In this document: in pieces, positions 1-45,607 of the stretch
How the letters are laid out: each line of letters starts with the position of its first letter
Position numbering within the stretch: the first letter of the stretch is position 1
Virus record (IMG/VR): IMGVR_UViG_3300042922_000339
Coordinates: 1-45,607 of that record
Direction: 5' to 3' (one strand)
Origin: a virus
DNA length: 45,607 nucleotides
Made by a program: the position numbers and the translations under genes
The notes under the pieces: generated by a model
Databases searched by the model: none
What the model saw: the letters and a program-made list of their open reading frames with translations, nothing else
What the model was told of the DNA's origin: nothing

Positions 1-127
1 CTTGAGGGGATGACCGATGACTCGCGCCACCGAGGTGACGCGCATCGACTTCCCTACCCTGGGTGACCTTGCTGACGGTTGGATCAGGCAGCATTGCCGC
101 GTCCCGGATGGGTTCGCGGTGGGCGCC
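1..127. repeat. Terminal direct repeat, copy 1 (copy 2 at 45481-45607)
   Basis: Bases 1-127 are identical to 45481-45607. The repeat starts within the last codons of the small terminase gene and runs into the large terminase gene, so joining the ends restores both genes. A 127-base overlap is what a k=127 de Bruijn assembly leaves on a circular or circularly permuted molecule. It is therefore more likely an assembly overlap than a biological terminal repeat, and the real unit length is 45,480 bp. Confidence 0.95.
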
Positions 128-1123
128 AAGTTCGAGCTGTCGGATTGGCAGTTCTTCTGCGTGGCGAACCATTACCGGGTGCGTGAGGGCATCTCGTTCA
201 CCTCTGACCCGATGAAGATGCTTCGGTCGCAGGCGTTCGTGTATCGGCGGTCGATGATCGTCGCCCCGCAGAAGACGGGTAAGGGTCCGCTCGCGGCGTC
301 GATCACGGCGTTCGAGGCTGCCGGGCCGGCACTGTTCGCGGGTTGGGCTGGCTCCGGGGACGCGTACCGGTGTGACGAGAACGGGTGCCCGTGCGGCTGG
401 GAGTTCCGGTACGCGCCGGGTGAGCCGATGGGTATGCGGTGGCCGACACCGAAGATCCAGCTTATGGCTGCGTCTGAGGATCAGGTCGACAACACGTATG
501 GCCCGTTGAAGAACATGGTTGCCATGGGCCCGATCGGTGCGCTGATGAAGGTTCACGAGTCGTCGATCAAGGTCGACCCTTTGCCCGGCGCTCCGGATGG
601 TGCGGGCATGAACCGTATCGTCCCAGTGACGTCGTCGGGCCTGTCTCGCCTGGGGCAGCCGATCACGTTCGCGGTGCAGGATGAGAGCGGCACGTACACG
701 AAGACGAACCGTCTTGAGAAGCCTGCGAATGATCAGCGGCGTGGTCTTGCCGGTATGTCTGGTCGGGCGCTTGAGACGACGAACGCGTGGGACCCGACGG
801 AGAACAGTGTTGCGCAGCAGACTTGGGAGTCTGCGTCTGAGGACTTGTTTCGGTTCTACCGGAACCCGGACCTTGAGCCGTCGTTGCGGAATGCTGATGG
901 TGAGCGGTTGTCGTATCAGGACAAGCGTTCGCGGCGTCGGATTCATGCGTATGCGTATCGCGGGTCGCCTTGGGTTGACTTGGACGCGATCGAGGCCGAG
1001 GCGTCGGAGATCTTGCAGCGTGACCCGGCTCAGGCTGAGCGGTTCTTTGGTAACCGCCTGGTGTTTGGGCAGGGTTCGTGGTTGCCGGATGGTGCTTGGG
1101 CGGGGGCGTATGCCGGTCGTTGA
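17..1123 (+). CDS. terL: Terminase large subunit, ATPase part
   Basis: 368 residues. This is the motor ATPase that drives DNA into the prohead. A Walker A-type loop APQKTGKG lies at about residues 83-90, and a Walker B-like DE pair at about 222-223 within FAVQDES. The part ends shortly after FFGNRLVFGQGSWLP, a stretch that in intact actinophage terminases leads straight into the nuclease domain. Here a TGA at 1121-1123 stops the frame. The nuclease domain follows in the +1 frame from ATG 1110. GAGGGG precedes the ATG at 17, and the small terminase gene ends 3 bases upstream across the join. The split may be a reinitiating gene pair, a programmed +1 shift at CGT-TGA, or a one-base sequence error. 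Confidence 0.9.
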   Translation: MTRATEVTRIDFPTLGDLADGWIRQHCRVPDGFAVGAKFELSDWQFFCVANHYRVREGISFTSDPMKMLRSQAFVYRRSMIVAPQKTGKGPLAASITAFEAAGPALFAGWAGSGDAYRCDENGCPCGWEFRYAPGEPMGMRWPTPKIQLMAASEDQVDNTYGPLKNMVAMGPIGALMKVHESSIKVDPLPGAPDGAGMNRIVPVTSSGLSRLGQPITFAVQDESGTYTKTNRLEKPANDQRRGLAGMSGRALETTNAWDPTENSVAQQTWESASEDLFRFYRNPDLEPSLRNADGERLSYQDKRSRRRIHAYAYRGSPWVDLDAIEAEASEILQRDPAQAERFFGNRLVFGQGSWLPDGAWAGAYAGR

Positions 1124-1748
1124 TGATGTGTGGTTGGAGAATCCGCCGGCGGGCATTTCGGTCTGTGGCGGGTTTGATGGCAGTGATTCGGATGACTGGA
1201 CTGCGATCAAGCTTGAGACACGTGAGGGTCTGATTTTCACGCCGCGGTTTGGGCCGGATCGTCGTCCGACGATTTGGAATCCGAAGGAGTTCGGCGGGAA
1301 GATCCCGCGCGGCGAGGTCGATGCTGCGTGGGATGAGTTGTCGCGCCGGTACACGTTCCTGCGCGTCTATTGCGACCCGGGGTTTCGTGATGAGATTTCG
1401 TGGGAGTCGGAGATTGAGCGTTGGGCGCAGACGTATGGCGAGAAGGTGTTTGTGCCTTGGCAGATGTCGGGTAACTCGCGCCTGAACGCTACGTATGCTG
1501 CTCTGCGTCGTTTCGAGGCTGATCTTGCGGGCGGTCTGATCAAGCAGGATGGGTGCCCGATCACGGCGACCCATGTTGGTAACGCGCGGCGGATCGCTAA
1601 GACGATGGAGCGGTACGCGTTGGGGAAGCCTTCGCAGAATCAGAAGATTGATGCCGGCGTGACGTCGGTGCTTGCGCATGAGGCGGCGTCTGATATGCGC
1701 GCTGAGGGCTGGCCGGAGCCGACACCGGAGTACGCATTCATCTTCTAA
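1110..1748 (+). CDS. terL: Terminase large subunit, nuclease part
   Basis: 212 residues if started at ATG 1110, which overlaps the ATPase frame by 14 bases and follows a G-rich, Shine-Dalgarno-like GGGCGGGGGCG. This is the RNase H-fold nuclease that cuts concatemers. Acidic residues expected in the active site are D23 (in GFDGSDSDDW), D89 (in YCDPGF) and D181 (in KIDAGVTSVLAHEAA). If a ribosome shifted +1 at CGT-TGA (1118-1123), the joined product would be about 576 residues, a normal large-terminase length. The frame stays open upstream to 681 only as a shadow of the ATPase gene. Confidence 0.88.
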   Translation: MPVVDDVWLENPPAGISVCGGFDGSDSDDWTAIKLETREGLIFTPRFGPDRRPTIWNPKEFGGKIPRGEVDAAWDELSRRYTFLRVYCDPGFRDEISWESEIERWAQTYGEKVFVPWQMSGNSRLNATYAALRRFEADLAGGLIKQDGCPITATHVGNARRIAKTMERYALGKPSQNQKIDAGVTSVLAHEAASDMRAEGWPEPTPEYAFIF

Positions 1749-1764
1749 GCGCCTGGGAGGTGCC

Positions 1765-3279
1765 GTGGTACTGAGCACCGAGCAGGCCTTGAAGAAGACC
1801 GAGGCGTTGTATGCGCGTCTGAATCGTCGCCGTCCGGAGATTGCGTCGCTTGAGAAGTACTTTCGTGGCGATCAGCCGTTGTCGTATGCGTCTGATGAGT
1901 GGCGGAAGGTTCACCGGGACCGGTATAAGAACTTTGCTGACAACTGGTGTGGCGTGGTTGGTTCGGCGCCGGGTGAGCGCACGGAGCTGTATGGGTTTCG
2001 TCTGGGTGAGGATGGCGACCCGGTTTCTGCTGATGAGAAGGCGCTGTGGCGTGACTGGGAGGTCAACGACGGCCCGGCGCAGGCTTCCCAGGGGTTCCTC
2101 ATGTCGACGATCGCGAAGCGGTCTGCGGCGATCGTATGGGGTACTAAGGATGATGAGCCGACTCTGACGTGGGAGCATCCTGCGCAGGTCATTGTGGATT
2201 ATGACCCGGAGTCGCCGCGTCGTCGGAAGTTCGGGTTGAAGTCGTGGCGTGAGGATGACCTTGAGTTCGCGACGCTGTATGAGGCGGACGCGGTGTGGAA
2301 GTGGCAGCGCCCGGTCACGGCTGGTGCGATTGAGAAGGGCCGGACTGAGTCGGGCCTGTTGATCGCTTCGACGGCTGATCTGTCGGGTGGCGGTTGGGTT
2401 CCGCGCCAGGGTGACGACAACACGTGGCCGATCAGTAACCCGCTGGGCAAGGTTCCGGTGGTTGAGTTCCAGAACCGGCCGATGCTTGCCGGTGAGCCGA
2501 TCTCCGACATTGACGGCACGCGCTCGATGCAGGACGCCGTGAACATGTTGTGGGCGTATCTGTTCGTCGCTGCGGACTATGCGTCGATGCCTGCCCGTGT
2601 GGTGACTGGGCAGGAGCCTCCGAAGCTCCCGATCTTGGATGAGAACGGGCAAAAGATCGGTGAGAAGCCGGTCGACATTGAGGCGCTGACGAAGGGCCGC
2701 ATGCTGTGGCTGACTGGTCAGAACGCGAAGGTTGCCCAGTGGGACGCGGCGAAGCTGGACGTGTTCACTGACGTCATCAACGTGGCTGTTCGTCACGTGG
2801 CGGCGCAGACCCGGACCCCGATCTACCTGGTGCACGGTGAGCTCGGGAACGTGAACGGTGAGACGTTGACGGGCCTGGATGCGCCGTTGGTGTCGAAGGT
2901 TCGTGAGGCGCACAAGTTCTACCGGACGCCGATGCGTGAGGTGTTCTCTCTCATGGCCGCGGTTCGCGGGAACGAGTCGGTCGCTGATGCGGCGCTGACT
3001 GGTGATGCGCAGTGGAAGAACCCTGAGGTTCGTTCTGATGCGCAGATCTCGGATGCGGCGTTGAAGGACCGGAACATCGGCTGGTCGTTCGCTGGTGTGC
3101 TCGAGAAGCGGTATGGCCTGTCGCAGCCGGAGATTGAGCGTCAACTGGCGCTCATCAAGTCGGAGCAGGAGACGGACCCGTACTTGGCCGGCCAGGGCGC
3201 GAAGGAGGCTGCTGCTGATGGTGTTGCAGCAGAGCCTTCCGGCGGCGGCGACGGCGTACAGCCGGGCGCAACGGTCTGA
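1765..3279 (+). CDS. Portal protein (SPP1 gp6-like)
   Basis: 504 residues from GTG 1765, chosen because GGGAGG lies just upstream and the preceding gene stops at 1748. It resembles the Gp6-type portals of actinophages: an N-terminal region with paired tryptophans and basic residues, a central part with NRPMLAGEPISDIDG, and a C-terminal stretch rich in Gln, Glu and Ala. The portal is the dodecameric ring at the capsid vertex through which DNA enters and leaves. Its position directly after the terminase and before the MuF-like gene fits. The next gene starts inside its last 62 bases. Confidence 0.88.
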   Translation: MVLSTEQALKKTEALYARLNRRRPEIASLEKYFRGDQPLSYASDEWRKVHRDRYKNFADNWCGVVGSAPGERTELYGFRLGEDGDPVSADEKALWRDWEVNDGPAQASQGFLMSTIAKRSAAIVWGTKDDEPTLTWEHPAQVIVDYDPESPRRRKFGLKSWREDDLEFATLYEADAVWKWQRPVTAGAIEKGRTESGLLIASTADLSGGGWVPRQGDDNTWPISNPLGKVPVVEFQNRPMLAGEPISDIDGTRSMQDAVNMLWAYLFVAADYASMPARVVTGQEPPKLPILDENGQKIGEKPVDIEALTKGRMLWLTGQNAKVAQWDAAKLDVFTDVINVAVRHVAAQTRTPIYLVHGELGNVNGETLTGLDAPLVSKVREAHKFYRTPMREVFSLMAAVRGNESVADAALTGDAQWKNPEVRSDAQISDAALKDRNIGWSFAGVLEKRYGLSQPEIERQLALIKSEQETDPYLAGQGAKEAAADGVAAEPSGGGDGVQPGATV

Positions 3280-4195
3280 GATTACTGAGGCTGTCGCGGC
3301 GGTGGGGCGTTTGTGGCGCCGTGTCGGGACGGACTTCGACACGGGGTGGGCTCGGGTTGGCCCGCAGATGCTGTCGGTGACTGCGATTGCGCAGGGTCGG
3401 GTGTCTGCGGGCGCTCTCGAGTACGTGCCTGATGTTCTTGAGGACACGGGGCAGGTTGGGGCGATTGACGTCGTCGCTACTGCGAGGACGGCCCCGCTGA
3501 TCGGGTCTGCTGGTGACGGGCGCCCGGTGGAGTCGCTGCTGTATGGCGCGGTGGTCCGGACGAAGGAGCTCGTTGGTCGGGGTCAGCCTGCGTTTGCGGC
3601 GTTGCAGTCGTCGGGGAAGTGGTTGTCCTCGACGACGGGCACGTTGTTGTCGGATACGGCGCGGAACGCTGAGTCGTTGCGTGCGGGTGTGTCTAGGCAG
3701 CCGGTGACGGGGTATGTGCGGATGTTGCAGACGCCGTCGTGTCCTCGGTGCGTGATCCTCGCGGGGAAGTGGTTCAAGCGAAACCAGGGTTTTCAGAGGC
3801 ATCCCGGGTGCGACTGCCGGCACATCCCCTCGTCGGAGGCTGTTGGGGGTGACCTGACGATCGACCCCCAGGAGTACGTCGCGTCGCTGACCGATGACGA
3901 GTTGGACTCGTGGATTGGGAAGCCGTCTGCGGATGCTCTGCGTGAGGGCGCTGACCTGAATCAGGTTGTGAACGCTCAGCGCGGGATGCGTGAGGCGCAG
4001 ATCGGCGGCCGGTCGGTCCTCGTGACGAACGAGGGTACGACGCGCCGCGGGTTCGCGCACAACCGCCTGGCTCCGTCGAACGCGCCCGGGTCGACCCGGC
4101 GCCGTCCGCGCCTGATGCCTGAGTCGATCGCGCGTGTCGCGAAGAACCGCGACGACTACCTGCGCCTGCTGCGCGCGAATGGCTACTTGCAGTAG
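3218..4195 (+). CDS. MuF-like minor head protein
   Basis: 325 residues from ATG 3218, with GAAGGAGG nine bases upstream, overlapping the end of the portal gene. The middle holds TPSCPRCVILAGKW followed by HPGCDCRH, the cysteine/histidine pattern of MuF-type head morphogenesis proteins in actinophages. The N-terminal half is helical. MuF proteins are minor capsid components, some associated with capsid maturation or ejected with DNA. No protease triad is evident, so the separate scaffold gene downstream probably does the assembly work. The C-terminus is basic. Confidence 0.8.
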   Translation: MVLQQSLPAAATAYSRAQRSEITEAVAAVGRLWRRVGTDFDTGWARVGPQMLSVTAIAQGRVSAGALEYVPDVLEDTGQVGAIDVVATARTAPLIGSAGDGRPVESLLYGAVVRTKELVGRGQPAFAALQSSGKWLSSTTGTLLSDTARNAESLRAGVSRQPVTGYVRMLQTPSCPRCVILAGKWFKRNQGFQRHPGCDCRHIPSSEAVGGDLTIDPQEYVASLTDDELDSWIGKPSADALREGADLNQVVNAQRGMREAQIGGRSVLVTNEGTTRRGFAHNRLAPSNAPGSTRRRPRLMPESIARVAKNRDDYLRLLRANGYLQ

Positions 4196-4251
4196 CCCCA
4201 CAGATTCCGGTCACGCAACGTGCCCGGTTCACCCCTCTCGCAAGGAGAGTC

Positions 4252-4896
4252 ATGTCTGACACGACCACGACCGAGGCGGCTGCGGTCGCTGAGGACACCA
4301 CCAAGAACGCGCAGGTTGCTGACGAGTCGACTGCCAGCAACCTCGAGGTTGTCCCTGGGGAAGAGGCCCTGGGCGACCCCGGTAAGAAGGCCCTCGACAC
4401 TATGAAGGCGGAGCGGAACGCAGCGAAGGCGGAGGCCGCACAGGCCAAGGCTGAGGCTGCTGCGTTGCTCGCCAAGATCGAGGGCAAGGAAGCGGAGTTC
4501 AAGGCGGAGCAGGAGCGCCGGGCCGTTGAGGCTACGGCGCTGAGCAAGGCGAATGAGCGGATCAAGAAGGCTGAGATCCGTGCTCTCGCGGCCGGGAAGC
4601 TGAACGACCCGGCTGACGCTCTGCGGTACTTGGACCTCGACGAGATCGAGGTCAGTGATGACGGTGAGGTCGACACGGCCGCCGTCAGGGAGGCGCTTGA
4701 GCGTCTCATCAGCACGAAGCCCTACCTCGCGGTTGCGCAAGGCACGCGGTTCCAGGGCACAGCCGATCAGGGTGCGCGCAAGGCGGACGCCAAGTCGGAG
4801 GAACAGAAGCTCACGGAGGCGCTGGCGACGGCGGCTCCTGAGCAGCGCATCGCCATCAGACAGCGTCTCGCCCACATCCGGGCTGAGGCCGCGTAA
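4252..4896 (+). CDS. Capsid scaffolding protein
   Basis: 214 residues, ATG preceded by AAGGAGAG. Composition is Ala/Glu/Lys-rich. Residues about 45-100 form a long charged helix or coiled coil with AEAAQAKAEAAAL-type heptads, flanked by an acidic, disordered N-terminus. This is the usual scaffold architecture, and the gene sits immediately before the major capsid gene. Scaffolds nucleate prohead assembly and leave before packaging. The assignment rests on composition and gene order, not on a sharp motif. Confidence 0.8.
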   Translation: MSDTTTTEAAAVAEDTTKNAQVADESTASNLEVVPGEEALGDPGKKALDTMKAERNAAKAEAAQAKAEAAALLAKIEGKEAEFKAEQERRAVEATALSKANERIKKAEIRALAAGKLNDPADALRYLDLDEIEVSDDGEVDTAAVREALERLISTKPYLAVAQGTRFQGTADQGARKADAKSEEQKLTEALATAAPEQRIAIRQRLAHIRAEAA

Positions 4897-4912
4897 CCCT
4901 TAGGAGAACAAA

Positions 4913-6106
4913 GTGGCTGGTATCACCGGTCTCGGGACGACCTTCAACCTCCCGAACTACCACGGCGAGCTCATCGCCATCACCCCGACGGACACCCCCC
5001 TCCTGTCGCTCTCGGGCGGCCTCGGCGGAGGTAAGCAGACCACGTCGACCGCGTTTGAGTGGCAGACGGAGGATCTTCGCGACCCGGAGATCCGTGCCCG
5101 CCTTGAGGGTGCGGACGCCCCGACTGCTGAGTCTCGTGTGCGCGCGAACGTTGAGAACGTCGTGCAGATCTTCCACGAGACGGTCGAAACGTCGTACACG
5201 AAGCAGGCCGCGACGGGTCAGTACGCGACCCCTGGGTCGGCGCCGTTCCACTCGGCTGACGGTGAGGCTAACCCGGTCACGGATGAGCACTCGCACCAGG
5301 TGGCGAACGCGCTTAAGACGATCGCGCGTGACGTCAACTACACGTTTTGGCACGGCAAGAAGGTCAAGCCGTCGTCGAACGCGACGGCTCGCCAGTCTGC
5401 CGGCATGCTGTCGGTCATTTCGACGAACCGCATCGCGACGGGTGAGATCTCGGGTACGACCGCGACGGACACGGTCACCGCGACGCACGACTACGCGGCT
5501 GGTGACAAGGTTGTTGTGACGGCGTTCTCGGGTACCGCGCTCCGGTTCGACCGCGTGTATTACGTCGTGTCGCCTACGTCGACCACAGCCTTCAAGCTGG
5601 CCGCGACTTCTGGTGGTGCGGCGATCACGCTTGGTACGGGCACCATCTCGGTCGTCCCCGCGGAGACGACGCTGACGGTCGACAGCCTGGGCGTTCTCAT
5701 GCAGCGCGTGTTCGACTCGGGCGGCATCTCGCAGGAGGCGACGGCGACCCTGTTCGCGTCGTCCCGGCAGAAGCGTTCCCTGACCGCTGCTTACGCGACG
5801 GCGTACGGCCAGTCGGACGCCTACTCGGGCACCCGGAACGTTGCCGGTCTCGACGTGCAGACGATTGAGACGGACTTCGGTCGCCTCAACGTCGTCGTGG
5901 ACCGTGCGCTCCCCCCGGACGCCCTCGCGGTTGTCAGCCTCGAGCAGGTTGACCCGGTCTTCCTCAGCATCCCCGGAAAGGGTGTGCTGTTCGAGGAGGA
6001 GCTGGCGAAGACGGGCGCGAAGGACCGCACCCAGATCTACGGCGAGATCGGCCTCAAGTGGGGCAACGAGCTCTCGCACGGTGTGATGCGCGGCCTGACT
6101 GTCTGA
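4913..6106 (+). CDS. Major capsid protein with inserted domain
   Basis: 397 residues from GTG 4913, with AGGAG six bases upstream. The flanks look like the DUF5309/SU10-type HK97-fold capsid family: an N-terminal segment MAGITGLGTTFNLPNY, a central EDLRDPEIRARLEGADAP, and a C-terminal GLKWGNELSHGVMRGL. Between about residues 175 and 255 sits an extra beta-rich module (HDYAAGDKVVVTAFSG, then YYVVSPTSTTAFKLAAT, then GGAAITLG). It resembles the small Ig-like modules found in other phage structural proteins and would project from the capsid surface. Confidence 0.88.
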   Translation: MAGITGLGTTFNLPNYHGELIAITPTDTPLLSLSGGLGGGKQTTSTAFEWQTEDLRDPEIRARLEGADAPTAESRVRANVENVVQIFHETVETSYTKQAATGQYATPGSAPFHSADGEANPVTDEHSHQVANALKTIARDVNYTFWHGKKVKPSSNATARQSAGMLSVISTNRIATGEISGTTATDTVTATHDYAAGDKVVVTAFSGTALRFDRVYYVVSPTSTTAFKLAATSGGAAITLGTGTISVVPAETTLTVDSLGVLMQRVFDSGGISQEATATLFASSRQKRSLTAAYATAYGQSDAYSGTRNVAGLDVQTIETDFGRLNVVVDRALPPDALAVVSLEQVDPVFLSIPGKGVLFEEELAKTGAKDRTQIYGEIGLKWGNELSHGVMRGLTV

Positions 6107-6136
6107 TCCGTTCTCGATGCTGCCAGGGAGGCCACT

Positions 6137-6718
6137 GTGGCTCTTGTTCCTCTTGCGACAGTGGCCGACCTGGCGGCTCGGGGTGTTGACACGACGGATA
6201 CGGCTCGCGTGGAGGCGTTGCTTGATGCGGCGTCGTCTGCGATCCGTGAGGCCGCGGGGTCGACGATCTCGGCGGTTACGGCTGATGTGACGATCCCGGG
6301 CACGTCGCAGCCTTGGTTGTGGCTGCCCGGGTATGCGCCGCGGGACGTGGTCGACGTGTTCGTTGACGATGACCCGGTGTCTGATTGGCGCGCTGTGTCG
6401 GGCCGGTTGTGGCGTACGTGTGGGTGGCAGGCGGATTGTGGTCCGTCGAACGTCTCGCTGACGTACACGCAGGGCCTTGACGAGGTGCCGGCGGACATCG
6501 TTGACCTGTGTTGCTCGTTGGTGGCTGCTGGTATGGCTGCTGCCGAGGAGGGTTACGACCCTCGTCGTTCGATGGCGTATGAGCGGATTGACGACTACCA
6601 GTATGGGTTGCGGCAGGGTGACGCTGAGGTGTTGTCGCCGATGGATTTGCCGCCGCGTGTGAGGGCTTCTTTGGCGTCTCGGTTTGGTGCTGGGGTTGCT
6701 GTTACTGGGAGTTACTGA
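6137..6718 (+). CDS. Head-tail connector (adaptor) protein
   Basis: 193 residues from GTG 6137, with GGGAGG just upstream. The N-terminal helical segment VADLAARGVDTTDTARVEAL, followed by a central beta region, is the pattern of gp6/gp15-type adaptors that dock on the portal. It is the first of four tightly packed genes between capsid and major tail protein, the usual place for connector components. Its stop overlaps the next start (TGATG). The exact family cannot be fixed by eye. Confidence 0.75.
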   Translation: MALVPLATVADLAARGVDTTDTARVEALLDAASSAIREAAGSTISAVTADVTIPGTSQPWLWLPGYAPRDVVDVFVDDDPVSDWRAVSGRLWRTCGWQADCGPSNVSLTYTQGLDEVPADIVDLCCSLVAAGMAAAEEGYDPRRSMAYERIDDYQYGLRQGDAEVLSPMDLPPRVRASLASRFGAGVAVTGSY

Positions 6719-7116
6719 TGAGTGCCCGGTCGACGGTTTTGCGTGGCCGTAAGCGCGCTGAGGCGTTGATGATTGACGCGGTGTCGGTGAGCCGTCCGAC
6801 TGGTGCTGTGAACCCGATTACAGGGCAGCCGACGACGTCGGTGGTGTACACCGGCAAGGCGAAGGTTCAGACGTATGAGGCGTTTGAGAAGCAGCCTGAG
6901 GTTGGTGGCGGGACGGTTACGGTGCAGCGGTATACGGTGCATCTTCCGATCGCCACATATGTGCCGCGTGTTGGTGACGTGGTGACGGTGACGGCTGCTG
7001 TGTTGGACTCGAATCTGGTGGGTCGCCGGTATGTGGTGCAGGGCTTGTTGCACAAGTCGTTTGCGACGTCGTACCGCCTGCTCGTGGATGACAACAACGG
7101 GTTCGGGGGTGCCTGA
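6718..7116 (+). CDS. Head closure / stopper protein
   Basis: 132 residues. Beta-rich, with VSVSRPTGAVNPITGQPTT, a threonine-rich strand VTVQRYTVHLPIATYVPRVGD, and RRYVVQGLLHKSFATSYRLL. This is typical of gp16-type stopper or closure proteins that seal the connector. It overlaps its neighbours on both sides by one base. Function is taken from position two after the capsid gene and from fold-like features only. Confidence 0.65.
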   Translation: MSARSTVLRGRKRAEALMIDAVSVSRPTGAVNPITGQPTTSVVYTGKAKVQTYEAFEKQPEVGGGTVTVQRYTVHLPIATYVPRVGDVVTVTAAVLDSNLVGRRYVVQGLLHKSFATSYRLLVDDNNGFGGA

Positions 7117-7490
7117 TGGATGGGTCCGCTGAGCTGTACCGGTTCGCGTCTGATGTGGCGAAGGCTGCTGAGGCCGCGGTGAAGGACGTTGACCCGATCG
7201 TCCGGACCGAGGCGCATGAGTTGAAGGACCAGATGAACTCTGATCTGGCGGGGTCGCGGCACTTCCGTGGCGCTGCGGGGTCTGTCACGTACGACTCGCG
7301 GTTCAGTGTCGGCACGGTGGGTTACGAGGTTGGTCCGGATAAGGGCCGTCGTGGTGGCGCTATCGCGAACATCGCGTACTTCGGTGGGTCGAATGGTGGC
7401 GGTGGCACGGTCGACTTGGATGGGACGTTCAAGGCTGCCGGTGACGCGCTCGAGAAGAACTTGGACAAGTTCCTGGGCGGGCTGTTGTGA
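7116..7490 (+). CDS. Tail completion protein, HK97 gp10-like
   Basis: 124 residues. An N-terminal helix (FASDVAKAAEAAVKDVDPIV), then HELKDQMNSDLAGSRHFRGAAGSVTY, then a glycine-rich loop and a C-terminal helix. These are features of HK97 gp10/SPP1 gp16-like proteins that complete the tail or head-tail joint. It lies between the closure gene and the tail terminator, which is the standard order. The stop overlaps the next GTG by four bases. Confidence 0.7.
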   Translation: MDGSAELYRFASDVAKAAEAAVKDVDPIVRTEAHELKDQMNSDLAGSRHFRGAAGSVTYDSRFSVGTVGYEVGPDKGRRGGAIANIAYFGGSNGGGGTVDLDGTFKAAGDALEKNLDKFLGGLL

Positions 7491-7978
7491 CTGGCTTCGT
7501 CCTGGTGTCGGTGGAGGAGGCGCGCGGGATGCTCGCTGACTCTGTGCTTGGCCTGGTGGGTGCTGCGGGGTTTGTTGTGGTGGGCGCCGAGGGTGACCCG
7601 GGTGGTGCGGGGTTGCGGGCGTTTGACGGGCAGACCATCGGGGACGCGGACGGTGTCCTCCCTCCGGCTTTCATTGTGGTGAACCAGTCGATCCCGGACG
7701 TGTGGTCGCGGTCTCTTGGTCGGTCCCGTCAGGCGCACCGTTGCCTGATCCGGGTGACGGTCACGGCTGGCACGGCTGAGGGTGTGCGGACGGTCGCGCA
7801 GGACGTGGTTGATGGGCTTGAGGGTGCACGGCCGGTGACTGCGGGTTGGTCGGTTTCGCCGATTGAGCTGTTCAACACGCGCGCGCCTGAGCCTGACCGT
7901 GACGTTGACCCGGGTCATGGCGGCCGGTACCCGATGTTCTCCGTCCTCGAGTTTGAGTACACCGCAACGCTGATCTGA
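7487..7978 (+). CDS. Tail terminator protein
   Basis: 163 residues from GTG 7487 (GTGA overlap with the previous stop). An alpha/beta sequence with RVTVTAGTAEGVRTVAQDVVDGLEGARPV in its middle (quoted in parts: RVTVTAGTAEG, then VAQDVVDGLEG), as in gpU/gp17-type proteins that cap the tail tube and fix its length. Position directly before the major tail region supports this. No catalytic motif is expected. Confidence 0.7.
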   Translation: MTGFVLVSVEEARGMLADSVLGLVGAAGFVVVGAEGDPGGAGLRAFDGQTIGDADGVLPPAFIVVNQSIPDVWSRSLGRSRQAHRCLIRVTVTAGTAEGVRTVAQDVVDGLEGARPVTAGWSVSPIELFNTRAPEPDRDVDPGHGGRYPMFSVLEFEYTATLI

Positions 7979-7991
7979 CCGCGGTTCTTTC

Positions 7992-8018
7992 AGCCCGCAG
8001 GCGCTCGCCTGTCGGGCT
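7992..8018 (+). terminator. Hairpin between tail terminator gene and next gene
   Basis: AGCCCG CAGGCG pairs with CGCCTG CGGGCT across a 2-base turn, with one bulged T. Twelve base pairs, GC-rich, with no clear U-tract after it. It may attenuate transcription or protect mRNA ends between the connector and tail-tube genes. Confidence 0.5.
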
Positions 8019-8041
8019 CCTTGGCATGCCCGGAGGTTCCC

Positions 8042-8275
8042 ATGGCCCGCCTGATGTGGGTGCGTGTGCGTGACCGCGACACGCGCCATGAGTACGACCT
8101 GCGGGAAGACGACCCGCGTATCGGTGTCGGGGTCGACCGAGTGAGCAAGAAGGCGTATCCGCCTGCTCACCTGCCGCGTCGACCGAAGCACTACCTGAGT
8201 CTCGCCGCCCTTCCTGGTGCGGTGACGGAAGCCCCTCAGACGGGGACCAACACAGAGGAGGCCCATCGTGGCTGA
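8042..8275 (+). CDS. Small protein before the major tail gene
   Basis: 77 residues from ATG 8042, chosen over an in-frame TTG at 8021 because GGAGG sits five bases upstream. The start MARLMWVRVRDRDTRHEYDL is a beta-rich, charged segment, and the C-terminus is Pro/Thr-rich. I do not recognise it with certainty. Similar short proteins precede tail-tube genes in other actinophages, but no role is visible. It overlaps the tail-tube start by eight bases. Confidence 0.65.
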   Translation: MARLMWVRVRDRDTRHEYDLREDDPRIGVGVDRVSKKAYPPAHLPRRPKHYLSLAALPGAVTEAPQTGTNTEEAHRG

Positions 8276-8783
8276 TGTTCCTAGCACCCCGTCTGACGGC
8301 AACGTCAAGACGGCAATTGTTACTGCTCTCGCTGACCCGGGTGCGCCCGCGTTGACGGAGCTGAACGCTGTCACCACTGAGGACGTGTCGTGCTACCTGA
8401 CTCCGGACGGGTTCGCTATGACGCTCGAGCAGGCGACGATCACCGATGAGCGCCTGTGCTCGACGGAGACGTTTGGTCAGCCTGGTCGCAAGACGTACGG
8501 GCTGACGCTGACGGGGATCGACAACACGAACTCTGCGAACGAGGCCACGGACAACGTCCTGGTCGACACGCTCGTTGAGGGAACGCAGCTCTACCTCGTG
8601 CGTCGTCGTGGTGTCCCGTTCGATGACGCTTGGGCGACGGGCGACAAGGTGACGGTGATCCCGTTCAAGCCGGGCGTGAAGACCGATGTTGCCCCTGAGG
8701 CGAACTCGGTGATCCGGTCGACGTGGCAGTGCTTCGTCACTGGTGGGGTGCAGACCGAGGTTGCGGTCGTCGCTGGCGCCTGA
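8268..8783 (+). CDS. Major tail (tube) protein
   Basis: 171 residues from GTG 8268 with GAGGAGG upstream. A beta-sandwich-like sequence with AMTLEQATITDERLCSTET, then YGLTLTGIDN and GTQLYLVRRRG, matching the compact tail-tube subunits of actinobacterial siphophages. A strong hairpin follows directly, as is common after highly expressed tail-tube genes. The next genes are the frameshifting chaperone pair and the tape measure, which fixes the assignment. Confidence 0.85.
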   Translation: MADVPSTPSDGNVKTAIVTALADPGAPALTELNAVTTEDVSCYLTPDGFAMTLEQATITDERLCSTETFGQPGRKTYGLTLTGIDNTNSANEATDNVLVDTLVEGTQLYLVRRRGVPFDDAWATGDKVTVIPFKPGVKTDVAPEANSVIRSTWQCFVTGGVQTEVAVVAGA

Positions 8784-8794
8784 TCCTTTCTACT

Positions 8795-8830
8795 CCCCCG
8801 CCCGTGACATGGCTCCGTTGCGGGCGGGGG
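8795..8830 (+). terminator. Terminator-like hairpin after the major tail gene
   Basis: CCCCCGCCCG (8795-8804) pairs perfectly with CGGGCGGGGG (8821-8830) around a 16-base loop, followed by TCACTCTTTCTT. Ten GC pairs make it a strong candidate for partial termination, setting tail-tube mRNA above downstream tail genes. Confidence 0.7.
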
Positions 8831-8867
8831 TCACTCTTTCTTGGAGCCGGAGCCTAGGAGCCGAGTA

Positions 8868-9422
8868 ATGGGTATCACTGTTAAGCGTCCAGAGAAGATC
8901 GTCGAGTTCTGCACCGACCTCGGGTTGCAGTCTGAGTGGGAGGCGGCCGGCGAGGACCTTAAGACGGCCAGGCAGCGCGAGCAGGTCGACGCGCGCATGA
9001 CTGGCGAGTCGAAGGAAGTTCGCGGGCTAAAGGACAAGATCCAGGAGCTCGAGAACCGGATGCTAGACAGCGTCGTCGTGTTCACGCTCCGCGCCCTGCC
9101 CCGGAAGCGGTGGGCTGAGCTCGAGGCCGAGCACCCGCCGCGCGAGGACCACGAGGACGACAAGCGGTACGGCGTGAACGTGGGCGCGTTCATCGACGCT
9201 GTGATGGTGGAGCCGGGCACGGTCGCGTCGGTGACGTACAAAGCGTCGGGTGAGCGTGTCGAGTTCGCTCCCGTCACGGACTGGCTGCCGCTCGCAGACG
9301 AGATGTCGAACGCGCAGTGGGAGCAGTTCGCCATCCCGCTCCTGCTGGTGAACCGGGGCACGGTGACGCCGGGTTTCAACAGGGCCGCTTGGCAGAGGAC
9401 CCCGAGCTCCGGCAGCAAGTAG
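8868..9422 (+). CDS. Tail assembly chaperone, short (G-type) product
   Basis: 184 residues from ATG 8868, with AGGAG seven bases upstream. Rich in charged helix (DARMTGESKEVRGLKDKIQE). It lies between tail-tube and tape-measure genes like lambda gpG, which coats the tape measure during tail assembly. Most ribosomes should stop at the TAG at 9420-9422. A minority are expected to slip -1 at 9371-9377 and make the long form. Confidence 0.85.
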   Translation: MGITVKRPEKIVEFCTDLGLQSEWEAAGEDLKTARQREQVDARMTGESKEVRGLKDKIQELENRMLDSVVVFTLRALPRKRWAELEAEHPPREDHEDDKRYGVNVGAFIDAVMVEPGTVASVTYKASGERVEFAPVTDWLPLADEMSNAQWEQFAIPLLLVNRGTVTPGFNRAAWQRTPSSGSK

Positions 9423-9790
9423 AGCTTGCGGAGCGTCTGGGGGTCAGCTTCAAGCGGCTCAGTGGTTGGGAGCCGACGACCACGTACGTGTACGACGACG
9501 CGGGTCGCAGGGTGTCCAGCACTCCGGAGTCGGAGTGGGACGAGACCGAAGTTGAGTGGCTGCTGGCGCTCGAGCGGTGGCGGCGGGAGAACCTGTGCCC
9601 GTTGTGCGGGTACCCGAACGAGGTGTGTCAGGCGCCGTACGGGACGTTCGTGTACGGGGCTGAGGAGCCCACGCGGTGCAACGTGACGGACGCGCTCCGG
9701 TCGGCGCAGAACGCTGTGAAGGATCGCCCGAACCGAGACGCCCTGATCTGGCGTCCGCAGGTCAGGCCGTGGGGGTCACCAGCGTCGTGA
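8868..9790 (+). CDS. Tail assembly chaperone, frameshifted long (GT-type) product
   Basis: The frame -1 to the short chaperone stays open from the slip site to TGA 9788-9790 and would add a T-like domain, giving about 307 residues. After the slip it reads QQGRLAEDPELRQQVELAE, then an acidic segment and four cysteines (CPLCGYPNEVC and PTRCNVTDAL), a possible metal-binding knuckle seen in other actinophage T domains. Lambda gpGT uses the T part to recruit tail-tube subunits. The fusion is inferred from the slip site and frame, not from protein data. Confidence 0.85.
9371..9377 (+). promoter_or_regulatory. -1 ribosomal frameshift site G GGT TTC
   Basis: GGGTTTC fits the X XXY YYZ rule in the chaperone frame (codons GGT TTC at 9372-9377). 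Slipping back one base gives GGG TTT and continues in exactly the frame that holds the T domain. It lies 43 bases before the short product's stop codon. Confidence 0.85.
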
Positions 9791-9947
9791 TGGTCATGGA
9801 GTAGGACTCGGCGCGGTCGCGGTCCATCTCGGCGTTGCGGACCTGGACGAAGCCAGCGAGCCCAGCCACGAGCAGCGCGATCAGGGCGCCCCAGAGGATC
9901 TGGCGACGGTACTTCGTCGTGAAGTCGGGCTTGCGGTCTACAGCCAT
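9762..9947 (-). CDS. Small antisense single-pass membrane protein
   Basis: 61 residues, ATG at 9947-9945 with GAGGG directly upstream. The basic start MAVDRKPDFTTKYRRQ is followed by a hydrophobic span ILWGALIALLVAGLAGFVQV at about residues 17-36 and a polar tail. It fills the otherwise empty 199-base gap between chaperone and tape-measure genes and is the only minus-strand gene in the structural region. It overlaps the end of the T frame by 29 bases. Positive-inside flanks suggest the N-terminus faces the cytoplasm. Role unknown; could be a membrane effector expressed separately from the late operon. Confidence 0.6.
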   Translation of the reverse strand: MAVDRKPDFTTKYRRQILWGALIALLVAGLAGFVQVRNAEMDRDRAESYSMTITTLVTPTA

Positions 9948-9989
9948 GCCCTCATTGAACCGCACTTTGCGCGAAACCGGGAGGGTGAA

Positions 9990-12692
9990 ATGGCCGACCG
10001 GTCGATCAAGTTGGTTCTGTCCGCGAACGTTACGGGCCTGGTGTCTGGGTTGAAGACGGCTCAGCAGGCGTTGCAGGATACGGCGAAGCGGTCGTCTGAT
10101 TTCGTGTCGCGCAACGAGGCGAACATCTCGCACCTGTCGAACGTCCTGGGCGGGATGGGTCTCGTTCTGACTGCGGGGTTCGGGTACGCGGTGAAGACGT
10201 TCGCAGACTTCGATGCGGCAATGTCGTCGGTTGCTGCGGCGACGATGACGACCGGTGCGGAGTTGGAGTCTCTGCGTCAGGCGGCGATCGATGCGGGTGC
10301 GGCGACGTCGTTCTCGGCGACGGAGGCTGCCGGCGCGATTGAGAACCTGGCGAAGGCCGGTATCTCGACAGCGGACATTCTTGGTGGGGGCTTGCAGGGC
10401 GCGCTGGATCTGGCCGCTGCGGGAGAGCTGGATGTGGCGTCCGCTGCGGAGATCGCTGCTACGGCGATGACTCAGTTCAACCTCGGCGGCGAGGACATGG
10501 CGCACGTCGCGGACCTGTTGGCGGCGGGTGCGGGTAAGGCGCAGGGTGACGTCACCGATATGGCTGAGGCGTTGAAGCAGTCGGGCCTTGTGGCGTCGCA
10601 GTTCGGGCTCTCGCTCGAGGAAACGACGGGCACCCTGGCGGCGTTCGCCTCTGCCGGCCTGCTCGGGTCTGACGCCGGTACGTCTCTGCGGACGATGCTC
10701 CTCCGACTGGGTAACCCGTCGAAGGAAGCGGCGGACGAGATGACCCGCCTCGGCATCTCGGCGTATGACGCGCAGGGCAACTTTGTAGGGATGTCGGACC
10801 TGGCGGGGCAGTTGCAGCAGGCTCTTGCGCCCCTGCCGCAGGCTCAGCGTGACGCGGCTCTGGCGACGATCTTCGGGTCGGACGCGATCCGGTCGGCGAA
10901 CGTCCTGTACAAGGAGGGCGCGGCGGGGGTTCAGGAGTGGATCGGCGCTGTTGACGACCAGGGTTACGCGGCAGAGCAGGCCGCCCTCCGGTTGGACAAC
11001 CTCAAGGGTGACCTCGAGGCGCTGTCCGGGTCGTTCGAGTCGCTGATCCTCTCGTCTGGGTCTGGTGCGAACGAGTGGCTGCGGTCTCTGGTGCAGGGCG
11101 CTGAGTCCGTCGTGGACGCGTTCGCGCAAATCCCTGAGCCGGTTCTGAACGCGACGACGCTGCTGGTCGGCGGCGGCGGCCTGGTTGCCCTCGGGCTCGC
11201 CGGCCTGGGGAAGCTCGCGATCGGCATTAACAACGTCAAGGGTGCCCTCGCTGGCATGAACATCTCGATGAAGACGGCTGCTACGACGGCCGGTCTTCTC
11301 GGTGGTGCGCTCGCCATCGCCACGACTGCGATCGCGGTGTGGGCGACGAACGCGGCGAACGCGAAGGCTGCCGCTCAGGAGTACGCGGCAACGCTTGACG
11401 ACGTCGGGAACGCTACGGATTCGACGGCGGACAAGTTGTCGGAGCGGCTGTCCGGCCGGGAGATCAACTGGTGGGACAGCTTCGTCAACGGTGGCAAGTC
11501 TGCCGTGGACCTCATGGACGAGATCGGCATTGCCGCGGAGGATGTGCGCGGCTACGTCGAGGGTGAGGCCGGGGCTGTTGAGCGGGTCACTGCCGCGATG
11601 CAGGAGTACTCGGACGGGGCGTCGTTCTGGAACAAGCAGTACGGCGGGCGCTCGGGTGCGGTGCAGCAGCTCACGAAGTGGCTGGATGAGGAAGCTGCGG
11701 CGGTTGAGAACGGCGCGAAGCTGAATGCTGACAAGGCTGCGCTGGATGGTGAGTCTGCAAGCGCGCAGGAGGACTTGGCGGGCGCGTACCAGGCGACGAC
11801 GTCTGAGGTTACAAACCAGACGGTCGCGCTGGCGGATCTGATTGCTGCACAGCAGGAGGCTGCGGGCGTCGTCCTGACGACTCGTGACGCACAGCGCAAC
11901 TTTGAGCAGGCGGTTGCCGATGCCACTACGAAGCTCGCGGAGAACGGCGCGACACTGGACATCACGACTCAGAAGGGCCGTGACAATCAGGCGGCGTTGG
12001 ACGGCATTGCGTCTTCGACGTGGGATGTCATCGCGGCGATGCAGAAGAACGGTGCAAGTCAGCAAGAACTACAAGGCGTCATGCAGACGTCTCGGGACAG
12101 GTTCCTGGGTGTGGCTACCGCTGCGGGCATGTCGGCGGATGAGGCCAACGCCCTGGCTGACGAGCTCGGGTTGATTCCGGCTCAGGTGCAGACGAACATC
12201 TACGCCAATACGGGGCAGGCGATGTCGGCGATTGAGAACCTTAAGGCCGCGTTTGCTGGCATCAAGGATCGCACCGTGCAAATCACGACGGCGTTTGTGG
12301 AGACGGGCATTCGTCCGCCTGCCGGGTTCTATGTTCCTGGTAACGCGACGGGTGGTTGGATTCACGGCCCGGGTACTGGGACGTCGGATTCGATTCTGCG
12401 GCGCCTGTCGAACGGTGAGTTCGTGGTCCGGGCGGATGCGGCTAAGCGGCACGGGGCGCTGCTCGAGGCGATCAACTCGGGGAAGTCGCTGGGCAACGCT
12501 TCGGTGATGACTGCTCCCCCGAACGTGAACGCGCCCGCCCCGCAGGTGAACGTGGAGGGCGGGCAGTTCCCGGACACGGTCACGCTCGTGGACGCGTCGG
12601 GTGCGCTGCTCGGCCGGATGGCTGTCGTGGCCGAGGGCGTCACCGCGGGGCAGGCAAGGTCACGATCCGGAATGAGAGGCAGGGGGTTCTGA
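9990..12692 (+). CDS. Tape measure protein (TP901 family)
   Basis: 900 residues, ATG with GGGAGG five bases upstream. The N-terminal quarter has the TP901-type region (FADFDAAMSSVAAATMTTG and SFSATEAAGAIENLAKAGIS). Hydrophobic stretches at about residues 390-460 (LLVGGGGLVALGLAGLGKLA and GLLGGALAIATTAIAVWATN) could cross the host membrane during DNA delivery. The C-terminal part contains the recurring FVVRADAAKRHGALLEAIN motif of actinophage tape measures. It sets tail length, by the usual scaling about 135 nm, and is the longest gene here. Confidence 0.93.
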   Translation: MADRSIKLVLSANVTGLVSGLKTAQQALQDTAKRSSDFVSRNEANISHLSNVLGGMGLVLTAGFGYAVKTFADFDAAMSSVAAATMTTGAELESLRQAAIDAGAATSFSATEAAGAIENLAKAGISTADILGGGLQGALDLAAAGELDVASAAEIAATAMTQFNLGGEDMAHVADLLAAGAGKAQGDVTDMAEALKQSGLVASQFGLSLEETTGTLAAFASAGLLGSDAGTSLRTMLLRLGNPSKEAADEMTRLGISAYDAQGNFVGMSDLAGQLQQALAPLPQAQRDAALATIFGSDAIRSANVLYKEGAAGVQEWIGAVDDQGYAAEQAALRLDNLKGDLEALSGSFESLILSSGSGANEWLRSLVQGAESVVDAFAQIPEPVLNATTLLVGGGGLVALGLAGLGKLAIGINNVKGALAGMNISMKTAATTAGLLGGALAIATTAIAVWATNAANAKAAAQEYAATLDDVGNATDSTADKLSERLSGREINWWDSFVNGGKSAVDLMDEIGIAAEDVRGYVEGEAGAVERVTAAMQEYSDGASFWNKQYGGRSGAVQQLTKWLDEEAAAVENGAKLNADKAALDGESASAQEDLAGAYQATTSEVTNQTVALADLIAAQQEAAGVVLTTRDAQRNFEQAVADATTKLAENGATLDITTQKGRDNQAALDGIASSTWDVIAAMQKNGASQQELQGVMQTSRDRFLGVATAAGMSADEANALADELGLIPAQVQTNIYANTGQAMSAIENLKAAFAGIKDRTVQITTAFVETGIRPPAGFYVPGNATGGWIHGPGTGTSDSILRRLSNGEFVVRADAAKRHGALLEAINSGKSLGNASVMTAPPNVNAPAPQVNVEGGQFPDTVTLVDASGALLGRMAVVAEGVTAGQARSRSGMRGRGF

Positions 12693-12693
12693 C

Positions 12694-13608
12694 GTGCCGT
12701 ACCCCGATGGCTCCCTGTTCCCGTCCGCTGACCTGTGGCCCGAGGTGGGTCCAGGTGAAGGGTTGCAAGTCGCGGTGTACACGGACGACCCGTGCCCGCG
12801 GGTAGCGATCACTCTGGACGGCCTGGATCCTTCCGGGCCGTCCAGAGTGACGGTGTGGCGCTCCTCCGAGGGCGGCAAGCGGCGGCAGGTTCGCGGCTGG
12901 TCGAACCGGCTCGTGTTCGGGTCCGACTTCGGGATCGACTACGAGGTTCCTCTGGGTCGCCCGGTCCGGTACGACGTGCAGTTGATCTCGGGTGCGGTCA
13001 CGCCGGACGAGCTCACGGCCTACGTGCAGGTCGACGTAGCTCACGGGTTCGTGCAGGACCCGCTGATCCCTTCCGGCGCCGTGTCGGTGACGGGCGGTGA
13101 GGATGGCACTGCGGACACGATCCCGACGCTGCGGTCCTCCGCGTTCTCGTCGTTGCAGTACGCGATGGGGTGGAGTGCGGCGCAGATCCTGGGGTCGGAC
13201 ACGCCTGTCGGGCTGATGGGTCAGCGCATGGTCGCGTCGGGTGTGGACTTCTCGGTGTTCACGGATGCGGCCGAGCAGACGACCGCGCTGCGTCAGGTGC
13301 TGCGTACGGCGGCGCCGGTGCTGGTCCGCACTCTCCCCGCGTGGGGTGACCTGCCGGACCTCATGTACCTGGCGGCGTCCGTGTCTGAGGAGCCTCTGAC
13401 TGTTCCGTGGGGTGGCACGTTGACGCACTGGGCGTTGTCGGGCGACCAGGTCACGCCGCCGTCGCTGAACGTGCTGGTGCCGTTGTGGACCTATGACGAC
13501 GTGCAGGCCGTGTACGACGGCTACGACTACGCGTACCGGCAGAGTCTCGCCGTGACCGCTGGGGCGTCGTATCTCGATGACCAACAGGACCCGACTTTGG
13601 GGGCATGA
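12694..13608 (+). CDS. Minor tail protein (distal tail type)
   Basis: 304 residues from GTG 12694, one base after the tape-measure stop. First gene after the tape measure, the usual place for the distal tail protein that links tube and tip. Beta-rich, with VAITLDGLDPSGPSRVTVWR early and a C-terminal half rich in short strands. It contains a perfect 15-bp inverted repeat at 12809-12850. The stop overlaps the next ATG. Confidence 0.75.
   Translation: MPYPDGSLFPSADLWPEVGPGEGLQVAVYTDDPCPRVAITLDGLDPSGPSRVTVWRSSEGGKRRQVRGWSNRLVFGSDFGIDYEVPLGRPVRYDVQLISGAVTPDELTAYVQVDVAHGFVQDPLIPSGAVSVTGGEDGTADTIPTLRSSAFSSLQYAMGWSAAQILGSDTPVGLMGQRMVASGVDFSVFTDAAEQTTALRQVLRTAAPVLVRTLPAWGDLPDLMYLAASVSEEPLTVPWGGTLTHWALSGDQVTPPSLNVLVPLWTYDDVQAVYDGYDYAYRQSLAVTAGASYLDDQQDPTLGA
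12809..12850. repeat. Perfect 15-bp inverted repeat inside a tail gene
   Basis: TCACTCTGGACGGCC (12809-12823) is the exact reverse complement of GGCCGTCCAGAGTGA (12836-12850), with a 12-base loop. Such a long perfect stem inside coding sequence is not needed by the protein it encodes. It could pause ribosomes or RNA polymerase, be a protein-binding site, or be the trace of a small insertion. Confidence 0.85.
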
Positions 13609-14825
13609 TGCGCGCTCTCCCGGAGGATGTGGTTAGCGGTCTGACGGGGTCCCGCGCCGGGGAGGGCATCCTCGCGCACGCCTGGTACGACGGGGAGGTC
13701 GTTGCGGCTGACCTTCCTGTCGAGTCGTGGTCCGTGAATTGGGACAGTGCCCGGCAGGTGCAGGGCCAACTGGACATTGAGGTGCGGGACCCGGACGGTG
13801 TACTGGCGCCGTGGGCCGTGGACGACCCTCTCGGCGTGGGCGGTTCGCGGTTGCAGGTGATCTACCGGTTCGGGTCCGGGGCGACGGTCGATCTGGGTTG
13901 GTTCCGGATCACATCGTCGGACCCGGTGGAGAAGTGGCGTTCGTACAGGGTCAACGACTCGACAGTCCCTACCGGGGTTGGTGAGCTCGCGTTCTTTGGT
14001 GAGCGCCTCGAGTGGGTATCGGGTGGTGCAACCGTCCCGGTGCAGGGTGACGAGCTGACGCGACAGGCCGTGATCGACCGGCTCCTCGCCCCGGAGTCTC
14101 CCCGGGCCGGCGCGACGGTCCTGTCCGAGGTGCGTCGCCTCCTGTCGGACATCGTCCCGGTGTCAGTCGCGGACGGCGTCGAGGACGCTTCGGTGTCGCG
14201 CACCGTCGTGTACGAGCAGGACCGCATGGGCGCCGTCGAGGACCTGCTGGACCGGATCGGATGCTCCCACCGCATGACGGGTGACGGGCAGCTCGAGGTC
14301 TACCCGGACGCTCAAGTCGCGCCGGTGTGGACCTTGTCCGGCGGTGATGACGGCGTCCTGATCGATGTGCGGCGGTCGCAGCGCCTTGACGCGATGTTCA
14401 ACGGCGCGGTGTCGGAGGGGCAGGACTCCGCGAACCGGCCGCTGATCGGGCGGGCGTTCGACACGACGGGGCCGCTGCGTTGGGAGGGGCCGCACGGTCG
14501 TTACCCGACGTTCCATTCGGCGACCGGGCTGTTGAAGACGCAGGGCGCGGTGGATGCGGACGCGTTGACGAGCTTGCGGTCTGCGGTGTCGCAGCGGTCC
14601 GTGGTCCTCGATGTGACGTGCTTGCCTCACCCGGGGTTGCAGACGGGTGACTGGGTGACGGTCACGAATCCTACGGTCGCGGGCCGGGAGTATCCGCTGA
14701 CTGGTGTCGTGCGGCAGATGTCGTTGAGCGGCACGGCTGATGGTGTGAAGCCGATGGCTCTCGCGGTCGAGTGTGCGTTCTCTGATGTGCAGGCCGTGAG
14801 GGAGGCGATCCGTCGTGCAGCGTAA
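13605..14825 (+). CDS. Minor tail protein (tail hub / baseplate type)
   Basis: 406 residues, start ATG 13605 (MM). It resembles the second gene after the tape measure in many actinophages: ESWSVNWDSARQVQGQLDIE early, a central segment ending SRTVVYEQDRMGAVEDLLDR, and a C-terminal LTCTV-like strand set including TGDWVTVTNPTVAGREYPL. Probably a tail hub protein in the gp27/gpL-like group. No enzymatic motif seen. It overlaps the next GTG by 11 bases. Confidence 0.75.
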   Translation: MMRALPEDVVSGLTGSRAGEGILAHAWYDGEVVAADLPVESWSVNWDSARQVQGQLDIEVRDPDGVLAPWAVDDPLGVGGSRLQVIYRFGSGATVDLGWFRITSSDPVEKWRSYRVNDSTVPTGVGELAFFGERLEWVSGGATVPVQGDELTRQAVIDRLLAPESPRAGATVLSEVRRLLSDIVPVSVADGVEDASVSRTVVYEQDRMGAVEDLLDRIGCSHRMTGDGQLEVYPDAQVAPVWTLSGGDDGVLIDVRRSQRLDAMFNGAVSEGQDSANRPLIGRAFDTTGPLRWEGPHGRYPTFHSATGLLKTQGAVDADALTSLRSAVSQRSVVLDVTCLPHPGLQTGDWVTVTNPTVAGREYPLTGVVRQMSLSGTADGVKPMALAVECAFSDVQAVREAIRRAA

Positions 14826-15771
14826 CCCTCTGCTTGGTGAGCCTCGCGAGGAGGGCCGTACCCAGGCGCGTATCGGTCAGGTCGTGTCGGTGGATGGCGC
14901 TTTGCAGGTTGCTGTTGGTGGGGTGGTGCAGGAGGTTACGTGGGCTGACCCGTTGATCGTGCAGGACGGTGACGCCGCCCTGTTGGTGTATGCGGGTGGT
15001 TCGACGGGTCAGGCGCAGGCTGTGGTGTTGGCGACGCCGACGGATCGGCCTCGTCCGGCGCGCGGGACGGTTCTGGTGGTGCCTCCGGGTTCGGACACGA
15101 TCACGGTCACGACGAGTGAGGGCCAGTTCGTCGCGGACTTCCTCGCGTCGTACACGCCGGGCCTTGGGGACTATGTGCGGCTGTTGTGGTCGGGGACTGG
15201 GGTGCCGACCGTGTTGGGGGCGGTGGGGGTCACTAGCGCCCCCGCCCCTCCCCCGCCGCCTCCCCCTCCGCCGGGGCCTTCGGGGTCGGGCGTCAACTCG
15301 TTCTCCGCGATCGACTCTGGCACGTTCCAGGTCGGGTCGGGTTGGAATGACGCGTACGGGTTTGGTCAGGAACTGACGCAGGGCGCGTGGGGCTCGAGGT
15401 CGTACACGGGGTCGTGGTTCTACGGCAGTGGCCCGAACGCCCTCCTGGTGGGCCGCACGGTGACGCGGGTCAGGTTCTACGTGGGTGCCCGCCGCCGGAT
15501 CGGTTCGTACAACGCGGACCTGTCGTTGCACCTCTACCTGCACGGGTCGCCTACCCGTCCGGGTGGTGACGTGGCCCGGATCGCTGGCCCGTCGGATGTG
15601 GTTCTGCCGCCCAACTCTGGCCCTGTGTGGGTCGACCTGCCGCCTCTGTGGGGGCAGCACATCGTGAACTTCGGTGGGGGTATCGGCATTGCCGGGAACC
15701 CCTACGGGGGTGTTACTGGGCGCGGCACTGACCCCATGTCGGGGCTCATCGAGATCGCCTGGCAGTCCTGA
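14815..15771 (+). CDS. Minor tail protein with polyproline hinge
   Basis: 318 residues from GTG 14815. Two parts joined by a proline run (APAPPPPPPPPPGPSG, about residues 141-156). The N-terminal domain has small-barrel features (RIGQVVSVDGALQVAVGG and GLGDYVRLLWSGTGVPTVLG), as in tail-tip OB-fold domains. The C-terminal domain is a beta-rich unit with RVRFYVGARRRIGSYNADLS, possibly carbohydrate-binding. The hinge would hold the C-terminal domain away from the tip. Confidence 0.7.
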   Translation: MQRNPLLGEPREEGRTQARIGQVVSVDGALQVAVGGVVQEVTWADPLIVQDGDAALLVYAGGSTGQAQAVVLATPTDRPRPARGTVLVVPPGSDTITVTTSEGQFVADFLASYTPGLGDYVRLLWSGTGVPTVLGAVGVTSAPAPPPPPPPPPGPSGSGVNSFSAIDSGTFQVGSGWNDAYGFGQELTQGAWGSRSYTGSWFYGSGPNALLVGRTVTRVRFYVGARRRIGSYNADLSLHLYLHGSPTRPGGDVARIAGPSDVVLPPNSGPVWVDLPPLWGQHIVNFGGGIGIAGNPYGGVTGRGTDPMSGLIEIAWQS

Positions 15772-15808
15772 CCTTTGGCTCCTCGGGGAGCGGATAGGAG
15801 CTTTTGTC

Positions 15809-16432
15809 ATGCCTAACGTGTCCCCTGAGAATGTGCGGACCCCGGCCGGGTCGGATGCGTATGCGTTGACGACTGATTTGCGGTTGATGGGGGAGTCGAT
15901 CCGGTCTCTCGTGCCGGTTGCTTCTACGTCGGCTCGTGATGCGGTCGTGGCTGCGATGGTTACTGCGGGGCGGCCGGTGACGACTGCGAACCCGATCATC
16001 GTGGTGCGTGCTGACGCACCTGCCGGTGCCGAGGTGGAGATCTCGACGGACGGTACGAACTGGCGGACGCTCGGCAGCGACTCTGGCGCGAACGTCACTT
16101 CGTTCGGGACGGGTTGGTCGTCGACCGGTTCGGGTCACGTGCCTCGAGTGCGTAGGGACGGGAACCAGGTGTTTCTGTACGGCGCCGTCACGTTGGCTGC
16201 TGGCGGGGCGTTCACGAACATCCTCACGGTCCCGGCGGACTATCGACCGCCGACTGCGTCCACACGGTTCATCGGAGTCTCGCCGCTGGACCCGGCGGGC
16301 GGGACGCCCGGCATCCGGGTGCTGACGATGGGGACGGGCGGGGTCGTGTCCTCCCCCTCGTCGTACGGCATCCCGGGGTCGATGAACGTCGGTGGCGTCC
16401 TCCCCCTTATCGCGTCGTGGTGGATGGACTGA
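15809..16432 (+). CDS. Minor tail protein
   Basis: 207 residues from ATG 15809, chosen because AGGAG lies upstream and the previous gene ends at 15771. N-terminal region PNVSPENVRTPAGSDAYALT, then a Val/Thr/Gly-rich beta domain with QVFLYGAVTLAAGGAFTNIL and FIGVSPLDPAGG, the type of short strand-rich domain found in tail fibres. Stop overlaps the next start (TGATG). Exact role unknown. Confidence 0.65.
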   Translation: MPNVSPENVRTPAGSDAYALTTDLRLMGESIRSLVPVASTSARDAVVAAMVTAGRPVTTANPIIVVRADAPAGAEVEISTDGTNWRTLGSDSGANVTSFGTGWSSTGSGHVPRVRRDGNQVFLYGAVTLAAGGAFTNILTVPADYRPPTASTRFIGVSPLDPAGGTPGIRVLTMGTGGVVSSPSSYGIPGSMNVGGVLPLIASWWMD

Positions 16433-17259
16433 TGGGGTTCACGTGGGTCAACGGGCCCGGCGGCGGGACCCCTGTATCGGCCGCGAACTTGAACGACCTG
16501 TTGCAGACCGCGGACCTGGACGACGAGGTCGCGTATCTGCTGGGCAACCCGACGGCTGCGACCACGCTCGCGGTGGACGGGATGCTGGACGCGAAGGTTG
16601 ACCCGCTCACCGCGGGCCGGGTGCAGGGCGCGTCTGGTCGGGCGTACCGGGTGATCGCTGGCGTGCTGCGGAACTCGGGGTCCGGGTGGGCCTTCCTGAA
16701 TGACTCCGGGCACCAGCCGACGAACATCACGTCGGTGTCGGCGAACTCGACTGCGATCACGATCAACTACGGGTTCACGGGCACGAAGGTCGCGGCCCTG
16801 CTGGTCACCCCGGATGAGACGTTCGCGCAGGACGGGTACTTCGCGGGGGCGTCGGTCGGGTTGTCGTCTTCGACGATCAAGCTCGCGCGCATGGGGCAGT
16901 CGGTCAGCGACTACGTGTCGTACAACGGGACCACGTGGACGTCTCTGGCGGGGGTGTTCACGGGCCTGTCGTTCTCGTCGGGGACGCTCACCCTCACGCA
17001 CGATTCGATGACGGGCGCTACGGGTTCTGTCGCGGGCCGTGGCGGGATTTACCAGCCGCAGCTCGGCGCCATGTCGGCGACGACGACGCAGGTCGAGTTC
17101 TTCGACTGGGCGGGCACGAAGATCACGACGGCTAACACGAACTGCCGCGCGTATGTCACGCGGAACACGAACCGTGTGCTCACACCGGTGGACCCGACGA
17201 CTATCACGGCGCCGACCGCGAACCTGTGGGTGCTGGGTCTGATCGAGGTTGCTCCATAA
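16432..17259 (+). CDS. Tail-tip/fibre protein, paralog of the secreted protein at 23090
   Basis: 275 residues from ATG 16432. The start GFTWVNGPGGGTPVSAANLN is an attachment-type segment common in actinophage fibres. Residues about 74-155 and the last 20 residues match the secreted protein at 23090-23545: RVIAGVLRNSGSGWAFLNDS, then YGFTGTKVAALLVTPDETF, GASVGLS and TPVDP...NLWV. Between these blocks this protein carries about 90 more residues, some 60-70 more than the paralog. Likely a distal structural or receptor-contacting part. It precedes the lysis cassette. Confidence 0.75.
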   Translation: MGFTWVNGPGGGTPVSAANLNDLLQTADLDDEVAYLLGNPTAATTLAVDGMLDAKVDPLTAGRVQGASGRAYRVIAGVLRNSGSGWAFLNDSGHQPTNITSVSANSTAITINYGFTGTKVAALLVTPDETFAQDGYFAGASVGLSSSTIKLARMGQSVSDYVSYNGTTWTSLAGVFTGLSFSSGTLTLTHDSMTGATGSVAGRGGIYQPQLGAMSATTTQVEFFDWAGTKITTANTNCRAYVTRNTNRVLTPVDPTTITAPTANLWVLGLIEVAP

Positions 17260-17271
17260 CAGGGGGTTGTC

Positions 17272-17724
17272 ATGCCGGATCGTAGGAGGTTCGGCAGGAC
17301 GCCGGACACGATTTGTGTTCTTGCGGTTCTCACGTTGGTGGGGGCCGTTCTTACTGTCGCGGGTGAGGTGCCGAAGTCGGTGGCGGACTTGGTGCCGTTT
17401 CCGTTGGGGATCTTGTGGTCGGCGACGTTCACGTTGGCGGCTGGGGTGTCTCTGACGGGTGTCTTGTGGCGGGATCACTTGACGGGGTGGGCGATCGAGC
17501 TGTCGGGTCGGATCGCGTTGGCGTGTACGTGTTTGGCGTACACGGTGGCGCTGGTTGGTGCGGCGACGGTGTGGGGGTCGGCGATTGTCATCGGCGTTAT
17601 CGCGGCCCTGGGTGTTTCGTCCGTGTGGCGCGTGGTCCAGCTCGTGGTCCGGTTCGACCAGTTCAAGGCGACCGTTCTGGCGTACCAGTCGATCCCGAGG
17701 CGTCCGCGAGGTGGTCACGGGTGA
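17272..17724 (+). CDS. Multi-pass membrane protein upstream of the lysis genes
   Basis: 150 residues, ATG 17272 with AGGGGG upstream. About four hydrophobic spans, including ICVLAVLTLVGAVLTVAG, ILWSATFTLAAGVSLTGVLW, ALACTCLAYTVALVGAATVW and AIVIGVIAALGV, with a basic C-terminus. It overlaps the next gene by four bases (GTGA). Its place between the tail tip and endolysin suggests a lysis or membrane role, possibly a second holin. No family assigned. Confidence 0.65.
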   Translation: MPDRRRFGRTPDTICVLAVLTLVGAVLTVAGEVPKSVADLVPFPLGILWSATFTLAAGVSLTGVLWRDHLTGWAIELSGRIALACTCLAYTVALVGAATVWGSAIVIGVIAALGVSSVWRVVQLVVRFDQFKATVLAYQSIPRRPRGGHG

Positions 17725-18116
17725 ACGCGTGGCAGATCGTGTTGGCCGTCTTGACGCTGGTGGGCGCTGGCGGGTTCGGGTCGTGGTTCCTGTTGCGTCC
17801 GCAGATCAAGAAGTACCGGGCCGACACGGCTAAGGCGATCGTCGAGGCGGCCGTCGCGGAGGACTCCGCCGAGGACGAGCACTGGAACGCGATCGTGCGC
17901 GCGCAGGTGGACGTGCTCATCACGCCGTTGCAGGCCGAGGTCACTGGGTTGCGGAACCGGGTGGCTGACCTCGAGGGGAAGTTTGCGGCGCTGCATCTGC
18001 GGTACTGGCGCGCGATCGATCACATCCGCAGCACTCGCCGCTGGGTGGACACGTGGCACCCCGACGCGCAGCCGCCTCCCCCGTCGGTGCCCGACGAGAT
18101 CGCGGACGACCTGTAA
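17721..18116 (+). CDS. Membrane-anchored coiled-coil protein
   Basis: 131 residues from GTG 17721. One N-terminal span (AWQIVLAVLTLVGAGGFGSW), then a long charged helix through about residue 100 (TPLQAEVTGLRNRVADLEGK) and a proline-rich tail. One anchor plus a coiled coil is the layout of spanin-like or envelope-bridging proteins. It lies directly before endolysin and is co-translated with the membrane protein before it. The topology is seen; the spanin idea is only inference. Confidence 0.65.
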   Translation: MNAWQIVLAVLTLVGAGGFGSWFLLRPQIKKYRADTAKAIVEAAVAEDSAEDEHWNAIVRAQVDVLITPLQAEVTGLRNRVADLEGKFAALHLRYWRAIDHIRSTRRWVDTWHPDAQPPPPSVPDEIADDL

Positions 18117-18126
18117 AGGAGACCCG

Positions 18127-19161
18127 ATGGCTTACGCGAACGGCCAGTTCCCGACTGGCGCGACCGTGGCCCTGGCGACGGCTCCTGGTCAGCGACTCGT
18201 CTCGCCGGCGGCGGAGAACTGGGACGCCCTGGCTCGAGCGGTGCAGGCCCGCTACGGGTGGACTCCCTACCTGACGGACTCGTACCGCCCCTACGCGGTG
18301 CAGGAACGCATCTTCCGGGAGCGCTACCGGGTGATGTGGTCCGGCTCGGGCCCATACGGCGACGTCCGGTACTGGCAGGGCGTGCGATGGGTTCGCGTCA
18401 CAGGCGCTGCTGCCGCGGTGCCGGGGACGTCGAATCACGGATGGGGTAAGGCCGTGGACTGCTCCGGCCTCGGCGGGTTCGGCGGCACGCGGTTCGCGCA
18501 ACTCGCCTCCCTGGCCCCGTCGTACGGCTTCACGAACACCGAGGGCCGATCGGTTGGTGAGGCGTGGCACTGGGTGTTCACCGGGTCTGGCCTGGTGTCG
18601 AACCCGATCGGTGGCGGCGGGTCCGTCACCATCCCGAACGTCCCTGGCGCGCCCGCGCCCATCAACCCGGAGGACTTCCTCATGGCACTGAGCGACGACG
18701 AGCAGAGGGAACTCTGGTTGGCGGTTCGTCAGATCCGAGACTCCATCGGAGCGCGCGGCGGGGAGAACCTGCCCGTCGACGACTCCCTCCTCGCCCGCGT
18801 GCGGGACCTGCACAAGCAGACCACCGGCGCGAACGGGTTCAAGGGCTCAATCTCGGAGAAGGTCAACGGCCTCGTCGCGGAAGTCCCGAAGGTCCCTGCC
18901 GCTGCCGCCGAGAAGGTGTGGGGCACGACCGTGGACCGCGGCGACGCAGGCAAGGTCAACGCCCTCCAGGAGCTCGCGAACGCGAACAACGGCCTGGCGC
19001 TCCTCCGCGGTGAGAACGCCGGCCTGCGCACGGCACTCGACGCACTCGCGAAGGGCTCCGGCCTGACCGCGGACGAGATCGTCTCCGCGGCCCGCACGGG
19101 CGCAGCGCAGGCCGTCAAGGGCGGCGTGAAGGTCACCATTGACATCCCCAAGGAGAACTGA
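18127..19161 (+). CDS. Endolysin, M15 (VanY-type) peptidase
   Basis: 344 residues from ATG 18127 with AAGGAGA upstream. Zinc ligands and catalytic residues of M15 DD-/LD-peptidases are visible: H104 and D111 in SNHGWGKAVDC, and E145 and H148 in EAWHWVF. The catalytic domain ends near residue 160. It is followed by a Pro-rich linker and a C-terminal region of helices (PKVPAAAAEKVWGTT and LLRGENAGLRTALDALAKGS) that may bind the cell wall or mediate oligomerisation. It cuts peptidoglycan stem peptides or cross-links at the end of infection. No signal peptide is seen, so holin-dependent release is expected. Confidence 0.9.
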   Translation: MAYANGQFPTGATVALATAPGQRLVSPAAENWDALARAVQARYGWTPYLTDSYRPYAVQERIFRERYRVMWSGSGPYGDVRYWQGVRWVRVTGAAAAVPGTSNHGWGKAVDCSGLGGFGGTRFAQLASLAPSYGFTNTEGRSVGEAWHWVFTGSGLVSNPIGGGGSVTIPNVPGAPAPINPEDFLMALSDDEQRELWLAVRQIRDSIGARGGENLPVDDSLLARVRDLHKQTTGANGFKGSISEKVNGLVAEVPKVPAAAAEKVWGTTVDRGDAGKVNALQELANANNGLALLRGENAGLRTALDALAKGSGLTADEIVSAARTGAAQAVKGGVKVTIDIPKEN

Positions 19162-19162
19162 C

Positions 19163-19429
19163 GTGTCTGACTTCGTTGTGTCCCTGATCCGCACGAACGT
19201 CCCCATCCTCGTGGGCGGGTTCATTGGGTGGCTTGTGTCCCTCGGTGTGACCGTCCCCGAAGAGGCTCAGGGCGCGCTCACGGCCGCCCTGGTCGTCGCG
19301 GGAAGTGCCGCCTACTACGCGGGTGTGCGCGTCCTCGAGAAGCGGTGGCCGTGGTTCGGGTACCTCCTCGGCACCAAGGCCGCGCCCACGTACGAGACGC
19401 CTGCCCGCCCGTACACCACTCCGCTCTGA
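19163..19429 (+). CDS. Holin
   Basis: 88 residues from GTG 19163 with AAGGAGA upstream, starting directly after the endolysin stop. Two hydrophobic spans (VPILVGGFIGWLVSLGV and LTAALVVAGSAAYYAGV) separated by a short acidic turn VPEEAQG, and a charged C-terminus. This is class II holin topology. Two other membrane proteins lie upstream of endolysin, so holin/antiholin pairing is possible. Confidence 0.8.
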   Translation: MSDFVVSLIRTNVPILVGGFIGWLVSLGVTVPEEAQGALTAALVVAGSAAYYAGVRVLEKRWPWFGYLLGTKAAPTYETPARPYTTPL

Positions 19430-19432
19430 CTC

Positions 19433-19510
19433 ATGTTCGCCTGCGAGATCTGCACGACCGAGTACCCATCCCACCGGGCAGCCGACGAGTGCTGCCCGGA
19501 AAACGAGTAG
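19433..19510 (+). CDS. Cysteine-rich mini-protein
   Basis: 25 residues, ATG 19433. Contains CEIC and later ECC with a His between, a possible metal knuckle. The next gene's AGGAGG overlaps its stop. No clear ribosome-binding site of its own, but the holin stops three bases earlier, so coupled translation is possible. Supported mainly by the exact fit between holin and fibre genes. Confidence 0.4.
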   Translation: MFACEICTTEYPSHRAADECCPENE

Positions 19511-19519
19511 GAGGCCGCC

Positions 19520-19888
19520 ATGGCTGGACTGACCAACGCGGAGGCGCAGGCGACCTTGGACGCCCGCTTCCCGACCACCGGGGGCACTGACTACGTCGCG
19601 TATTCGGCGAACGGCACTAGTGAGTCCGGGGCTGTGGCGCGGACCGCGGTGGGGGCTACGGGCTGGGCGGCTGCGACTTCGGCTGACCCGTCGGTGAAGG
19701 CGAACGCGAACGTGCTCACGTCTGCCGCTGCTTCGTCGGGCGCGACGATCACGCACTTCGCGGTCTACTCCGCGTCGACCGCTGGCACGCAGCGCACGGA
19801 CTGGACCGCGCTTGCGTCGTCCCGCACCGTCGCTACCGGAGACACCCTGTCCTGGGCCGTGGGGGCGCTCCAGGTCACGCTCACCTGA
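19520..19888 (+). CDS. Small tail fibre / minor tail protein
   Basis: 122 residues, ATG 19520 with AGGAGG upstream. The sequence (DYVAYSANGTSESGAVARTA, later ATITHFAVYSASTAG and GDTLSWAVGALQVTL) follows a recurrent actinophage fibre-tip family in which aromatic strands alternate with Thr/Ala loops. It precedes the large glycosidase-like fibre gene. Probably a virion surface component; receptor contact is inferred. Confidence 0.65.
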   Translation: MAGLTNAEAQATLDARFPTTGGTDYVAYSANGTSESGAVARTAVGATGWAAATSADPSVKANANVLTSAAASSGATITHFAVYSASTAGTQRTDWTALASSRTVATGDTLSWAVGALQVTLT

Positions 19889-19905
19889 TCTGAGAGGGGG
19901 CGGCC

Positions 19906-22518
19906 GTGGCTACACCCACCGTCGTAGGGACCGCGGCCTCCGGAGCTCGAGGCAGCGCGAACATCACCGTCACCCCGCCCGGGGGGACGGTCGGCGCTAT
20001 CGCGGTCATCGGGCGCTACCACACGAAGACGGTCACGCCGCCGTCCGGGTGGACCCTGTACCAGACGCGGTCGCGCGGGAACATGCGCATCGACGTGTAC
20101 GTGGGCACGACGTCTGCTGGGGCGGTGTGGGGGCAGTCGGCCGGTGATGAGCCGACGACGATCGTCCTGGCCGGGTATGACCGGCTCGTGTCGGCGGCGG
20201 GTTTCCTTGGCGCGGACGGCAACGTGTCGCCCGCCATCGGTGTGACCGCCGGTGACTTGGTGCTGTTCGGGTTCACGGACTGGCCCGACGACACGACGGC
20301 GCGGTCCGCGCCCACGGGCACGTCGAACACGCGCGTCGGGTCCACGCCGGATGGCGCTGGCATCCCGATGGTTGCCGGCCTCGCCCACATCGTCGCCGCC
20401 TCGACGGGGACGCAGCCCGCGGCGACGTGGGGGCCGACGTCCGGCATCACGCCCTGGCTCCCGCAGTCAGTGTCGCTGCGCGTCACGGACGCCACACCCG
20501 CCCCGGTGGAGGGCAAGTTCGTCACCACGACGGACGGCCGCCGCTTCCTCGACCAGGACGGCGAACCCGTCCTCCTCAAGGGCGATTCGCCGTGGTCCGC
20601 GATGGCGAACACCACTCCGGCGCAGTGGACCACCTACTGCCAGTACCTCGCGTCCGTCGGGTTCAACACGATCATCCTCGACCTCGTCCCGCTGCCTGCG
20701 GGTGGCGGCCCCTACGTGCGGGCCGAGGCCGAGACCTACGACGGGTTGAAGCCGTTCACGACGTTCGGCGACTGGTCTACAGCGTCGGGCGCGTACTGGA
20801 CCCGGGTGGACCAGTTCGTCACCACCGCGGAGACGTACGGCCTGTCCATCGCAATGGTCCCGGCCTACGCCTCCCAGGGGTCACCCGGGAGCGCGGCCGA
20901 TGTCCTGTCCGGGCAGACCACGACGCAGATCCAGGGCTACGGCACGTTCCTCGGCAACCGGTACAAGACGGCACCGAACGTCATCTGGGTCATCGGCGGC
21001 GACTACGGTGCCGACCTTGTCGGGTCACCGAACAACGCCGCCGTCTGGGCGGAGTACGTGTCCGCGTACAACACGCTCGCTACTGCGATCGGCGCGACCG
21101 GGGATACGCACCTGGTGACGACGCACCTGTACCCGCCGCCGTCCGGCACCCGCTACACCGGGTCCACGTCAGCTGATCACACCGGGCTGCCCATCGCGGA
21201 CTTCGAGTTCACGTACATCTACGAGCCGCCCTACCCGGTGGTTCGTCGTGCGCTCGGTCTCGCGTCCCACCCGGTGATCTTCGGTGAGGGCAACTACTCG
21301 AACGAGAACAACCAGGGTGGCCCGTCCACGACGAACGAGACGCTGCGGCGGGCGCGCCTGTGGGCTTACTCGTCCGGTGTCGCGGGCGACTTCATGGGCA
21401 CGGAGCAGTGGCGCGGTCAGGCGGGGTGGGTGTCGTCCATCCCGCGTGCCGCGTACACGCAGGCGCAGGCCATCCACCAGGCGGTCGAGTCGATCCCGTG
21501 GTGGAAGCTGGTCCCGGACGCGTCGAACGTGTTCCTCACGTCGGGGCAGGGCACGCAGCCTTCGTCGGGCACGCAGGACTTCTCGGGCGTTGACCCGTTG
21601 GAGTCGTCCTACGCGACGGCGTCCGTGGCGACGGACGGCACGGTCGGTGTCGTGTACGTTCCAACTGCGCGGGCGTTCACCGTCGACCTGTCCAAGCTGG
21701 GGTCGACCAGCCGGACCCTGCGCAGGGTGGACCCGACGAACGGCACGTCCACGAGCATGACCGTGTCGGGCTCTATCGCATCATCCGGTGCGAACGCCTC
21801 CGGCGACTCCGACTGGCTGTACCTGTTCCAGGCGGACCCGCTGGTTGTGTCTCACTCGGTTTCCGGGACGGTCGCGGGTACGTCGACTGTGTCCGGGGCC
21901 GTGACGGTTCGCCGCTCGGCGGCGGGCACGGTCGTTGCTCTGTCGGGTGCGATTGGGTCTGTGACGTCGAGGCATGTGGCGTCGGGTTCGGTTGCTGCGG
22001 TGTCGTCTGCTGCGGGTTCGGTAACGGCCCGGCTGCCTGTGTCTGGTGCGGTTGCGGCGGTGTTCACTGTCGCGGGTTCGGTACTGGGCCAGGGCGACGT
22101 ATCGGGTGTCATCTCCGTGGTGAGTGGCACGTTCGGGGCGGTGACTTCACGGCACGTCGTGTCGGGAACCGTCGCCGCCGTGTCGTCCGTGTCGGGTGCG
22201 GTCACGTCCGACACGGGGTCTACGAACCTCCCGGTTGCAGGGGCAGTCGCCGCCTCCTCGAGCGCGTCGGGTTCGGTCACGGCGAGGCATGTCGGTGCGG
22301 GGATTGTGGCCGCCGTGTCGACCACGAACGGGGCCGTCACGGCGCACCACACGGTGGCGGGAACCGTCGCGTCGGTCAGCCTTGTCGCGGGCAACGTAAC
22401 CGGGTCCGGAGACATCCCCTGGCCGTCGCTGCTCACGCTCACGGGGATCACCCAACCGGTCGAGCTCGCGCCAGCCGACGCACCAAACCGCACACTCACA
22501 CCAGTGGAGGCCACGTGA
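19906..22518 (+). CDS. Tail fibre protein with glycoside-hydrolase-like domain and repeats
   Basis: 870 residues from GTG 19906. Residues about 1-190 form a beta-rich domain seen at the front of phage fibres (TPPSGWTLYQTRSRG). Residues about 203-520 look like a DUF4038/apiosidase-type TIM barrel: GRRFLDQDGEPVLLKGDSPW, then FNTIILDLV, NVIWVIGGDYG and HPVIFGEGNYSNE, where E at about 460 may be catalytic. A collagen-binding-like C-terminal module follows (GTVGVVYVPTARAFTVDLSK). Residues about 647-836 are nine degenerate 20-residue repeats of the type VSGTVAAVSSVSGAVTSRH. It probably trims a host surface glycan during adsorption; the substrate cannot be read from sequence. Confidence 0.78.
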   Translation: MATPTVVGTAASGARGSANITVTPPGGTVGAIAVIGRYHTKTVTPPSGWTLYQTRSRGNMRIDVYVGTTSAGAVWGQSAGDEPTTIVLAGYDRLVSAAGFLGADGNVSPAIGVTAGDLVLFGFTDWPDDTTARSAPTGTSNTRVGSTPDGAGIPMVAGLAHIVAASTGTQPAATWGPTSGITPWLPQSVSLRVTDATPAPVEGKFVTTTDGRRFLDQDGEPVLLKGDSPWSAMANTTPAQWTTYCQYLASVGFNTIILDLVPLPAGGGPYVRAEAETYDGLKPFTTFGDWSTASGAYWTRVDQFVTTAETYGLSIAMVPAYASQGSPGSAADVLSGQTTTQIQGYGTFLGNRYKTAPNVIWVIGGDYGADLVGSPNNAAVWAEYVSAYNTLATAIGATGDTHLVTTHLYPPPSGTRYTGSTSADHTGLPIADFEFTYIYEPPYPVVRRALGLASHPVIFGEGNYSNENNQGGPSTTNETLRRARLWAYSSGVAGDFMGTEQWRGQAGWVSSIPRAAYTQAQAIHQAVESIPWWKLVPDASNVFLTSGQGTQPSSGTQDFSGVDPLESSYATASVATDGTVGVVYVPTARAFTVDLSKLGSTSRTLRRVDPTNGTSTSMTVSGSIASSGANASGDSDWLYLFQADPLVVSHSVSGTVAGTSTVSGAVTVRRSAAGTVVALSGAIGSVTSRHVASGSVAAVSSAAGSVTARLPVSGAVAAVFTVAGSVLGQGDVSGVISVVSGTFGAVTSRHVVSGTVAAVSSVSGAVTSDTGSTNLPVAGAVAASSSASGSVTARHVGAGIVAAVSTTNGAVTAHHTVAGTVASVSLVAGNVTGSGDIPWPSLLTLTGITQPVELAPADAPNRTLTPVEAT
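21844..22413 (+). repeat. Nine degenerate ~60-bp (20-residue) coding repeats
   Basis: The C-terminal part of the fibre gene repeats a V-S/A-G-x-V-A-A-V-S-x-x-x-G-x-V-T-x-R-H unit about nine times with drift. The alternating small/hydrophobic pattern suggests a stacked beta structure or flexible stalk. Unit number may vary between relatives through slippage. Confidence 0.8.
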
Positions 22519-22802
22519 TCACGGTCAAGTACGGCGACACGCACACCATTGCGTGGGCTGTGAACGCGGACCTGTCCGGGGCGACAGTCAGGTTGCTGTT
22601 TCGGAAGGTCGGGGCCACCGAGTCGGTCGAGGCCGGGGGCACCGTGACGGACGCCCCAAATGGGGTCGTGACGCACACCTTGACTGGGACGCTGCCGATC
22701 GGCCACTACGACGTCGAGGTGGAAGCCACGAAGTCTGGTGCGGTTACCACGGCGCCCTCGGTCGGGTATGAGCGCCTGGTGGTTGCTCGGGATCTCGGAT
22801 GA
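22515..22802 (+). CDS. Small Ig-like minor tail protein
   Basis: 95 residues from GTG 22515, overlapping the fibre stop by four bases. The pattern VKYGDTHTIAWAVNADLSGA, then RLLFRKVGA and PIGHYDVEVEATKSG resembles the BppU-type N-terminal Ig-like domain of baseplate proteins. Last gene of the rightward structural operon; a strong terminator follows at once. Confidence 0.65.
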   Translation: MITVKYGDTHTIAWAVNADLSGATVRLLFRKVGATESVEAGGTVTDAPNGVVTHTLTGTLPIGHYDVEVEATKSGAVTTAPSVGYERLVVARDLG

Positions 22803-22805
22803 ACG

Positions 22806-22837
22806 AACGCCCCTCTCGCTTCGGCGGGAGGGGCGTT
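22806..22837. terminator. Bidirectional UUCG-capped terminator
   Basis: AACGCCCCTCTCGC (22806-22819) pairs with GCGGGAGGGGCGTT (22824-22837) with one T-G wobble and a TTCG loop, followed by TTC on the plus strand. It lies between the end of the tail operon (22802) and the end of the minus-strand HTH gene (22841), so it can serve both. Confidence 0.88.
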
Positions 22838-22840
22838 TCG

Positions 22841-23035
22841 TCACGCCCGGACGATCTTGACGACGGCGTTCTTGGACAGTCCGAGGTTCTTCGCGATGCG
22901 GTACGCGGTGACTCCTTCGGCGACGAGCTGCCGGATGTAGTCGTCGCGGGCTTGGCGTGCACGCTTGGCTTCGTCGTCGGCTGCTGCGACGGCCTGGTGG
23001 AGCGTCGCTAGTTGGTCGTTCCAGGTTTCATCCAC
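22841..23035 (-). CDS. Small HTH DNA-binding protein
   Basis: 64 residues from GTG at 23035-23033. N-terminal charged helix (AVAAADDEAKRARQARDDYI), then a clear helix-turn-helix: LVAEGVTAYRIAKNLGLSKN with AVVKIVRA at the end. The resolvase/sigma-like HTH (GVTAYRIAKNLGLSKNAV) occupies almost the entire C-terminal half. No Shine-Dalgarno; a promoter placed six bases upstream predicts a leaderless mRNA. It diverges from the secreted-protein gene and probably controls the shared promoter region. Confidence 0.8.
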   Translation of the reverse strand: MDETWNDQLATLHQAVAAADDEAKRARQARDDYIRQLVAEGVTAYRIAKNLGLSKNAVVKIVRA

Positions 23036-23041
23036 TGAACT

Positions 23042-23070
23042 AGTACACCACAGTTGCCGTCGGGGGGTAA
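23042..23070 (-). promoter_or_regulatory. Leaderless promoter of the HTH gene
   Basis: On the minus strand: TTACCC (23070-23065), 17-base spacer, TGTACT (23047-23042), then six bases to GTG 23035. Expected transcription start is at or next to the start codon, which explains the missing ribosome-binding site. Confidence 0.55.
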
Positions 23071-23082
23071 CCGTGGTGTACT
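23054..23082 (+). promoter_or_regulatory. Leaderless promoter of the secreted-protein gene
   Basis: TTGCCG (23054-23059), 17-base spacer, TGTACT (23077-23082), then seven bases to ATG 23090. Geometry mirrors the divergent promoter. No Shine-Dalgarno precedes the ATG. Confidence 0.6.
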
Positions 23083-23089
23083 ACTTGGC

Positions 23090-23545
23090 ATGAAGCGCAC
23101 ACAGATCACCCAGTCCGCCGTCGCCACCGTCATCGGCATCACCATCGGCGCCACCGCAGCGACCAACCTGCCCACGAACGACCCCGCACCCGCCGTCGTC
23201 GAGCAGCAGACCACCGCGCGCGTCTCCGGCACCGTCCGCTGGCAGTCCCCCACCACGTGGGCACCCGTGCACGACGCCGGCCACGAGCCCGTAGGCATCA
23301 AGGATGTGCAGGTCCTTCGCGACCGTCTCCGCGTCCGCTACGACTTCACCGCCGCCAAGGTCGTCGAGCTCCAGGTGACGCCCGACGAGTCCTTCACCGC
23401 GGCGAACGTCCGGTGCGGTGCGTCCGTCGGGCTCTCCTACACGGACGTGTTCTGCTACATGCCCGGCAAGACGACCCCGGTCGACCCGTCGCTCCTGACG
23501 CGCAAGGGCGGGAACATCTGGGTGTCGGGAGAGTTCGACCTCTAG
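23090..23545 (+). CDS. Secreted paralog of the phage tail-tip domain
   Basis: 151 residues from ATG 23090. The N-terminus has a signal-sequence layout: MKRTQ, hydrophobic core AVATVIGITIGATAA, then a Pro-rich linker; no lipobox. The mature part aligns with the tail protein at 16432-17259: RVSGTVRWQSPTTWAPVHDA, then YDFTAAKVVELQVTPDESF, GASVGLS and, after a shorter middle, TPVDPSLLTRKGGNIWV. Two cysteines, C109 and C122, flank GASVGLS where the tail protein has alanines, which suits a disulfide in an exported protein. Own promoter, divergent HTH regulator, and a place beside attP point to expression from the prophage. A role in blocking receptors or superinfection is inference. Confidence 0.85.
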   Translation: MKRTQITQSAVATVIGITIGATAATNLPTNDPAPAVVEQQTTARVSGTVRWQSPTTWAPVHDAGHEPVGIKDVQVLRDRLRVRYDFTAAKVVELQVTPDESFTAANVRCGASVGLSYTDVFCYMPGKTTPVDPSLLTRKGGNIWVSGEFDL

Positions 23546-23838
23546 CGGGCGAGGGATGCGAGGAGGCGGGTCAGCAGCGACCCGATCCGGTGGCATCCGC
23601 ACGAGCACCGCAGCGGCTCCATGAACATGTCGTCCACGAAGAACCCCGGGCACGCGGCATGCGTGCAGTCGGGCGCGTCGCCGAACGCGGGCTCAAGGGT
23701 CACGAGTCCAGTGTCGCATCGTCGCGCACCCTGACGTGACTGAATGATTGAATCATTGCGACATGCGCCCCATGCTCTGACTTCGAGGTACTCGGCGAGG
23801 CGTGCGAGCTGGGTGGTGGTGAGGGTGATCTCGTCCAT
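23542..23838 (-). CDS. Unknown Cys/His-rich protein
   Basis: 98 residues from ATG 23838-23836 (an in-frame GTG at 23868 is possible). The start MDEITLTTTQLARLAEYLEV is helical. The C-terminal half has CTHAACPGFFVDD and CSCGCHR, a possible zinc site. It converges with the secreted-protein gene and overlaps its stop by four bases. Lying between that gene and attP, it would also be near the prophage edge. Function unknown. Confidence 0.6.
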   Translation of the reverse strand: MDEITLTTTQLARLAEYLEVRAWGACRNDSIIQSRQGARRCDTGLVTLEPAFGDAPDCTHAACPGFFVDDMFMEPLRCSCGCHRIGSLLTRLLASLAR

Positions 23839-23882
23839 GCGACCGATGGTGACGGCATGGTCTGACACGGGGGCGGCGTCGG

Positions 23883-23911
23883 GATCGGCCGACACTTGAT
23901 TCTGGCCGATC
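23883..23911. repeat. 8-bp inverted repeat GATCGGCC/GGCCGATC
   Basis: GATCGGCC (23883-23890) and GGCCGATC (23904-23911). A second, overlapping pair CTTGAT/ATCAAG (23895-23900, 23909-23914) competes with it, so alternative folding or a protein-binding role is possible. Confidence 0.6.
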
Positions 23912-23915
23912 AAGT

Positions 23916-23954
23916 CGAAGACCCCGTGCGCACGTAGGCAACACGGGGTCTTCG
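23916..23954. terminator. 13-bp perfect hairpin
   Basis: CGAAGACCCCGTG (23916-23928) pairs with CACGGGGTCTTCG (23942-23954) around 13 bases. No strong T-run on either side, so it is terminator-like or a binding site. It lies upstream of the minus-strand gene ending at 23542. Confidence 0.55.
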
Positions 23955-23955
23955 T

Positions 23956-23997
23956 GTGTCCACCATGGCCCCTCATGTGGACGAGGGTGGTGGACAC
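23956..23997. repeat. 10-bp inverted repeat GTGTCCACCA/TGGTGGACAC
   Basis: Arms at 23956-23965 and 23988-23997, loop of 22 bases. GTGTCCAC recurs at 24197-24204, just before the next gene, which suggests a protein-binding sequence, possibly for integrase arms or excisionase. Confidence 0.5.
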
Positions 23998-24020
23998 GAG
24001 TTCTGGCCTGTACTGTCGTT

Positions 24021-24105
24021 GCAGGTCAGCAGGGGTGGAGGTGCGGGGAATCGAACCCCGAACGCGACGAGTAGTGCGACGTGCTGAAAACCCTGCCTGA
24101 CCTGC
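24021..24105. other. Candidate phage attachment site (attP)
   Basis: On the minus strand 24060-24036 reads as a tRNA 3' end: T-stem CGGGG, loop TTCGATT, stem CCCCG, acceptor strand CACCTCC, discriminator A. No matching 5' half (GGAGGTG) or anticodon arm exists here, so it is a fragment, as expected for an attP core matching a host tRNA or tmRNA 3' end. It is enclosed by GCAGGTCAGCAGGG (24021-24034) and CCCTGCCTGACCTGC (24091-24105), inverted repeats with one bulge. Integrase lies 770 bases downstream. Confidence 0.7.
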
Positions 24106-24146
24106 GAAAACACCGATCTACGCCCGAATCACCCGCGGTGCCCTAT

Positions 24147-24173
24147 GGATACTTAGGTATCCGATCAGGTATC
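24147..24173. promoter_or_regulatory. Putative repressor operator: GGATAC-N4-GTATCC plus AGGTATC repeat
   Basis: A palindrome GGATAC TTAG GTATCC (24147-24162), with AGGTATC occurring at 24155-24161 and again at 24167-24173. The same GGATAC half-site flanks the early promoter at 26690-26756, so both are likely bound by the phage repressor. TATCGT (24170-24175), identical to the early -10, may be a -10 here. Confidence 0.55.
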
Positions 24174-24227
24174 GTTATGGGTGACGCTGTGGACGGTGTC
24201 CACGAACAGACCAAGGGAGATCCAGTG

Positions 24228-24551
24228 ATGAGTGCCGTTCAGGATGCGCGGTGGCGCGAGCACCTCGCCACAAAGCGCAGCAGTCGCCAGGCGCGCCGGA
24301 GCTCGTTCGACGCAGGCTTCCTTGCGGGCCGAGAGGCGCGGAGCGTGTCGACCCCTGAGGAACTTGCCGCCCTCCCCGTTGGGAGCGTCGTTCTGCTCGG
24401 GAGCGGGCAAGCGTTCGTCCGGACCGACGCCTTCCGCGACGGCATGGACTGGCAGGCGCCCGGAGACACCGACTACTGGGGCCCAGCAGCCGTGCTTGCC
24501 GAGCACCCCGACGCACCCGCCCGCGTGCTGTACGAGGGGCCGGTCCGATGA
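24228..24551 (+). CDS. Unknown protein, PARVLYE family
   Basis: 107 residues from ATG 24228, chosen for AAGGGAGA seven bases upstream rather than more distal in-frame starts. Basic helical N-terminus, then STPEELAALPVGSVVLLGSG and a closing PARVLYEGP. The same pattern appears in the proteins at 41513-41848 and 43714-43932, so these three form a family. A small beta-barrel-like domain is likely. Function unknown. Lies under a putative operator and before integrase. Confidence 0.7.
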   Translation: MSAVQDARWREHLATKRSSRQARRSSFDAGFLAGREARSVSTPEELAALPVGSVVLLGSGQAFVRTDAFRDGMDWQAPGDTDYWGPAAVLAEHPDAPARVLYEGPVR

Positions 24552-24871
24552 GCGACGACGAGCAGTTCTGTTCCCGTTGCTTCGCGGGCGTCGAGTCCGA
24601 CGAGCACCACACCAAGTGTGTGATTACCAGGTGGGCCGACGACGGTTGGTCAGCCCCTGCGACCGCCCCCACGTGGGCCGAGCACCGGGGGCCGAAGCGC
24701 GCGTGGGCCCCCATGGGATTCGTCTTCGTCCGCTCCACTCCACTCCGCGAGGGATGGGTCCGAGAGGGATGGATTGACACCCATCGCGGCGACTACGTCG
24801 AGCGATGGGTGGACCCCGTCGGCGAGTGGCCCGCCGGGTGGATCGACGCTGACCAGCCCGAGGCATCCTGA
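24548..24871 (+). CDS. Unknown protein with zinc-finger-like N-terminus
   Basis: 107 residues, start overlapping the previous stop (ATGA). CSRCFAGVESDEHHTKC gives a C-x2-C...H-H-x2-C pattern. The rest is Trp-rich (EGWVREGWIDTHRGDYVERW). It ends one base before the integrase start, so it may be translated together with integrase. Too different from known excisionases to name. Confidence 0.65.
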   Translation: MSDDEQFCSRCFAGVESDEHHTKCVITRWADDGWSAPATAPTWAEHRGPKRAWAPMGFVFVRSTPLREGWVREGWIDTHRGDYVERWVDPVGEWPAGWIDADQPEAS

Positions 24872-24872
24872 C

Positions 24873-25994
24873 GTGGCGTCCATCCGTCACCGCACCACAT
24901 CCAAGGGCACGGTCATGTGGCAGGTGCGGTACAGGGACAACGACATCTCCCGCTCCGAGACGTTCGACACCCGGGAAGCCGCCGAGACGTTCAAGCGCCT
25001 GGTCGACGACCTCGGACACGTCGAGGCCCTCACGATCCTCCGTGAACGTGAGGGCAACACGTCGCACACCCCGAACGTGCGGGACTGGTGCACCGAACAC
25101 ATCGACACCCTCACCGGAGTCACCAACGGCACCCGGGACCGCTACCGTCGCGTCGTCGCCACCAAGCTCGGAACCCTCGCCCACCTACCCATCGACGCCG
25201 TCACACCCGCCAGCATCGCCCGCTGGGTCAACGGCCTCGAAGCACGCGGCATGTCCGGGAAGACCATCGCGAACCATCACGGCTTCCTGTCCGCCGCGTT
25301 CAAGTCGGCGGTGCGCGCAGGGTTGATCCCGGCGAACCCGTGCGAAGGGACGCGCATCCCGAAGACCGAACGCCAAGAGATGGTGTTCCTCACGCACGAC
25401 GAGTTCACCGTGCTCCTCACCCACATCCGGCCCGACGCACAACCCATGGTCGCGTGCATGCCCGCCACAGGGCTCCGCTTCGGAGAGCTCACCGCCTTGC
25501 AGGTTCGCGACATCGACCTCTTGAACGGGTCACTCACCGTGTCCCGCTCATGGAAGTACACCGAGAACAGTGAAATGGTCCTCGGCGCACCCAAGACGAA
25601 GCGGTCACGCCGCACGATCTACGTCCCCGGGCAGGTGCTCGCGATCCTCGAGCACGCCTGCGCCGGCAAGACACCTGAGGCGTTCGTCTTCACCAACCAG
25701 GCCGGGGCGCCCTGGACCCGCTCCCGGTTCCACGAGGGCGTGTGGCAGCCCGCCGTACGCGCCGCCCTCCCGACCCTGCGGAAGAAGCCCCGCGTCCACG
25801 ACATGCGCCACACCTGCGCCGCCTGGCTACTCCGCGCCGGGGCATCCATGTACACCGTGCAAAAGTACCTCGGCCACGAGTCCTACTCCACAACCGCCAA
25901 CGTCTACGCCCACATGGAACCCGCCGAAATGCGACGCGCCGCAGACGCCATGACCGCCGCCATCGGCGGGGCGCTGCCAGCAATCGAACCCTGA
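24873..25994 (+). CDS. int: Tyrosine integrase
   Basis: 373 residues from GTG 24873. N-terminal AP2-like arm-binding part (RHRTTSKGTVMWQVRYRDND), SAM-like core-binding domain with LGTLAHLPIDAVTPASIARW, then the catalytic domain with R202 (ATGLRFGELTAL), H309-x2-R312 (HDMRHTCAAW), H335 (LGHES) and Y345 (ANVYAH). All five main residues are present, so it should be active. It inserts the phage at a host tRNA-like site; the attP candidate is upstream at 24021-24105. Codon use is strongly C-ending. Confidence 0.95.
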   Translation: MASIRHRTTSKGTVMWQVRYRDNDISRSETFDTREAAETFKRLVDDLGHVEALTILREREGNTSHTPNVRDWCTEHIDTLTGVTNGTRDRYRRVVATKLGTLAHLPIDAVTPASIARWVNGLEARGMSGKTIANHHGFLSAAFKSAVRAGLIPANPCEGTRIPKTERQEMVFLTHDEFTVLLTHIRPDAQPMVACMPATGLRFGELTALQVRDIDLLNGSLTVSRSWKYTENSEMVLGAPKTKRSRRTIYVPGQVLAILEHACAGKTPEAFVFTNQAGAPWTRSRFHEGVWQPAVRAALPTLRKKPRVHDMRHTCAAWLLRAGASMYTVQKYLGHESYSTTANVYAHMEPAEMRRAADAMTAAIGGALPAIEP

Positions 25995-26005
25995 GCCAAC
26001 ATAGA

Positions 26006-26048
26006 AGAGCGGCCCCTCATCCAGTGCAGTTGGGTGGGGGGCCGCTTT
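26006..26048. terminator. Bidirectional terminator between int and immunity genes
   Basis: AGCGGCCCC (26008-26016) pairs with GGGGCCGCT (26038-26046), extended by wobble pairs, followed by TTTAGTAGTT. It separates convergent integrase (ends 25994) and minus-strand immunity genes (end 26061). Confidence 0.82.
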
Positions 26049-26060
26049 AGTAGTTGGGTC

Positions 26061-26294
26061 TCACGGGAGCAGACTCGCCCCCTCAACACCCAGCAGCAAC
26101 GACACACGAAACACGTCGTTAACTGACCACTCGCCGCACCCGGCGAGCTTGCACAGTGCATCCGGGTACTCCGTCACCAGAGCAGCCGCCAGCATGTCAA
26201 CGCTCACACCAGCCGCAACCATCGCGGCCTGCACTCGCTCCGACACCACCCGGTCCACATTGACCGCTTCGAGTGCCGTTACCACACTTGCCAT
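26061..26294 (-). CDS. Small XRE/Cro-like DNA-binding protein
   Basis: 77 residues from ATG 26294-26292 with GGGGGAAAG upstream. The spacing RVQAAMVAAGVSVDMLAAAL, then WSVNDVFRVSLLLGVEGASL matches the small XRE helix-turn-helix fold (G-V-S..LA...W....V...LGV). It lies 82 bases downstream of the other HTH gene on the same strand and is probably cotranscribed. Likely part of the immunity switch. Confidence 0.6.
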   Translation of the reverse strand: MASVVTALEAVNVDRVVSERVQAAMVAAGVSVDMLAAALVTEYPDALCKLAGCGEWSVNDVFRVSLLLGVEGASLLP

Positions 26295-26376
26295 CTTTCC
26301 CCCGATCTGCCACGCCGTCCCCGCGTGGTCGTGAGCCAGATCATAGGCACACGGCACTGACACGGGGGAAGCGCTA

Positions 26377-26625
26377 TCACAACCGCTCGGCCGCCTTTGA
26401 CCAGATTTCACCCGGCGTCATGTTCAGCGCCAACGCGATCAGCGTCAGCACGCGAACCGTGATGTCCCGGTCGCCAGCGAAGTAGCGCTTGAGGCTCACC
26501 GCGGGGATGCCCGTCGCCTCAACCAGGGTCGGGTACGTCAGCTTCTGCGCCGCCTTCTCGGCGCGCAACACCGCCGCGATAGCAGCGTTCATTGAGTCTG
26601 CCGGCGCCTGCTCGTTGGTAGTCAC
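26377..26625 (-). CDS. Repressor-like XRE-family protein
   Basis: 82 residues from GTG 26625-26623; ATG 26592 is an alternative. HTH core TYPTLVEATGIPAVSLKRYF, then AGDRDITVRVLTLIALALNM and PGEIWSKAAE, the standard XRE arrangement. AGGGG abuts the GTG too closely for a normal ribosome-binding site, so a leaderless message is likely. First gene of the leftward immunity transcript and closest to the operator cluster; best candidate for the immunity repressor. It is short, with no dimerisation or cleavage domain visible. Confidence 0.72.
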   Translation of the reverse strand: MTTNEQAPADSMNAAIAAVLRAEKAAQKLTYPTLVEATGIPAVSLKRYFAGDRDITVRVLTLIALALNMTPGEIWSKAAERL

Positions 26626-26632
26626 ACCCCTA

Positions 26633-26661
26633 ATGATGCAGGTCGCGCCAGTTCGTGACGA
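26633..26661 (-). promoter_or_regulatory. Possible leaderless promoter of the repressor gene
   Basis: Minus strand TCGTCA (26661-26656), 17-base spacer, CATCAT (26638-26633), seven bases before GTG 26625. Four of six matches in each hexamer; weak but correctly spaced. Confidence 0.4.
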
Positions 26662-26689
26662 CCCCGTGCGGGTGAAAACGACTCCGACC

Positions 26690-26756
26690 GGATACGAAGG
26701 TACTTGCGCGGACACCGTGTGGGGTCTATCGTCTCCGTATGGATACCGACGGATCC
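26690..26756. promoter_or_regulatory. Operator cluster at the early promoter
   Basis: GGATAC half-sites at 26690-26695 (GGATACGAAGGTACTT) and 26741-26746 (GGATACCGACGGATCC) flank the early promoter and resemble the full palindrome at 24147-24162. The first overlaps the -35 region and the second covers the start codon region, ideal for repression. Confidence 0.55.
26704..26732 (+). promoter_or_regulatory. Rightward early promoter, leaderless
   Basis: TTGCGC (26704-26709), exactly 17 bases, TATCGT (26727-26732), then six bases to ATG 26739. Start of transcription should coincide with the ATG. Likely the main early promoter, opposed by the divergent repressor. Confidence 0.7.
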
Positions 26757-26882
26757 ACGGCGAAGGTCATAGCGGACCTCGCATCTGACCCGGACAACAC
26801 CACGGTCAACCAGCTCGCGTCGGCGGCAGCGGAGTACGGCTTCGACCCCCTCGCAGTTCTGGACCAGGCCTCCACGGTCTGA
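26739..26882 (+). CDS. First early gene, small unknown protein
   Basis: 47 residues from ATG 26739, no ribosome-binding site, consistent with a leaderless mRNA. Acidic and helical: KVIADLASDPDNTTVNQLAS, then GFDPLAVLDQ. Position opposite the repressor is that of Cro, but no HTH is evident in so short a protein. Overlooked easily because of its size. Confidence 0.6.
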   Translation: MDTDGSTAKVIADLASDPDNTTVNQLASAAAEYGFDPLAVLDQASTV

Positions 26883-27169
26883 CCCTTCCAGCCCGTGCAG
26901 CATCGCGCCCCTCACCGACCGGGCGCACGGGCGCAGCAGGACCGGTGGACAGGCAGCTTCCCCGTTGGGCGGCTTACCGGTTCGGACTCGTGAACAAGAG
27001 CAGGGCTACCCGGACAGGTCACGAGGCCGCGGGGACATCGCCACCGACGAGTGCAAGAGCGGCCCTGGGGGAGGCATCCCACCCATGCGTGATGTGCAAC
27101 GGCTACCCCGCAAGCAGTTGGGCGGCAGGCCGGAAGGGCGCCAGTCAAAACGGCCCTCGTCACGCACCG

Positions 27170-27252
27170 CCGCCACTGGTGGAACAGCAGACACGCGTGG
27201 CTCAAACCCACGTGCCCTCACGGGCGTCCGGGTGCGAATCCCGGGTGGCGGA
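27170..27252 (+). tRNA. tRNA-Leu (anticodon CAA)
   Basis: Acceptor CCGCCAC (27170-27176) pairs fully with GTGGCGG (27245-27251); discriminator A at 27252. D-stem GTG/CAC; anticodon stem CGTGG/CCACG with loop CTCAAAC (anticodon CAA at 27203-27205); class II variable arm GCCC-TCAC-GGGC; T-stem CCGGG/CCCGG. The T-loop is TGCGAAT instead of TTCGAAT. CCA is not encoded. It would read UUG, a codon used in the T/G-ending late genes. Confidence 0.85.
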
Positions 27253-27258
27253 CGTGCA

Positions 27259-27308
27259 GGTACGGGGAGGCAGGACGGGTCCACCCGGGCCGAACCCCTC
27301 CCCGTGCC
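27259..27308 (+). terminator. Long hairpin after tRNA-Leu
   Basis: GGTACGGGGAGG (27259-27270) pairs with CCTCCCCGTGCC (27297-27308), with one T-G wobble, and an inner CGGG/CCCG. No T-run. May define the tRNA 3' end for processing or attenuate early transcription. Confidence 0.55.
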
Positions 27309-27343
27309 AAACCCAAACCCCAACCACGACCCCAGGAGGCGCC

Positions 27344-27559
27344 GTGACTGACCTGTTCACCGCAGCCGAGTTCGCCCAGCGCATCGGCATGTCCGAGGAC
27401 TGGGTTCGCCGCAACGCGAAGCAGCTTCACCACCACCGCATCGGACGCCTTCTCCGGTTCTCGGAGGACAGCGTCAACGACTTCAAGACCCGCACGGCCG
27501 TGTCTGCGGCCGACCCTATGCGGCGGACGTCGAGGTCTGCCGCGACACGAAGGAAGTGA
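27344..27559 (+). CDS. Excisionase-like HTH protein
   Basis: 71 residues from GTG 27344 with AGGAGG upstream. Winged-helix signature of the HTH_17/excisionase group: LFTAAEFAQRIGMSEDWVRR, then HHHRIGRLLRFSEDSVNDF. Basic tail. Such proteins bend att DNA and direct integrase to excise, or act as MerR-like regulators. First conventional early gene after the leader, matching other temperate actinophages. Confidence 0.78.
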   Translation: MTDLFTAAEFAQRIGMSEDWVRRNAKQLHHHRIGRLLRFSEDSVNDFKTRTAVSAADPMRRTSRSAATRRK

Positions 27560-27564
27560 CAGTC

Positions 27565-27735
27565 ATGTTCCGCAAGTTCTTGGTGTGGTTGAACGGTGGC
27601 GAGCTGGACTCGCACACGGAGCCGCCGTCGCGTTTGGACGTGGCGGATGGTGTGGGGGCGGAGTTCAAGCCGTGGCGTGAGGGGCTGGTTGAGCCTTCCG
27701 CCGACCCGTGGTTCGACGGGTGGTCGGCACTGTGA
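27565..27735 (+). CDS. Unknown small protein
   Basis: 56 residues, ATG 27565 after AAGGAAG. Aromatic and acidic (MFRKFLVWLNGGELDSH, then ADPWFDGWSAL). Codons mostly T/G-ending, like the late genes. Overlaps the next start by four bases (GTGA). No family recognised. Confidence 0.6.
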   Translation: MFRKFLVWLNGGELDSHTEPPSRLDVADGVGAEFKPWREGLVEPSADPWFDGWSAL

Positions 27736-27905
27736 ACGCGGAGTCGCCGGCCCTGGTGGTGTTCGCGGTGTTGACGCTCGCGTTTGTGTTGGAGCGTGCC
27801 CGTGAGGTTGGTCGGCCGCTCCCAGTTCGGCAGCGCGTGTCAGCTCACGTGTTCATGCGTCTCCTGTTGGTGGCGCGGTGGGTGGATCGCAGGTGGGGCC
27901 GATGA
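27732..27905 (+). CDS. Small membrane protein
   Basis: 57 residues from GTG 27732. Single hydrophobic span ALVVFAVLTLAFVLERA near the N-terminus and a very basic C-terminal half (RQRVSAHVFMRLLLVARWVD), suggesting membrane insertion with the tail in the cytoplasm. Coupled to both neighbours by overlapping stop/start codons. Confidence 0.6.
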   Translation: MNAESPALVVFAVLTLAFVLERAREVGRPLPVRQRVSAHVFMRLLLVARWVDRRWGR

Positions 27906-28171
27906 GCGTCAAGATCACGGTCCAGTTCTCCGAGCGTGAGGCCGAGGCGATCCTCCGGGCGGACGGGTTCGACAACGGTTGGGGCGCCCGTAAGTCCCAG
28001 GCCACGCGCACGGCAGCCTTCAAGCTCAACGGGGCTATCATCCGCGTCCTCCGAGACCGCGACGACAAGCCTGAGCACCGCAAGGGCTCGAACGCTGAGG
28101 ACTGCCGCGCTTGCCGTGGGCGTACCGACATCGACTACCCGTTCATCTGCGACGGGGGCCCCGATGTCTGA
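27902..28171 (+). CDS. Unknown protein with CRAC motif
   Basis: 89 residues, ATG 27902. Start VKITVQFSEREAEAILRADG suggests a beta-alpha fold; the C-terminal end has DCRACRGRTDIDYPFIC, three cysteines that could bind metal. In the tight early operon. Not recognised. Confidence 0.65.
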   Translation: MSVKITVQFSEREAEAILRADGFDNGWGARKSQATRTAAFKLNGAIIRVLRDRDDKPEHRKGSNAEDCRACRGRTDIDYPFICDGGPDV

Positions 28172-28331
28172 GTCCTTCGTCGACTACTGGGACCCGTTGC
28201 ACGACCTCCGCGCCGAGCAAACGTACGCGGTCCGGCAAGAAGACCCCGACTACTGGTTCGAGCTCGCGGAACGACACGACGTTGAGGCCGCTGAGGAGTG
28301 GGCCCACAGACAGGAAAGGAAGTGGCGATGA
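28164..28331 (+). CDS. Unknown acidic protein
   Basis: 55 residues, ATG 28164, overlapping the previous gene by eight bases. Aromatic and acidic throughout (SFVDYWDPLHDLRAEQ, then DPDYWFELAERHDVEAAEE). Possibly a DNA mimic or protein partner, but this is only a composition remark. Confidence 0.6.
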   Translation: MSESFVDYWDPLHDLRAEQTYAVRQEDPDYWFELAERHDVEAAEEWAHRQERKWR

Positions 28332-28600
28332 TGCCAACCAAGTTCCGCAAGAAGCCAGTAGTGATCGAGGCCGCGCAGCACACCGGGAACGAAGACGCGT
28401 GCCGGGAGATCCACTCGTGGATGGGCATCGAGCACGGAGACGGTTCGGACAGTACGTGCCGCCAGCCGATCTTCATCGGCACTCTCGAAGGTCTCATGCA
28501 GGCCGACGTGGGCGACTGGATCATCCGCGGAGTGAAGGGCGAGTTCTACCCGTGCAAGCCTGACATCTTCACCGCGACGTACGAGGTGGTCGAGTCATGA
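28328..28600 (+). CDS. Conserved phage protein, GDWIIRG-FYPCKPDIF family
   Basis: 90 residues, ATG 28328 (ATG 28331 possible) after AGGAAG. KFRKKPVVIEAAQHTG, later VGDWIIRGVKGEFYPCKPDI, then TATYEVVE. This layout recurs across phages of many hosts, usually in early operons; no biochemical role is established to my knowledge. Compact beta fold likely. Confidence 0.75.
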   Translation: MMPTKFRKKPVVIEAAQHTGNEDACREIHSWMGIEHGDGSDSTCRQPIFIGTLEGLMQADVGDWIIRGVKGEFYPCKPDIFTATYEVVES

Positions 28601-28905
28601 GTGGCCTCGACATGCAGCGTGAGTCTCGTGCGTGGGCTGCGGCTCGCAACGTCCCCGACGACGTGCAGACCGAGCACTGGTTCCTTCACGGTGACCAGCC
28701 CATCCCCGGGTACGCCGCACACACCGAGGCCGCACTCACCCGCATCGCCGACAACAGCATCGTCAACCTCGACGCACGCGAACAAGCGATGGGCGACCTG
28801 TTGGAGTCCCTCGCGCACCTGTTCGACGACACCGACCCCACGCCCCAGTCGATGCGGCTCACGGCTGCACGACGCGCGTGGCAGGCATGGAAGGCAACGA
28901 CATGA
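28597..28905 (+). CDS. Unknown protein
   Basis: 102 residues, ATG overlapping the previous stop. Mostly helical and acidic: SRAWAAARNVPDDVQTEHWF, then NLDAREQAMGDLLESLAHLF. Basic C-terminal helix. No motif. Confidence 0.65.
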   Translation: MSGLDMQRESRAWAAARNVPDDVQTEHWFLHGDQPIPGYAAHTEAALTRIADNSIVNLDAREQAMGDLLESLAHLFDDTDPTPQSMRLTAARRAWQAWKATT

Positions 28906-29126
28906 AGAAGAAGCAGACCGCTCGGGACCTCGTCGGTAAGCACGGCATCCTGTTCAAGATCCCGTCCGCCTCTATCGCGACCTACCGACTCGACGGCGCA
29001 GTCAAGCGCGACTTGCCGGTCGAGCACGTGAACCTCTTCCTGACCATCGTCAAGCCCGAGGTGCGCGAGAAGAAGTTCGCTATGGATGTCAAGCCGGGCA
29101 CTCGGGTTGTGGTGGTCGAGTCATGA
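28902..29126 (+). CDS. Unknown basic protein
   Basis: 74 residues, ATG 28902 (ATGA overlap). Begins MKKKQTARDLVGKHGILFKI and ends in a beta-like DVKPGTRVVVVES. Positively charged; nucleic-acid binding is possible but not shown by a motif. Confidence 0.6.
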   Translation: MKKKQTARDLVGKHGILFKIPSASIATYRLDGAVKRDLPVEHVNLFLTIVKPEVREKKFAMDVKPGTRVVVVES

Positions 29127-29338
29127 GGTGGCGTTCGAACACGCAGGCCGAATACGAGGCCGCTGAACAGGAACTCGCCCGACGCACCGATGACCTCCTC
29201 ATCGCCTCGGACGCGCACTGCAACGACCCCGGCGACCCGAACATGTGCCCGCACGAGTGGGCGTCCTACACGCGCATGCACGACGCGCACCGCGCCTACG
29301 TGGACGCGGCCACACACCTCAGCAGGCTCCGACCATGA
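29123..29338 (+). CDS. Unknown helical protein
   Basis: 71 residues. Two helices (TQAEYEAAEQELARRTDDLL and ASYTRMHDAHRAYVDAATHL) joined by a loop with HCNDPGDPNMCPHEW, a Cys/His cluster. Helical-hairpin architecture. Function unknown. Confidence 0.6.
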   Translation: MRWRSNTQAEYEAAEQELARRTDDLLIASDAHCNDPGDPNMCPHEWASYTRMHDAHRAYVDAATHLSRLRP

Positions 29339-29463
29339 ACCCATTTCTGCTGTACTCGCTCGCGTTCGTCGGAGTGGCCGTCCTACTCGGGGCGGCCTTC
29401 TTGTTTCTGCTCGAGGGCGTCGAACGCCTCCTCGACTGGTGGGACCACAGGCATGACCGCTGA
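29335..29463 (+). CDS. Membrane micro-protein
   Basis: 42 residues, ATG 29335, ATGA overlap. Nearly all one hydrophobic span (LLYSLAFVGVAVLLGAAFLF), then a charged amphipathic end ERLLDWWDHRHDR. Could regulate a membrane process or lysis timing; unknown. Confidence 0.55.
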   Translation: MNPFLLYSLAFVGVAVLLGAAFLFLLEGVERLLDWWDHRHDR

Positions 29464-29596
29464 CAGCCACTGCCCCACATGCAAGAAGCCCCGCCCCACC
29501 CGACCAGTACCCCACTGCAACAACACCAACTGCACCTGGTGGCGCTGCACCTGCTCAACCACCAACTCCCCCACCGGCAACCACCTGAAAGGCTGA
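29453..29596 (+). CDS. Cysteine-rich mini-protein
   Basis: 47 residues, ATG 29453, overlapping the previous gene by 11 bases. Cysteines: CPTC near the start, then C, C, and CTC, with histidines (SHCPTCKKPRPTRPVPHC). A zinc-ribbon-like mini-protein. Codon pattern matches its neighbours, and it exactly fills the gap to the next gene. Confidence 0.5.
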   Translation: MTADSHCPTCKKPRPTRPVPHCNNTNCTWWRCTCSTTNSPTGNHLKG

Positions 29597-29599
29597 CCA

Positions 29600-29746
29600 A
29601 TGCTCAACACCACCCAGCCCGTGCACCCCTACAAGCTCGGCGAGACCGAGGAGAACGAGACGATCGAGGTCCTCCCCGCCGAGGAGCCCCTGTCCGTCCC
29701 CACGCCCGAGGTTGTTCCCGCGCAGCCCGAGCCCGTGCCGGCGTGA
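29600..29746 (+). CDS. Small acidic Pro/Glu-rich protein
   Basis: 48 residues, ATG 29600. Low complexity, acidic: GETEENETIEVLPAEEPLSV, then a Pro-Val-rich tail. Likely disordered. In line with the operon between two supported genes. Confidence 0.5.
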   Translation: MLNTTQPVHPYKLGETEENETIEVLPAEEPLSVPTPEVVPAQPEPVPA

Positions 29747-29750
29747 CCGC

Positions 29751-30536
29751 ATGTCCATCGAACATGGCTGGGCAACCCCGCCCCCCACCGGCAACAACAA
29801 CCACTTCGAAGCATCCGAACCGTCACGCATCCTCGTCGGCTCCATCTACGGGGCACGCACCTTCATCGCCACCGAAGACGGCTACCTCACCGGCATCACC
29901 TACCGCAAGATCTGGTCACCCGGAGTCACCCACGCCGAATGCTGGAAAGTCACCGGCTGGAACGTGACCGGCGTCGGGACGGTCCCCACACGCCCCGACA
30001 AGGTCCACGAAGAACACGCCACCGGGAACACCCTCACCCGCGCCGACGGAACCAAGCACGCCGAGTTCACGCGAGTCTTCGTCGGCTGGCGATGGACCCT
30101 CCCCGACACCGGCGAAACCGGGATCACGCACGACGAACCCACCCCCGTCTACGGCAACAGCACCCAGACCGGGCACGACCTCGCCGAATGCGCATGCGGC
30201 CTCCACGGATTCTTCCGCGGCAGCATCGACTTCGCCTACAACGAGAACGCCGTCAACGGCCTCGTCCGCGCGTTCGGGCGCATGCGCATCGGACCCAAGG
30301 GCTTCCGTGCACAGTCAGCCGAGATCATCGCCCTGTACGTGCCCGACGGGTACGACTCGTGGGACCCCAGACGACCCGTCGTGCATGAGCCATTGGAGGC
30401 CGGGCTGCGTCACGCGTCGAAGCCCCTCCCCGCGGGCCGTGTCGCCGCGATCTCGAACCGTTACCCGGCGCTCCCCATCTACTCGAACCTCGAAGAGATG
30501 CTCGCCCTGCACAAGCTGGAGGACCCCCGTGAGTGA
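29751..30536 (+). CDS. Conserved actinophage protein of unknown function
   Basis: 261 residues from ATG 29751. Features include EPSRILVGSIYGARTFIATE, a Cys pair in CACGLHGFF, FAYNENAVNGLVRAFGRMRI and a segment GFRAQSAEIIALYVPDG. I have seen this arrangement in other actinophage early operons without a proven function. Precedes the recombination genes. The stop overlaps the next start. Confidence 0.7.
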   Translation: MSIEHGWATPPPTGNNNHFEASEPSRILVGSIYGARTFIATEDGYLTGITYRKIWSPGVTHAECWKVTGWNVTGVGTVPTRPDKVHEEHATGNTLTRADGTKHAEFTRVFVGWRWTLPDTGETGITHDEPTPVYGNSTQTGHDLAECACGLHGFFRGSIDFAYNENAVNGLVRAFGRMRIGPKGFRAQSAEIIALYVPDGYDSWDPRRPVVHEPLEAGLRHASKPLPAGRVAAISNRYPALPIYSNLEEMLALHKLEDPRE

Positions 30537-30621
30537 GTGGCATTCCGCGTTGATCATCGTCGCAACCCTCGCAGCCGTCTGGCTGTGGGGGTTTCTCGCA
30601 TCTAGGAGGAGCCGCAAGTGA
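30529..30621 (+). CDS. Membrane micro-protein
   Basis: 30 residues from GTG 30529. One hydrophobic span ALIIVATLAAVWLWGFLA ending in basic RRSRK. Overlaps the previous stop by eight bases. Very short, so support comes from the clean span and operon spacing. Confidence 0.45.
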   Translation: MSEWHSALIIVATLAAVWLWGFLASRRSRK

Positions 30622-30673
30622 CCTCACACCCCGAGGGAGCGACCACCCGCCGCCCTGATACATCGGAGGCGTC

Positions 30674-31348
30674 ATGGGCCTGACCGTCCTGCACGACCTC
30701 GTCCAAGGGTCCGAGGAGTGGCACGCTGCCCGGCGCGGAATCGTCACCGCTTCCGTCGTCGGGCAGCTCATCACCCCGTCCACCCTCAAGCCCGCGAACA
30801 ACCCCGTGGCGCGCGGTGTGACAGCAACCCTGGTTGCTGAGCGCATCACCGGGTTCACCGAGCACACACCAATGAGCGCGGACATGTGGCGAGGGGTAGA
30901 AGACGAACCGCGCGCCCGAGAAAAGTACGCCGAACACCACGCACCCGTCGATGAGGCCGGTTTCATGATCCTCGAACGCGACGGGTTCAAGCTCGGCTAC
31001 TCCCCCGACGGACTCGTGGGCTCGGACGGCCTGATCGAGATCAAGTCGCGTCGCGCCAAGAAGCACCTGCAAACCATCCTCGCCGACCAGGTGCCCGCCG
31101 AGAACATGGCCCAGCTACAGGCAGGGCTACTCGTCTCCGGCCGCGAGTGGATCGACTACATCTCCTACGCCGGCGGCATGCCCCTCTGGGTCAAGCGCGT
31201 CTACCCGGATGCCAAGTGGCATACGGCAATCATCGCCGCCGCCTACCAGTTCGAACACACCGCCGCGCAGATGACGGCCGCATACAACACCGCAGTCGCA
31301 GGACTGCCCATGACCGAGCGCGTACTCGAGGAAGAGATCACCTTCTGA
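30674..31348 (+). CDS. YqaJ/lambda-type exonuclease
   Basis: 224 residues, ATG 30674 with GGAGG upstream. Typical start VLHDLVQGSEEWHAARRGIV; active-site D112 in SPDGLVG and E122-x-K124 in LIEIKSR of the PD-(D/E)xK nuclease fold; then QLQAGLLVSGREWIDYISY. It degrades one strand of duplex ends to give single-strand tails for annealing. The next gene is its usual actinophage companion. Confidence 0.87.
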   Translation: MGLTVLHDLVQGSEEWHAARRGIVTASVVGQLITPSTLKPANNPVARGVTATLVAERITGFTEHTPMSADMWRGVEDEPRAREKYAEHHAPVDEAGFMILERDGFKLGYSPDGLVGSDGLIEIKSRRAKKHLQTILADQVPAENMAQLQAGLLVSGREWIDYISYAGGMPLWVKRVYPDAKWHTAIIAAAYQFEHTAAQMTAAYNTAVAGLPMTERVLEEEITF

Positions 31349-31857
31349 TGGACCTCACAGAGACCACAGCACCACGCAGCGACCAGCAGAACTACGACGA
31401 CGTCGCGACCACACCCCGCACAGTCACGATCGAGGAGGTTCGCCCCGGCAGCGCCGAGCAACCCGTTGAGATCCACCTCGTCGAGTACCCGGGCCGCCCT
31501 TACAAGCCGTCCAAGTCCATGCGGCGAGTCCTCGTCGCAGCGTGGGGCGCCGACTCCACGAAGTACGCGGGCCGATCGATCCGCATCTACGGCGACCCCA
31601 CCGTGAAGTTCGGTGGGCAGACCACGGGCGGCATCAAGCTCAGCCACCTGTCCGACATCGACGCCCCGCTGACCGTGCACCTGACCGCGACTCGTGGCAA
31701 GCGTGCACCGCACACCGTGGAGCCGCTGCCGTCAGCCGAGCAGGTCGCCGCGTCCACCGACCAGAACGAGCTCCGCGCCTTCTGGGACGTGTCGGGGCCC
31801 GAACGTCGCGCGCAGATCAAGTCCCGCGTCGCCGAACTCAAGGGAGCAGACCAGTGA
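31348..31857 (+). CDS. Recombination companion protein (unknown biochemistry)
   Basis: 169 residues, ATG 31348 overlapping the exonuclease stop (TGATG). TETTAPRSDQQNYDDV, PRTVTIEEVRPGSAEQPVEI, PSKSMRRVLVAAWGADSTKY, KFGGQTTGGIKLSHLSDID and ATRGKR are highly characteristic of a family always next to YqaJ-type exonucleases in actinophages. Likely OB-like and involved in strand handling; not a recognisable RecT. Confidence 0.75.
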   Translation: MDLTETTAPRSDQQNYDDVATTPRTVTIEEVRPGSAEQPVEIHLVEYPGRPYKPSKSMRRVLVAAWGADSTKYAGRSIRIYGDPTVKFGGQTTGGIKLSHLSDIDAPLTVHLTATRGKRAPHTVEPLPSAEQVAASTDQNELRAFWDVSGPERRAQIKSRVAELKGADQ

Positions 31858-32033
31858 AGATCCGAGTCATTGCGTGGACTGACCGCGGCGAGATCGACGT
31901 GACCCGCGAGTGGGACGACGAGGTTGGTGGGTACGGCTTCGTCGCCCGGGAGAAGCACGAGACCACGATCCGCACCGCGCTCGAGACCGTGTCCGCACAG
32001 GTCGCCGCGTCCTACGACGGTGGCCAGCCGTGA
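31854..32033 (+). CDS. Unknown small protein
   Basis: 59 residues from GTG 31854 (GTGA overlap). VKIRVIAWTDRGEIDVTREW, then EKHETTIRTALETVSAQVAA. A beta hairpin followed by a helix. No family. Confidence 0.55.
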   Translation: MKIRVIAWTDRGEIDVTREWDDEVGGYGFVAREKHETTIRTALETVSAQVAASYDGGQP

Positions 32034-32224
32034 GCGGTGTCGTGATGGACATGGTTGCGGCCCGAACCTCTGAGGGCTGGTTCGGGCAACCCACGGGCCT
32101 GCTCGACGACGTCCGTATCGACCCTGACGACGCCCGCGTGGTCCGGTCCCGTATCCGACGCAAGTACAGCCCGGCTGAGGCGGCGTTCCTGCTGCGGCAG
32201 CTCGGCATCGAGGAGAACACATGA
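32030..32224 (+). CDS. Unknown small protein
   Basis: 64 residues from GTG 32030; ATG 32045 is an alternative. GWFGQPTGLLDDVRIDPDDA, then a basic helix RIRRKYSPAEAAFLLRQL. Possibly DNA-binding by its basic helix. Overlaps the next ATG by four bases. Confidence 0.55.
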   Translation: MSGVVMDMVAARTSEGWFGQPTGLLDDVRIDPDDARVVRSRIRRKYSPAEAAFLLRQLGIEENT

Positions 32225-32667
32225 GCGACAAGACCCGGTACTACCGGCTCGACGACGGGAGCCCGCAGGCAGGGCTCCTCTGCTCGACGGCGGAGAAGCC
32301 CTTTCACCAGCACGACGAGCAGGACTTCTGGACCGAGGTTCAGGTGGTGCCGCTCGACGCCATCGTCATCCGCCGCGACGAACTGCCCGAGGTGGACGCG
32401 ACCCGCGGCGCACGGGTCAACAGCGTCGGCATCGGGTGGGCGCTCGACTACCTCACCGCGGACAGGGAGGAGAAGGCGCGATCCTACGGCCTTGCCTACC
32501 TGGCGCTTGCCGAGTATCTGCGCGAGCACCCGCCGGTCGACGAGGCGCAGGTCAAGGCGCTCACGGACCTGATCGACGAGGACGAGGAGTGGGGCGAGGA
32601 CGGCAGCGCAGAGACCGTCGCCCGGCGCCTGATCGCAACCGGCCGTGTCCGAGTGGGGGACGCATGA
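32221..32667 (+). CDS. Unknown protein
   Basis: 148 residues. N-terminal TRYYRLDDGSPQAGLLCSTA suggests a small beta domain; the C-terminal half is acidic and helical (EAQVKALTDLIDEDEEWGED). No motif recognised. Lies directly before the WhiB gene. Confidence 0.65.
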   Translation: MSDKTRYYRLDDGSPQAGLLCSTAEKPFHQHDEQDFWTEVQVVPLDAIVIRRDELPEVDATRGARVNSVGIGWALDYLTADREEKARSYGLAYLALAEYLREHPPVDEAQVKALTDLIDEDEEWGEDGSAETVARRLIATGRVRVGDA

Positions 32668-33068
32668 GCGACTGGCGCGACAAAGCCGCCTGCCGCGGCA
32701 TGAACCCCACCCGCGGCAACGACCCCTTCTACGACCAAGACGGCATCGAGAACCCCATCTGGGACGCAGCTGCACGCATCTGCGAACCCTGCAAGGTGAC
32801 GACCGAATGCCTCGCAGCCGCCCTCCGCGCCGAGGAGGGCCGCGCCACCAGGCACGGTTTCGTCGGCGGCCTCTCCCCCGAACAGCGCAAGAGAGTCCAC
32901 CTCGGACTACCCGCCGTTCCCGCCAAGAAGCCGCGCAAGGAACGAGAAACGCCCATCGACCAGGCCGCACTCCACGCCGCCCGAGTCGAAGCCAACAACC
33001 GCCGCAAAGGAAGGGAGACACCATGCCCCGCGGATACCCCGGCACCCACGCAGACCACGGCACCCTAA
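32664..33068 (+). CDS. whiB: WhiB-family transcription regulator
   Basis: 134 residues, ATG 32664. Four cysteines C10, C40, C43 and C49 (AACRG, ICEPCKVTTEC) fit the [4Fe-4S] site of WhiB proteins, and GFVGGLSPEQRKR is the G-x-x-G-G turn plus basic helix. WhiB proteins bind the principal sigma factor and are confined to actinobacteria and their phages. Phage copies can alter host transcription. The C-terminal extension is longer than in minimal WhiBs and Pro/Arg-rich. Confidence 0.9.
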   Translation: MSDWRDKAACRGMNPTRGNDPFYDQDGIENPIWDAAARICEPCKVTTECLAAALRAEEGRATRHGFVGGLSPEQRKRVHLGLPAVPAKKPRKERETPIDQAALHAARVEANNRRKGRETPCPADTPAPTQTTAP

Positions 33069-33661
33069 GCCGCTACCGCACCGGATGCGGCTGCCCACCC
33101 TGCCTCGACGCCAACCGGCGCTACGGCATCCTTCGCGACCTCGACCCCAACCCGCGCAAGATCGACTCCACCGGCACCGCGCGCAAACTCCAAGCGCTCA
33201 TCGCCCTCGGATGGTCCGGCCCCATGCTCGGAGAACGCCTCGGAGTCACACGCGCACGCGTCGGACACCTCGCACGACACACCCACCCCACAGTGACCCG
33301 ACCGATCCACAACCAGGTCGACGCCCTGTACCGCGAACTGTGCATGACACCCCCACCCACAGAGACGAAGGCCGAACACGCCGCGTACCTGCGGGCGCTC
33401 ACGGCAGCGAGGAAGCGCGGTTGGGCGCCGCCGCTCGCATGGGACAACATCGACGACCCCACAGACCGGCCGCAGGGTGCCGGGCACGTGCCCGGCCACG
33501 CCGACCCCGAGGAATGGCTACTCCTCGTCCGCGCCGGCGAAGACCCCGAGCGTGCCGCAACCCGTCTCGGCGTGACCGTCTCAGCAATCGCCAAGGCTGC
33601 CCGCCGTGCCGGGCTGCCCCACATCGCGCACGAAGCCGACTCGGCCAAGCGCGCAGCCTAG
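33023..33661 (+). CDS. HTH DNA-binding protein with Cys knuckle
   Basis: 212 residues, ATG 33023 with GGGAGA upstream, overlapping whiB by 46 bases. N-terminal LSRYRTGCGCPPCLDANRRY, a Cys cluster, then an HTH SGPMLGERLGVTRARVGHLA and a second HTH-like ERAATRLGVTVSAIAKAARR near the end. This family is common in actinophage early operons. Probably a regulator or DNA organiser. Confidence 0.75.
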   Translation: MPRGYPGTHADHGTLSRYRTGCGCPPCLDANRRYGILRDLDPNPRKIDSTGTARKLQALIALGWSGPMLGERLGVTRARVGHLARHTHPTVTRPIHNQVDALYRELCMTPPPTETKAEHAAYLRALTAARKRGWAPPLAWDNIDDPTDRPQGAGHVPGHADPEEWLLLVRAGEDPERAATRLGVTVSAIAKAARRAGLPHIAHEADSAKRAA

Positions 33662-33673
33662 AAAGGAAACCCC

Positions 33674-34087
33674 ATGGCACAGCTCATCCTGACCGGCAAC
33701 GTCGGACACAGCGAGCTCAAGTTCACCAACAACGGCAAGACGGTCCTCGAGTTCACCGTCGCCGACAACCTCCGCATCCTCAACCGCCAGACCAACGTGT
33801 GGGAGACCAAGTCCACCACCTGGTGGCGCGTCCAGGTGTGGGAGAAGCAGGCCGAAGACCTCGCACCCGAGGTCGTGAAGGGCGCCCGCGTCGTCGTCGT
33901 CGGTGACGTCCACTCCCGCGAATACGAGAAGGACGGCGCGACCCGAACCGTGTACGACGTGAAGGGCAAGACGGTCGCCGTGGTGCCCCGTGGTGACGCG
34001 AAGGTGGGCGCGTTCTCCGGTGCTGGTGCGGCGTCTGCGGACCCGTGGACGGCGCCGGCAAACACCAACGACGAGCCCCCCTTCTAG
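33674..34087 (+). CDS. ssb: Single-stranded DNA-binding protein
   Basis: 137 residues, ATG 33674 with GAAAGGAAA upstream. OB-fold sequence AQLILTGNVGHSELKFTNNG, TTWWRVQVWEKQAEDLAPEV and GARVVVVGDVHSREYEKDG, then a Gly/Ala linker and acidic tip NDEPPF, as in bacterial SSBs that recruit partners with their C-terminus. Coats single strands in replication and recombination. Confidence 0.93.
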   Translation: MAQLILTGNVGHSELKFTNNGKTVLEFTVADNLRILNRQTNVWETKSTTWWRVQVWEKQAEDLAPEVVKGARVVVVGDVHSREYEKDGATRTVYDVKGKTVAVVPRGDAKVGAFSGAGAASADPWTAPANTNDEPPF

Positions 34088-34090
34088 GCC

Positions 34091-34264
34091 ATGCCGACCT
34101 GGACCGTGTACACGCGCGACGGAGTAGACGAGATCGCCGCCGACCACCTCGAAGTAGTCGGCGGCGCACTCGTCTTCACCAACCACGCGAGCTGGCTCTC
34201 CGACGTGACAGCCGCCTACTCCCCCACCACCTGGACCACCGTCACCCAAGACAAGGACGACTGA
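34091..34264 (+). CDS. Unknown small conserved protein
   Basis: 57 residues, ATG 34091, three bases after the ssb stop. TWTVYTRDGVDEIAADHLEV, then GALVFTNHASW and SPTTWTTVTQD. A short beta sheet protein of a type recurrent in actinophages. No role known. Confidence 0.6.
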   Translation: MPTWTVYTRDGVDEIAADHLEVVGGALVFTNHASWLSDVTAAYSPTTWTTVTQDKDD

Positions 34265-34485
34265 TGGCACTCGCCGACCTGATCGCCCAGCAGACATACA
34301 GGGCCGCCCCCGGGAAGCTCGAACGCGTACTCGACAACCTCGCCCCGAACGACCGGGCCGACTTCATCACAGCCCTCAACGACCCCGCCGTCCCCATCTC
34401 CGCCATCGGACGCGCACTCCGCGCACTCGGACACGACATCGGCGACGAACGGATCCGCCTCGCCCGACGAGAGGGCATCAAGTGA
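34264..34485 (+). CDS. Small helical protein
   Basis: 73 residues, ATG 34264 (TGATG overlap). ADLIAQQTYRAAPGKLERVL, ADFITALNDPAVPISAIGRA, LRALGHDIGDERI: an HTH-like helical bundle ending ARREGIK, reminiscent of small DNA-binding proteins. Not a named family. Confidence 0.6.
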   Translation: MALADLIAQQTYRAAPGKLERVLDNLAPNDRADFITALNDPAVPISAIGRALRALGHDIGDERIRLARREGIK

Positions 34486-35312
34486 CCGACCCCAGCAGTT
34501 TCGCCGACGCACTCCGCGTCCAAATGGTCCCCGAGGTACGAAACCGGGTCCTCATCCTCGACGTCGAACGACTCGACGGCATCAGCGTCCAACACTGGTG
34601 GGACCGCGGCGCACTCAAGAACCGGTACATCCATTACGAGTCCGTCACCCGGCAGCCCCGCACCACCATCGTGTGCGCCAAGTGGTACGACTCCCCCGAC
34701 GTCATCCGGTTGGCCGAGTGGGACAAGGGCGGGCGCAAGACGTTCCTCAAGAAGGTGCACGCCCTCGTGTCGCAGGCCGACATCATCGTCGGCCACAACG
34801 TCGACAACGCCGACGTCCCCTGGATCAAGGGCGACCTCCACATCGAAGCCGGTTTGCCCCCGCTGCCCCCGTTCAAGACCATCGACACCCTCAAAGTAAT
34901 CCGCCGCGAATTCAAGTCCGGTGCACCATTCAAGGGGCTCGACGCGTTCTGCAAGATCGTCGGTATCGAAGCCAAGTCAGACGCATACGACGCTCGCAGG
35001 ATGGAACGCGCCGTCACGGAAAAGTCGGCCGAGGACCGTGAACGCCTGGTCGAATACTGCGCCGGCGACGTCATCGCGACACAGGGCCTCCTCGACTGGC
35101 TGCGACCCCACATCAAGAACCACCCCGCACTCTTCGTCGACGGCAAGGACAAGCTCACCGTCTGCAACAGGTGCGGCCACGACACCGAACCCACCGCACG
35201 CCGCTACATCGCCAACGTCCTCTCCTACGCGATGCGCAAGTGCCCCAACTGCAAGGCATACTCGCGCATCTCAATTGAGCCCGAACGCCTCAGCATCGTA
35301 AGAGGCGTCTAA
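34482..35312 (+). CDS. DEDD-family 3'-5' exonuclease with zinc ribbon
   Basis: 276 residues from GTG 34482. RNase H-like exonuclease residues D27 and E29 (ILDVERLDG), D108 (GHNVDNADVPW) and D196 (CAGDVIA). C-terminal zinc ribbon with CNRCG and CPNC. Such proteins give DNA polymerase-like proofreading or RNA/DNA trimming. No phage polymerase is visible, so it probably works with host replication. Confidence 0.82.
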   Translation: MTDPSSFADALRVQMVPEVRNRVLILDVERLDGISVQHWWDRGALKNRYIHYESVTRQPRTTIVCAKWYDSPDVIRLAEWDKGGRKTFLKKVHALVSQADIIVGHNVDNADVPWIKGDLHIEAGLPPLPPFKTIDTLKVIRREFKSGAPFKGLDAFCKIVGIEAKSDAYDARRMERAVTEKSAEDRERLVEYCAGDVIATQGLLDWLRPHIKNHPALFVDGKDKLTVCNRCGHDTEPTARRYIANVLSYAMRKCPNCKAYSRISIEPERLSIVRGV

Positions 35313-35449
35313 TGTTCGAATGCACCCACTGCGGACACGCCGACTTCGCACACACAAACTACGTCGGCCCATGCGTCCACGGGCAAATGAAACCCAAAGA
35401 CGGCCTCGACTGCAACTGCCCCGGCATGGGCCACAAGGAGACTAAGTGA
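35312..35449 (+). CDS. Cysteine/histidine-rich mini-protein
   Basis: 45 residues, ATG 35312 overlapping the exonuclease stop (TAATG). CTHCGHADFAH, then CVHG and CNCPGMGH, enough ligands for one or two zinc ions. Overlaps the redoxin start. Confidence 0.55.
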   Translation: MFECTHCGHADFAHTNYVGPCVHGQMKPKDGLDCNCPGMGHKETK

Positions 35450-35712
35450 CGTTCGAAATCACCATCTACTCAAAGCCCAAGTGCAACGCGTGTGACGCTA
35501 CTCGCATGCGTTTCGAGAAGGCCGACGTCCCCTACAAGACGCTCCCCCTAACCGACGAAGTAGCAGCCGAATACGCACACCACGGATTCCTCGCCGCACC
35601 CATCGTCACCACCGGGACACGCATCTGGGCCGGTTACAGGCACGACGAAATCGCGGCCACAATCAAGCGGTGGCGAGAACACCGCGCGAACAACAATGTC
35701 ACGGAAACGTGA
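35446..35712 (+). CDS. nrdH: NrdH-like glutaredoxin
   Basis: 88 residues from GTG 35446. Thioredoxin-fold start FEITIYSKPKCNACDATRMR with active-site C13-N-A-C16 and a cis-proline-type turn AAPIVTTGTRIWAGYRHDEI. NrdH redoxins reduce ribonucleotide reductase. No phage reductase is present, so it would serve the host enzyme or keep WhiB and zinc proteins reduced. Confidence 0.85.
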   Translation: MTFEITIYSKPKCNACDATRMRFEKADVPYKTLPLTDEVAAEYAHHGFLAAPIVTTGTRIWAGYRHDEIAATIKRWREHRANNNVTET

Positions 35713-35735
35713 CACGCCAGGAAAGTCACCAAACC

Positions 35736-35942
35736 ATGACATGTGAACACTGCAAGCCACCCGAGCGCCGCACCCCGTGGAGAGTGCGACGCTCCTTCTA
35801 TTCCAACTCGCGAAAGACGCTCTGGACCGTTTTCCGCCTCGACGCCAACCAGCACGGCGCCGGACACGACGGCTACTTCGCCGTAAGAAGCCTGCCGACC
35901 TGGACCGAGGCATGCAACTACCTCAAGGAGATCGCGACATGA
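35736..35942 (+). CDS. Unknown small protein
   Basis: 68 residues from ATG 35736 with AGGAAAG upstream; GTG 35709 overlapping the previous stop is the alternative. CEHC near the start, then WRVRRSFYSNSRKTLWTVFR, and TEACNYLKEIAT. Basic. Unknown. Confidence 0.55.
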   Translation: MTCEHCKPPERRTPWRVRRSFYSNSRKTLWTVFRLDANQHGAGHDGYFAVRSLPTWTEACNYLKEIAT

Positions 35943-36085
35943 GATACCGAGTCCGCTCCTACAAAACGTTCCTCGGCACCCGCAAATGGCAAGTCCTCGA
36001 CTCCCAAGGCGCCATCCACGGCAACTACGTCTACTGGGAACTCGCCATCAAACGAGCCAACAGACTCGCCCGGGAGTCCTCATGA
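35939..36085 (+). CDS. Unknown basic mini-protein
   Basis: 48 residues. MRYRVRSYKTFLGTRKWQVL, then YWELAIKRANRLARES. The sequence resembles the end of the preceding gene's product in style (aromatic and basic). Coupled to the methylase by ATGA. Confidence 0.5.
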   Translation: MRYRVRSYKTFLGTRKWQVLDSQGAIHGNYVYWELAIKRANRLARESS

Positions 36086-36813
36086 CCGCGCCCTACTACA
36101 CCGACGAGCACGTCACGTTGTACCACGGCGACTGCCGCGAGGTGCTTGCGGGCATGGCAGACAGGTCCGTCGCCGCCGTCATCACGGACCCGCCGTACAG
36201 CCGCACCACGCACGAGATGACCAGGTCGAACAGCACTCGGGCACGGGAGCACGGAAACAGAGTCCTCTCCGGGAACTTCGGATTCGACAGCATCTCCGAA
36301 GCAGACCTTCGGTCCGTACTGACAAGCGCAGGCCGCGTAACTCGCGGGTGGGTAGTCGCCACACTCGACTACCGACACGCATTCGCCTTCGACCAGGCGC
36401 CACCATCCGGGCTTCGCGCGCTCCGAATCGGTGTGTGGGTGAAGAAGAACCCAAACCCGCAGATCAGCGGAGATCGCCCCGCCCAGGGCTGGGAAGCGAT
36501 CGCCTACATGCACCGCGACGACAAGCGCCCCACCTGGAACGGGGGTGGGAAGGCGGCGAATTACGTCCTTGCGAGCGCGCAGCGGCAGGACCACCCGACC
36601 GCAAAGCCTCTTCCCATGGTGCAGGACTGGGTTCGGCTCTTCACCAACCCTGGGGACACGGTCCTCGACCCGTTCGCCGGCTCCGGAACCACCCTCCGCG
36701 CAGCACTCGACGAGGGCCGCAAGGCAATCGGCGTAGAACTCGAGGAGCGGTACTGCGAGGTCATCGCCAAGCGCCTCGCACAGGGCGTCCTCGACCTGGG
36801 GGTCGGCGCATGA
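36082..36813 (+). CDS. DNA N4-cytosine/N6-adenine methyltransferase
   Basis: 243 residues, ATG 36082. DPPY at residues 36-39 (catalytic motif IV) precedes FAGSGTT at 198-204 (AdoMet-binding motif I), the beta-class order. WNGGGKAANYV and HPTAKPLPMVQDWVRL match phage solitary methylases. Probably protects phage DNA from restriction; no partner nuclease nearby. Confidence 0.88.
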   Translation: MTAPYYTDEHVTLYHGDCREVLAGMADRSVAAVITDPPYSRTTHEMTRSNSTRAREHGNRVLSGNFGFDSISEADLRSVLTSAGRVTRGWVVATLDYRHAFAFDQAPPSGLRALRIGVWVKKNPNPQISGDRPAQGWEAIAYMHRDDKRPTWNGGGKAANYVLASAQRQDHPTAKPLPMVQDWVRLFTNPGDTVLDPFAGSGTTLRAALDEGRKAIGVELEERYCEVIAKRLAQGVLDLGVGA

Positions 36814-37172
36814 CCGAGCTCACCCTCGACATCACGCGCGCCGACTGGCACTCAGCAAACGACCGCCTCCACTGGGCAGCCAAAGCCAAGAGAGTCAGCC
36901 GCATCAGGGAGGCCGCCGCGATTGCTGCGGACGGCCTCCCGGGGTTCGAGAAGGCGCACATCACTGCCTACGTCGCCTACCCCCGCGCCGGACGCGCAGA
37001 CCCCGCCAACGCATCCCCCGTCATCAAAGCCGCCATCGACGGACTAGTCGACGCCGGCCTACTCCCCGACGACGACCACACCCACCTCATCGGACCCGAC
37101 TACCGGCGCGACCCCAACACAGGACGCCCCGGCATCTGGCGAGTCCGACTCCACATCCAGGAGATCCCATGA
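36810..37172 (+). CDS. RusA-like Holliday junction resolvase
   Basis: 120 residues, ATG 36810. ADWHSANDRLHWAAKAKRVS, ITAYVAYPRAGRADPANASP, VIKAAIDGLVDAGLLPDDD: the RusA pattern with acidic residues in RADP and DDD likely binding metal. It resolves branched DNA from replication and recombination before packaging. Confidence 0.85.
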   Translation: MTELTLDITRADWHSANDRLHWAAKAKRVSRIREAAAIAADGLPGFEKAHITAYVAYPRAGRADPANASPVIKAAIDGLVDAGLLPDDDHTHLIGPDYRRDPNTGRPGIWRVRLHIQEIP

Positions 37173-37357
37173 GCGTCGACGCCATAACGGTCTACAAGTC
37201 AAACCTCGGCTGGAACATCCACATAGAGCGCCTCGACGAAGGCTGGCTACACGCCACACCCGGCGCCGCCGCAGACCACCTCGAACAGCTCCGCAACGAC
37301 GGACACCACATCCCACAAAGCGCCATCGACAACCTGCGCAAGGAGGGGGCGTCGTGA
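37169..37357 (+). CDS. Unknown small protein
   Basis: 62 residues. TVYKSNLGWNIHIERLDEGW, then AADHLEQLRNDGHHIPQSAI. Alpha/beta, no recognised family. Overlaps both neighbours by four bases. Confidence 0.55.
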   Translation: MSVDAITVYKSNLGWNIHIERLDEGWLHATPGAAADHLEQLRNDGHHIPQSAIDNLRKEGAS

Positions 37358-37452
37358 CCACCTGCAAGTGCGGGGCTCGCTTCGACCCCACCCCATCCGG
37401 CCGCAACACCCACAAACTCATCCACGGCCACGCACCAGTGGAGGACAAATGA
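37354..37452 (+). CDS. Zinc-knuckle micro-protein
   Basis: 32 residues from GTG 37354. TCKCGARF, then THKLIHGHAP: two Cys and three His, a plausible one-zinc knuckle. Exactly spans the gap between neighbours with overlaps on both sides. Confidence 0.45.
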   Translation: MTTCKCGARFDPTPSGRNTHKLIHGHAPVEDK

Positions 37453-38168
37453 GGATACTCGACCTCTTCGCCGGCTCAGGAGGCGCCGGACGCGGCTACG
37501 AGCTCGCAGGATTCGACGTCTACTCCGTCGACCTCGACCACCAAGCCCTCGTCCACAACCCCCACGCCACCACAACCCGTGACGCACTCGCGGTCGTTCG
37601 TGAACTTCTCCGCGGGGAGCGCGTCACGTTCTGGCGCGCCGGTGTCAAGCAAGTTCACCGCGTCCTCGACGACTTCGACGCCATCCACGCGTCCCCACCC
37701 TGCCAACGCTGGTCCACCGCCACAGCCAACGCCGACCGGCACCCAGACCTCATCACCCCCCTGCGCCCTCTCCTCGAGCGGGCGGCCCTGCCCTACGTGA
37801 TCGAGAACGTCCCAAAGGCGCCCCTCACAACACCCACCATGCTCTGCGGGTCCATGTTCGGACTCAAGGTCCGCCGGCACCGGCACTTCGAAACCAGCTT
37901 CGACCTCGACCCGCCCAAGCCCTGCGACCACAAGTCGCAAGGTGCGCCAGTCGGCGTGTACGGCGACCACTACGACTCCCGCGAGTTCCTACGCCCCGAC
38001 GGCACACGCCGCGGAGCAAAGGCCCGATCCCTCGCCGAGGGGCAAGAGGCGATGGGTATCGACTGGATGCCGTGGCGACACCTTAAGGAGGCGATCCCGC
38101 CTGCCTTCACGGCTCACATCGGGTGCGCACTAGCGATGCACATCAACGGGCAGGCGGTGGCGGCGTGA
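37449..38168 (+). CDS. C5-cytosine methyltransferase-like protein
   Basis: 239 residues, ATG 37449. AdoMet motif DLFAGSGGAGRGYELAG, catalytic C85 in SPPCQRWS, ENV at 119-121, and HLKEAIPPAFTAHIGCALAM at the end. Shorter than classic Dcm enzymes (small target-recognition region), as usual in actinophages. Second methylase within 2 kb, so the phage may modify both adenine and cytosine. Confidence 0.85.
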   Translation: MRILDLFAGSGGAGRGYELAGFDVYSVDLDHQALVHNPHATTTRDALAVVRELLRGERVTFWRAGVKQVHRVLDDFDAIHASPPCQRWSTATANADRHPDLITPLRPLLERAALPYVIENVPKAPLTTPTMLCGSMFGLKVRRHRHFETSFDLDPPKPCDHKSQGAPVGVYGDHYDSREFLRPDGTRRGAKARSLAEGQEAMGIDWMPWRHLKEAIPPAFTAHIGCALAMHINGQAVAA

Positions 38169-38362
38169 CTCTCCTCTCCGACGCCCGCCAACGCCTCACC
38201 AACACGGCGTGCGCACTGTTCTTCGGCACCAACAACACCGACACCCGCGACCAGTACTACACCGCGCTCGACGCACTCACCGCAGCACTACACGAGGAAG
38301 GAGGAACATGGCCCGCATCCGCACCATCAAGCCCGACTATTGGACCGACGGCAAGGTCGTGA
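38165..38362 (+). CDS. Unknown small protein
   Basis: 65 residues from GTG 38165 (GTGA overlap). LSDARQRLTNTACALFFGTN, then DQYYTALDALTAALHEEG. Helical. Its last 55 bases overlap the initiator gene in another frame, so its true end or reality is less certain. Confidence 0.5.
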   Translation: MTLLSDARQRLTNTACALFFGTNNTDTRDQYYTALDALTAALHEEGGTWPASAPSSPTIGPTARS

Positions 38363-39024
38363 GCTGGTCCCCGTTCGCCCGACTCCTGTTCATCGGCATG
38401 TGGAACTTCACCATGTGCGACCACGGGCACGTGGCCGACGACCCGATGAAACTCAAGCTCCAGATCCTCCCCATGGACGATGTCGACATTGACGCCCTGC
38501 TCGCGGAGATCATGGACTCGGGGAGGGTCAAGCGGGTGACTGACCCTGAGGGCCGCACCTACCTGCACATCACCCGGTTCGGTGACCACCAGAAGATCGA
38601 CCCCAGGTGGAAGACCCGCTGCCCCGCATGCGCCACACCCGAACTCGCCGAAACTCACCCGAGTTTGGGTGAGCCACGGCGAGACTCACCGGAACTCCCC
38701 GAAACTCCCCCTAGGAAGGGAAGGGAAGGGAAAAAGACTACGTCCACCGCTTCGCAGGTGGACGGGTTCGATGACTTCTGGGCCGCCTACCCCCGCAAGG
38801 ACGGCAAGGGCAAGGCACTCCCCGCATACGAGCGAGCACTCAAGAGAGCCGAACCCGCCACCATCCTCGCGGGCGCACTCAAGTACGCCGCCACCGTCAA
38901 GAGCACCGAGCGCCAGTACATCAAGCTCCCCGAAGGATGGCTCAACGCCGACCGGTGGGCCGACGAATCCCTCGCCGAAGCCAACAAGGCTGAGACATCG
39001 TTCTGGACGAGAGGGCCGGTGTGA
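38308..39024 (+). CDS. Replication initiator / replisome organiser
   Basis: 238 residues, ATG 38308 with GGAGGA upstream. N-terminal winged-helix type RIRTIKPDYWTDGKVVSWSP, RLLFIGMWNF and DHGHVADDP, common to phage initiators; a low-complexity middle; C-terminal DFWAAYPRKDGKGKALPAYE domain that likely contacts the helicase. The middle of the gene carries iteron-like repeats and a purine tract, so it probably contains the origin, like lambda O. Followed directly by DnaB. Confidence 0.85.
   Translation: MARIRTIKPDYWTDGKVVSWSPFARLLFIGMWNFTMCDHGHVADDPMKLKLQILPMDDVDIDALLAEIMDSGRVKRVTDPEGRTYLHITRFGDHQKIDPRWKTRCPACATPELAETHPSLGEPRRDSPELPETPPRKGREGKKTTSTASQVDGFDDFWAAYPRKDGKGKALPAYERALKRAEPATILAGALKYAATVKSTERQYIKLPEGWLNADRWADESLAEANKAETSFWTRGPV
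38640..38737 (+). other. Candidate replication origin: iterons plus purine tract
   Basis: Near-identical 10-bp units G-A/G-A/G-ACTC-N-CC: CGAACTCGCC (38640-38649), GAAACTCACC (38650-38659), then GAGACTCACC, GGAACTCCCC and GAAACTCCCC in perfect tandem (38681-38710). Between them CTCACCC/GGGTGAG forms an inverted copy (38654-38673). A 25-base all-purine strand follows (38713-38737). The period of 10 does not match codons, so DNA-level selection is likely. Confidence 0.72.
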
Positions 39025-40286
39025 TGGACGACCAGACGAACCCGGAGCTCGCACTCCTCGGCATCGCGATGCACAAGCCCGAAATCACCGCGGACGTGGA
39101 CGTGACCGAGGCAGACTTTGGAATCCCCAAGGCCGGCGCCGTCTGGGGCATCATCATGAACCTGTTCGGGCGCGGCGAACCCGGCGACCCGATCACCGTC
39201 ATGGCGAACCTCGGGCAGTCTCCCGTGCGCGGCATCGAAGCAACCTGGCTAGCCGAGGTCTACGGCGCCGCACCCCCCACAATCCGGGCCGAGCACTACG
39301 CCCGCCTCGTCCTCGACGAAGCAACCTACCGGCGCCTCGACTCCACACGTATGCGCATCGGGCAGGCCATCCAGGAGCGTGTCCCCGCGGCTGAGGCTGT
39401 GGAGATGGCGCGCGGCTGGGTTGACGCATCCTCGAGGACTGTCGCGGAGACGCACTTCATCGCGGACTCCCTCGAGGAGACGATCAACCTGTTGCAGTCC
39501 CCGAAGCCGGACTACACGCCGACACCGTGGCAGGACATAAACGAGCGGATCGGCGGTCTGCGTCCGGGCGCGCTGTACGTCATCGGTGCCCGGCCCGGTT
39601 CAGGCAAGACGCTCATGGGGTTGCAGCTCGCCGTGCACATGGCCAGGACGGGTCACGTCGCGTTCTCGTCGCTCGAGATGACGAAGCACGAACTGAACCA
39701 GCGTGTCCTAGCGCAGGTGACGGGGGTGCCGTTGTCCCGGTTCCTGAACCATGACCTGACCCCGCAGGACTGGGACACGATCGCGAAGCACGCGCAGGAG
39801 GTCGCGGACCTGCACTTGTCCGTGGACGACTATTCCGCGGCCCGGGTCACGCACGTCCGGTCACACGCTAGGACGGTCGCCAGGAAGGGGCCGTTGAAGG
39901 CAATCATCGTGGACTACATCCAGCTCATGGATGACCCGCCGGGTGATAAGCGTCCGAGGCATCAGATCGTGGGTGAATACTCTCGTTCCTTGAAGAAGAT
40001 GGCGAAGGAGATGGGGGTTCCCGTGGTTGCGTTGGCACAGTTGAATCGTGAGGTTGCTGGGCGCGCGTCCGGCAAGCCACTGCTCTCCGACCTTCGCGAG
40101 TCGGGCAATCTGGAACAGGATGCTGACGTTGTCCTGCTCCTTCACCGTGACGTTGATGAGGACCCGACGGTGCTGCATGTCGGGATTCCGAAGAACCGTC
40201 AGGGCATGCAGGACGCTAAGCAGCTCACTTGGGACGCCGCACATGCGCGTCTCCTCGACAAGCGATGGACACCAGGAGGAATGTGA
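39021..40286 (+). CDS. dnaB: DnaB-type replicative helicase
   Basis: 421 residues from GTG 39021 (ATG 39024 possible). N-terminal collar domain (PELALLGIAMHKPEITADVD), then RecA-type core with Walker A GARPGSGKT at 189-197, AFSSLEMTKHELNQR, IIVDYIQLMDD, and LNREVAGRASGKPLLSDLRE with QDADVVLLLHRD. Hexameric helicase loaded by the initiator upstream. Codon use changes from C-ending in the first third to T/G-ending after about 39480, suggesting a mosaic gene. Confidence 0.95.
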   Translation: MMDDQTNPELALLGIAMHKPEITADVDVTEADFGIPKAGAVWGIIMNLFGRGEPGDPITVMANLGQSPVRGIEATWLAEVYGAAPPTIRAEHYARLVLDEATYRRLDSTRMRIGQAIQERVPAAEAVEMARGWVDASSRTVAETHFIADSLEETINLLQSPKPDYTPTPWQDINERIGGLRPGALYVIGARPGSGKTLMGLQLAVHMARTGHVAFSSLEMTKHELNQRVLAQVTGVPLSRFLNHDLTPQDWDTIAKHAQEVADLHLSVDDYSAARVTHVRSHARTVARKGPLKAIIVDYIQLMDDPPGDKRPRHQIVGEYSRSLKKMAKEMGVPVVALAQLNREVAGRASGKPLLSDLRESGNLEQDADVVLLLHRDVDEDPTVLHVGIPKNRQGMQDAKQLTWDAAHARLLDKRWTPGGM

Positions 40287-40417
40287 TGGTTGCTGACGAC
40301 ACGAAGCGTAAGGTTTTGGACCCGTACTACGCGTTCGCTACGACGGCCGATTTGGAGGCTGCGTTGAAGTCGATCCGGTTTGAGTTGGAGCAGCGCCAGC
40401 GTAGGGGTGACGCATGA
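40286..40417 (+). CDS. Unknown small protein
   Basis: 43 residues, ATG 40286 with AGGAGGA five bases upstream. KRKVLDPYYAFATTADLEAA, then a basic helix IRFELEQRQRR. T/G-ending codons like the end of dnaB, so it probably arrived with that segment. Confidence 0.55.
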   Translation: MVADDTKRKVLDPYYAFATTADLEAALKSIRFELEQRQRRGDA

Positions 40418-40743
40418 GCACCGACCGCACCCCGATCGACAGGGCCGCCGAGGCGCTGACTCGTGCGCAGCACGTTGACGGCCCCGAGGACATGAGCCTC
40501 GCCGAGAAGGCCGCCCGGGTCGCCCTGTCCGCTGCCCTGACGAACGACGCCGACCCGGCCGACGACCTGATCGCGCGGACGCTGCTTGAGCACCGGTGGG
40601 ACGACGGCGGCTACGACGGCATGGGCTTCCTCTGCGTCTGTGGGCACGTCACTGGGCCTGGCGAAGACGGCGAGACGTCCTGGGCGTTCTCGGTGCACAT
40701 CGCCGATGCCGTGCGGGCCGCGATCCTCGGGGAGGCGTCATGA
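40414..40743 (+). CDS. Unknown protein
   Basis: 109 residues. Helical N-terminus (AAEALTRAQHVDGPEDMSLA), then GMGFLCVCGHVTGPGEDGET with a CxC, and a C-terminal helix. A Cys pair in a beta turn suggests metal binding. Unknown role. Confidence 0.6.
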   Translation: MSTDRTPIDRAAEALTRAQHVDGPEDMSLAEKAARVALSAALTNDADPADDLIARTLLEHRWDDGGYDGMGFLCVCGHVTGPGEDGETSWAFSVHIADAVRAAILGEAS

Positions 40744-41003
40744 GCACCGCGCGTGACTACCTGGAGGCCGTGCAGCAGCGAGCCAAGTCGTCGGGAGCGC
40801 TGGCTGACGTCGCGCAACTGCTGGTCGACGTTGAGCAGAACACCGAGCGCCTGGTCGCAGCCCTCACCGCCGCACTCGACCTGCACTTCAAGACTGATGG
40901 GCTCGGCATCGACCTCTGCGCGGAGTGCCGCACCGTCCTCTGGCCGTGCCCGACCGTCCGCGCGGTCACGGACGCACTGACCCCGAAGGAGACCGACCGA
41001 TGA
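40740..41003 (+). CDS. Unknown protein
   Basis: 87 residues, ATG 40740. Helical (DYLEAVQQRAKSSGALADVA), with CAECRTVLWPC near the C-terminus, a three-Cys knuckle similar in spirit to the preceding protein. Overlaps both neighbours. Confidence 0.55.
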   Translation: MSTARDYLEAVQQRAKSSGALADVAQLLVDVEQNTERLVAALTAALDLHFKTDGLGIDLCAECRTVLWPCPTVRAVTDALTPKETDR

Positions 41004-41164
41004 GCGAGTACGTGTACCTGGTAGTGGAGAGCGTCGCGAACGAGGAGGGCGTCACCATCCTCGGGGCGTTCTCGACCGACCAGAAGGCTCAGGAGTGGAT
41101 CGACGCGAACGAGCCTGGCCCGCGGTTCGGTGAACTGAGCATCGCCGCGTGGGAGGTGGAGTGA
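41000..41164 (+). CDS. Unknown small protein
   Basis: 54 residues. EYVYLVVESVANEEGVTILG, AFSTDQKAQEWIDANEPG: beta-beta-alpha, as in small phage proteins that predict a ferredoxin-like half. Unknown. Confidence 0.55.
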   Translation: MSEYVYLVVESVANEEGVTILGAFSTDQKAQEWIDANEPGPRFGELSIAAWEVE

Positions 41165-41271
41165 TGACTGACCACCCCGCACCCAGCCCGAACCAGCCCG
41201 ACGCACTCGCGGAGAAGGCGGCCGAAGCACTCTGGCGCGCATCCCAGATCGAGAAGGGAGACGACCGATGA
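41164..41271 (+). CDS. Micro-protein
   Basis: 35 residues, ATG 41164. Pro-rich start, then helix DALAEKAAEALWRASQIEKG. Exactly bridges the neighbours with one- and four-base overlaps. Length makes it tentative. Confidence 0.4.
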   Translation: MTDHPAPSPNQPDALAEKAAEALWRASQIEKGDDR

Positions 41272-41516
41272 GCAAAGCGTCAGACCTGTTCGTGTTCACG
41301 CCGAGCATGGAAGAGGTCATCGAAGCAATCGATGAACTACTCCCAGACGGCAGCGCCAAGACACTCCGCCGCGCGCTCGCCGCTCACGACGACGTCGTGC
41401 GGGCCGAGGAGCGCGAACGCATCGCACGCAACATCGTGGAGGCGGCGGATGGCGAGGTCGACATCTTCCTCGCGGGGATGATCGAGGCCGTTCGGATCGC
41501 GAGGGAGGGCGCATGA
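41268..41516 (+). CDS. Unknown helical protein
   Basis: 82 residues. SMEEVIEAIDELLPDGSAKT, then a long charged helix AEERERIARNIVEAADGE and a C-terminal helix. No motif. Confidence 0.55.
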   Translation: MSKASDLFVFTPSMEEVIEAIDELLPDGSAKTLRRALAAHDDVVRAEERERIARNIVEAADGEVDIFLAGMIEAVRIAREGA

Positions 41517-41848
41517 GCATCCACGAGCAGGCGCGAGCCGAAGCCGAGAAGCGCCGACCCGAGACGGGCGACCTCACCGAGTACCAGCACACTCGCAACG
41601 AAGGCTGGCGAGACGGGTTCGAGGACGGCTACGTCGCTGGGCATGAGGCCGCGACCCGCACACGCGTCGTCACCACCGTGACCGAACTCGACGCACTACC
41701 TGTGGGCGTCGTCGTGCTCACCGAGGTCGGGAGGGTCTGGCAGAAGATCGGCACCGCCTGGAACGTGGCAGGCGGGAAGCGCGCGCGACAGGCCGAGTAT
41801 GTTCGCCTCCCCGCCCGCGTGCTGTACGAGCCCCAGGAGACACCATGA
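41513..41848 (+). CDS. Unknown protein, PARVLYE family
   Basis: 111 residues, ATGA overlap. Helical GWRDGFEDGYVAGHEAATRT (a Gly/Tyr helix also found in many phage small proteins), then VTELDALPVGVVVLTEVGRV, a central Trp, and LPARVLYEP. Paralog of 24228-24551 and, more distantly, of 43714-43932. Confidence 0.65.
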   Translation: MSIHEQARAEAEKRRPETGDLTEYQHTRNEGWRDGFEDGYVAGHEAATRTRVVTTVTELDALPVGVVVLTEVGRVWQKIGTAWNVAGGKRARQAEYVRLPARVLYEPQETP

Positions 41849-42171
41849 CCGACGACCTGCTGGACGAAGCGACACGGCTCGCGAGCACCGCGCCTCCGGG
41901 ATCAGCGGCTGAGCACATCCTGAAAACGCCGCGGGTGCTGCGCGCTCTGGTCGAGCGTGTGCAGCAAGCCGAGCGACGAGCCAACTTCGAGGCGATGCGC
42001 GCAGTCTCGGAGTCCATCGAGCGGGATGCGGCGCGGGGCAAGCTCGACAAGGTGCGGCGGGGCATCCTCGACGAGATCGCCAAGTTCGAGCACGGAGACA
42101 GCGAGGAGGGCTGGCCGGTGCACAACCTCCGCAACGTGCTCGCCATCCTCGACGGGAAGACGGGAGACTGA
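41845..42171 (+). CDS. Unknown helical protein
   Basis: 108 residues. Almost entirely helical, charged: VLRALVERVQQAERRANFEA, IERDAARGKLDKVRRGILDE. Likely coiled coil. Function unknown. Confidence 0.55.
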   Translation: MTDDLLDEATRLASTAPPGSAAEHILKTPRVLRALVERVQQAERRANFEAMRAVSESIERDAARGKLDKVRRGILDEIAKFEHGDSEEGWPVHNLRNVLAILDGKTGD

Positions 42172-42175
42172 CCAC

Positions 42176-42352
42176 ATGCCGCACCCATACCTAGGCATCG
42201 CAGTCGTCGCCGTGGTGATCCTCCTCGCCATCGTCGGCCTCGCCACCACGCTCGGCAAGAAGGCCTACACCTGGGTTGCGATCCGGACCGGCCGCGCACA
42301 TGTCGAATACCGCGACGGCCACCGCGTCATCGTCTGGGGTAAGGCCACGTAG
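42176..42352 (+). CDS. Small membrane protein
   Basis: 58 residues, ATG 42176. N-terminal span YLGIAVVAVVILLAIVGLAT, then a basic soluble tail (TWVAIRTGRAHVEYRDGHRV). Followed by a terminator, so it ends a transcription unit. Confidence 0.55.
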   Translation: MPHPYLGIAVVAVVILLAIVGLATTLGKKAYTWVAIRTGRAHVEYRDGHRVIVWGKAT

Positions 42353-42392
42353 ATCCACCCGCGCGCCCCCACAAGCCACGAACACACACCCC

Positions 42393-42417
42393 AGGCCCCG
42401 CCACACCAGCGGGGCCT
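42393..42417 (+). terminator. Hairpin terminator within the early region
   Basis: AGGCCCCGC (42393-42401) pairs perfectly with GCGGGGCCT (42409-42417) around seven bases. No T-run, but it lies in the only sizeable gap between 42352 and the next start at 42442. Confidence 0.6.
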
Positions 42418-42441
42418 CACACATGCCCCAGGAAGGCACAC

Positions 42442-42819
42442 ATGACACACCTCTGGGAATCCGACCACCCCTACTACTGCGCCGAGGGCAACTTCTACGC
42501 AACTGGGCACCACGCCACCTTCGACTCATGGGAGGAGTTCACGGAGGACGGGAACTTGCTCTACGACGGCGACCCCGACCTGAACCTTCTCTTCCGATGG
42601 GACTGGAACGCGTGGCACCTCGAGCACCCCGAGGACTACCCCAATGGTGCGGAGAGCCACGTGCTGTCGCTGTTCTACGTCATGCAGCGGAAGGCCTTCA
42701 CATCTTCCGTTGAGGTCCTTGTCACCCCCGACGACGAGGAGCAAGTCCGGGTCTGGCTGGCTGAGCGCGCTCGCACCACGCTTTCGATCTGGCACCCGAT
42801 CTTGGGGGCAGATAAGTGA
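42442..42819 (+). CDS. Unknown aromatic-rich protein
   Basis: 125 residues, ATG 42442 with AGGAAGG upstream. Rich in Trp, Tyr and His (LWESDHPYYCAEGNFYATGH, then LFRWDWNAWHLEHPEDYP). The C-terminal half is alpha/beta. Not recognised; context is late in the early operon. Confidence 0.6.
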   Translation: MTHLWESDHPYYCAEGNFYATGHHATFDSWEEFTEDGNLLYDGDPDLNLLFRWDWNAWHLEHPEDYPNGAESHVLSLFYVMQRKAFTSSVEVLVTPDDEEQVRVWLAERARTTLSIWHPILGADK

Positions 42820-43496
42820 GCACACTCGACGCCCGCGACAACCTCAACCACATCGCCCGACACTGGCCCGACCTCCAACACCAACTCGGCGGCCTCAAGT
42901 CCACACCCACCGACAAAATCACCGTCCAAACCTCAGGCGACCCGCAAGCACCCATCAACCTGCACGTCCTCGACCTCCTCGACGAGATCCGGTCATGGGC
43001 ATGGTGGGCAGTCAGCCAGCTCGAAACCCACGCCGGCATCACGCACGACCTCGGGTTCAGCGACACCGCCGCACTCCGTCACCTCGCCACCCACCACGAA
43101 GCATGGGACGGCATCGACGACTTCCTCCACGCCACCCAGCGCTACCGCCGCAAGACCGACCAAGCACTCCGCAACACCAACCCCCAACGCCACCTCGGAC
43201 CCTGCACCACACCCGACTGCGACGGCGAAATCTACGCCCAAGACAACACCACGTCCGGGACCTGCCCACGCTGCGGCAACACCTGGACACCCAACGGGCA
43301 ATACGCTTGGCTCAAAGACCAAGCCGAAACCGTGCTACTCACCCGCCCCGAAATCGTCACCGCGTTGAAGCGCCTCGGACACGACACCCCCTACCGCACC
43401 ATCCAAACCTGGATCAACCGCGGCAAACTCAAGCCGCAAGAGGAAGACCTCTACCGCCTCGAAGACGCCATCACCCTCGCAGGAAGGAAGAAGTAG
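42816..43496 (+). CDS. DNA-binding protein with zinc ribbon and MerR-like HTH
   Basis: 226 residues. Helical N-terminal domain; zinc ribbon CTTPDCDGEIYAQDN...CPRCG at about residues 130-155; then an HTH with TALKRLGHDTPYRTIQTWIN, RGKLKPQEEDLYRLEDAI. The type is frequent in actinophages and probably regulates late or early transcription. It is the last large early gene before the late promoter, so a late activator role is possible. Confidence 0.75.
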   Translation: MSTLDARDNLNHIARHWPDLQHQLGGLKSTPTDKITVQTSGDPQAPINLHVLDLLDEIRSWAWWAVSQLETHAGITHDLGFSDTAALRHLATHHEAWDGIDDFLHATQRYRRKTDQALRNTNPQRHLGPCTTPDCDGEIYAQDNTTSGTCPRCGNTWTPNGQYAWLKDQAETVLLTRPEIVTALKRLGHDTPYRTIQTWINRGKLKPQEEDLYRLEDAITLAGRKK

Positions 43497-43498
43497 CC

Positions 43499-43717
43499 AT
43501 GCCCAAGTTCCGCGTCTACATCCAGACGGTCGCATCGGCCTACGTCGAAATCGAGGCCGACGACGGGGATGCCGCCGTCGAGAAGGCATTCGAGGAAGGC
43601 AACTTCCCCTACGCCCCCGGATTCGCTGAGTACGAGTTCGGCGAGTGGACCACGCCGAGCGAACTGTTCCCCGAACAGGCCAAGTCCGAGGACGACTACG
43701 AACTCATCGAGTCATGA
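43499..43717 (+). CDS. Unknown small protein
   Basis: 72 residues, ATG 43499. FRVYIQTVASAYVEIEADDG, then DAAVEKAFEEGNFP: the strand-helix layout of small phage proteins with a DUF-like beta-alpha fold, acidic C-terminus. Unknown. Confidence 0.6.
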   Translation: MPKFRVYIQTVASAYVEIEADDGDAAVEKAFEEGNFPYAPGFAEYEFGEWTTPSELFPEQAKSEDDYELIES

Positions 43718-43932
43718 CGAAGCGCGAAGTCACGACCCACGCCCAGCTCGACACGCTGCCCGACCGGGCGTGCATCATCGACGCCGACATGGAGCTCCAC
43801 CAGCGCCACGGATTGCTCCTGGACCGAACAGTCGAGTCGGCGTGGCTCGGATTCCTCAGTCCGTCGCTGCGGGCATCAAGCGAGATCCGACTTCCCGCAC
43901 GTGTCATCTTCGACCCCAGCGACAACGCATGA
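43714..43932 (+). CDS. Unknown protein, distant PARVLYE family member
   Basis: 72 residues. REVTTHAQLDTLPDRACIID, then a central Trp and LPARVIFDP at the end. Same layout as 24228-24551 and 41513-41848, but without their N-terminal helical part. Last gene of the early operon. Confidence 0.6.
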   Translation: MTKREVTTHAQLDTLPDRACIIDADMELHQRHGLLLDRTVESAWLGFLSPSLRASSEIRLPARVIFDPSDNA

Positions 43933-43971
43933 ATAGCGCCCCACCTGGCTTCGGCCACGGTGGGGCGCTAT
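43933..43971 (+). terminator. Strong early-operon terminator
   Basis: ATAGCGCCCCACC (43933-43945) pairs with GGTGGGGCGCTAT (43959-43971), and inside it TGGC-TTCG-GCCA continues the stem with one bulged C. About 17 pairs capped by a UUCG tetraloop, then CCGTGTTTG. Confidence 0.9.
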
Positions 43972-43987
43972 CCGTGTTTGCAGACAC

Positions 43988-44016
43988 TTGCACAACCCGT
44001 TTGAATCACGTACCTT
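43988..44016 (+). promoter_or_regulatory. Candidate late promoter
   Basis: TTGCAC (43988-43993), 17-base spacer, TACCTT (44011-44016). Lies directly after the early terminator and before the tRNAs, HNH and terminase genes, so it is the obvious start for late transcription. Confidence 0.65.
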
Positions 44017-44022
44017 AGTAAC

Positions 44023-44080
44023 GTGGACCTCGTCCACCCAAGGCCCCGGTCGAAACCCACTGGTTTCACAGCCGGGGCTT
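44023..44080 (+). terminator. Leader hairpins, possible attenuator
   Basis: GTGGAC-CTC-GTCCAC (44024-44038) is followed by GCCCCGG (44043-44049) pairing with CCGGGGC (44072-44078), which contains an inner AAACC/GGTTT stem, then TTTCG. A terminator so close behind a promoter suggests attenuation or antitermination of the late operon. Confidence 0.65.
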
Positions 44081-44213
44081 TCGCGTGCGAGCGCGAACCA
44101 TTCCCGGCCGCCATTGCGGTTCGGCGGCTTGGTCATGACCCATCCGGACGGTTGCGGCGCACAGACCAAGAGCCAGCAGGGCCCCGCACTAGCGGACCCG
44201 TGGCTGGCACCGA

Positions 44214-44287
44214 ATGCCCAAAGTGTTACGGAAGCACGCCGGTCTCCAAAACCGGAAGCCCAGGTTCGACTCCTGGTGGGTGTGCCA
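44214..44287 (+). tRNA. tRNA-Trp (anticodon CCA)
   Basis: Acceptor ATGCCCA/TGGGTGT (two wobble pairs), D-stem GTGT/GCAC, anticodon stem CCGGT/ACCGG with loop CTCCAAA, T-stem CCAGG/CCTGG with loop TTCGACT, discriminator G and encoded CCA (44285-44287). Confidence 0.88.
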
Positions 44288-44288
44288 A

Positions 44289-44362
44289 GCCTGGTTAGCA
44301 CAACCGGATAGTGCACCCGCCTGTCGAGCGGGAGGCTGCGGGTTCGAACCCCGTACCAGGCG
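44289..44362 (+). tRNA. tRNA-Asp (anticodon GTC)
   Basis: Acceptor GCCTGGT/ACCAGGC perfect; D-stem GCAC/GTGC; anticodon stem CCCGC/GCGGG with loop CTGTCGA; T-stem GCGGG/CCCGT with loop TTCGAAC; discriminator G at 44362. CCA not encoded. Begins one base after tRNA-Trp, so the two are surely cotranscribed. Confidence 0.92.
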
Positions 44363-44447
44363 CAACACCAACTCCCCCACCCGGCACCACACAGCCACCC
44401 ACGAGGGGCACACGGCCGGCGAGTGAGGGGTGCACCACGGAGGGCGC

Positions 44448-44801
44448 ATGGGCTACCGGGTATGCAGTACCCCAGGCTGCCCCACCCTCCACCCCGGCAA
44501 GGGCAGATGCCCCGAGTGTCGAGCAGCGGCAGACACCAAGCGCAGACCCGAAGGCAACCCATACCGGACAGCCGGACACCGCATCCTCTTCCGGGAGGAG
44601 GTGCTACTCCGCAACCCCTACTGCGTGGTGTGCAAGGTGGCGTGGTCCACCGTTGCTGACCACTACCCGATCGAACGACGGGACCTGGTCGAGCTGGGCC
44701 TAGACCCCAACGACCCGGCACGTGGACGCGGACTGTGCAAGCCATGCCATGACAAGCACACCGCACACACATCACCAGGCGGTTGGAACGCTCGCGACTG
44801 A
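44448..44801 (+). CDS. HNH endonuclease
   Basis: 117 residues, ATG 44448 with GGAGGG upstream. Zinc-binding cysteines CSTPGCP and CPEC, then CVVC, and the HNH core ADHYPIERRDLVELG with LCKPCHDKHT. In HK97-type cos phages an HNH protein beside the terminase is needed for cos cleavage; its place here, just before the terminase genes and a cos-like gap, fits that role. Confidence 0.9.
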   Translation: MGYRVCSTPGCPTLHPGKGRCPECRAAADTKRRPEGNPYRTAGHRILFREEVLLRNPYCVVCKVAWSTVADHYPIERRDLVELGLDPNDPARGRGLCKPCHDKHTAHTSPGGWNARD

Positions 44802-44832
44802 ACGATGAAGCATGGTCTCGAAGCGGACATCA

Positions 44833-44853
44833 CGCACCATATCGGACGGTGCG
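44833..44853 (+). repeat. Small hairpin CGCACC/GGTGCG
   Basis: CGCACC (44833-44838) and GGTGCG (44848-44853), loop of nine. One of several structures in the HNH-terminase gap; may be part of cos. Confidence 0.5.
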
Positions 44854-44888
44854 AAACGGACAGACCCGGTCGAAAGGGTGTCCGTTTT
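44854..44888 (+). terminator. Terminator-like hairpin after HNH
   Basis: AAACGGACA (44854-44862) pairs with TGTCCGTTT (44879-44887), with inner CCC/GGG, and is followed by a further T. Either ends HNH transcripts or forms part of cos. Confidence 0.7.
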
Positions 44889-45037
44889 GGTGGGGGGTGA
44901 CCCCCTTTGACCACACGACAGGACACCGCCGGTGAGGTGTCTGACCGGTCCGGAGGGTTCAAGACCTTCGACCTCGGCCCTGCGCAATGCGGGTGCTGAC
45001 CCCCGATGCTGCGCAATGCGGCGAGGAGTGATGAGCG
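44889..45037. other. Candidate cos / terminase-binding region
   Basis: Contains a G/C palindrome GGGGGT-GA-CCCCC (about 44893-44905) and the 13-base direct repeat CTGCGCAATGCGG at 44980-44992 and 45009-45021. Located between HNH and small terminase, where cos lies in HK97-like phages. No gene here. Confidence 0.6.
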
Positions 45038-45493
45038 ATGGCTAGTGGTGGTGCACGGAATCGGTCTGGCCCTGCGCCGGACCCGTCGTCTGGTCGTTCT
45101 GACCGCCGCGGGTTGTCGTTTACGGCCTTGCCTGCTGAGGGTTTCACTGGCCCCGTGCCTGACTTCCCGTTGCCGGGTTGCACTGACCGTGAGCTCGAGG
45201 TTTGGGAGTCGCTTTGGCGCACTCCTCAGGCTGCGGCGTGGGCTACTGCTGCGTGGCGCTGGCAGGCAATTGGTGAGCTTGTCCGCTTGCAGGTGCGTGC
45301 GGAGGCGCAGGATTCCCCTGCGACCCTGTTTGAGCGCATCCGCCAGTGGCGTGCGGATCTTGGCTTGACGCCGGCCGGTCTCAAGGAGAACGGCTGGGCG
45401 ATTGCGGCCGATGAGGTCACGGCCCGTCGTGAGGACCGTGACGAGGCTTCGGACGAGCCGTACTTGGCTCCTGTGCGCCGCTTGAGGGGATGA
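45038..45493 (+). CDS. terS: Terminase small subunit
   Basis: 151 residues, ATG 45038, GAGGAG upstream. Disordered Gly/Ser/Arg start, then DRELEVWESLWRTPQAAAWA, a helical core with WATAAWRWQAIGELVRLQVR, and RIRQWRADLGLTPAGLKENG. This is the usual shape of actinophage small terminases that bind cos/pac and feed DNA to the large subunit. Ends inside the duplicated 127 bases; the large subunit starts three bases after the stop. Confidence 0.85.
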   Translation: MASGGARNRSGPAPDPSSGRSDRRGLSFTALPAEGFTGPVPDFPLPGCTDRELEVWESLWRTPQAAAWATAAWRWQAIGELVRLQVRAEAQDSPATLFERIRQWRADLGLTPAGLKENGWAIAADEVTARREDRDEASDEPYLAPVRRLRG

Positions 45494-45607
45494 CCGATGA
45501 CTCGCGCCACCGAGGTGACGCGCATCGACTTCCCTACCCTGGGTGACCTTGCTGACGGTTGGATCAGGCAGCATTGCCGCGTCCCGGATGGGTTCGCGGT
45601 GGGCGCC
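45481..45607. repeat. Terminal direct repeat, copy 2
   Basis: Exact copy of bases 1-127, including the small terminase stop and the first 37 codons of the large terminase (from 45497). Count these features once when closing the circle. Confidence 0.95.

Follow-up and report, generated by a model that had tools for sequence, protein, structure and literature searches.

The gene described here is located in IMG/VR virus record IMGVR_UViG_3300042922_000339, the whole of which (45,607 nt; 45.6 kb) was analyzed and is called the window below. It begins with the ATG at position 23090 of the plus strand, its stop codon ends at 23545, in agreement with the first-pass annotation, and it encodes a protein of 151 aa whose first residues are MKRTQITQSAVATVIGITIGATAAT. 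The features of this locus, and of the tail gene with which it is compared, are the following:

16432–17259, plus strand: tail protein with the homologous domain (phrog_24580, 3e-28; BLASTP; predicted structure)
16897–17187, plus strand: inserted second domain of the tail protein, approximately residues 156–252 (about 95 aa), absent from the exported protein according to alignment and models
22806–22837, no strand: terminator-like hairpin following the tail-gene run (inverted repeat I3)
22841–23035, minus strand: gene of a 64-aa HTH DNA-binding protein, divergent from the exported gene (phrog_7061, 3.7e-7)
23038–23086, no strand: inverted repeat containing perfect AGTACACCAC cores in the gap that separates the two divergent genes, a candidate operator (repeat analysis)
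23090–23545, plus strand: gene of the probably exported, lectin-like protein
23090–23212, plus strand: signal-like N-terminus and short linker, residues 1–41 (hydropathy, low pLDDT, hydrophobic N-termini of exported relatives)
23213–23542, plus strand: lectin-like head domain, residues 42–151 (alignments, AlphaFold2 model, structure comparison)
23414–23416, plus strand: codon of C109, common to L031
23453–23455, plus strand: codon of C122, common to L031 only
23542–23997, minus strand: convergent ORF of uncertain true start, with its stop overlapping that of the exported gene (ORF list)
24034–24060, no strand: attP core resembling a tmRNA 3' end (Rfam tmRNA, 1.3e-7; 26/27 bases in several Microbacteriaceae genomes)
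24774–25994, plus strand: tyrosine integrase (PF00589, 4e-23; phrog_1, 1.7e-75)

The run of tail genes upstream stops at 22802, just before the hairpin. Since it is placed between one divergent and one convergent gene, the exported gene is monocistronic; it forms a transcription unit to itself, separate from the tail operon, and its control probably lies with the divergently encoded HTH protein, for which the inverted repeat between the two start codons is the candidate operator. A search for this HTH protein in annotated phages gave no match. The promoter of its own that had been ascribed to the gene is plausible from the layout (the divergent HTH gene and the inverted repeat), although a sigma-70 consensus scan detected no site, a result that says little for a high-GC phage. 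The tmRNA-type attP lies approximately 0.5 kb from the gene, which would thus be found about 0.5 kb from one end of the prophage. Two more inverted repeats are present between the gene and attP (23916–23997), one with 13-nt perfect arms and the other with GTGTCCACCA arms, possibly a terminator and sites for recombination proteins. Elsewhere in the window, downstream of the lysis genes, an 870-aa tail-region protein (19906–22518, plus strand) contains an apiosidase-like glycosidase domain (PF13204, 1.4e-36) and gives a weak match of the collagen-binding type, and genes for tRNA-Leu(caa), tRNA-Trp(cca), and tRNA-Asp(gtc) are located at 27170–27253 and 44214–44363.

The N-terminus of the 151-aa protein has an excess of positive charge ahead of a hydrophobic stretch, as in the N-region and core of Sec-type signals, and ranks sixth in hydrophobicity among the called genes of the window. 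Judged from these residues the protein is likely exported via its N-terminal signal. Its remaining part is homologous to the tail protein encoded at 16432–17259, as the first-pass annotation had proposed. BLASTP aligns the two with an E-value of 4e-17 and 40 of 109 residues identical (37%). The Smith-Waterman score of the mature part against the tail protein is 142, compared with a mean of 31 (sd 5) and a maximum of 60 in 1000 shuffles, and for the C-terminal TPVDP...N-x-WV block taken alone the score is 59, the highest among its shuffles being 35. The profile phrog_24580, 'tail fiber protein', is matched by each of the two, by the full exported protein at 9.5e-7, and the D-x2-H, PDE, GASVG, and N-x-W positions that it retains are invariant or nearly invariant columns in alignments A1 and A5. 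A translated search of the whole record found the domain at two places only, the exported gene and the tail gene. The exported protein possesses neither the N-terminal region of the tail protein nor its insert of about 95 aa, as seen in both the alignment and the model; lacking this second domain, it reproduces the receptor-contacting end of the tail only in part. A second BLAST segment hinted at an internal duplication in the tail protein, the halves of which align no better than shuffled sequences. Searches of Pfam, NCBIfam, and PADLOC with the exported protein or its domain returned no family matches, so no known defense family of PADLOC is represented.

The AlphaFold2 model, computed with the exported protein and 29 related sequences, is a confident beta-sandwich with one short helix; the pLDDT block means are 92–99 across residues 41–151 and low in the signal part. 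The comparison of the two predicted structures that had been recommended yields folds that are not unrelated: the strand order of the tail-protein model is the same, with the insert placed between the last two strands of the common domain. When the exported model was compared with predicted viral proteins, tail proteins matched best: the homologous ones of Arthrobacter phages (E 4e-9) and, at an rmsd of 2.6–2.9, those of Bacillus phage PM1 and Enterobacter phage EcP1. Foldseek against the PDB gave nothing below 1e-3 (best E 0.016), and no relatives of solved structure were found by sequence. Among the best VIA-align matches a viral envelope protein (Z 6.9) stands above AP22 gp53 (6.7), SLL-2 and LKA1 gp49 (both 6.2), the R1 pyocin fiber (6.1), the Pam1 tailspike (5.6), and the Helix pomatia agglutinin (5.3); the Z-scores of 5–7 of the lectin-like neighbors, being below 8, may mean a common fold class only.

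This list overlaps with that reported for the R-pyocin foot, a receptor-binding domain of lectin fold whose neighbors include AP22, SLL-2, the Helix agglutinin, LKA1, and Sf6 (PMC6363177, PMC6116203). The predicted fold of the exported protein appears similar to the R1/R2 pyocin foot and to AP22 gp53, yet no sequence relation to them is detectable, and the pyocin foot terminates a long fiber whereas the exported protein stands alone and its sugar binding is putative. Likewise, the H-type lectins (Helix pomatia agglutinin) and SLL-2 are beta-sandwich lectins of about 100 aa with an apparently comparable fold, but these are animal proteins with no sequence relation to it, and the likeness seen is one of predicted fold. 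The inserted domain of the tail protein, compared on its own, shows similarity to portions of two tailspikes, those of Pam1 and phi297, which suggests that the exported protein may be devoid of the most distal contact. The missing second domain is possibly the real receptor contact, and the ligand of the exported protein may differ from that of the tail.

Among annotated phages, tblastn with the exported protein detected the domain in Arthrobacter and Rhodococcus phages only; with the tail protein, further weak matches appeared in one Aeromonas and one Vibrio phage. The annotated-phage matches examined are tail or adjoining structural genes. Tail fiber or minor tail proteins of phrog_24580 are encoded by Arthrobacter phages Beagle (gp42, gp50), Shambre1 (gp20, gp50), Anjali (gp14), Mendel (gp16), and Qui (gp38), and by Rhodococcus phages Pepy6 and E3. 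The exported protein shares with them D-x2-H-x-P, PDE, G-A/P-S-V, and N-x-W, and the strand order seen in the model of the window's own tail protein; unlike it, the tail genes contain further N-terminal regions and the inserted second domain of about 95 aa, and they lack its signal-like N-terminus. A profile scan of IMG/VR, together with a hand-made DNA pattern (V-x-P-D-E, nine residues, G-A-S-V-G), yielded numerous tail versions and a group of short ones; because such pattern scans miss any member that lacks the chosen motif, the short forms are incompletely counted and their sampling is biased. Exact peptide patterns derived from the exported protein alone were too specific and found no relatives in viral or genome contigs.

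In the short versions GASVG runs straight to the final N-x-W strand, without the tail insert, and all nine short forms of alignment A4 match phrog_24580. A hydrophobic N-terminal segment (signal or membrane) accompanies the short domain in high-GC phages, which are probably actinobacterial (the window, L031, L034/L043, L082, and L117/L130), in low-GC phages (L016, L032, and L033), and in two bacterial genomes, a Bacillus and an Oscillospiraceae genome (L044, L046). Short forms without a signal occur within tail operons (L079 and L028/L029) and in Hymenobacter (L045). In L117/L130 a Pro/Glu/Thr-rich stretch of about 65 aa separates the signal from the domain, as expected of a wall-spanning surface protein. 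Exported and tail versions are found together in four phages: the window, G1399 (L082 with L020), G1404 (L033), and G1402/G1403 (L117/L130). The data do not bear out a matching tail copy as a general trait of carriers: several records, some of them fragments, contain the exported form alone, with no tail copy in the available sequence. The tail versions of L030, L084, L087, L099, and L033 measure 301–318 aa from the common start, against 205–225 aa, i.e., approximately 100 aa above that of the window, as if an extra unit had been inserted at the same place.

The first-pass annotation also described two cysteines exactly flanking GASVGLS where the tail protein has alanines. In the alignment C109 is indeed opposite an alanine, but C122 is opposite a leucine and six residues past GASVGLS. 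The two residues are situated on the two strands of one hairpin (108–113 and 117–123) of the model, and a disulfide between them is therefore possible. The pair recurs in L031 only; L034, L079, L082, and L130 have neither cysteine at these positions, and three of these, L034, L082, and L130, do have a signal, so the pair can serve neither as a hallmark nor as a general feature of exported forms. A lone cysteine at the position of C109 also turns up in the tail proteins of some other phages (L037, L087, and L099). The cysteine pair is a local feature and no condition for export.

The gene had further been regarded as a re-tooled copy of the phage's own tail gene, a pairing named before any tree was available. 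Maximum-likelihood analysis unites the exported protein with the short proteins from five other records, L031, L034, L079, L082, and L130 (UFBoot 99/SH-aLRT 98), while the window's own tail protein is placed among the tail versions; forcing the two copies of the window together is rejected (delta lnL 70, AU p = 6e-5). A recent duplication of the tail gene is thereby ruled out, and on this phylogeny the exported gene is part of an older lineage of short proteins. L016, L032, and L033 constitute a second exported clade (support 100/98), and the well-supported branches require three or more switches between the short form and the tail form. Gene-by-gene comparison showed that the stretches with L031, L070, L079, and L082 have almost nothing else in common with the window, and for that reason the exported gene seems to travel independently.

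The gene is mostly phage-borne and seldom present in bacterial genomes. Among 400 Microbacteriaceae genomes no convincing match was found, only one weak partial match inside a 10947-aa frame, and 396 Actinomycetota genomes contained none; in the Bacillota and Clostridia-class samples the matches were confined to the query genomes themselves, and within the Bacillus query's own family 3 of 19 genomes, the query included, carry the gene. In L046 (4829–5374, minus strand, and 5518–5859, plus strand) the exported short version has no obvious phage neighbors and is divergent, as in the window, from an HTH regulator gene. The exported short version of L044 (4933–5412, minus strand) also has no obvious phage neighbors; alginate-O-acetylation-type genes and a transposase-like ORF are close by.

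What was originally recognized in the window, a virion domain of the receptor-contacting type that forms an exported protein by itself and is encoded next to a regulator gene and near attP, holds, and the architecture recurs in other phages, in varied surroundings. The exported gene follows a helicase gene in G1399 and runs opposite to the tail and lysis genes in L130. It overlaps the end of the tail gene or operon in L031 and is located between tail and holin/lysin genes in L016, L032, and L033, and the contexts of these four suggest late expression. One expression program does not fit the gene positions of all carriers. In the low-GC phage L033 (5193–7416) a domain-bearing tail gene is directly followed by the membrane-anchored short version and by holin-like and amidase-like genes.

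Adsorption blocking seems the likeliest use of the exported protein. According to this reading, which is put forward tentatively but as a serious possibility, the gene is a horizontally mobile accessory phage gene whose lectin-like head domain, once outside the cell, binds a host glycan and lowers the adsorption of other phages. The protein would leave the cell by means of the signal visible in its sequence, and the mature part is predicted with high confidence to fold as a beta-sandwich resembling the sugar-binding foot of R-pyocin fibers; without a tail-attachment region it would not be expected in the virion. Were it to bind a surface glycan used by other phages, their adsorption to the lysogen or infected cell would fall. 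Exclusion of phages of the carrier's own type cannot be the general purpose, because several carriers show no tail copy. L079, signal-less and located in a tail operon, belongs to the same short clade and counts against this reading, as do the late-type contexts of L031, L016, L032, and L033, the missing second domain, and the Z-scores below 8. It is also conceivable, if more doubtful, that phages from two or more host groups carry a mobile immunity gene for an exported, free-standing lectin-like head domain of the tail-fiber type, which by occupying host glycans and blocking adsorption would define a superinfection-exclusion class based on the kind of receptor-binding fold that phages themselves use.

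A function in lysogenic conversion, in which the exported protein would act as an adhesin that alters host attachment to surfaces, partners, or glycans and would have no anti-phage role, is unlikely but the most credible of the alternatives: exported versions occur also in bacterial genomes without obvious adjacent phage genes (L044, L046) and the window gene is near attP with its own regulator, yet the gene is found mainly in phages, four carriers also have the tail version, and in L031, L016, L032, and L033 it stands with tail or lysis genes. The positions in these last four records, overlapping the tail gene end or preceding the lysis genes, would suit a factor made at the end of infection that covers receptors on the dying cell and its debris and spares the progeny re-adsorption. 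A similar purpose has been proposed for some phage lipoproteins. Such a late role is rather improbable, as a hairpin and a gene on the minus strand stand between the tail genes and the window gene, and the copies of G1399 and L130 follow a helicase gene and run against the late genes, respectively.

That the hydrophobic N-terminus is no export signal and the product is a small tail component has a low probability. The signal-less short forms L079 and L028/L029 within tail operons would fit it, L079 being in the clade of the window protein; however, six of the seven records of the clade have a hydrophobic N-terminus at that place, three of them a stronger one than the window, the linker-bearing form of L130 suits a surface protein, and the exported protein has no tail-attachment region. 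Least probable of all is that the exported domain spoils the arriving virion by binding its tail protein or forming mixed trimers with it, the receptor staying uncovered. The domain is of the type found at trimeric fiber ends and both versions coexist in four phages, but virion fibers are trimers assembled beforehand and the identity between the exported and tail domains is just 37%. The likeliest function is action at the host surface, with adsorption blocking as the leading idea.

Among known systems, the Ltp superinfection-exclusion lipoproteins (phage TP-J34, PMC3952083) are likewise small exported proteins of temperate phages encoded near integration functions. Ltp of TP-J34, a lipoprotein, contains two HTH repeats and blocks the injection of DNA (PMC3952083), whereas the exported protein has no lipobox (there is no cysteine in residues 1–108) and is predicted to be a lectin-like beta-sandwich instead of two HTH repeats. 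No description of an exported paralog of a tail head was found in the open-access literature, which is weak evidence of absence.

Phages may thus export a piece of their tail that acts at the host surface, perhaps keeping other phages off. If this is true, the recognition end of the tail has been reused in exported form, probably on more than one occasion, by way of a gene passed among phages that are otherwise unrelated. Genes of this kind, for which Pfam and NCBIfam gave no family match, would be recognizable by the signature of GASVG linked directly to N-x-W with no insert, and the small, confidently predicted lectin-like domain would be an aid in finding host receptors. For some phages of Gram-positive hosts it offers a testable idea of how adsorption may be controlled.

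Follow-up and report, generated by a model that had tools for sequence, protein, structure and literature searches.

A probable replication origin of 10-bp repeats and a purine tract within the initiator gene of a phage

The DNA that encodes the linker of a phage replication initiator very probably acts as the replication origin of the phage, which would then be of the in-gene theta type found in lambda, P22 and the plasmid pSK41. The gene lies in a 45,607-bp virus record, the whole of which was analysed and is referred to here as the window. The original prediction had described five near-copies of a 10-bp unit, three of them in tandem, and one inverted copy, followed by a run of purines, and all these elements were confirmed exactly at the positions given for them (Table 1). 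Together, array and purine tract span 38641-38737, inside the initiator gene, and both were shown statistically to be under selection as DNA. Lambda, P22 and RepA_N plasmids are established cases of an origin located within the initiator gene. The open-access literature, from which subscription papers are mostly absent, yielded no description of 10- or 11-bp arrays with a GGGAA tract in initiators of the PHROG 1408 type.

The protein belongs to the phage replication initiation proteins of PHROG 1408 (profile match 3.1e-25, N-terminal domain) and PHROG 270 (4.5e-24, most of the protein), and among named relatives the nearest, with 53% identity, are the 'RepA-like replication initiators' of the Arthrobacter phages Hum25 and Pitbull. 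A Pfam search up to E=1 returned nothing but a sub-threshold RHS repeat; it detected neither the RepA_N domain (PF06970) nor the lambda O family (PF04492). An AlphaFold2 model (mean pLDDT 81.8) consists of two confident domains, the second of the FWxxYPRK type, and between them a disordered linker whose residues 116-129 and 137-144 have a pLDDT below 50. Structure searches with this model gave no Foldseek match at E<=0.001 and none at Z>=8. The likeness of the N-terminal domain is to winged helices in general, with RepA_N initiators, DnaD and ORC2 among the matches tied at Z 6-7, a tie that favours none of them; the RepA_N-type winged helices 4pql (Z 7.1), 5kbj (Z 6.5) and 4pt7 (Z 6.3) stand among many ties. 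The single match of a profile-based sequence search of the PDB, at E 0.85, is meaningless. The N-terminal domain is presumed to bind the iterons, and the C-terminal domain is presumed to be the helicase-recruiting part. The product of the next gene, a DnaB-type helicase, shares 31% identity with P22 gp12 (E 2e-29). Just 5′ of the initiator lies a gene for a C5-cytosine DNA methyltransferase (37446-38168; PF00145; PHROG 363), and an annotated DNA methyltransferase is likewise found upstream of the initiator in Hum25 and Pitbull. The GC skew along the window was uninformative, without a clean switch at the site of the array and tract.

Table 1. Features of the initiator locus in the window
Feature	Position	Strand	Remarks
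Initiator gene, 238 aa	38308..39024	+	PHROG 1408 / 270 'replication initiation protein'
N-terminal domain, winged-helix-like in model	38308..38640	+	weak structural matches
Iteron-like unit 1, GAACTCGCCG	38641..38650	+	
Iteron-like unit 2, AAACTCACCC	38651..38660	+	first half of conserved dyad
Inverted unit, GAGTTTGGGT	38661..38670	-	
Iteron-like unit 3, AGACTCACCG	38682..38691	+	
Iteron-like unit 4, GAACTCCCCG	38692..38701	+	
Iteron-like unit 5, AAACTCCCCC	38702..38711	+	
Pure purine tract, 25 nt, GGGAA-type	38713..38737	+	least stable windows overlap
C-terminal domain, FWAAYPRK type	38760..39021	+	exchanged for other domains in L004, L125
DnaB-type replicative helicase	39021..40286	+	PF03796 9.1e-69; overlaps initiator stop

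The motif RACTC starts at 38642, 38652, 38683, 38693 and 38703, the last three starts being spaced exactly 10 bp, and the inverted copy GAGTTT (38661-38666) completes the dyad AAACTC-N4-GAGTTT (38651-38666). The 80-bp stretch with the strongest lag-10 signal of the whole window starts at 38634, and the same stretch ranks first in the whole window over all lags from 7 to 24 that are not multiples of 3. Tandem Repeats Finder reported eight rows for the window, of which 38680-38710 was the only one with a period of 10. Because the array is coding, the null model had to keep the encoded peptide, and 20,000 synonymous recodings were used. Compared with these, the array has 36 lag-10 matches against 24.6 +/- 3.5 (p=0.00065) and five copies of ACTC against 1.36 (p=0.00055); when the null takes the maximum over lags 7-24, the periodicity has p=0.012.

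The analysis was extended to related initiators, drawn from the best 80 of 142 and the best 80 of 580 matches, and the fractions that follow are not population estimates. Among the matches listed, lag 10 was the sole top of lags 6-15 in 19 of 22 close relatives and reached p<=0.01 in 14 of the 22; lag 10 was not the sole top in L143, where it was tied, L084, where lag 11 led, and L006, whose broken frame led to scoring of the wrong stretch. The larger set of 71 initiators was obtained from 73 with distinct first 100 amino acids by removing L056 (spurious) and L175 (truncated), skipping L005, L006 and L178 (shorter than 200 aa) and adding L084, L143 and L148. Among the matches listed, 28 of these 71 linkers were periodic at p<=0.01, with lags of 10 (11 linkers), 11 (9), 22 (5) and 20 (3) and no others, and the remaining 43 had no significant period at this threshold. 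The same test at p<=0.01 found none of the 71 N-terminal domains and none of 53 downstream genes periodic. Thinning left 20 periodic linkers (p<=0.01) among 58 representatives of the matches listed. In this thinned set, 41 of 58 linkers had their best lag at 10, 11, 20 or 22, as did 18 of 58 N-terminal domains and 8 of the 43 downstream genes. The controls that pass at p<=0.05 are four N-terminal domains and four downstream genes, with scattered lags. Printing the relatives in rows of one period revealed arrays that lead directly into the tract. L172 was rejected as a negative control, its tract lying past the amino acid 210 limit of the tests, behind an inserted HNH domain; it remains counted as a miss here and in the single-gene purine counts.

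The original prediction had placed the constraint on the DNA, whereas selection could in principle act on the peptide alone, the repeats and purines being by-products of a low-complexity, charged linker. The disorder of the linker in the model agrees with such an explanation; the synonymous nulls for the period and its lags, which are not multiples of 3, speak against it. The reading frames also bear on this point. Across 12 loci with intact genes or with array plus tract, 64 copies of ACTC, located some 9, 19, 29, 39, 50, 60, 70 and 79 nt upstream of the tract, are distributed over the three codon phases as 26, 20 and 18. The window reads the tract in frame 0 and all other 11 loci in frame 2, and AACTCCCCCTAGGAAGGGAAGGGA is the same in the window and in L132/L139, yet it is read in different frames. 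A search of the relatives for the peptide segment conserved in the absence of the repeats revealed the opposite: a 10- or 11-bp period and a purine-only tract persist while the peptide drifts, as expected from a constraint on DNA. Selection on the peptide alone is largely refuted already for the array and, for the locus as a whole, highly improbable.

The purine tract is the only purine run of at least 14 nt in the window, whose pyrimidine runs all stay below 13 nt. All 25 nucleotides of the tract are purines, and its GC content is 48%. Stability within the gene is lowest in the 25-bp window that starts at 38716 and the 40-bp window that starts at 38701, both of which overlap the tract. The tract is presumed to be the element at which the DNA opens or the helicase enters. 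Tested against a synonymous null maximised in the same way, the purine segment of the window gave p=0.004, and a cruder 22-nt statistic gave p=0.028; a further value, p=0.0015, is optimistic because the tract had been chosen by its purine content. In a set of 72 genes, the 71 above plus L209, single-gene tests against synonymous recoding reached p<=0.01 in three and p<=0.05 in six, and a cruder version reached p<=0.01 in 14 of 71. This result, together with the fact that GKGRE-type peptides are encoded by purine codons anyway, would fit selection on the peptide. Because the single-gene tests were mostly non-significant, the claim for the tract rests on a pooled codon test, in which the tracts were chosen by peptide alone (rich in G, E, K and R; present in 49 of 59 representatives) and the genes are related, not independent. 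Arginine was encoded by AGR in 73 of 82 tract codons, compared with 117 of 807 elsewhere in these genes, and glycine by GGR in 141 of 151, compared with 273 of 641. In segments picked in a similar way from the N- and C-terminal domains, the respective counts were 4 of 38 and 6 of 58 for AGR and 21 of 44 and 17 of 42 for GGR. This codon choice argues for selection on the DNA of the tract. The mean GC content of the tract stays between 0.47 and 0.52 whatever the GC content of the gene, and a strong tract occurs in only one of eight genes below 50% GC. A G-quadruplex was considered as a conserved feature and rejected: a motif with four G3 runs is present in only 19 of 53 strong tracts (four G2 runs: 50 of 53).

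A purine-rich stretch within a gene might also guide ribosomes, in the manner of a Shine-Dalgarno sequence, to an internal start from which the C-terminal domain would be translated separately, a function that could coexist with that of an origin. An in-frame ATG indeed follows AGGAAGGGAAGGG directly in L002, L007, L082, L083 and L138-L141, but the window has no ATG at the end of its tract, the ATG is out of frame in L004 and L137, L125 has none, and a start codon is missing at many tracts of the wider set. This explanation is very unlikely. Of 19 relatives examined, 14 have the dyad in the form AAACTC-N4-GAGT, and its distance from the tract is 49-50 or 59-60 nt, or 98 nt in L125. The tract measures 25 nt in the window and 35 nt in L002, and the distance from dyad to tract is 60 and 59 nt, respectively; judged from the two sequences, these differences are compensating indels. 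Two further loci have a broken initiator frame within the array: L006 (near 2300-2420) has exactly one 10-bp unit fewer than L002, and L005 (near 2300-2445) has one extra base. Both breaks may be either real variants or sequencing errors.

The periodicity test was also applied to known origins. In lambda O, used as a positive control, it detected DNA-level repeats as it did in the window (lag 23, p=0.002), in agreement with the annotated iterons. The outcome for P22 gene 18 was mixed, with lag 23 leading in 5 of 7 windows and the whole annotated origin peaking at lag 7. A further 56 genes share the C-terminal domain of the window initiator and nearly all have other N-terminal domains (L013 in fact has the same one; six genes were set aside and identical linkers merged). 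Eighteen linkers of this set were significant, with lags of 22, 23 and 11 (five each) and 20, 17 and 10 (one each), and four of its controls passed at p<=0.05 and none at p<=0.01. The pooled codon test was unconvincing in this set (AGR 20 of 55, GGR 17 of 30).

The original prediction had called the origin lambda-like, a description that holds for the layout and probably for the mechanism but not for descent. As in lambda, where the origin lies in the middle of gene O, central in-gene iterons under DNA-level constraint precede an asymmetric region with its purines on the coding strand; the order had been predicted, and both order and strand are the same as in lambda O. In contrast, lambda has four inverted-repeat iterons of 18-19 bp spaced 20-24 bp, and the window has direct 10-bp units with one dyad. 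The opening region of lambda is about 22% GC and 73% purine, whereas the tract of the window is entirely purine, of the GGGAA type and lacks absolute A+T richness, although the least stable windows overlap it. A P gene serves lambda, and in the window a phage-encoded DnaB adjoins the initiator. BLASTP detected no similarity to lambda O, and by its sequence the window initiator is not a member of the O family. A 19-bp iteron length and the opening by O of a strand-asymmetric A+T-rich region are described for lambda in part of PMC5043065, and lambdoid O proteins in part of PMC7466680.

In P22 the initiator gene 18, with its internal origin, directly precedes gene 12 for a DnaB-type helicase, and the window contains an initiator-helicase module of this type as far as gene order goes. 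Gp18 is lambda-O-like, without detectable similarity to the N-terminal domain of the window initiator or likeness to the protein as a whole, and windows of the P22 origin reach at most about 73% purine. In the iteron plasmids P1, F, RK2 and R6K the repeats lie beside the rep gene, not inside it, and the opening region, unlike the presumed one of the window, is A+T-rich. What they have in common with the window are helix-phased direct repeats beside the opening region (PMC5043065, in part). The layout of pSK41 is closer, with Rep boxes central in rep that encode the linker between a DNA-binding N-terminal domain and a C-terminal domain; pSK41 differs in being an antisense-controlled plasmid with no GGGAA tract in the part of the source consulted (PMC5703833). 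The same part describes RepA_N plasmids as having a central in-gene origin and a dispensable linker, and a chimera, pPR9, in which N-terminal domain and origin were exchanged together (PMC5703833). In the case of a different RepA, that of a mycobacteriophage, an origin within or adjoining the gene was suspected by its authors, with no repeats reported in the portion available (PMC7157519).

Helical phasing would equally suit a regulator, and the array might be an operator or another regulatory site, for example one through which the initiator-helicase operon regulates itself or at which a repressor binds. Its position in the middle of a gene instead of at a promoter, the succession of array and tract in many relatives and the presence of an origin at that very place in the best-studied members of the gene class, lambda O and P22 gene 18, make an operator unlikely. 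Short direct repeats are also found in some mycobacteriophage parS loci (PMC7157519, in part), but an array located within an initiator gene, accompanied by the tract and linked to DnaB, has a negligible probability of being a partition or other segregation site.

If the linker is an origin, the winged-helix N-terminal domain would bind the 10-bp units, which lie one helical turn apart, and the AAACTC-N4-GAGTTT dyad may serve as the nucleation site. The resulting complex, helically phased and confined to one DNA face, may strain or wrap the DNA, as lambda O and plasmid iterons suggest by analogy. The purine tract beside it, where the gene is least stable, would then open, and a single strand, consisting wholly of purines or wholly of pyrimidines, would be captured. 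The C-terminal domain might then recruit the DnaB encoded by the next gene, as suggested by the gene order and by the exchange of this domain in relatives. The N-terminal domain, array and tract are found on at least three kinds of C-terminal domain, being kept in L004 and L125 with different ones. In L125, the only such relative, this domain is lambda-O-like (BLASTP E 7e-9; PHROG 391 'O-like', 1.1e-14), and in L004 it is primosomal or weakly DnaT-like (PHROG 3992, 1.4e-15; Pfam DnaT E 0.016, below the cut-off). The next gene in L125 (2924-3256) and L004 (2762-3331) matches only PHROGs of unknown function, not DnaB, and these two genes are candidate helicase loaders.

Taken jointly, these features tentatively suggest a widespread class of origins, a reading which is possible but doubtful as a whole. 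In such origins, the opener would be coding-strand polypurine of the GGGAA type with a near-constant 47-52% GC, and not A+T richness; the pentamer tract, (GGGAA)n being open in all three frames and encoding the same GKGRE repeat in each, would buffer the frame, its indels compensating the gain or loss of 10-bp iterons with the initiator left intact; and N-terminal domain, iterons and tract would move as one specificity cassette onto various helicase-recruiting C-terminal domains. If the linker is indeed the origin, one stretch of DNA would be protein linker, iterons and opening element at once, and the tract would be the junction where helicase-recruiting domains are swapped. A helical-turn period measured against a synonymous null would also be a simple computational pointer to unmapped origins in many phages, cultured Arthrobacter and Gordonia phages included. 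Some relatives have an insertion in this region: an HNH-type domain is inserted in frame between the N-terminal domain and the purine tract in L172/L220 (2001-3278), and likewise in L221 (from 2001) and L222 (from 1695), as identified by PHROG matches for L172 and read from the sequence only for L221 and L222. The origin-bearing linker of these relatives appears to harbour an endonuclease.
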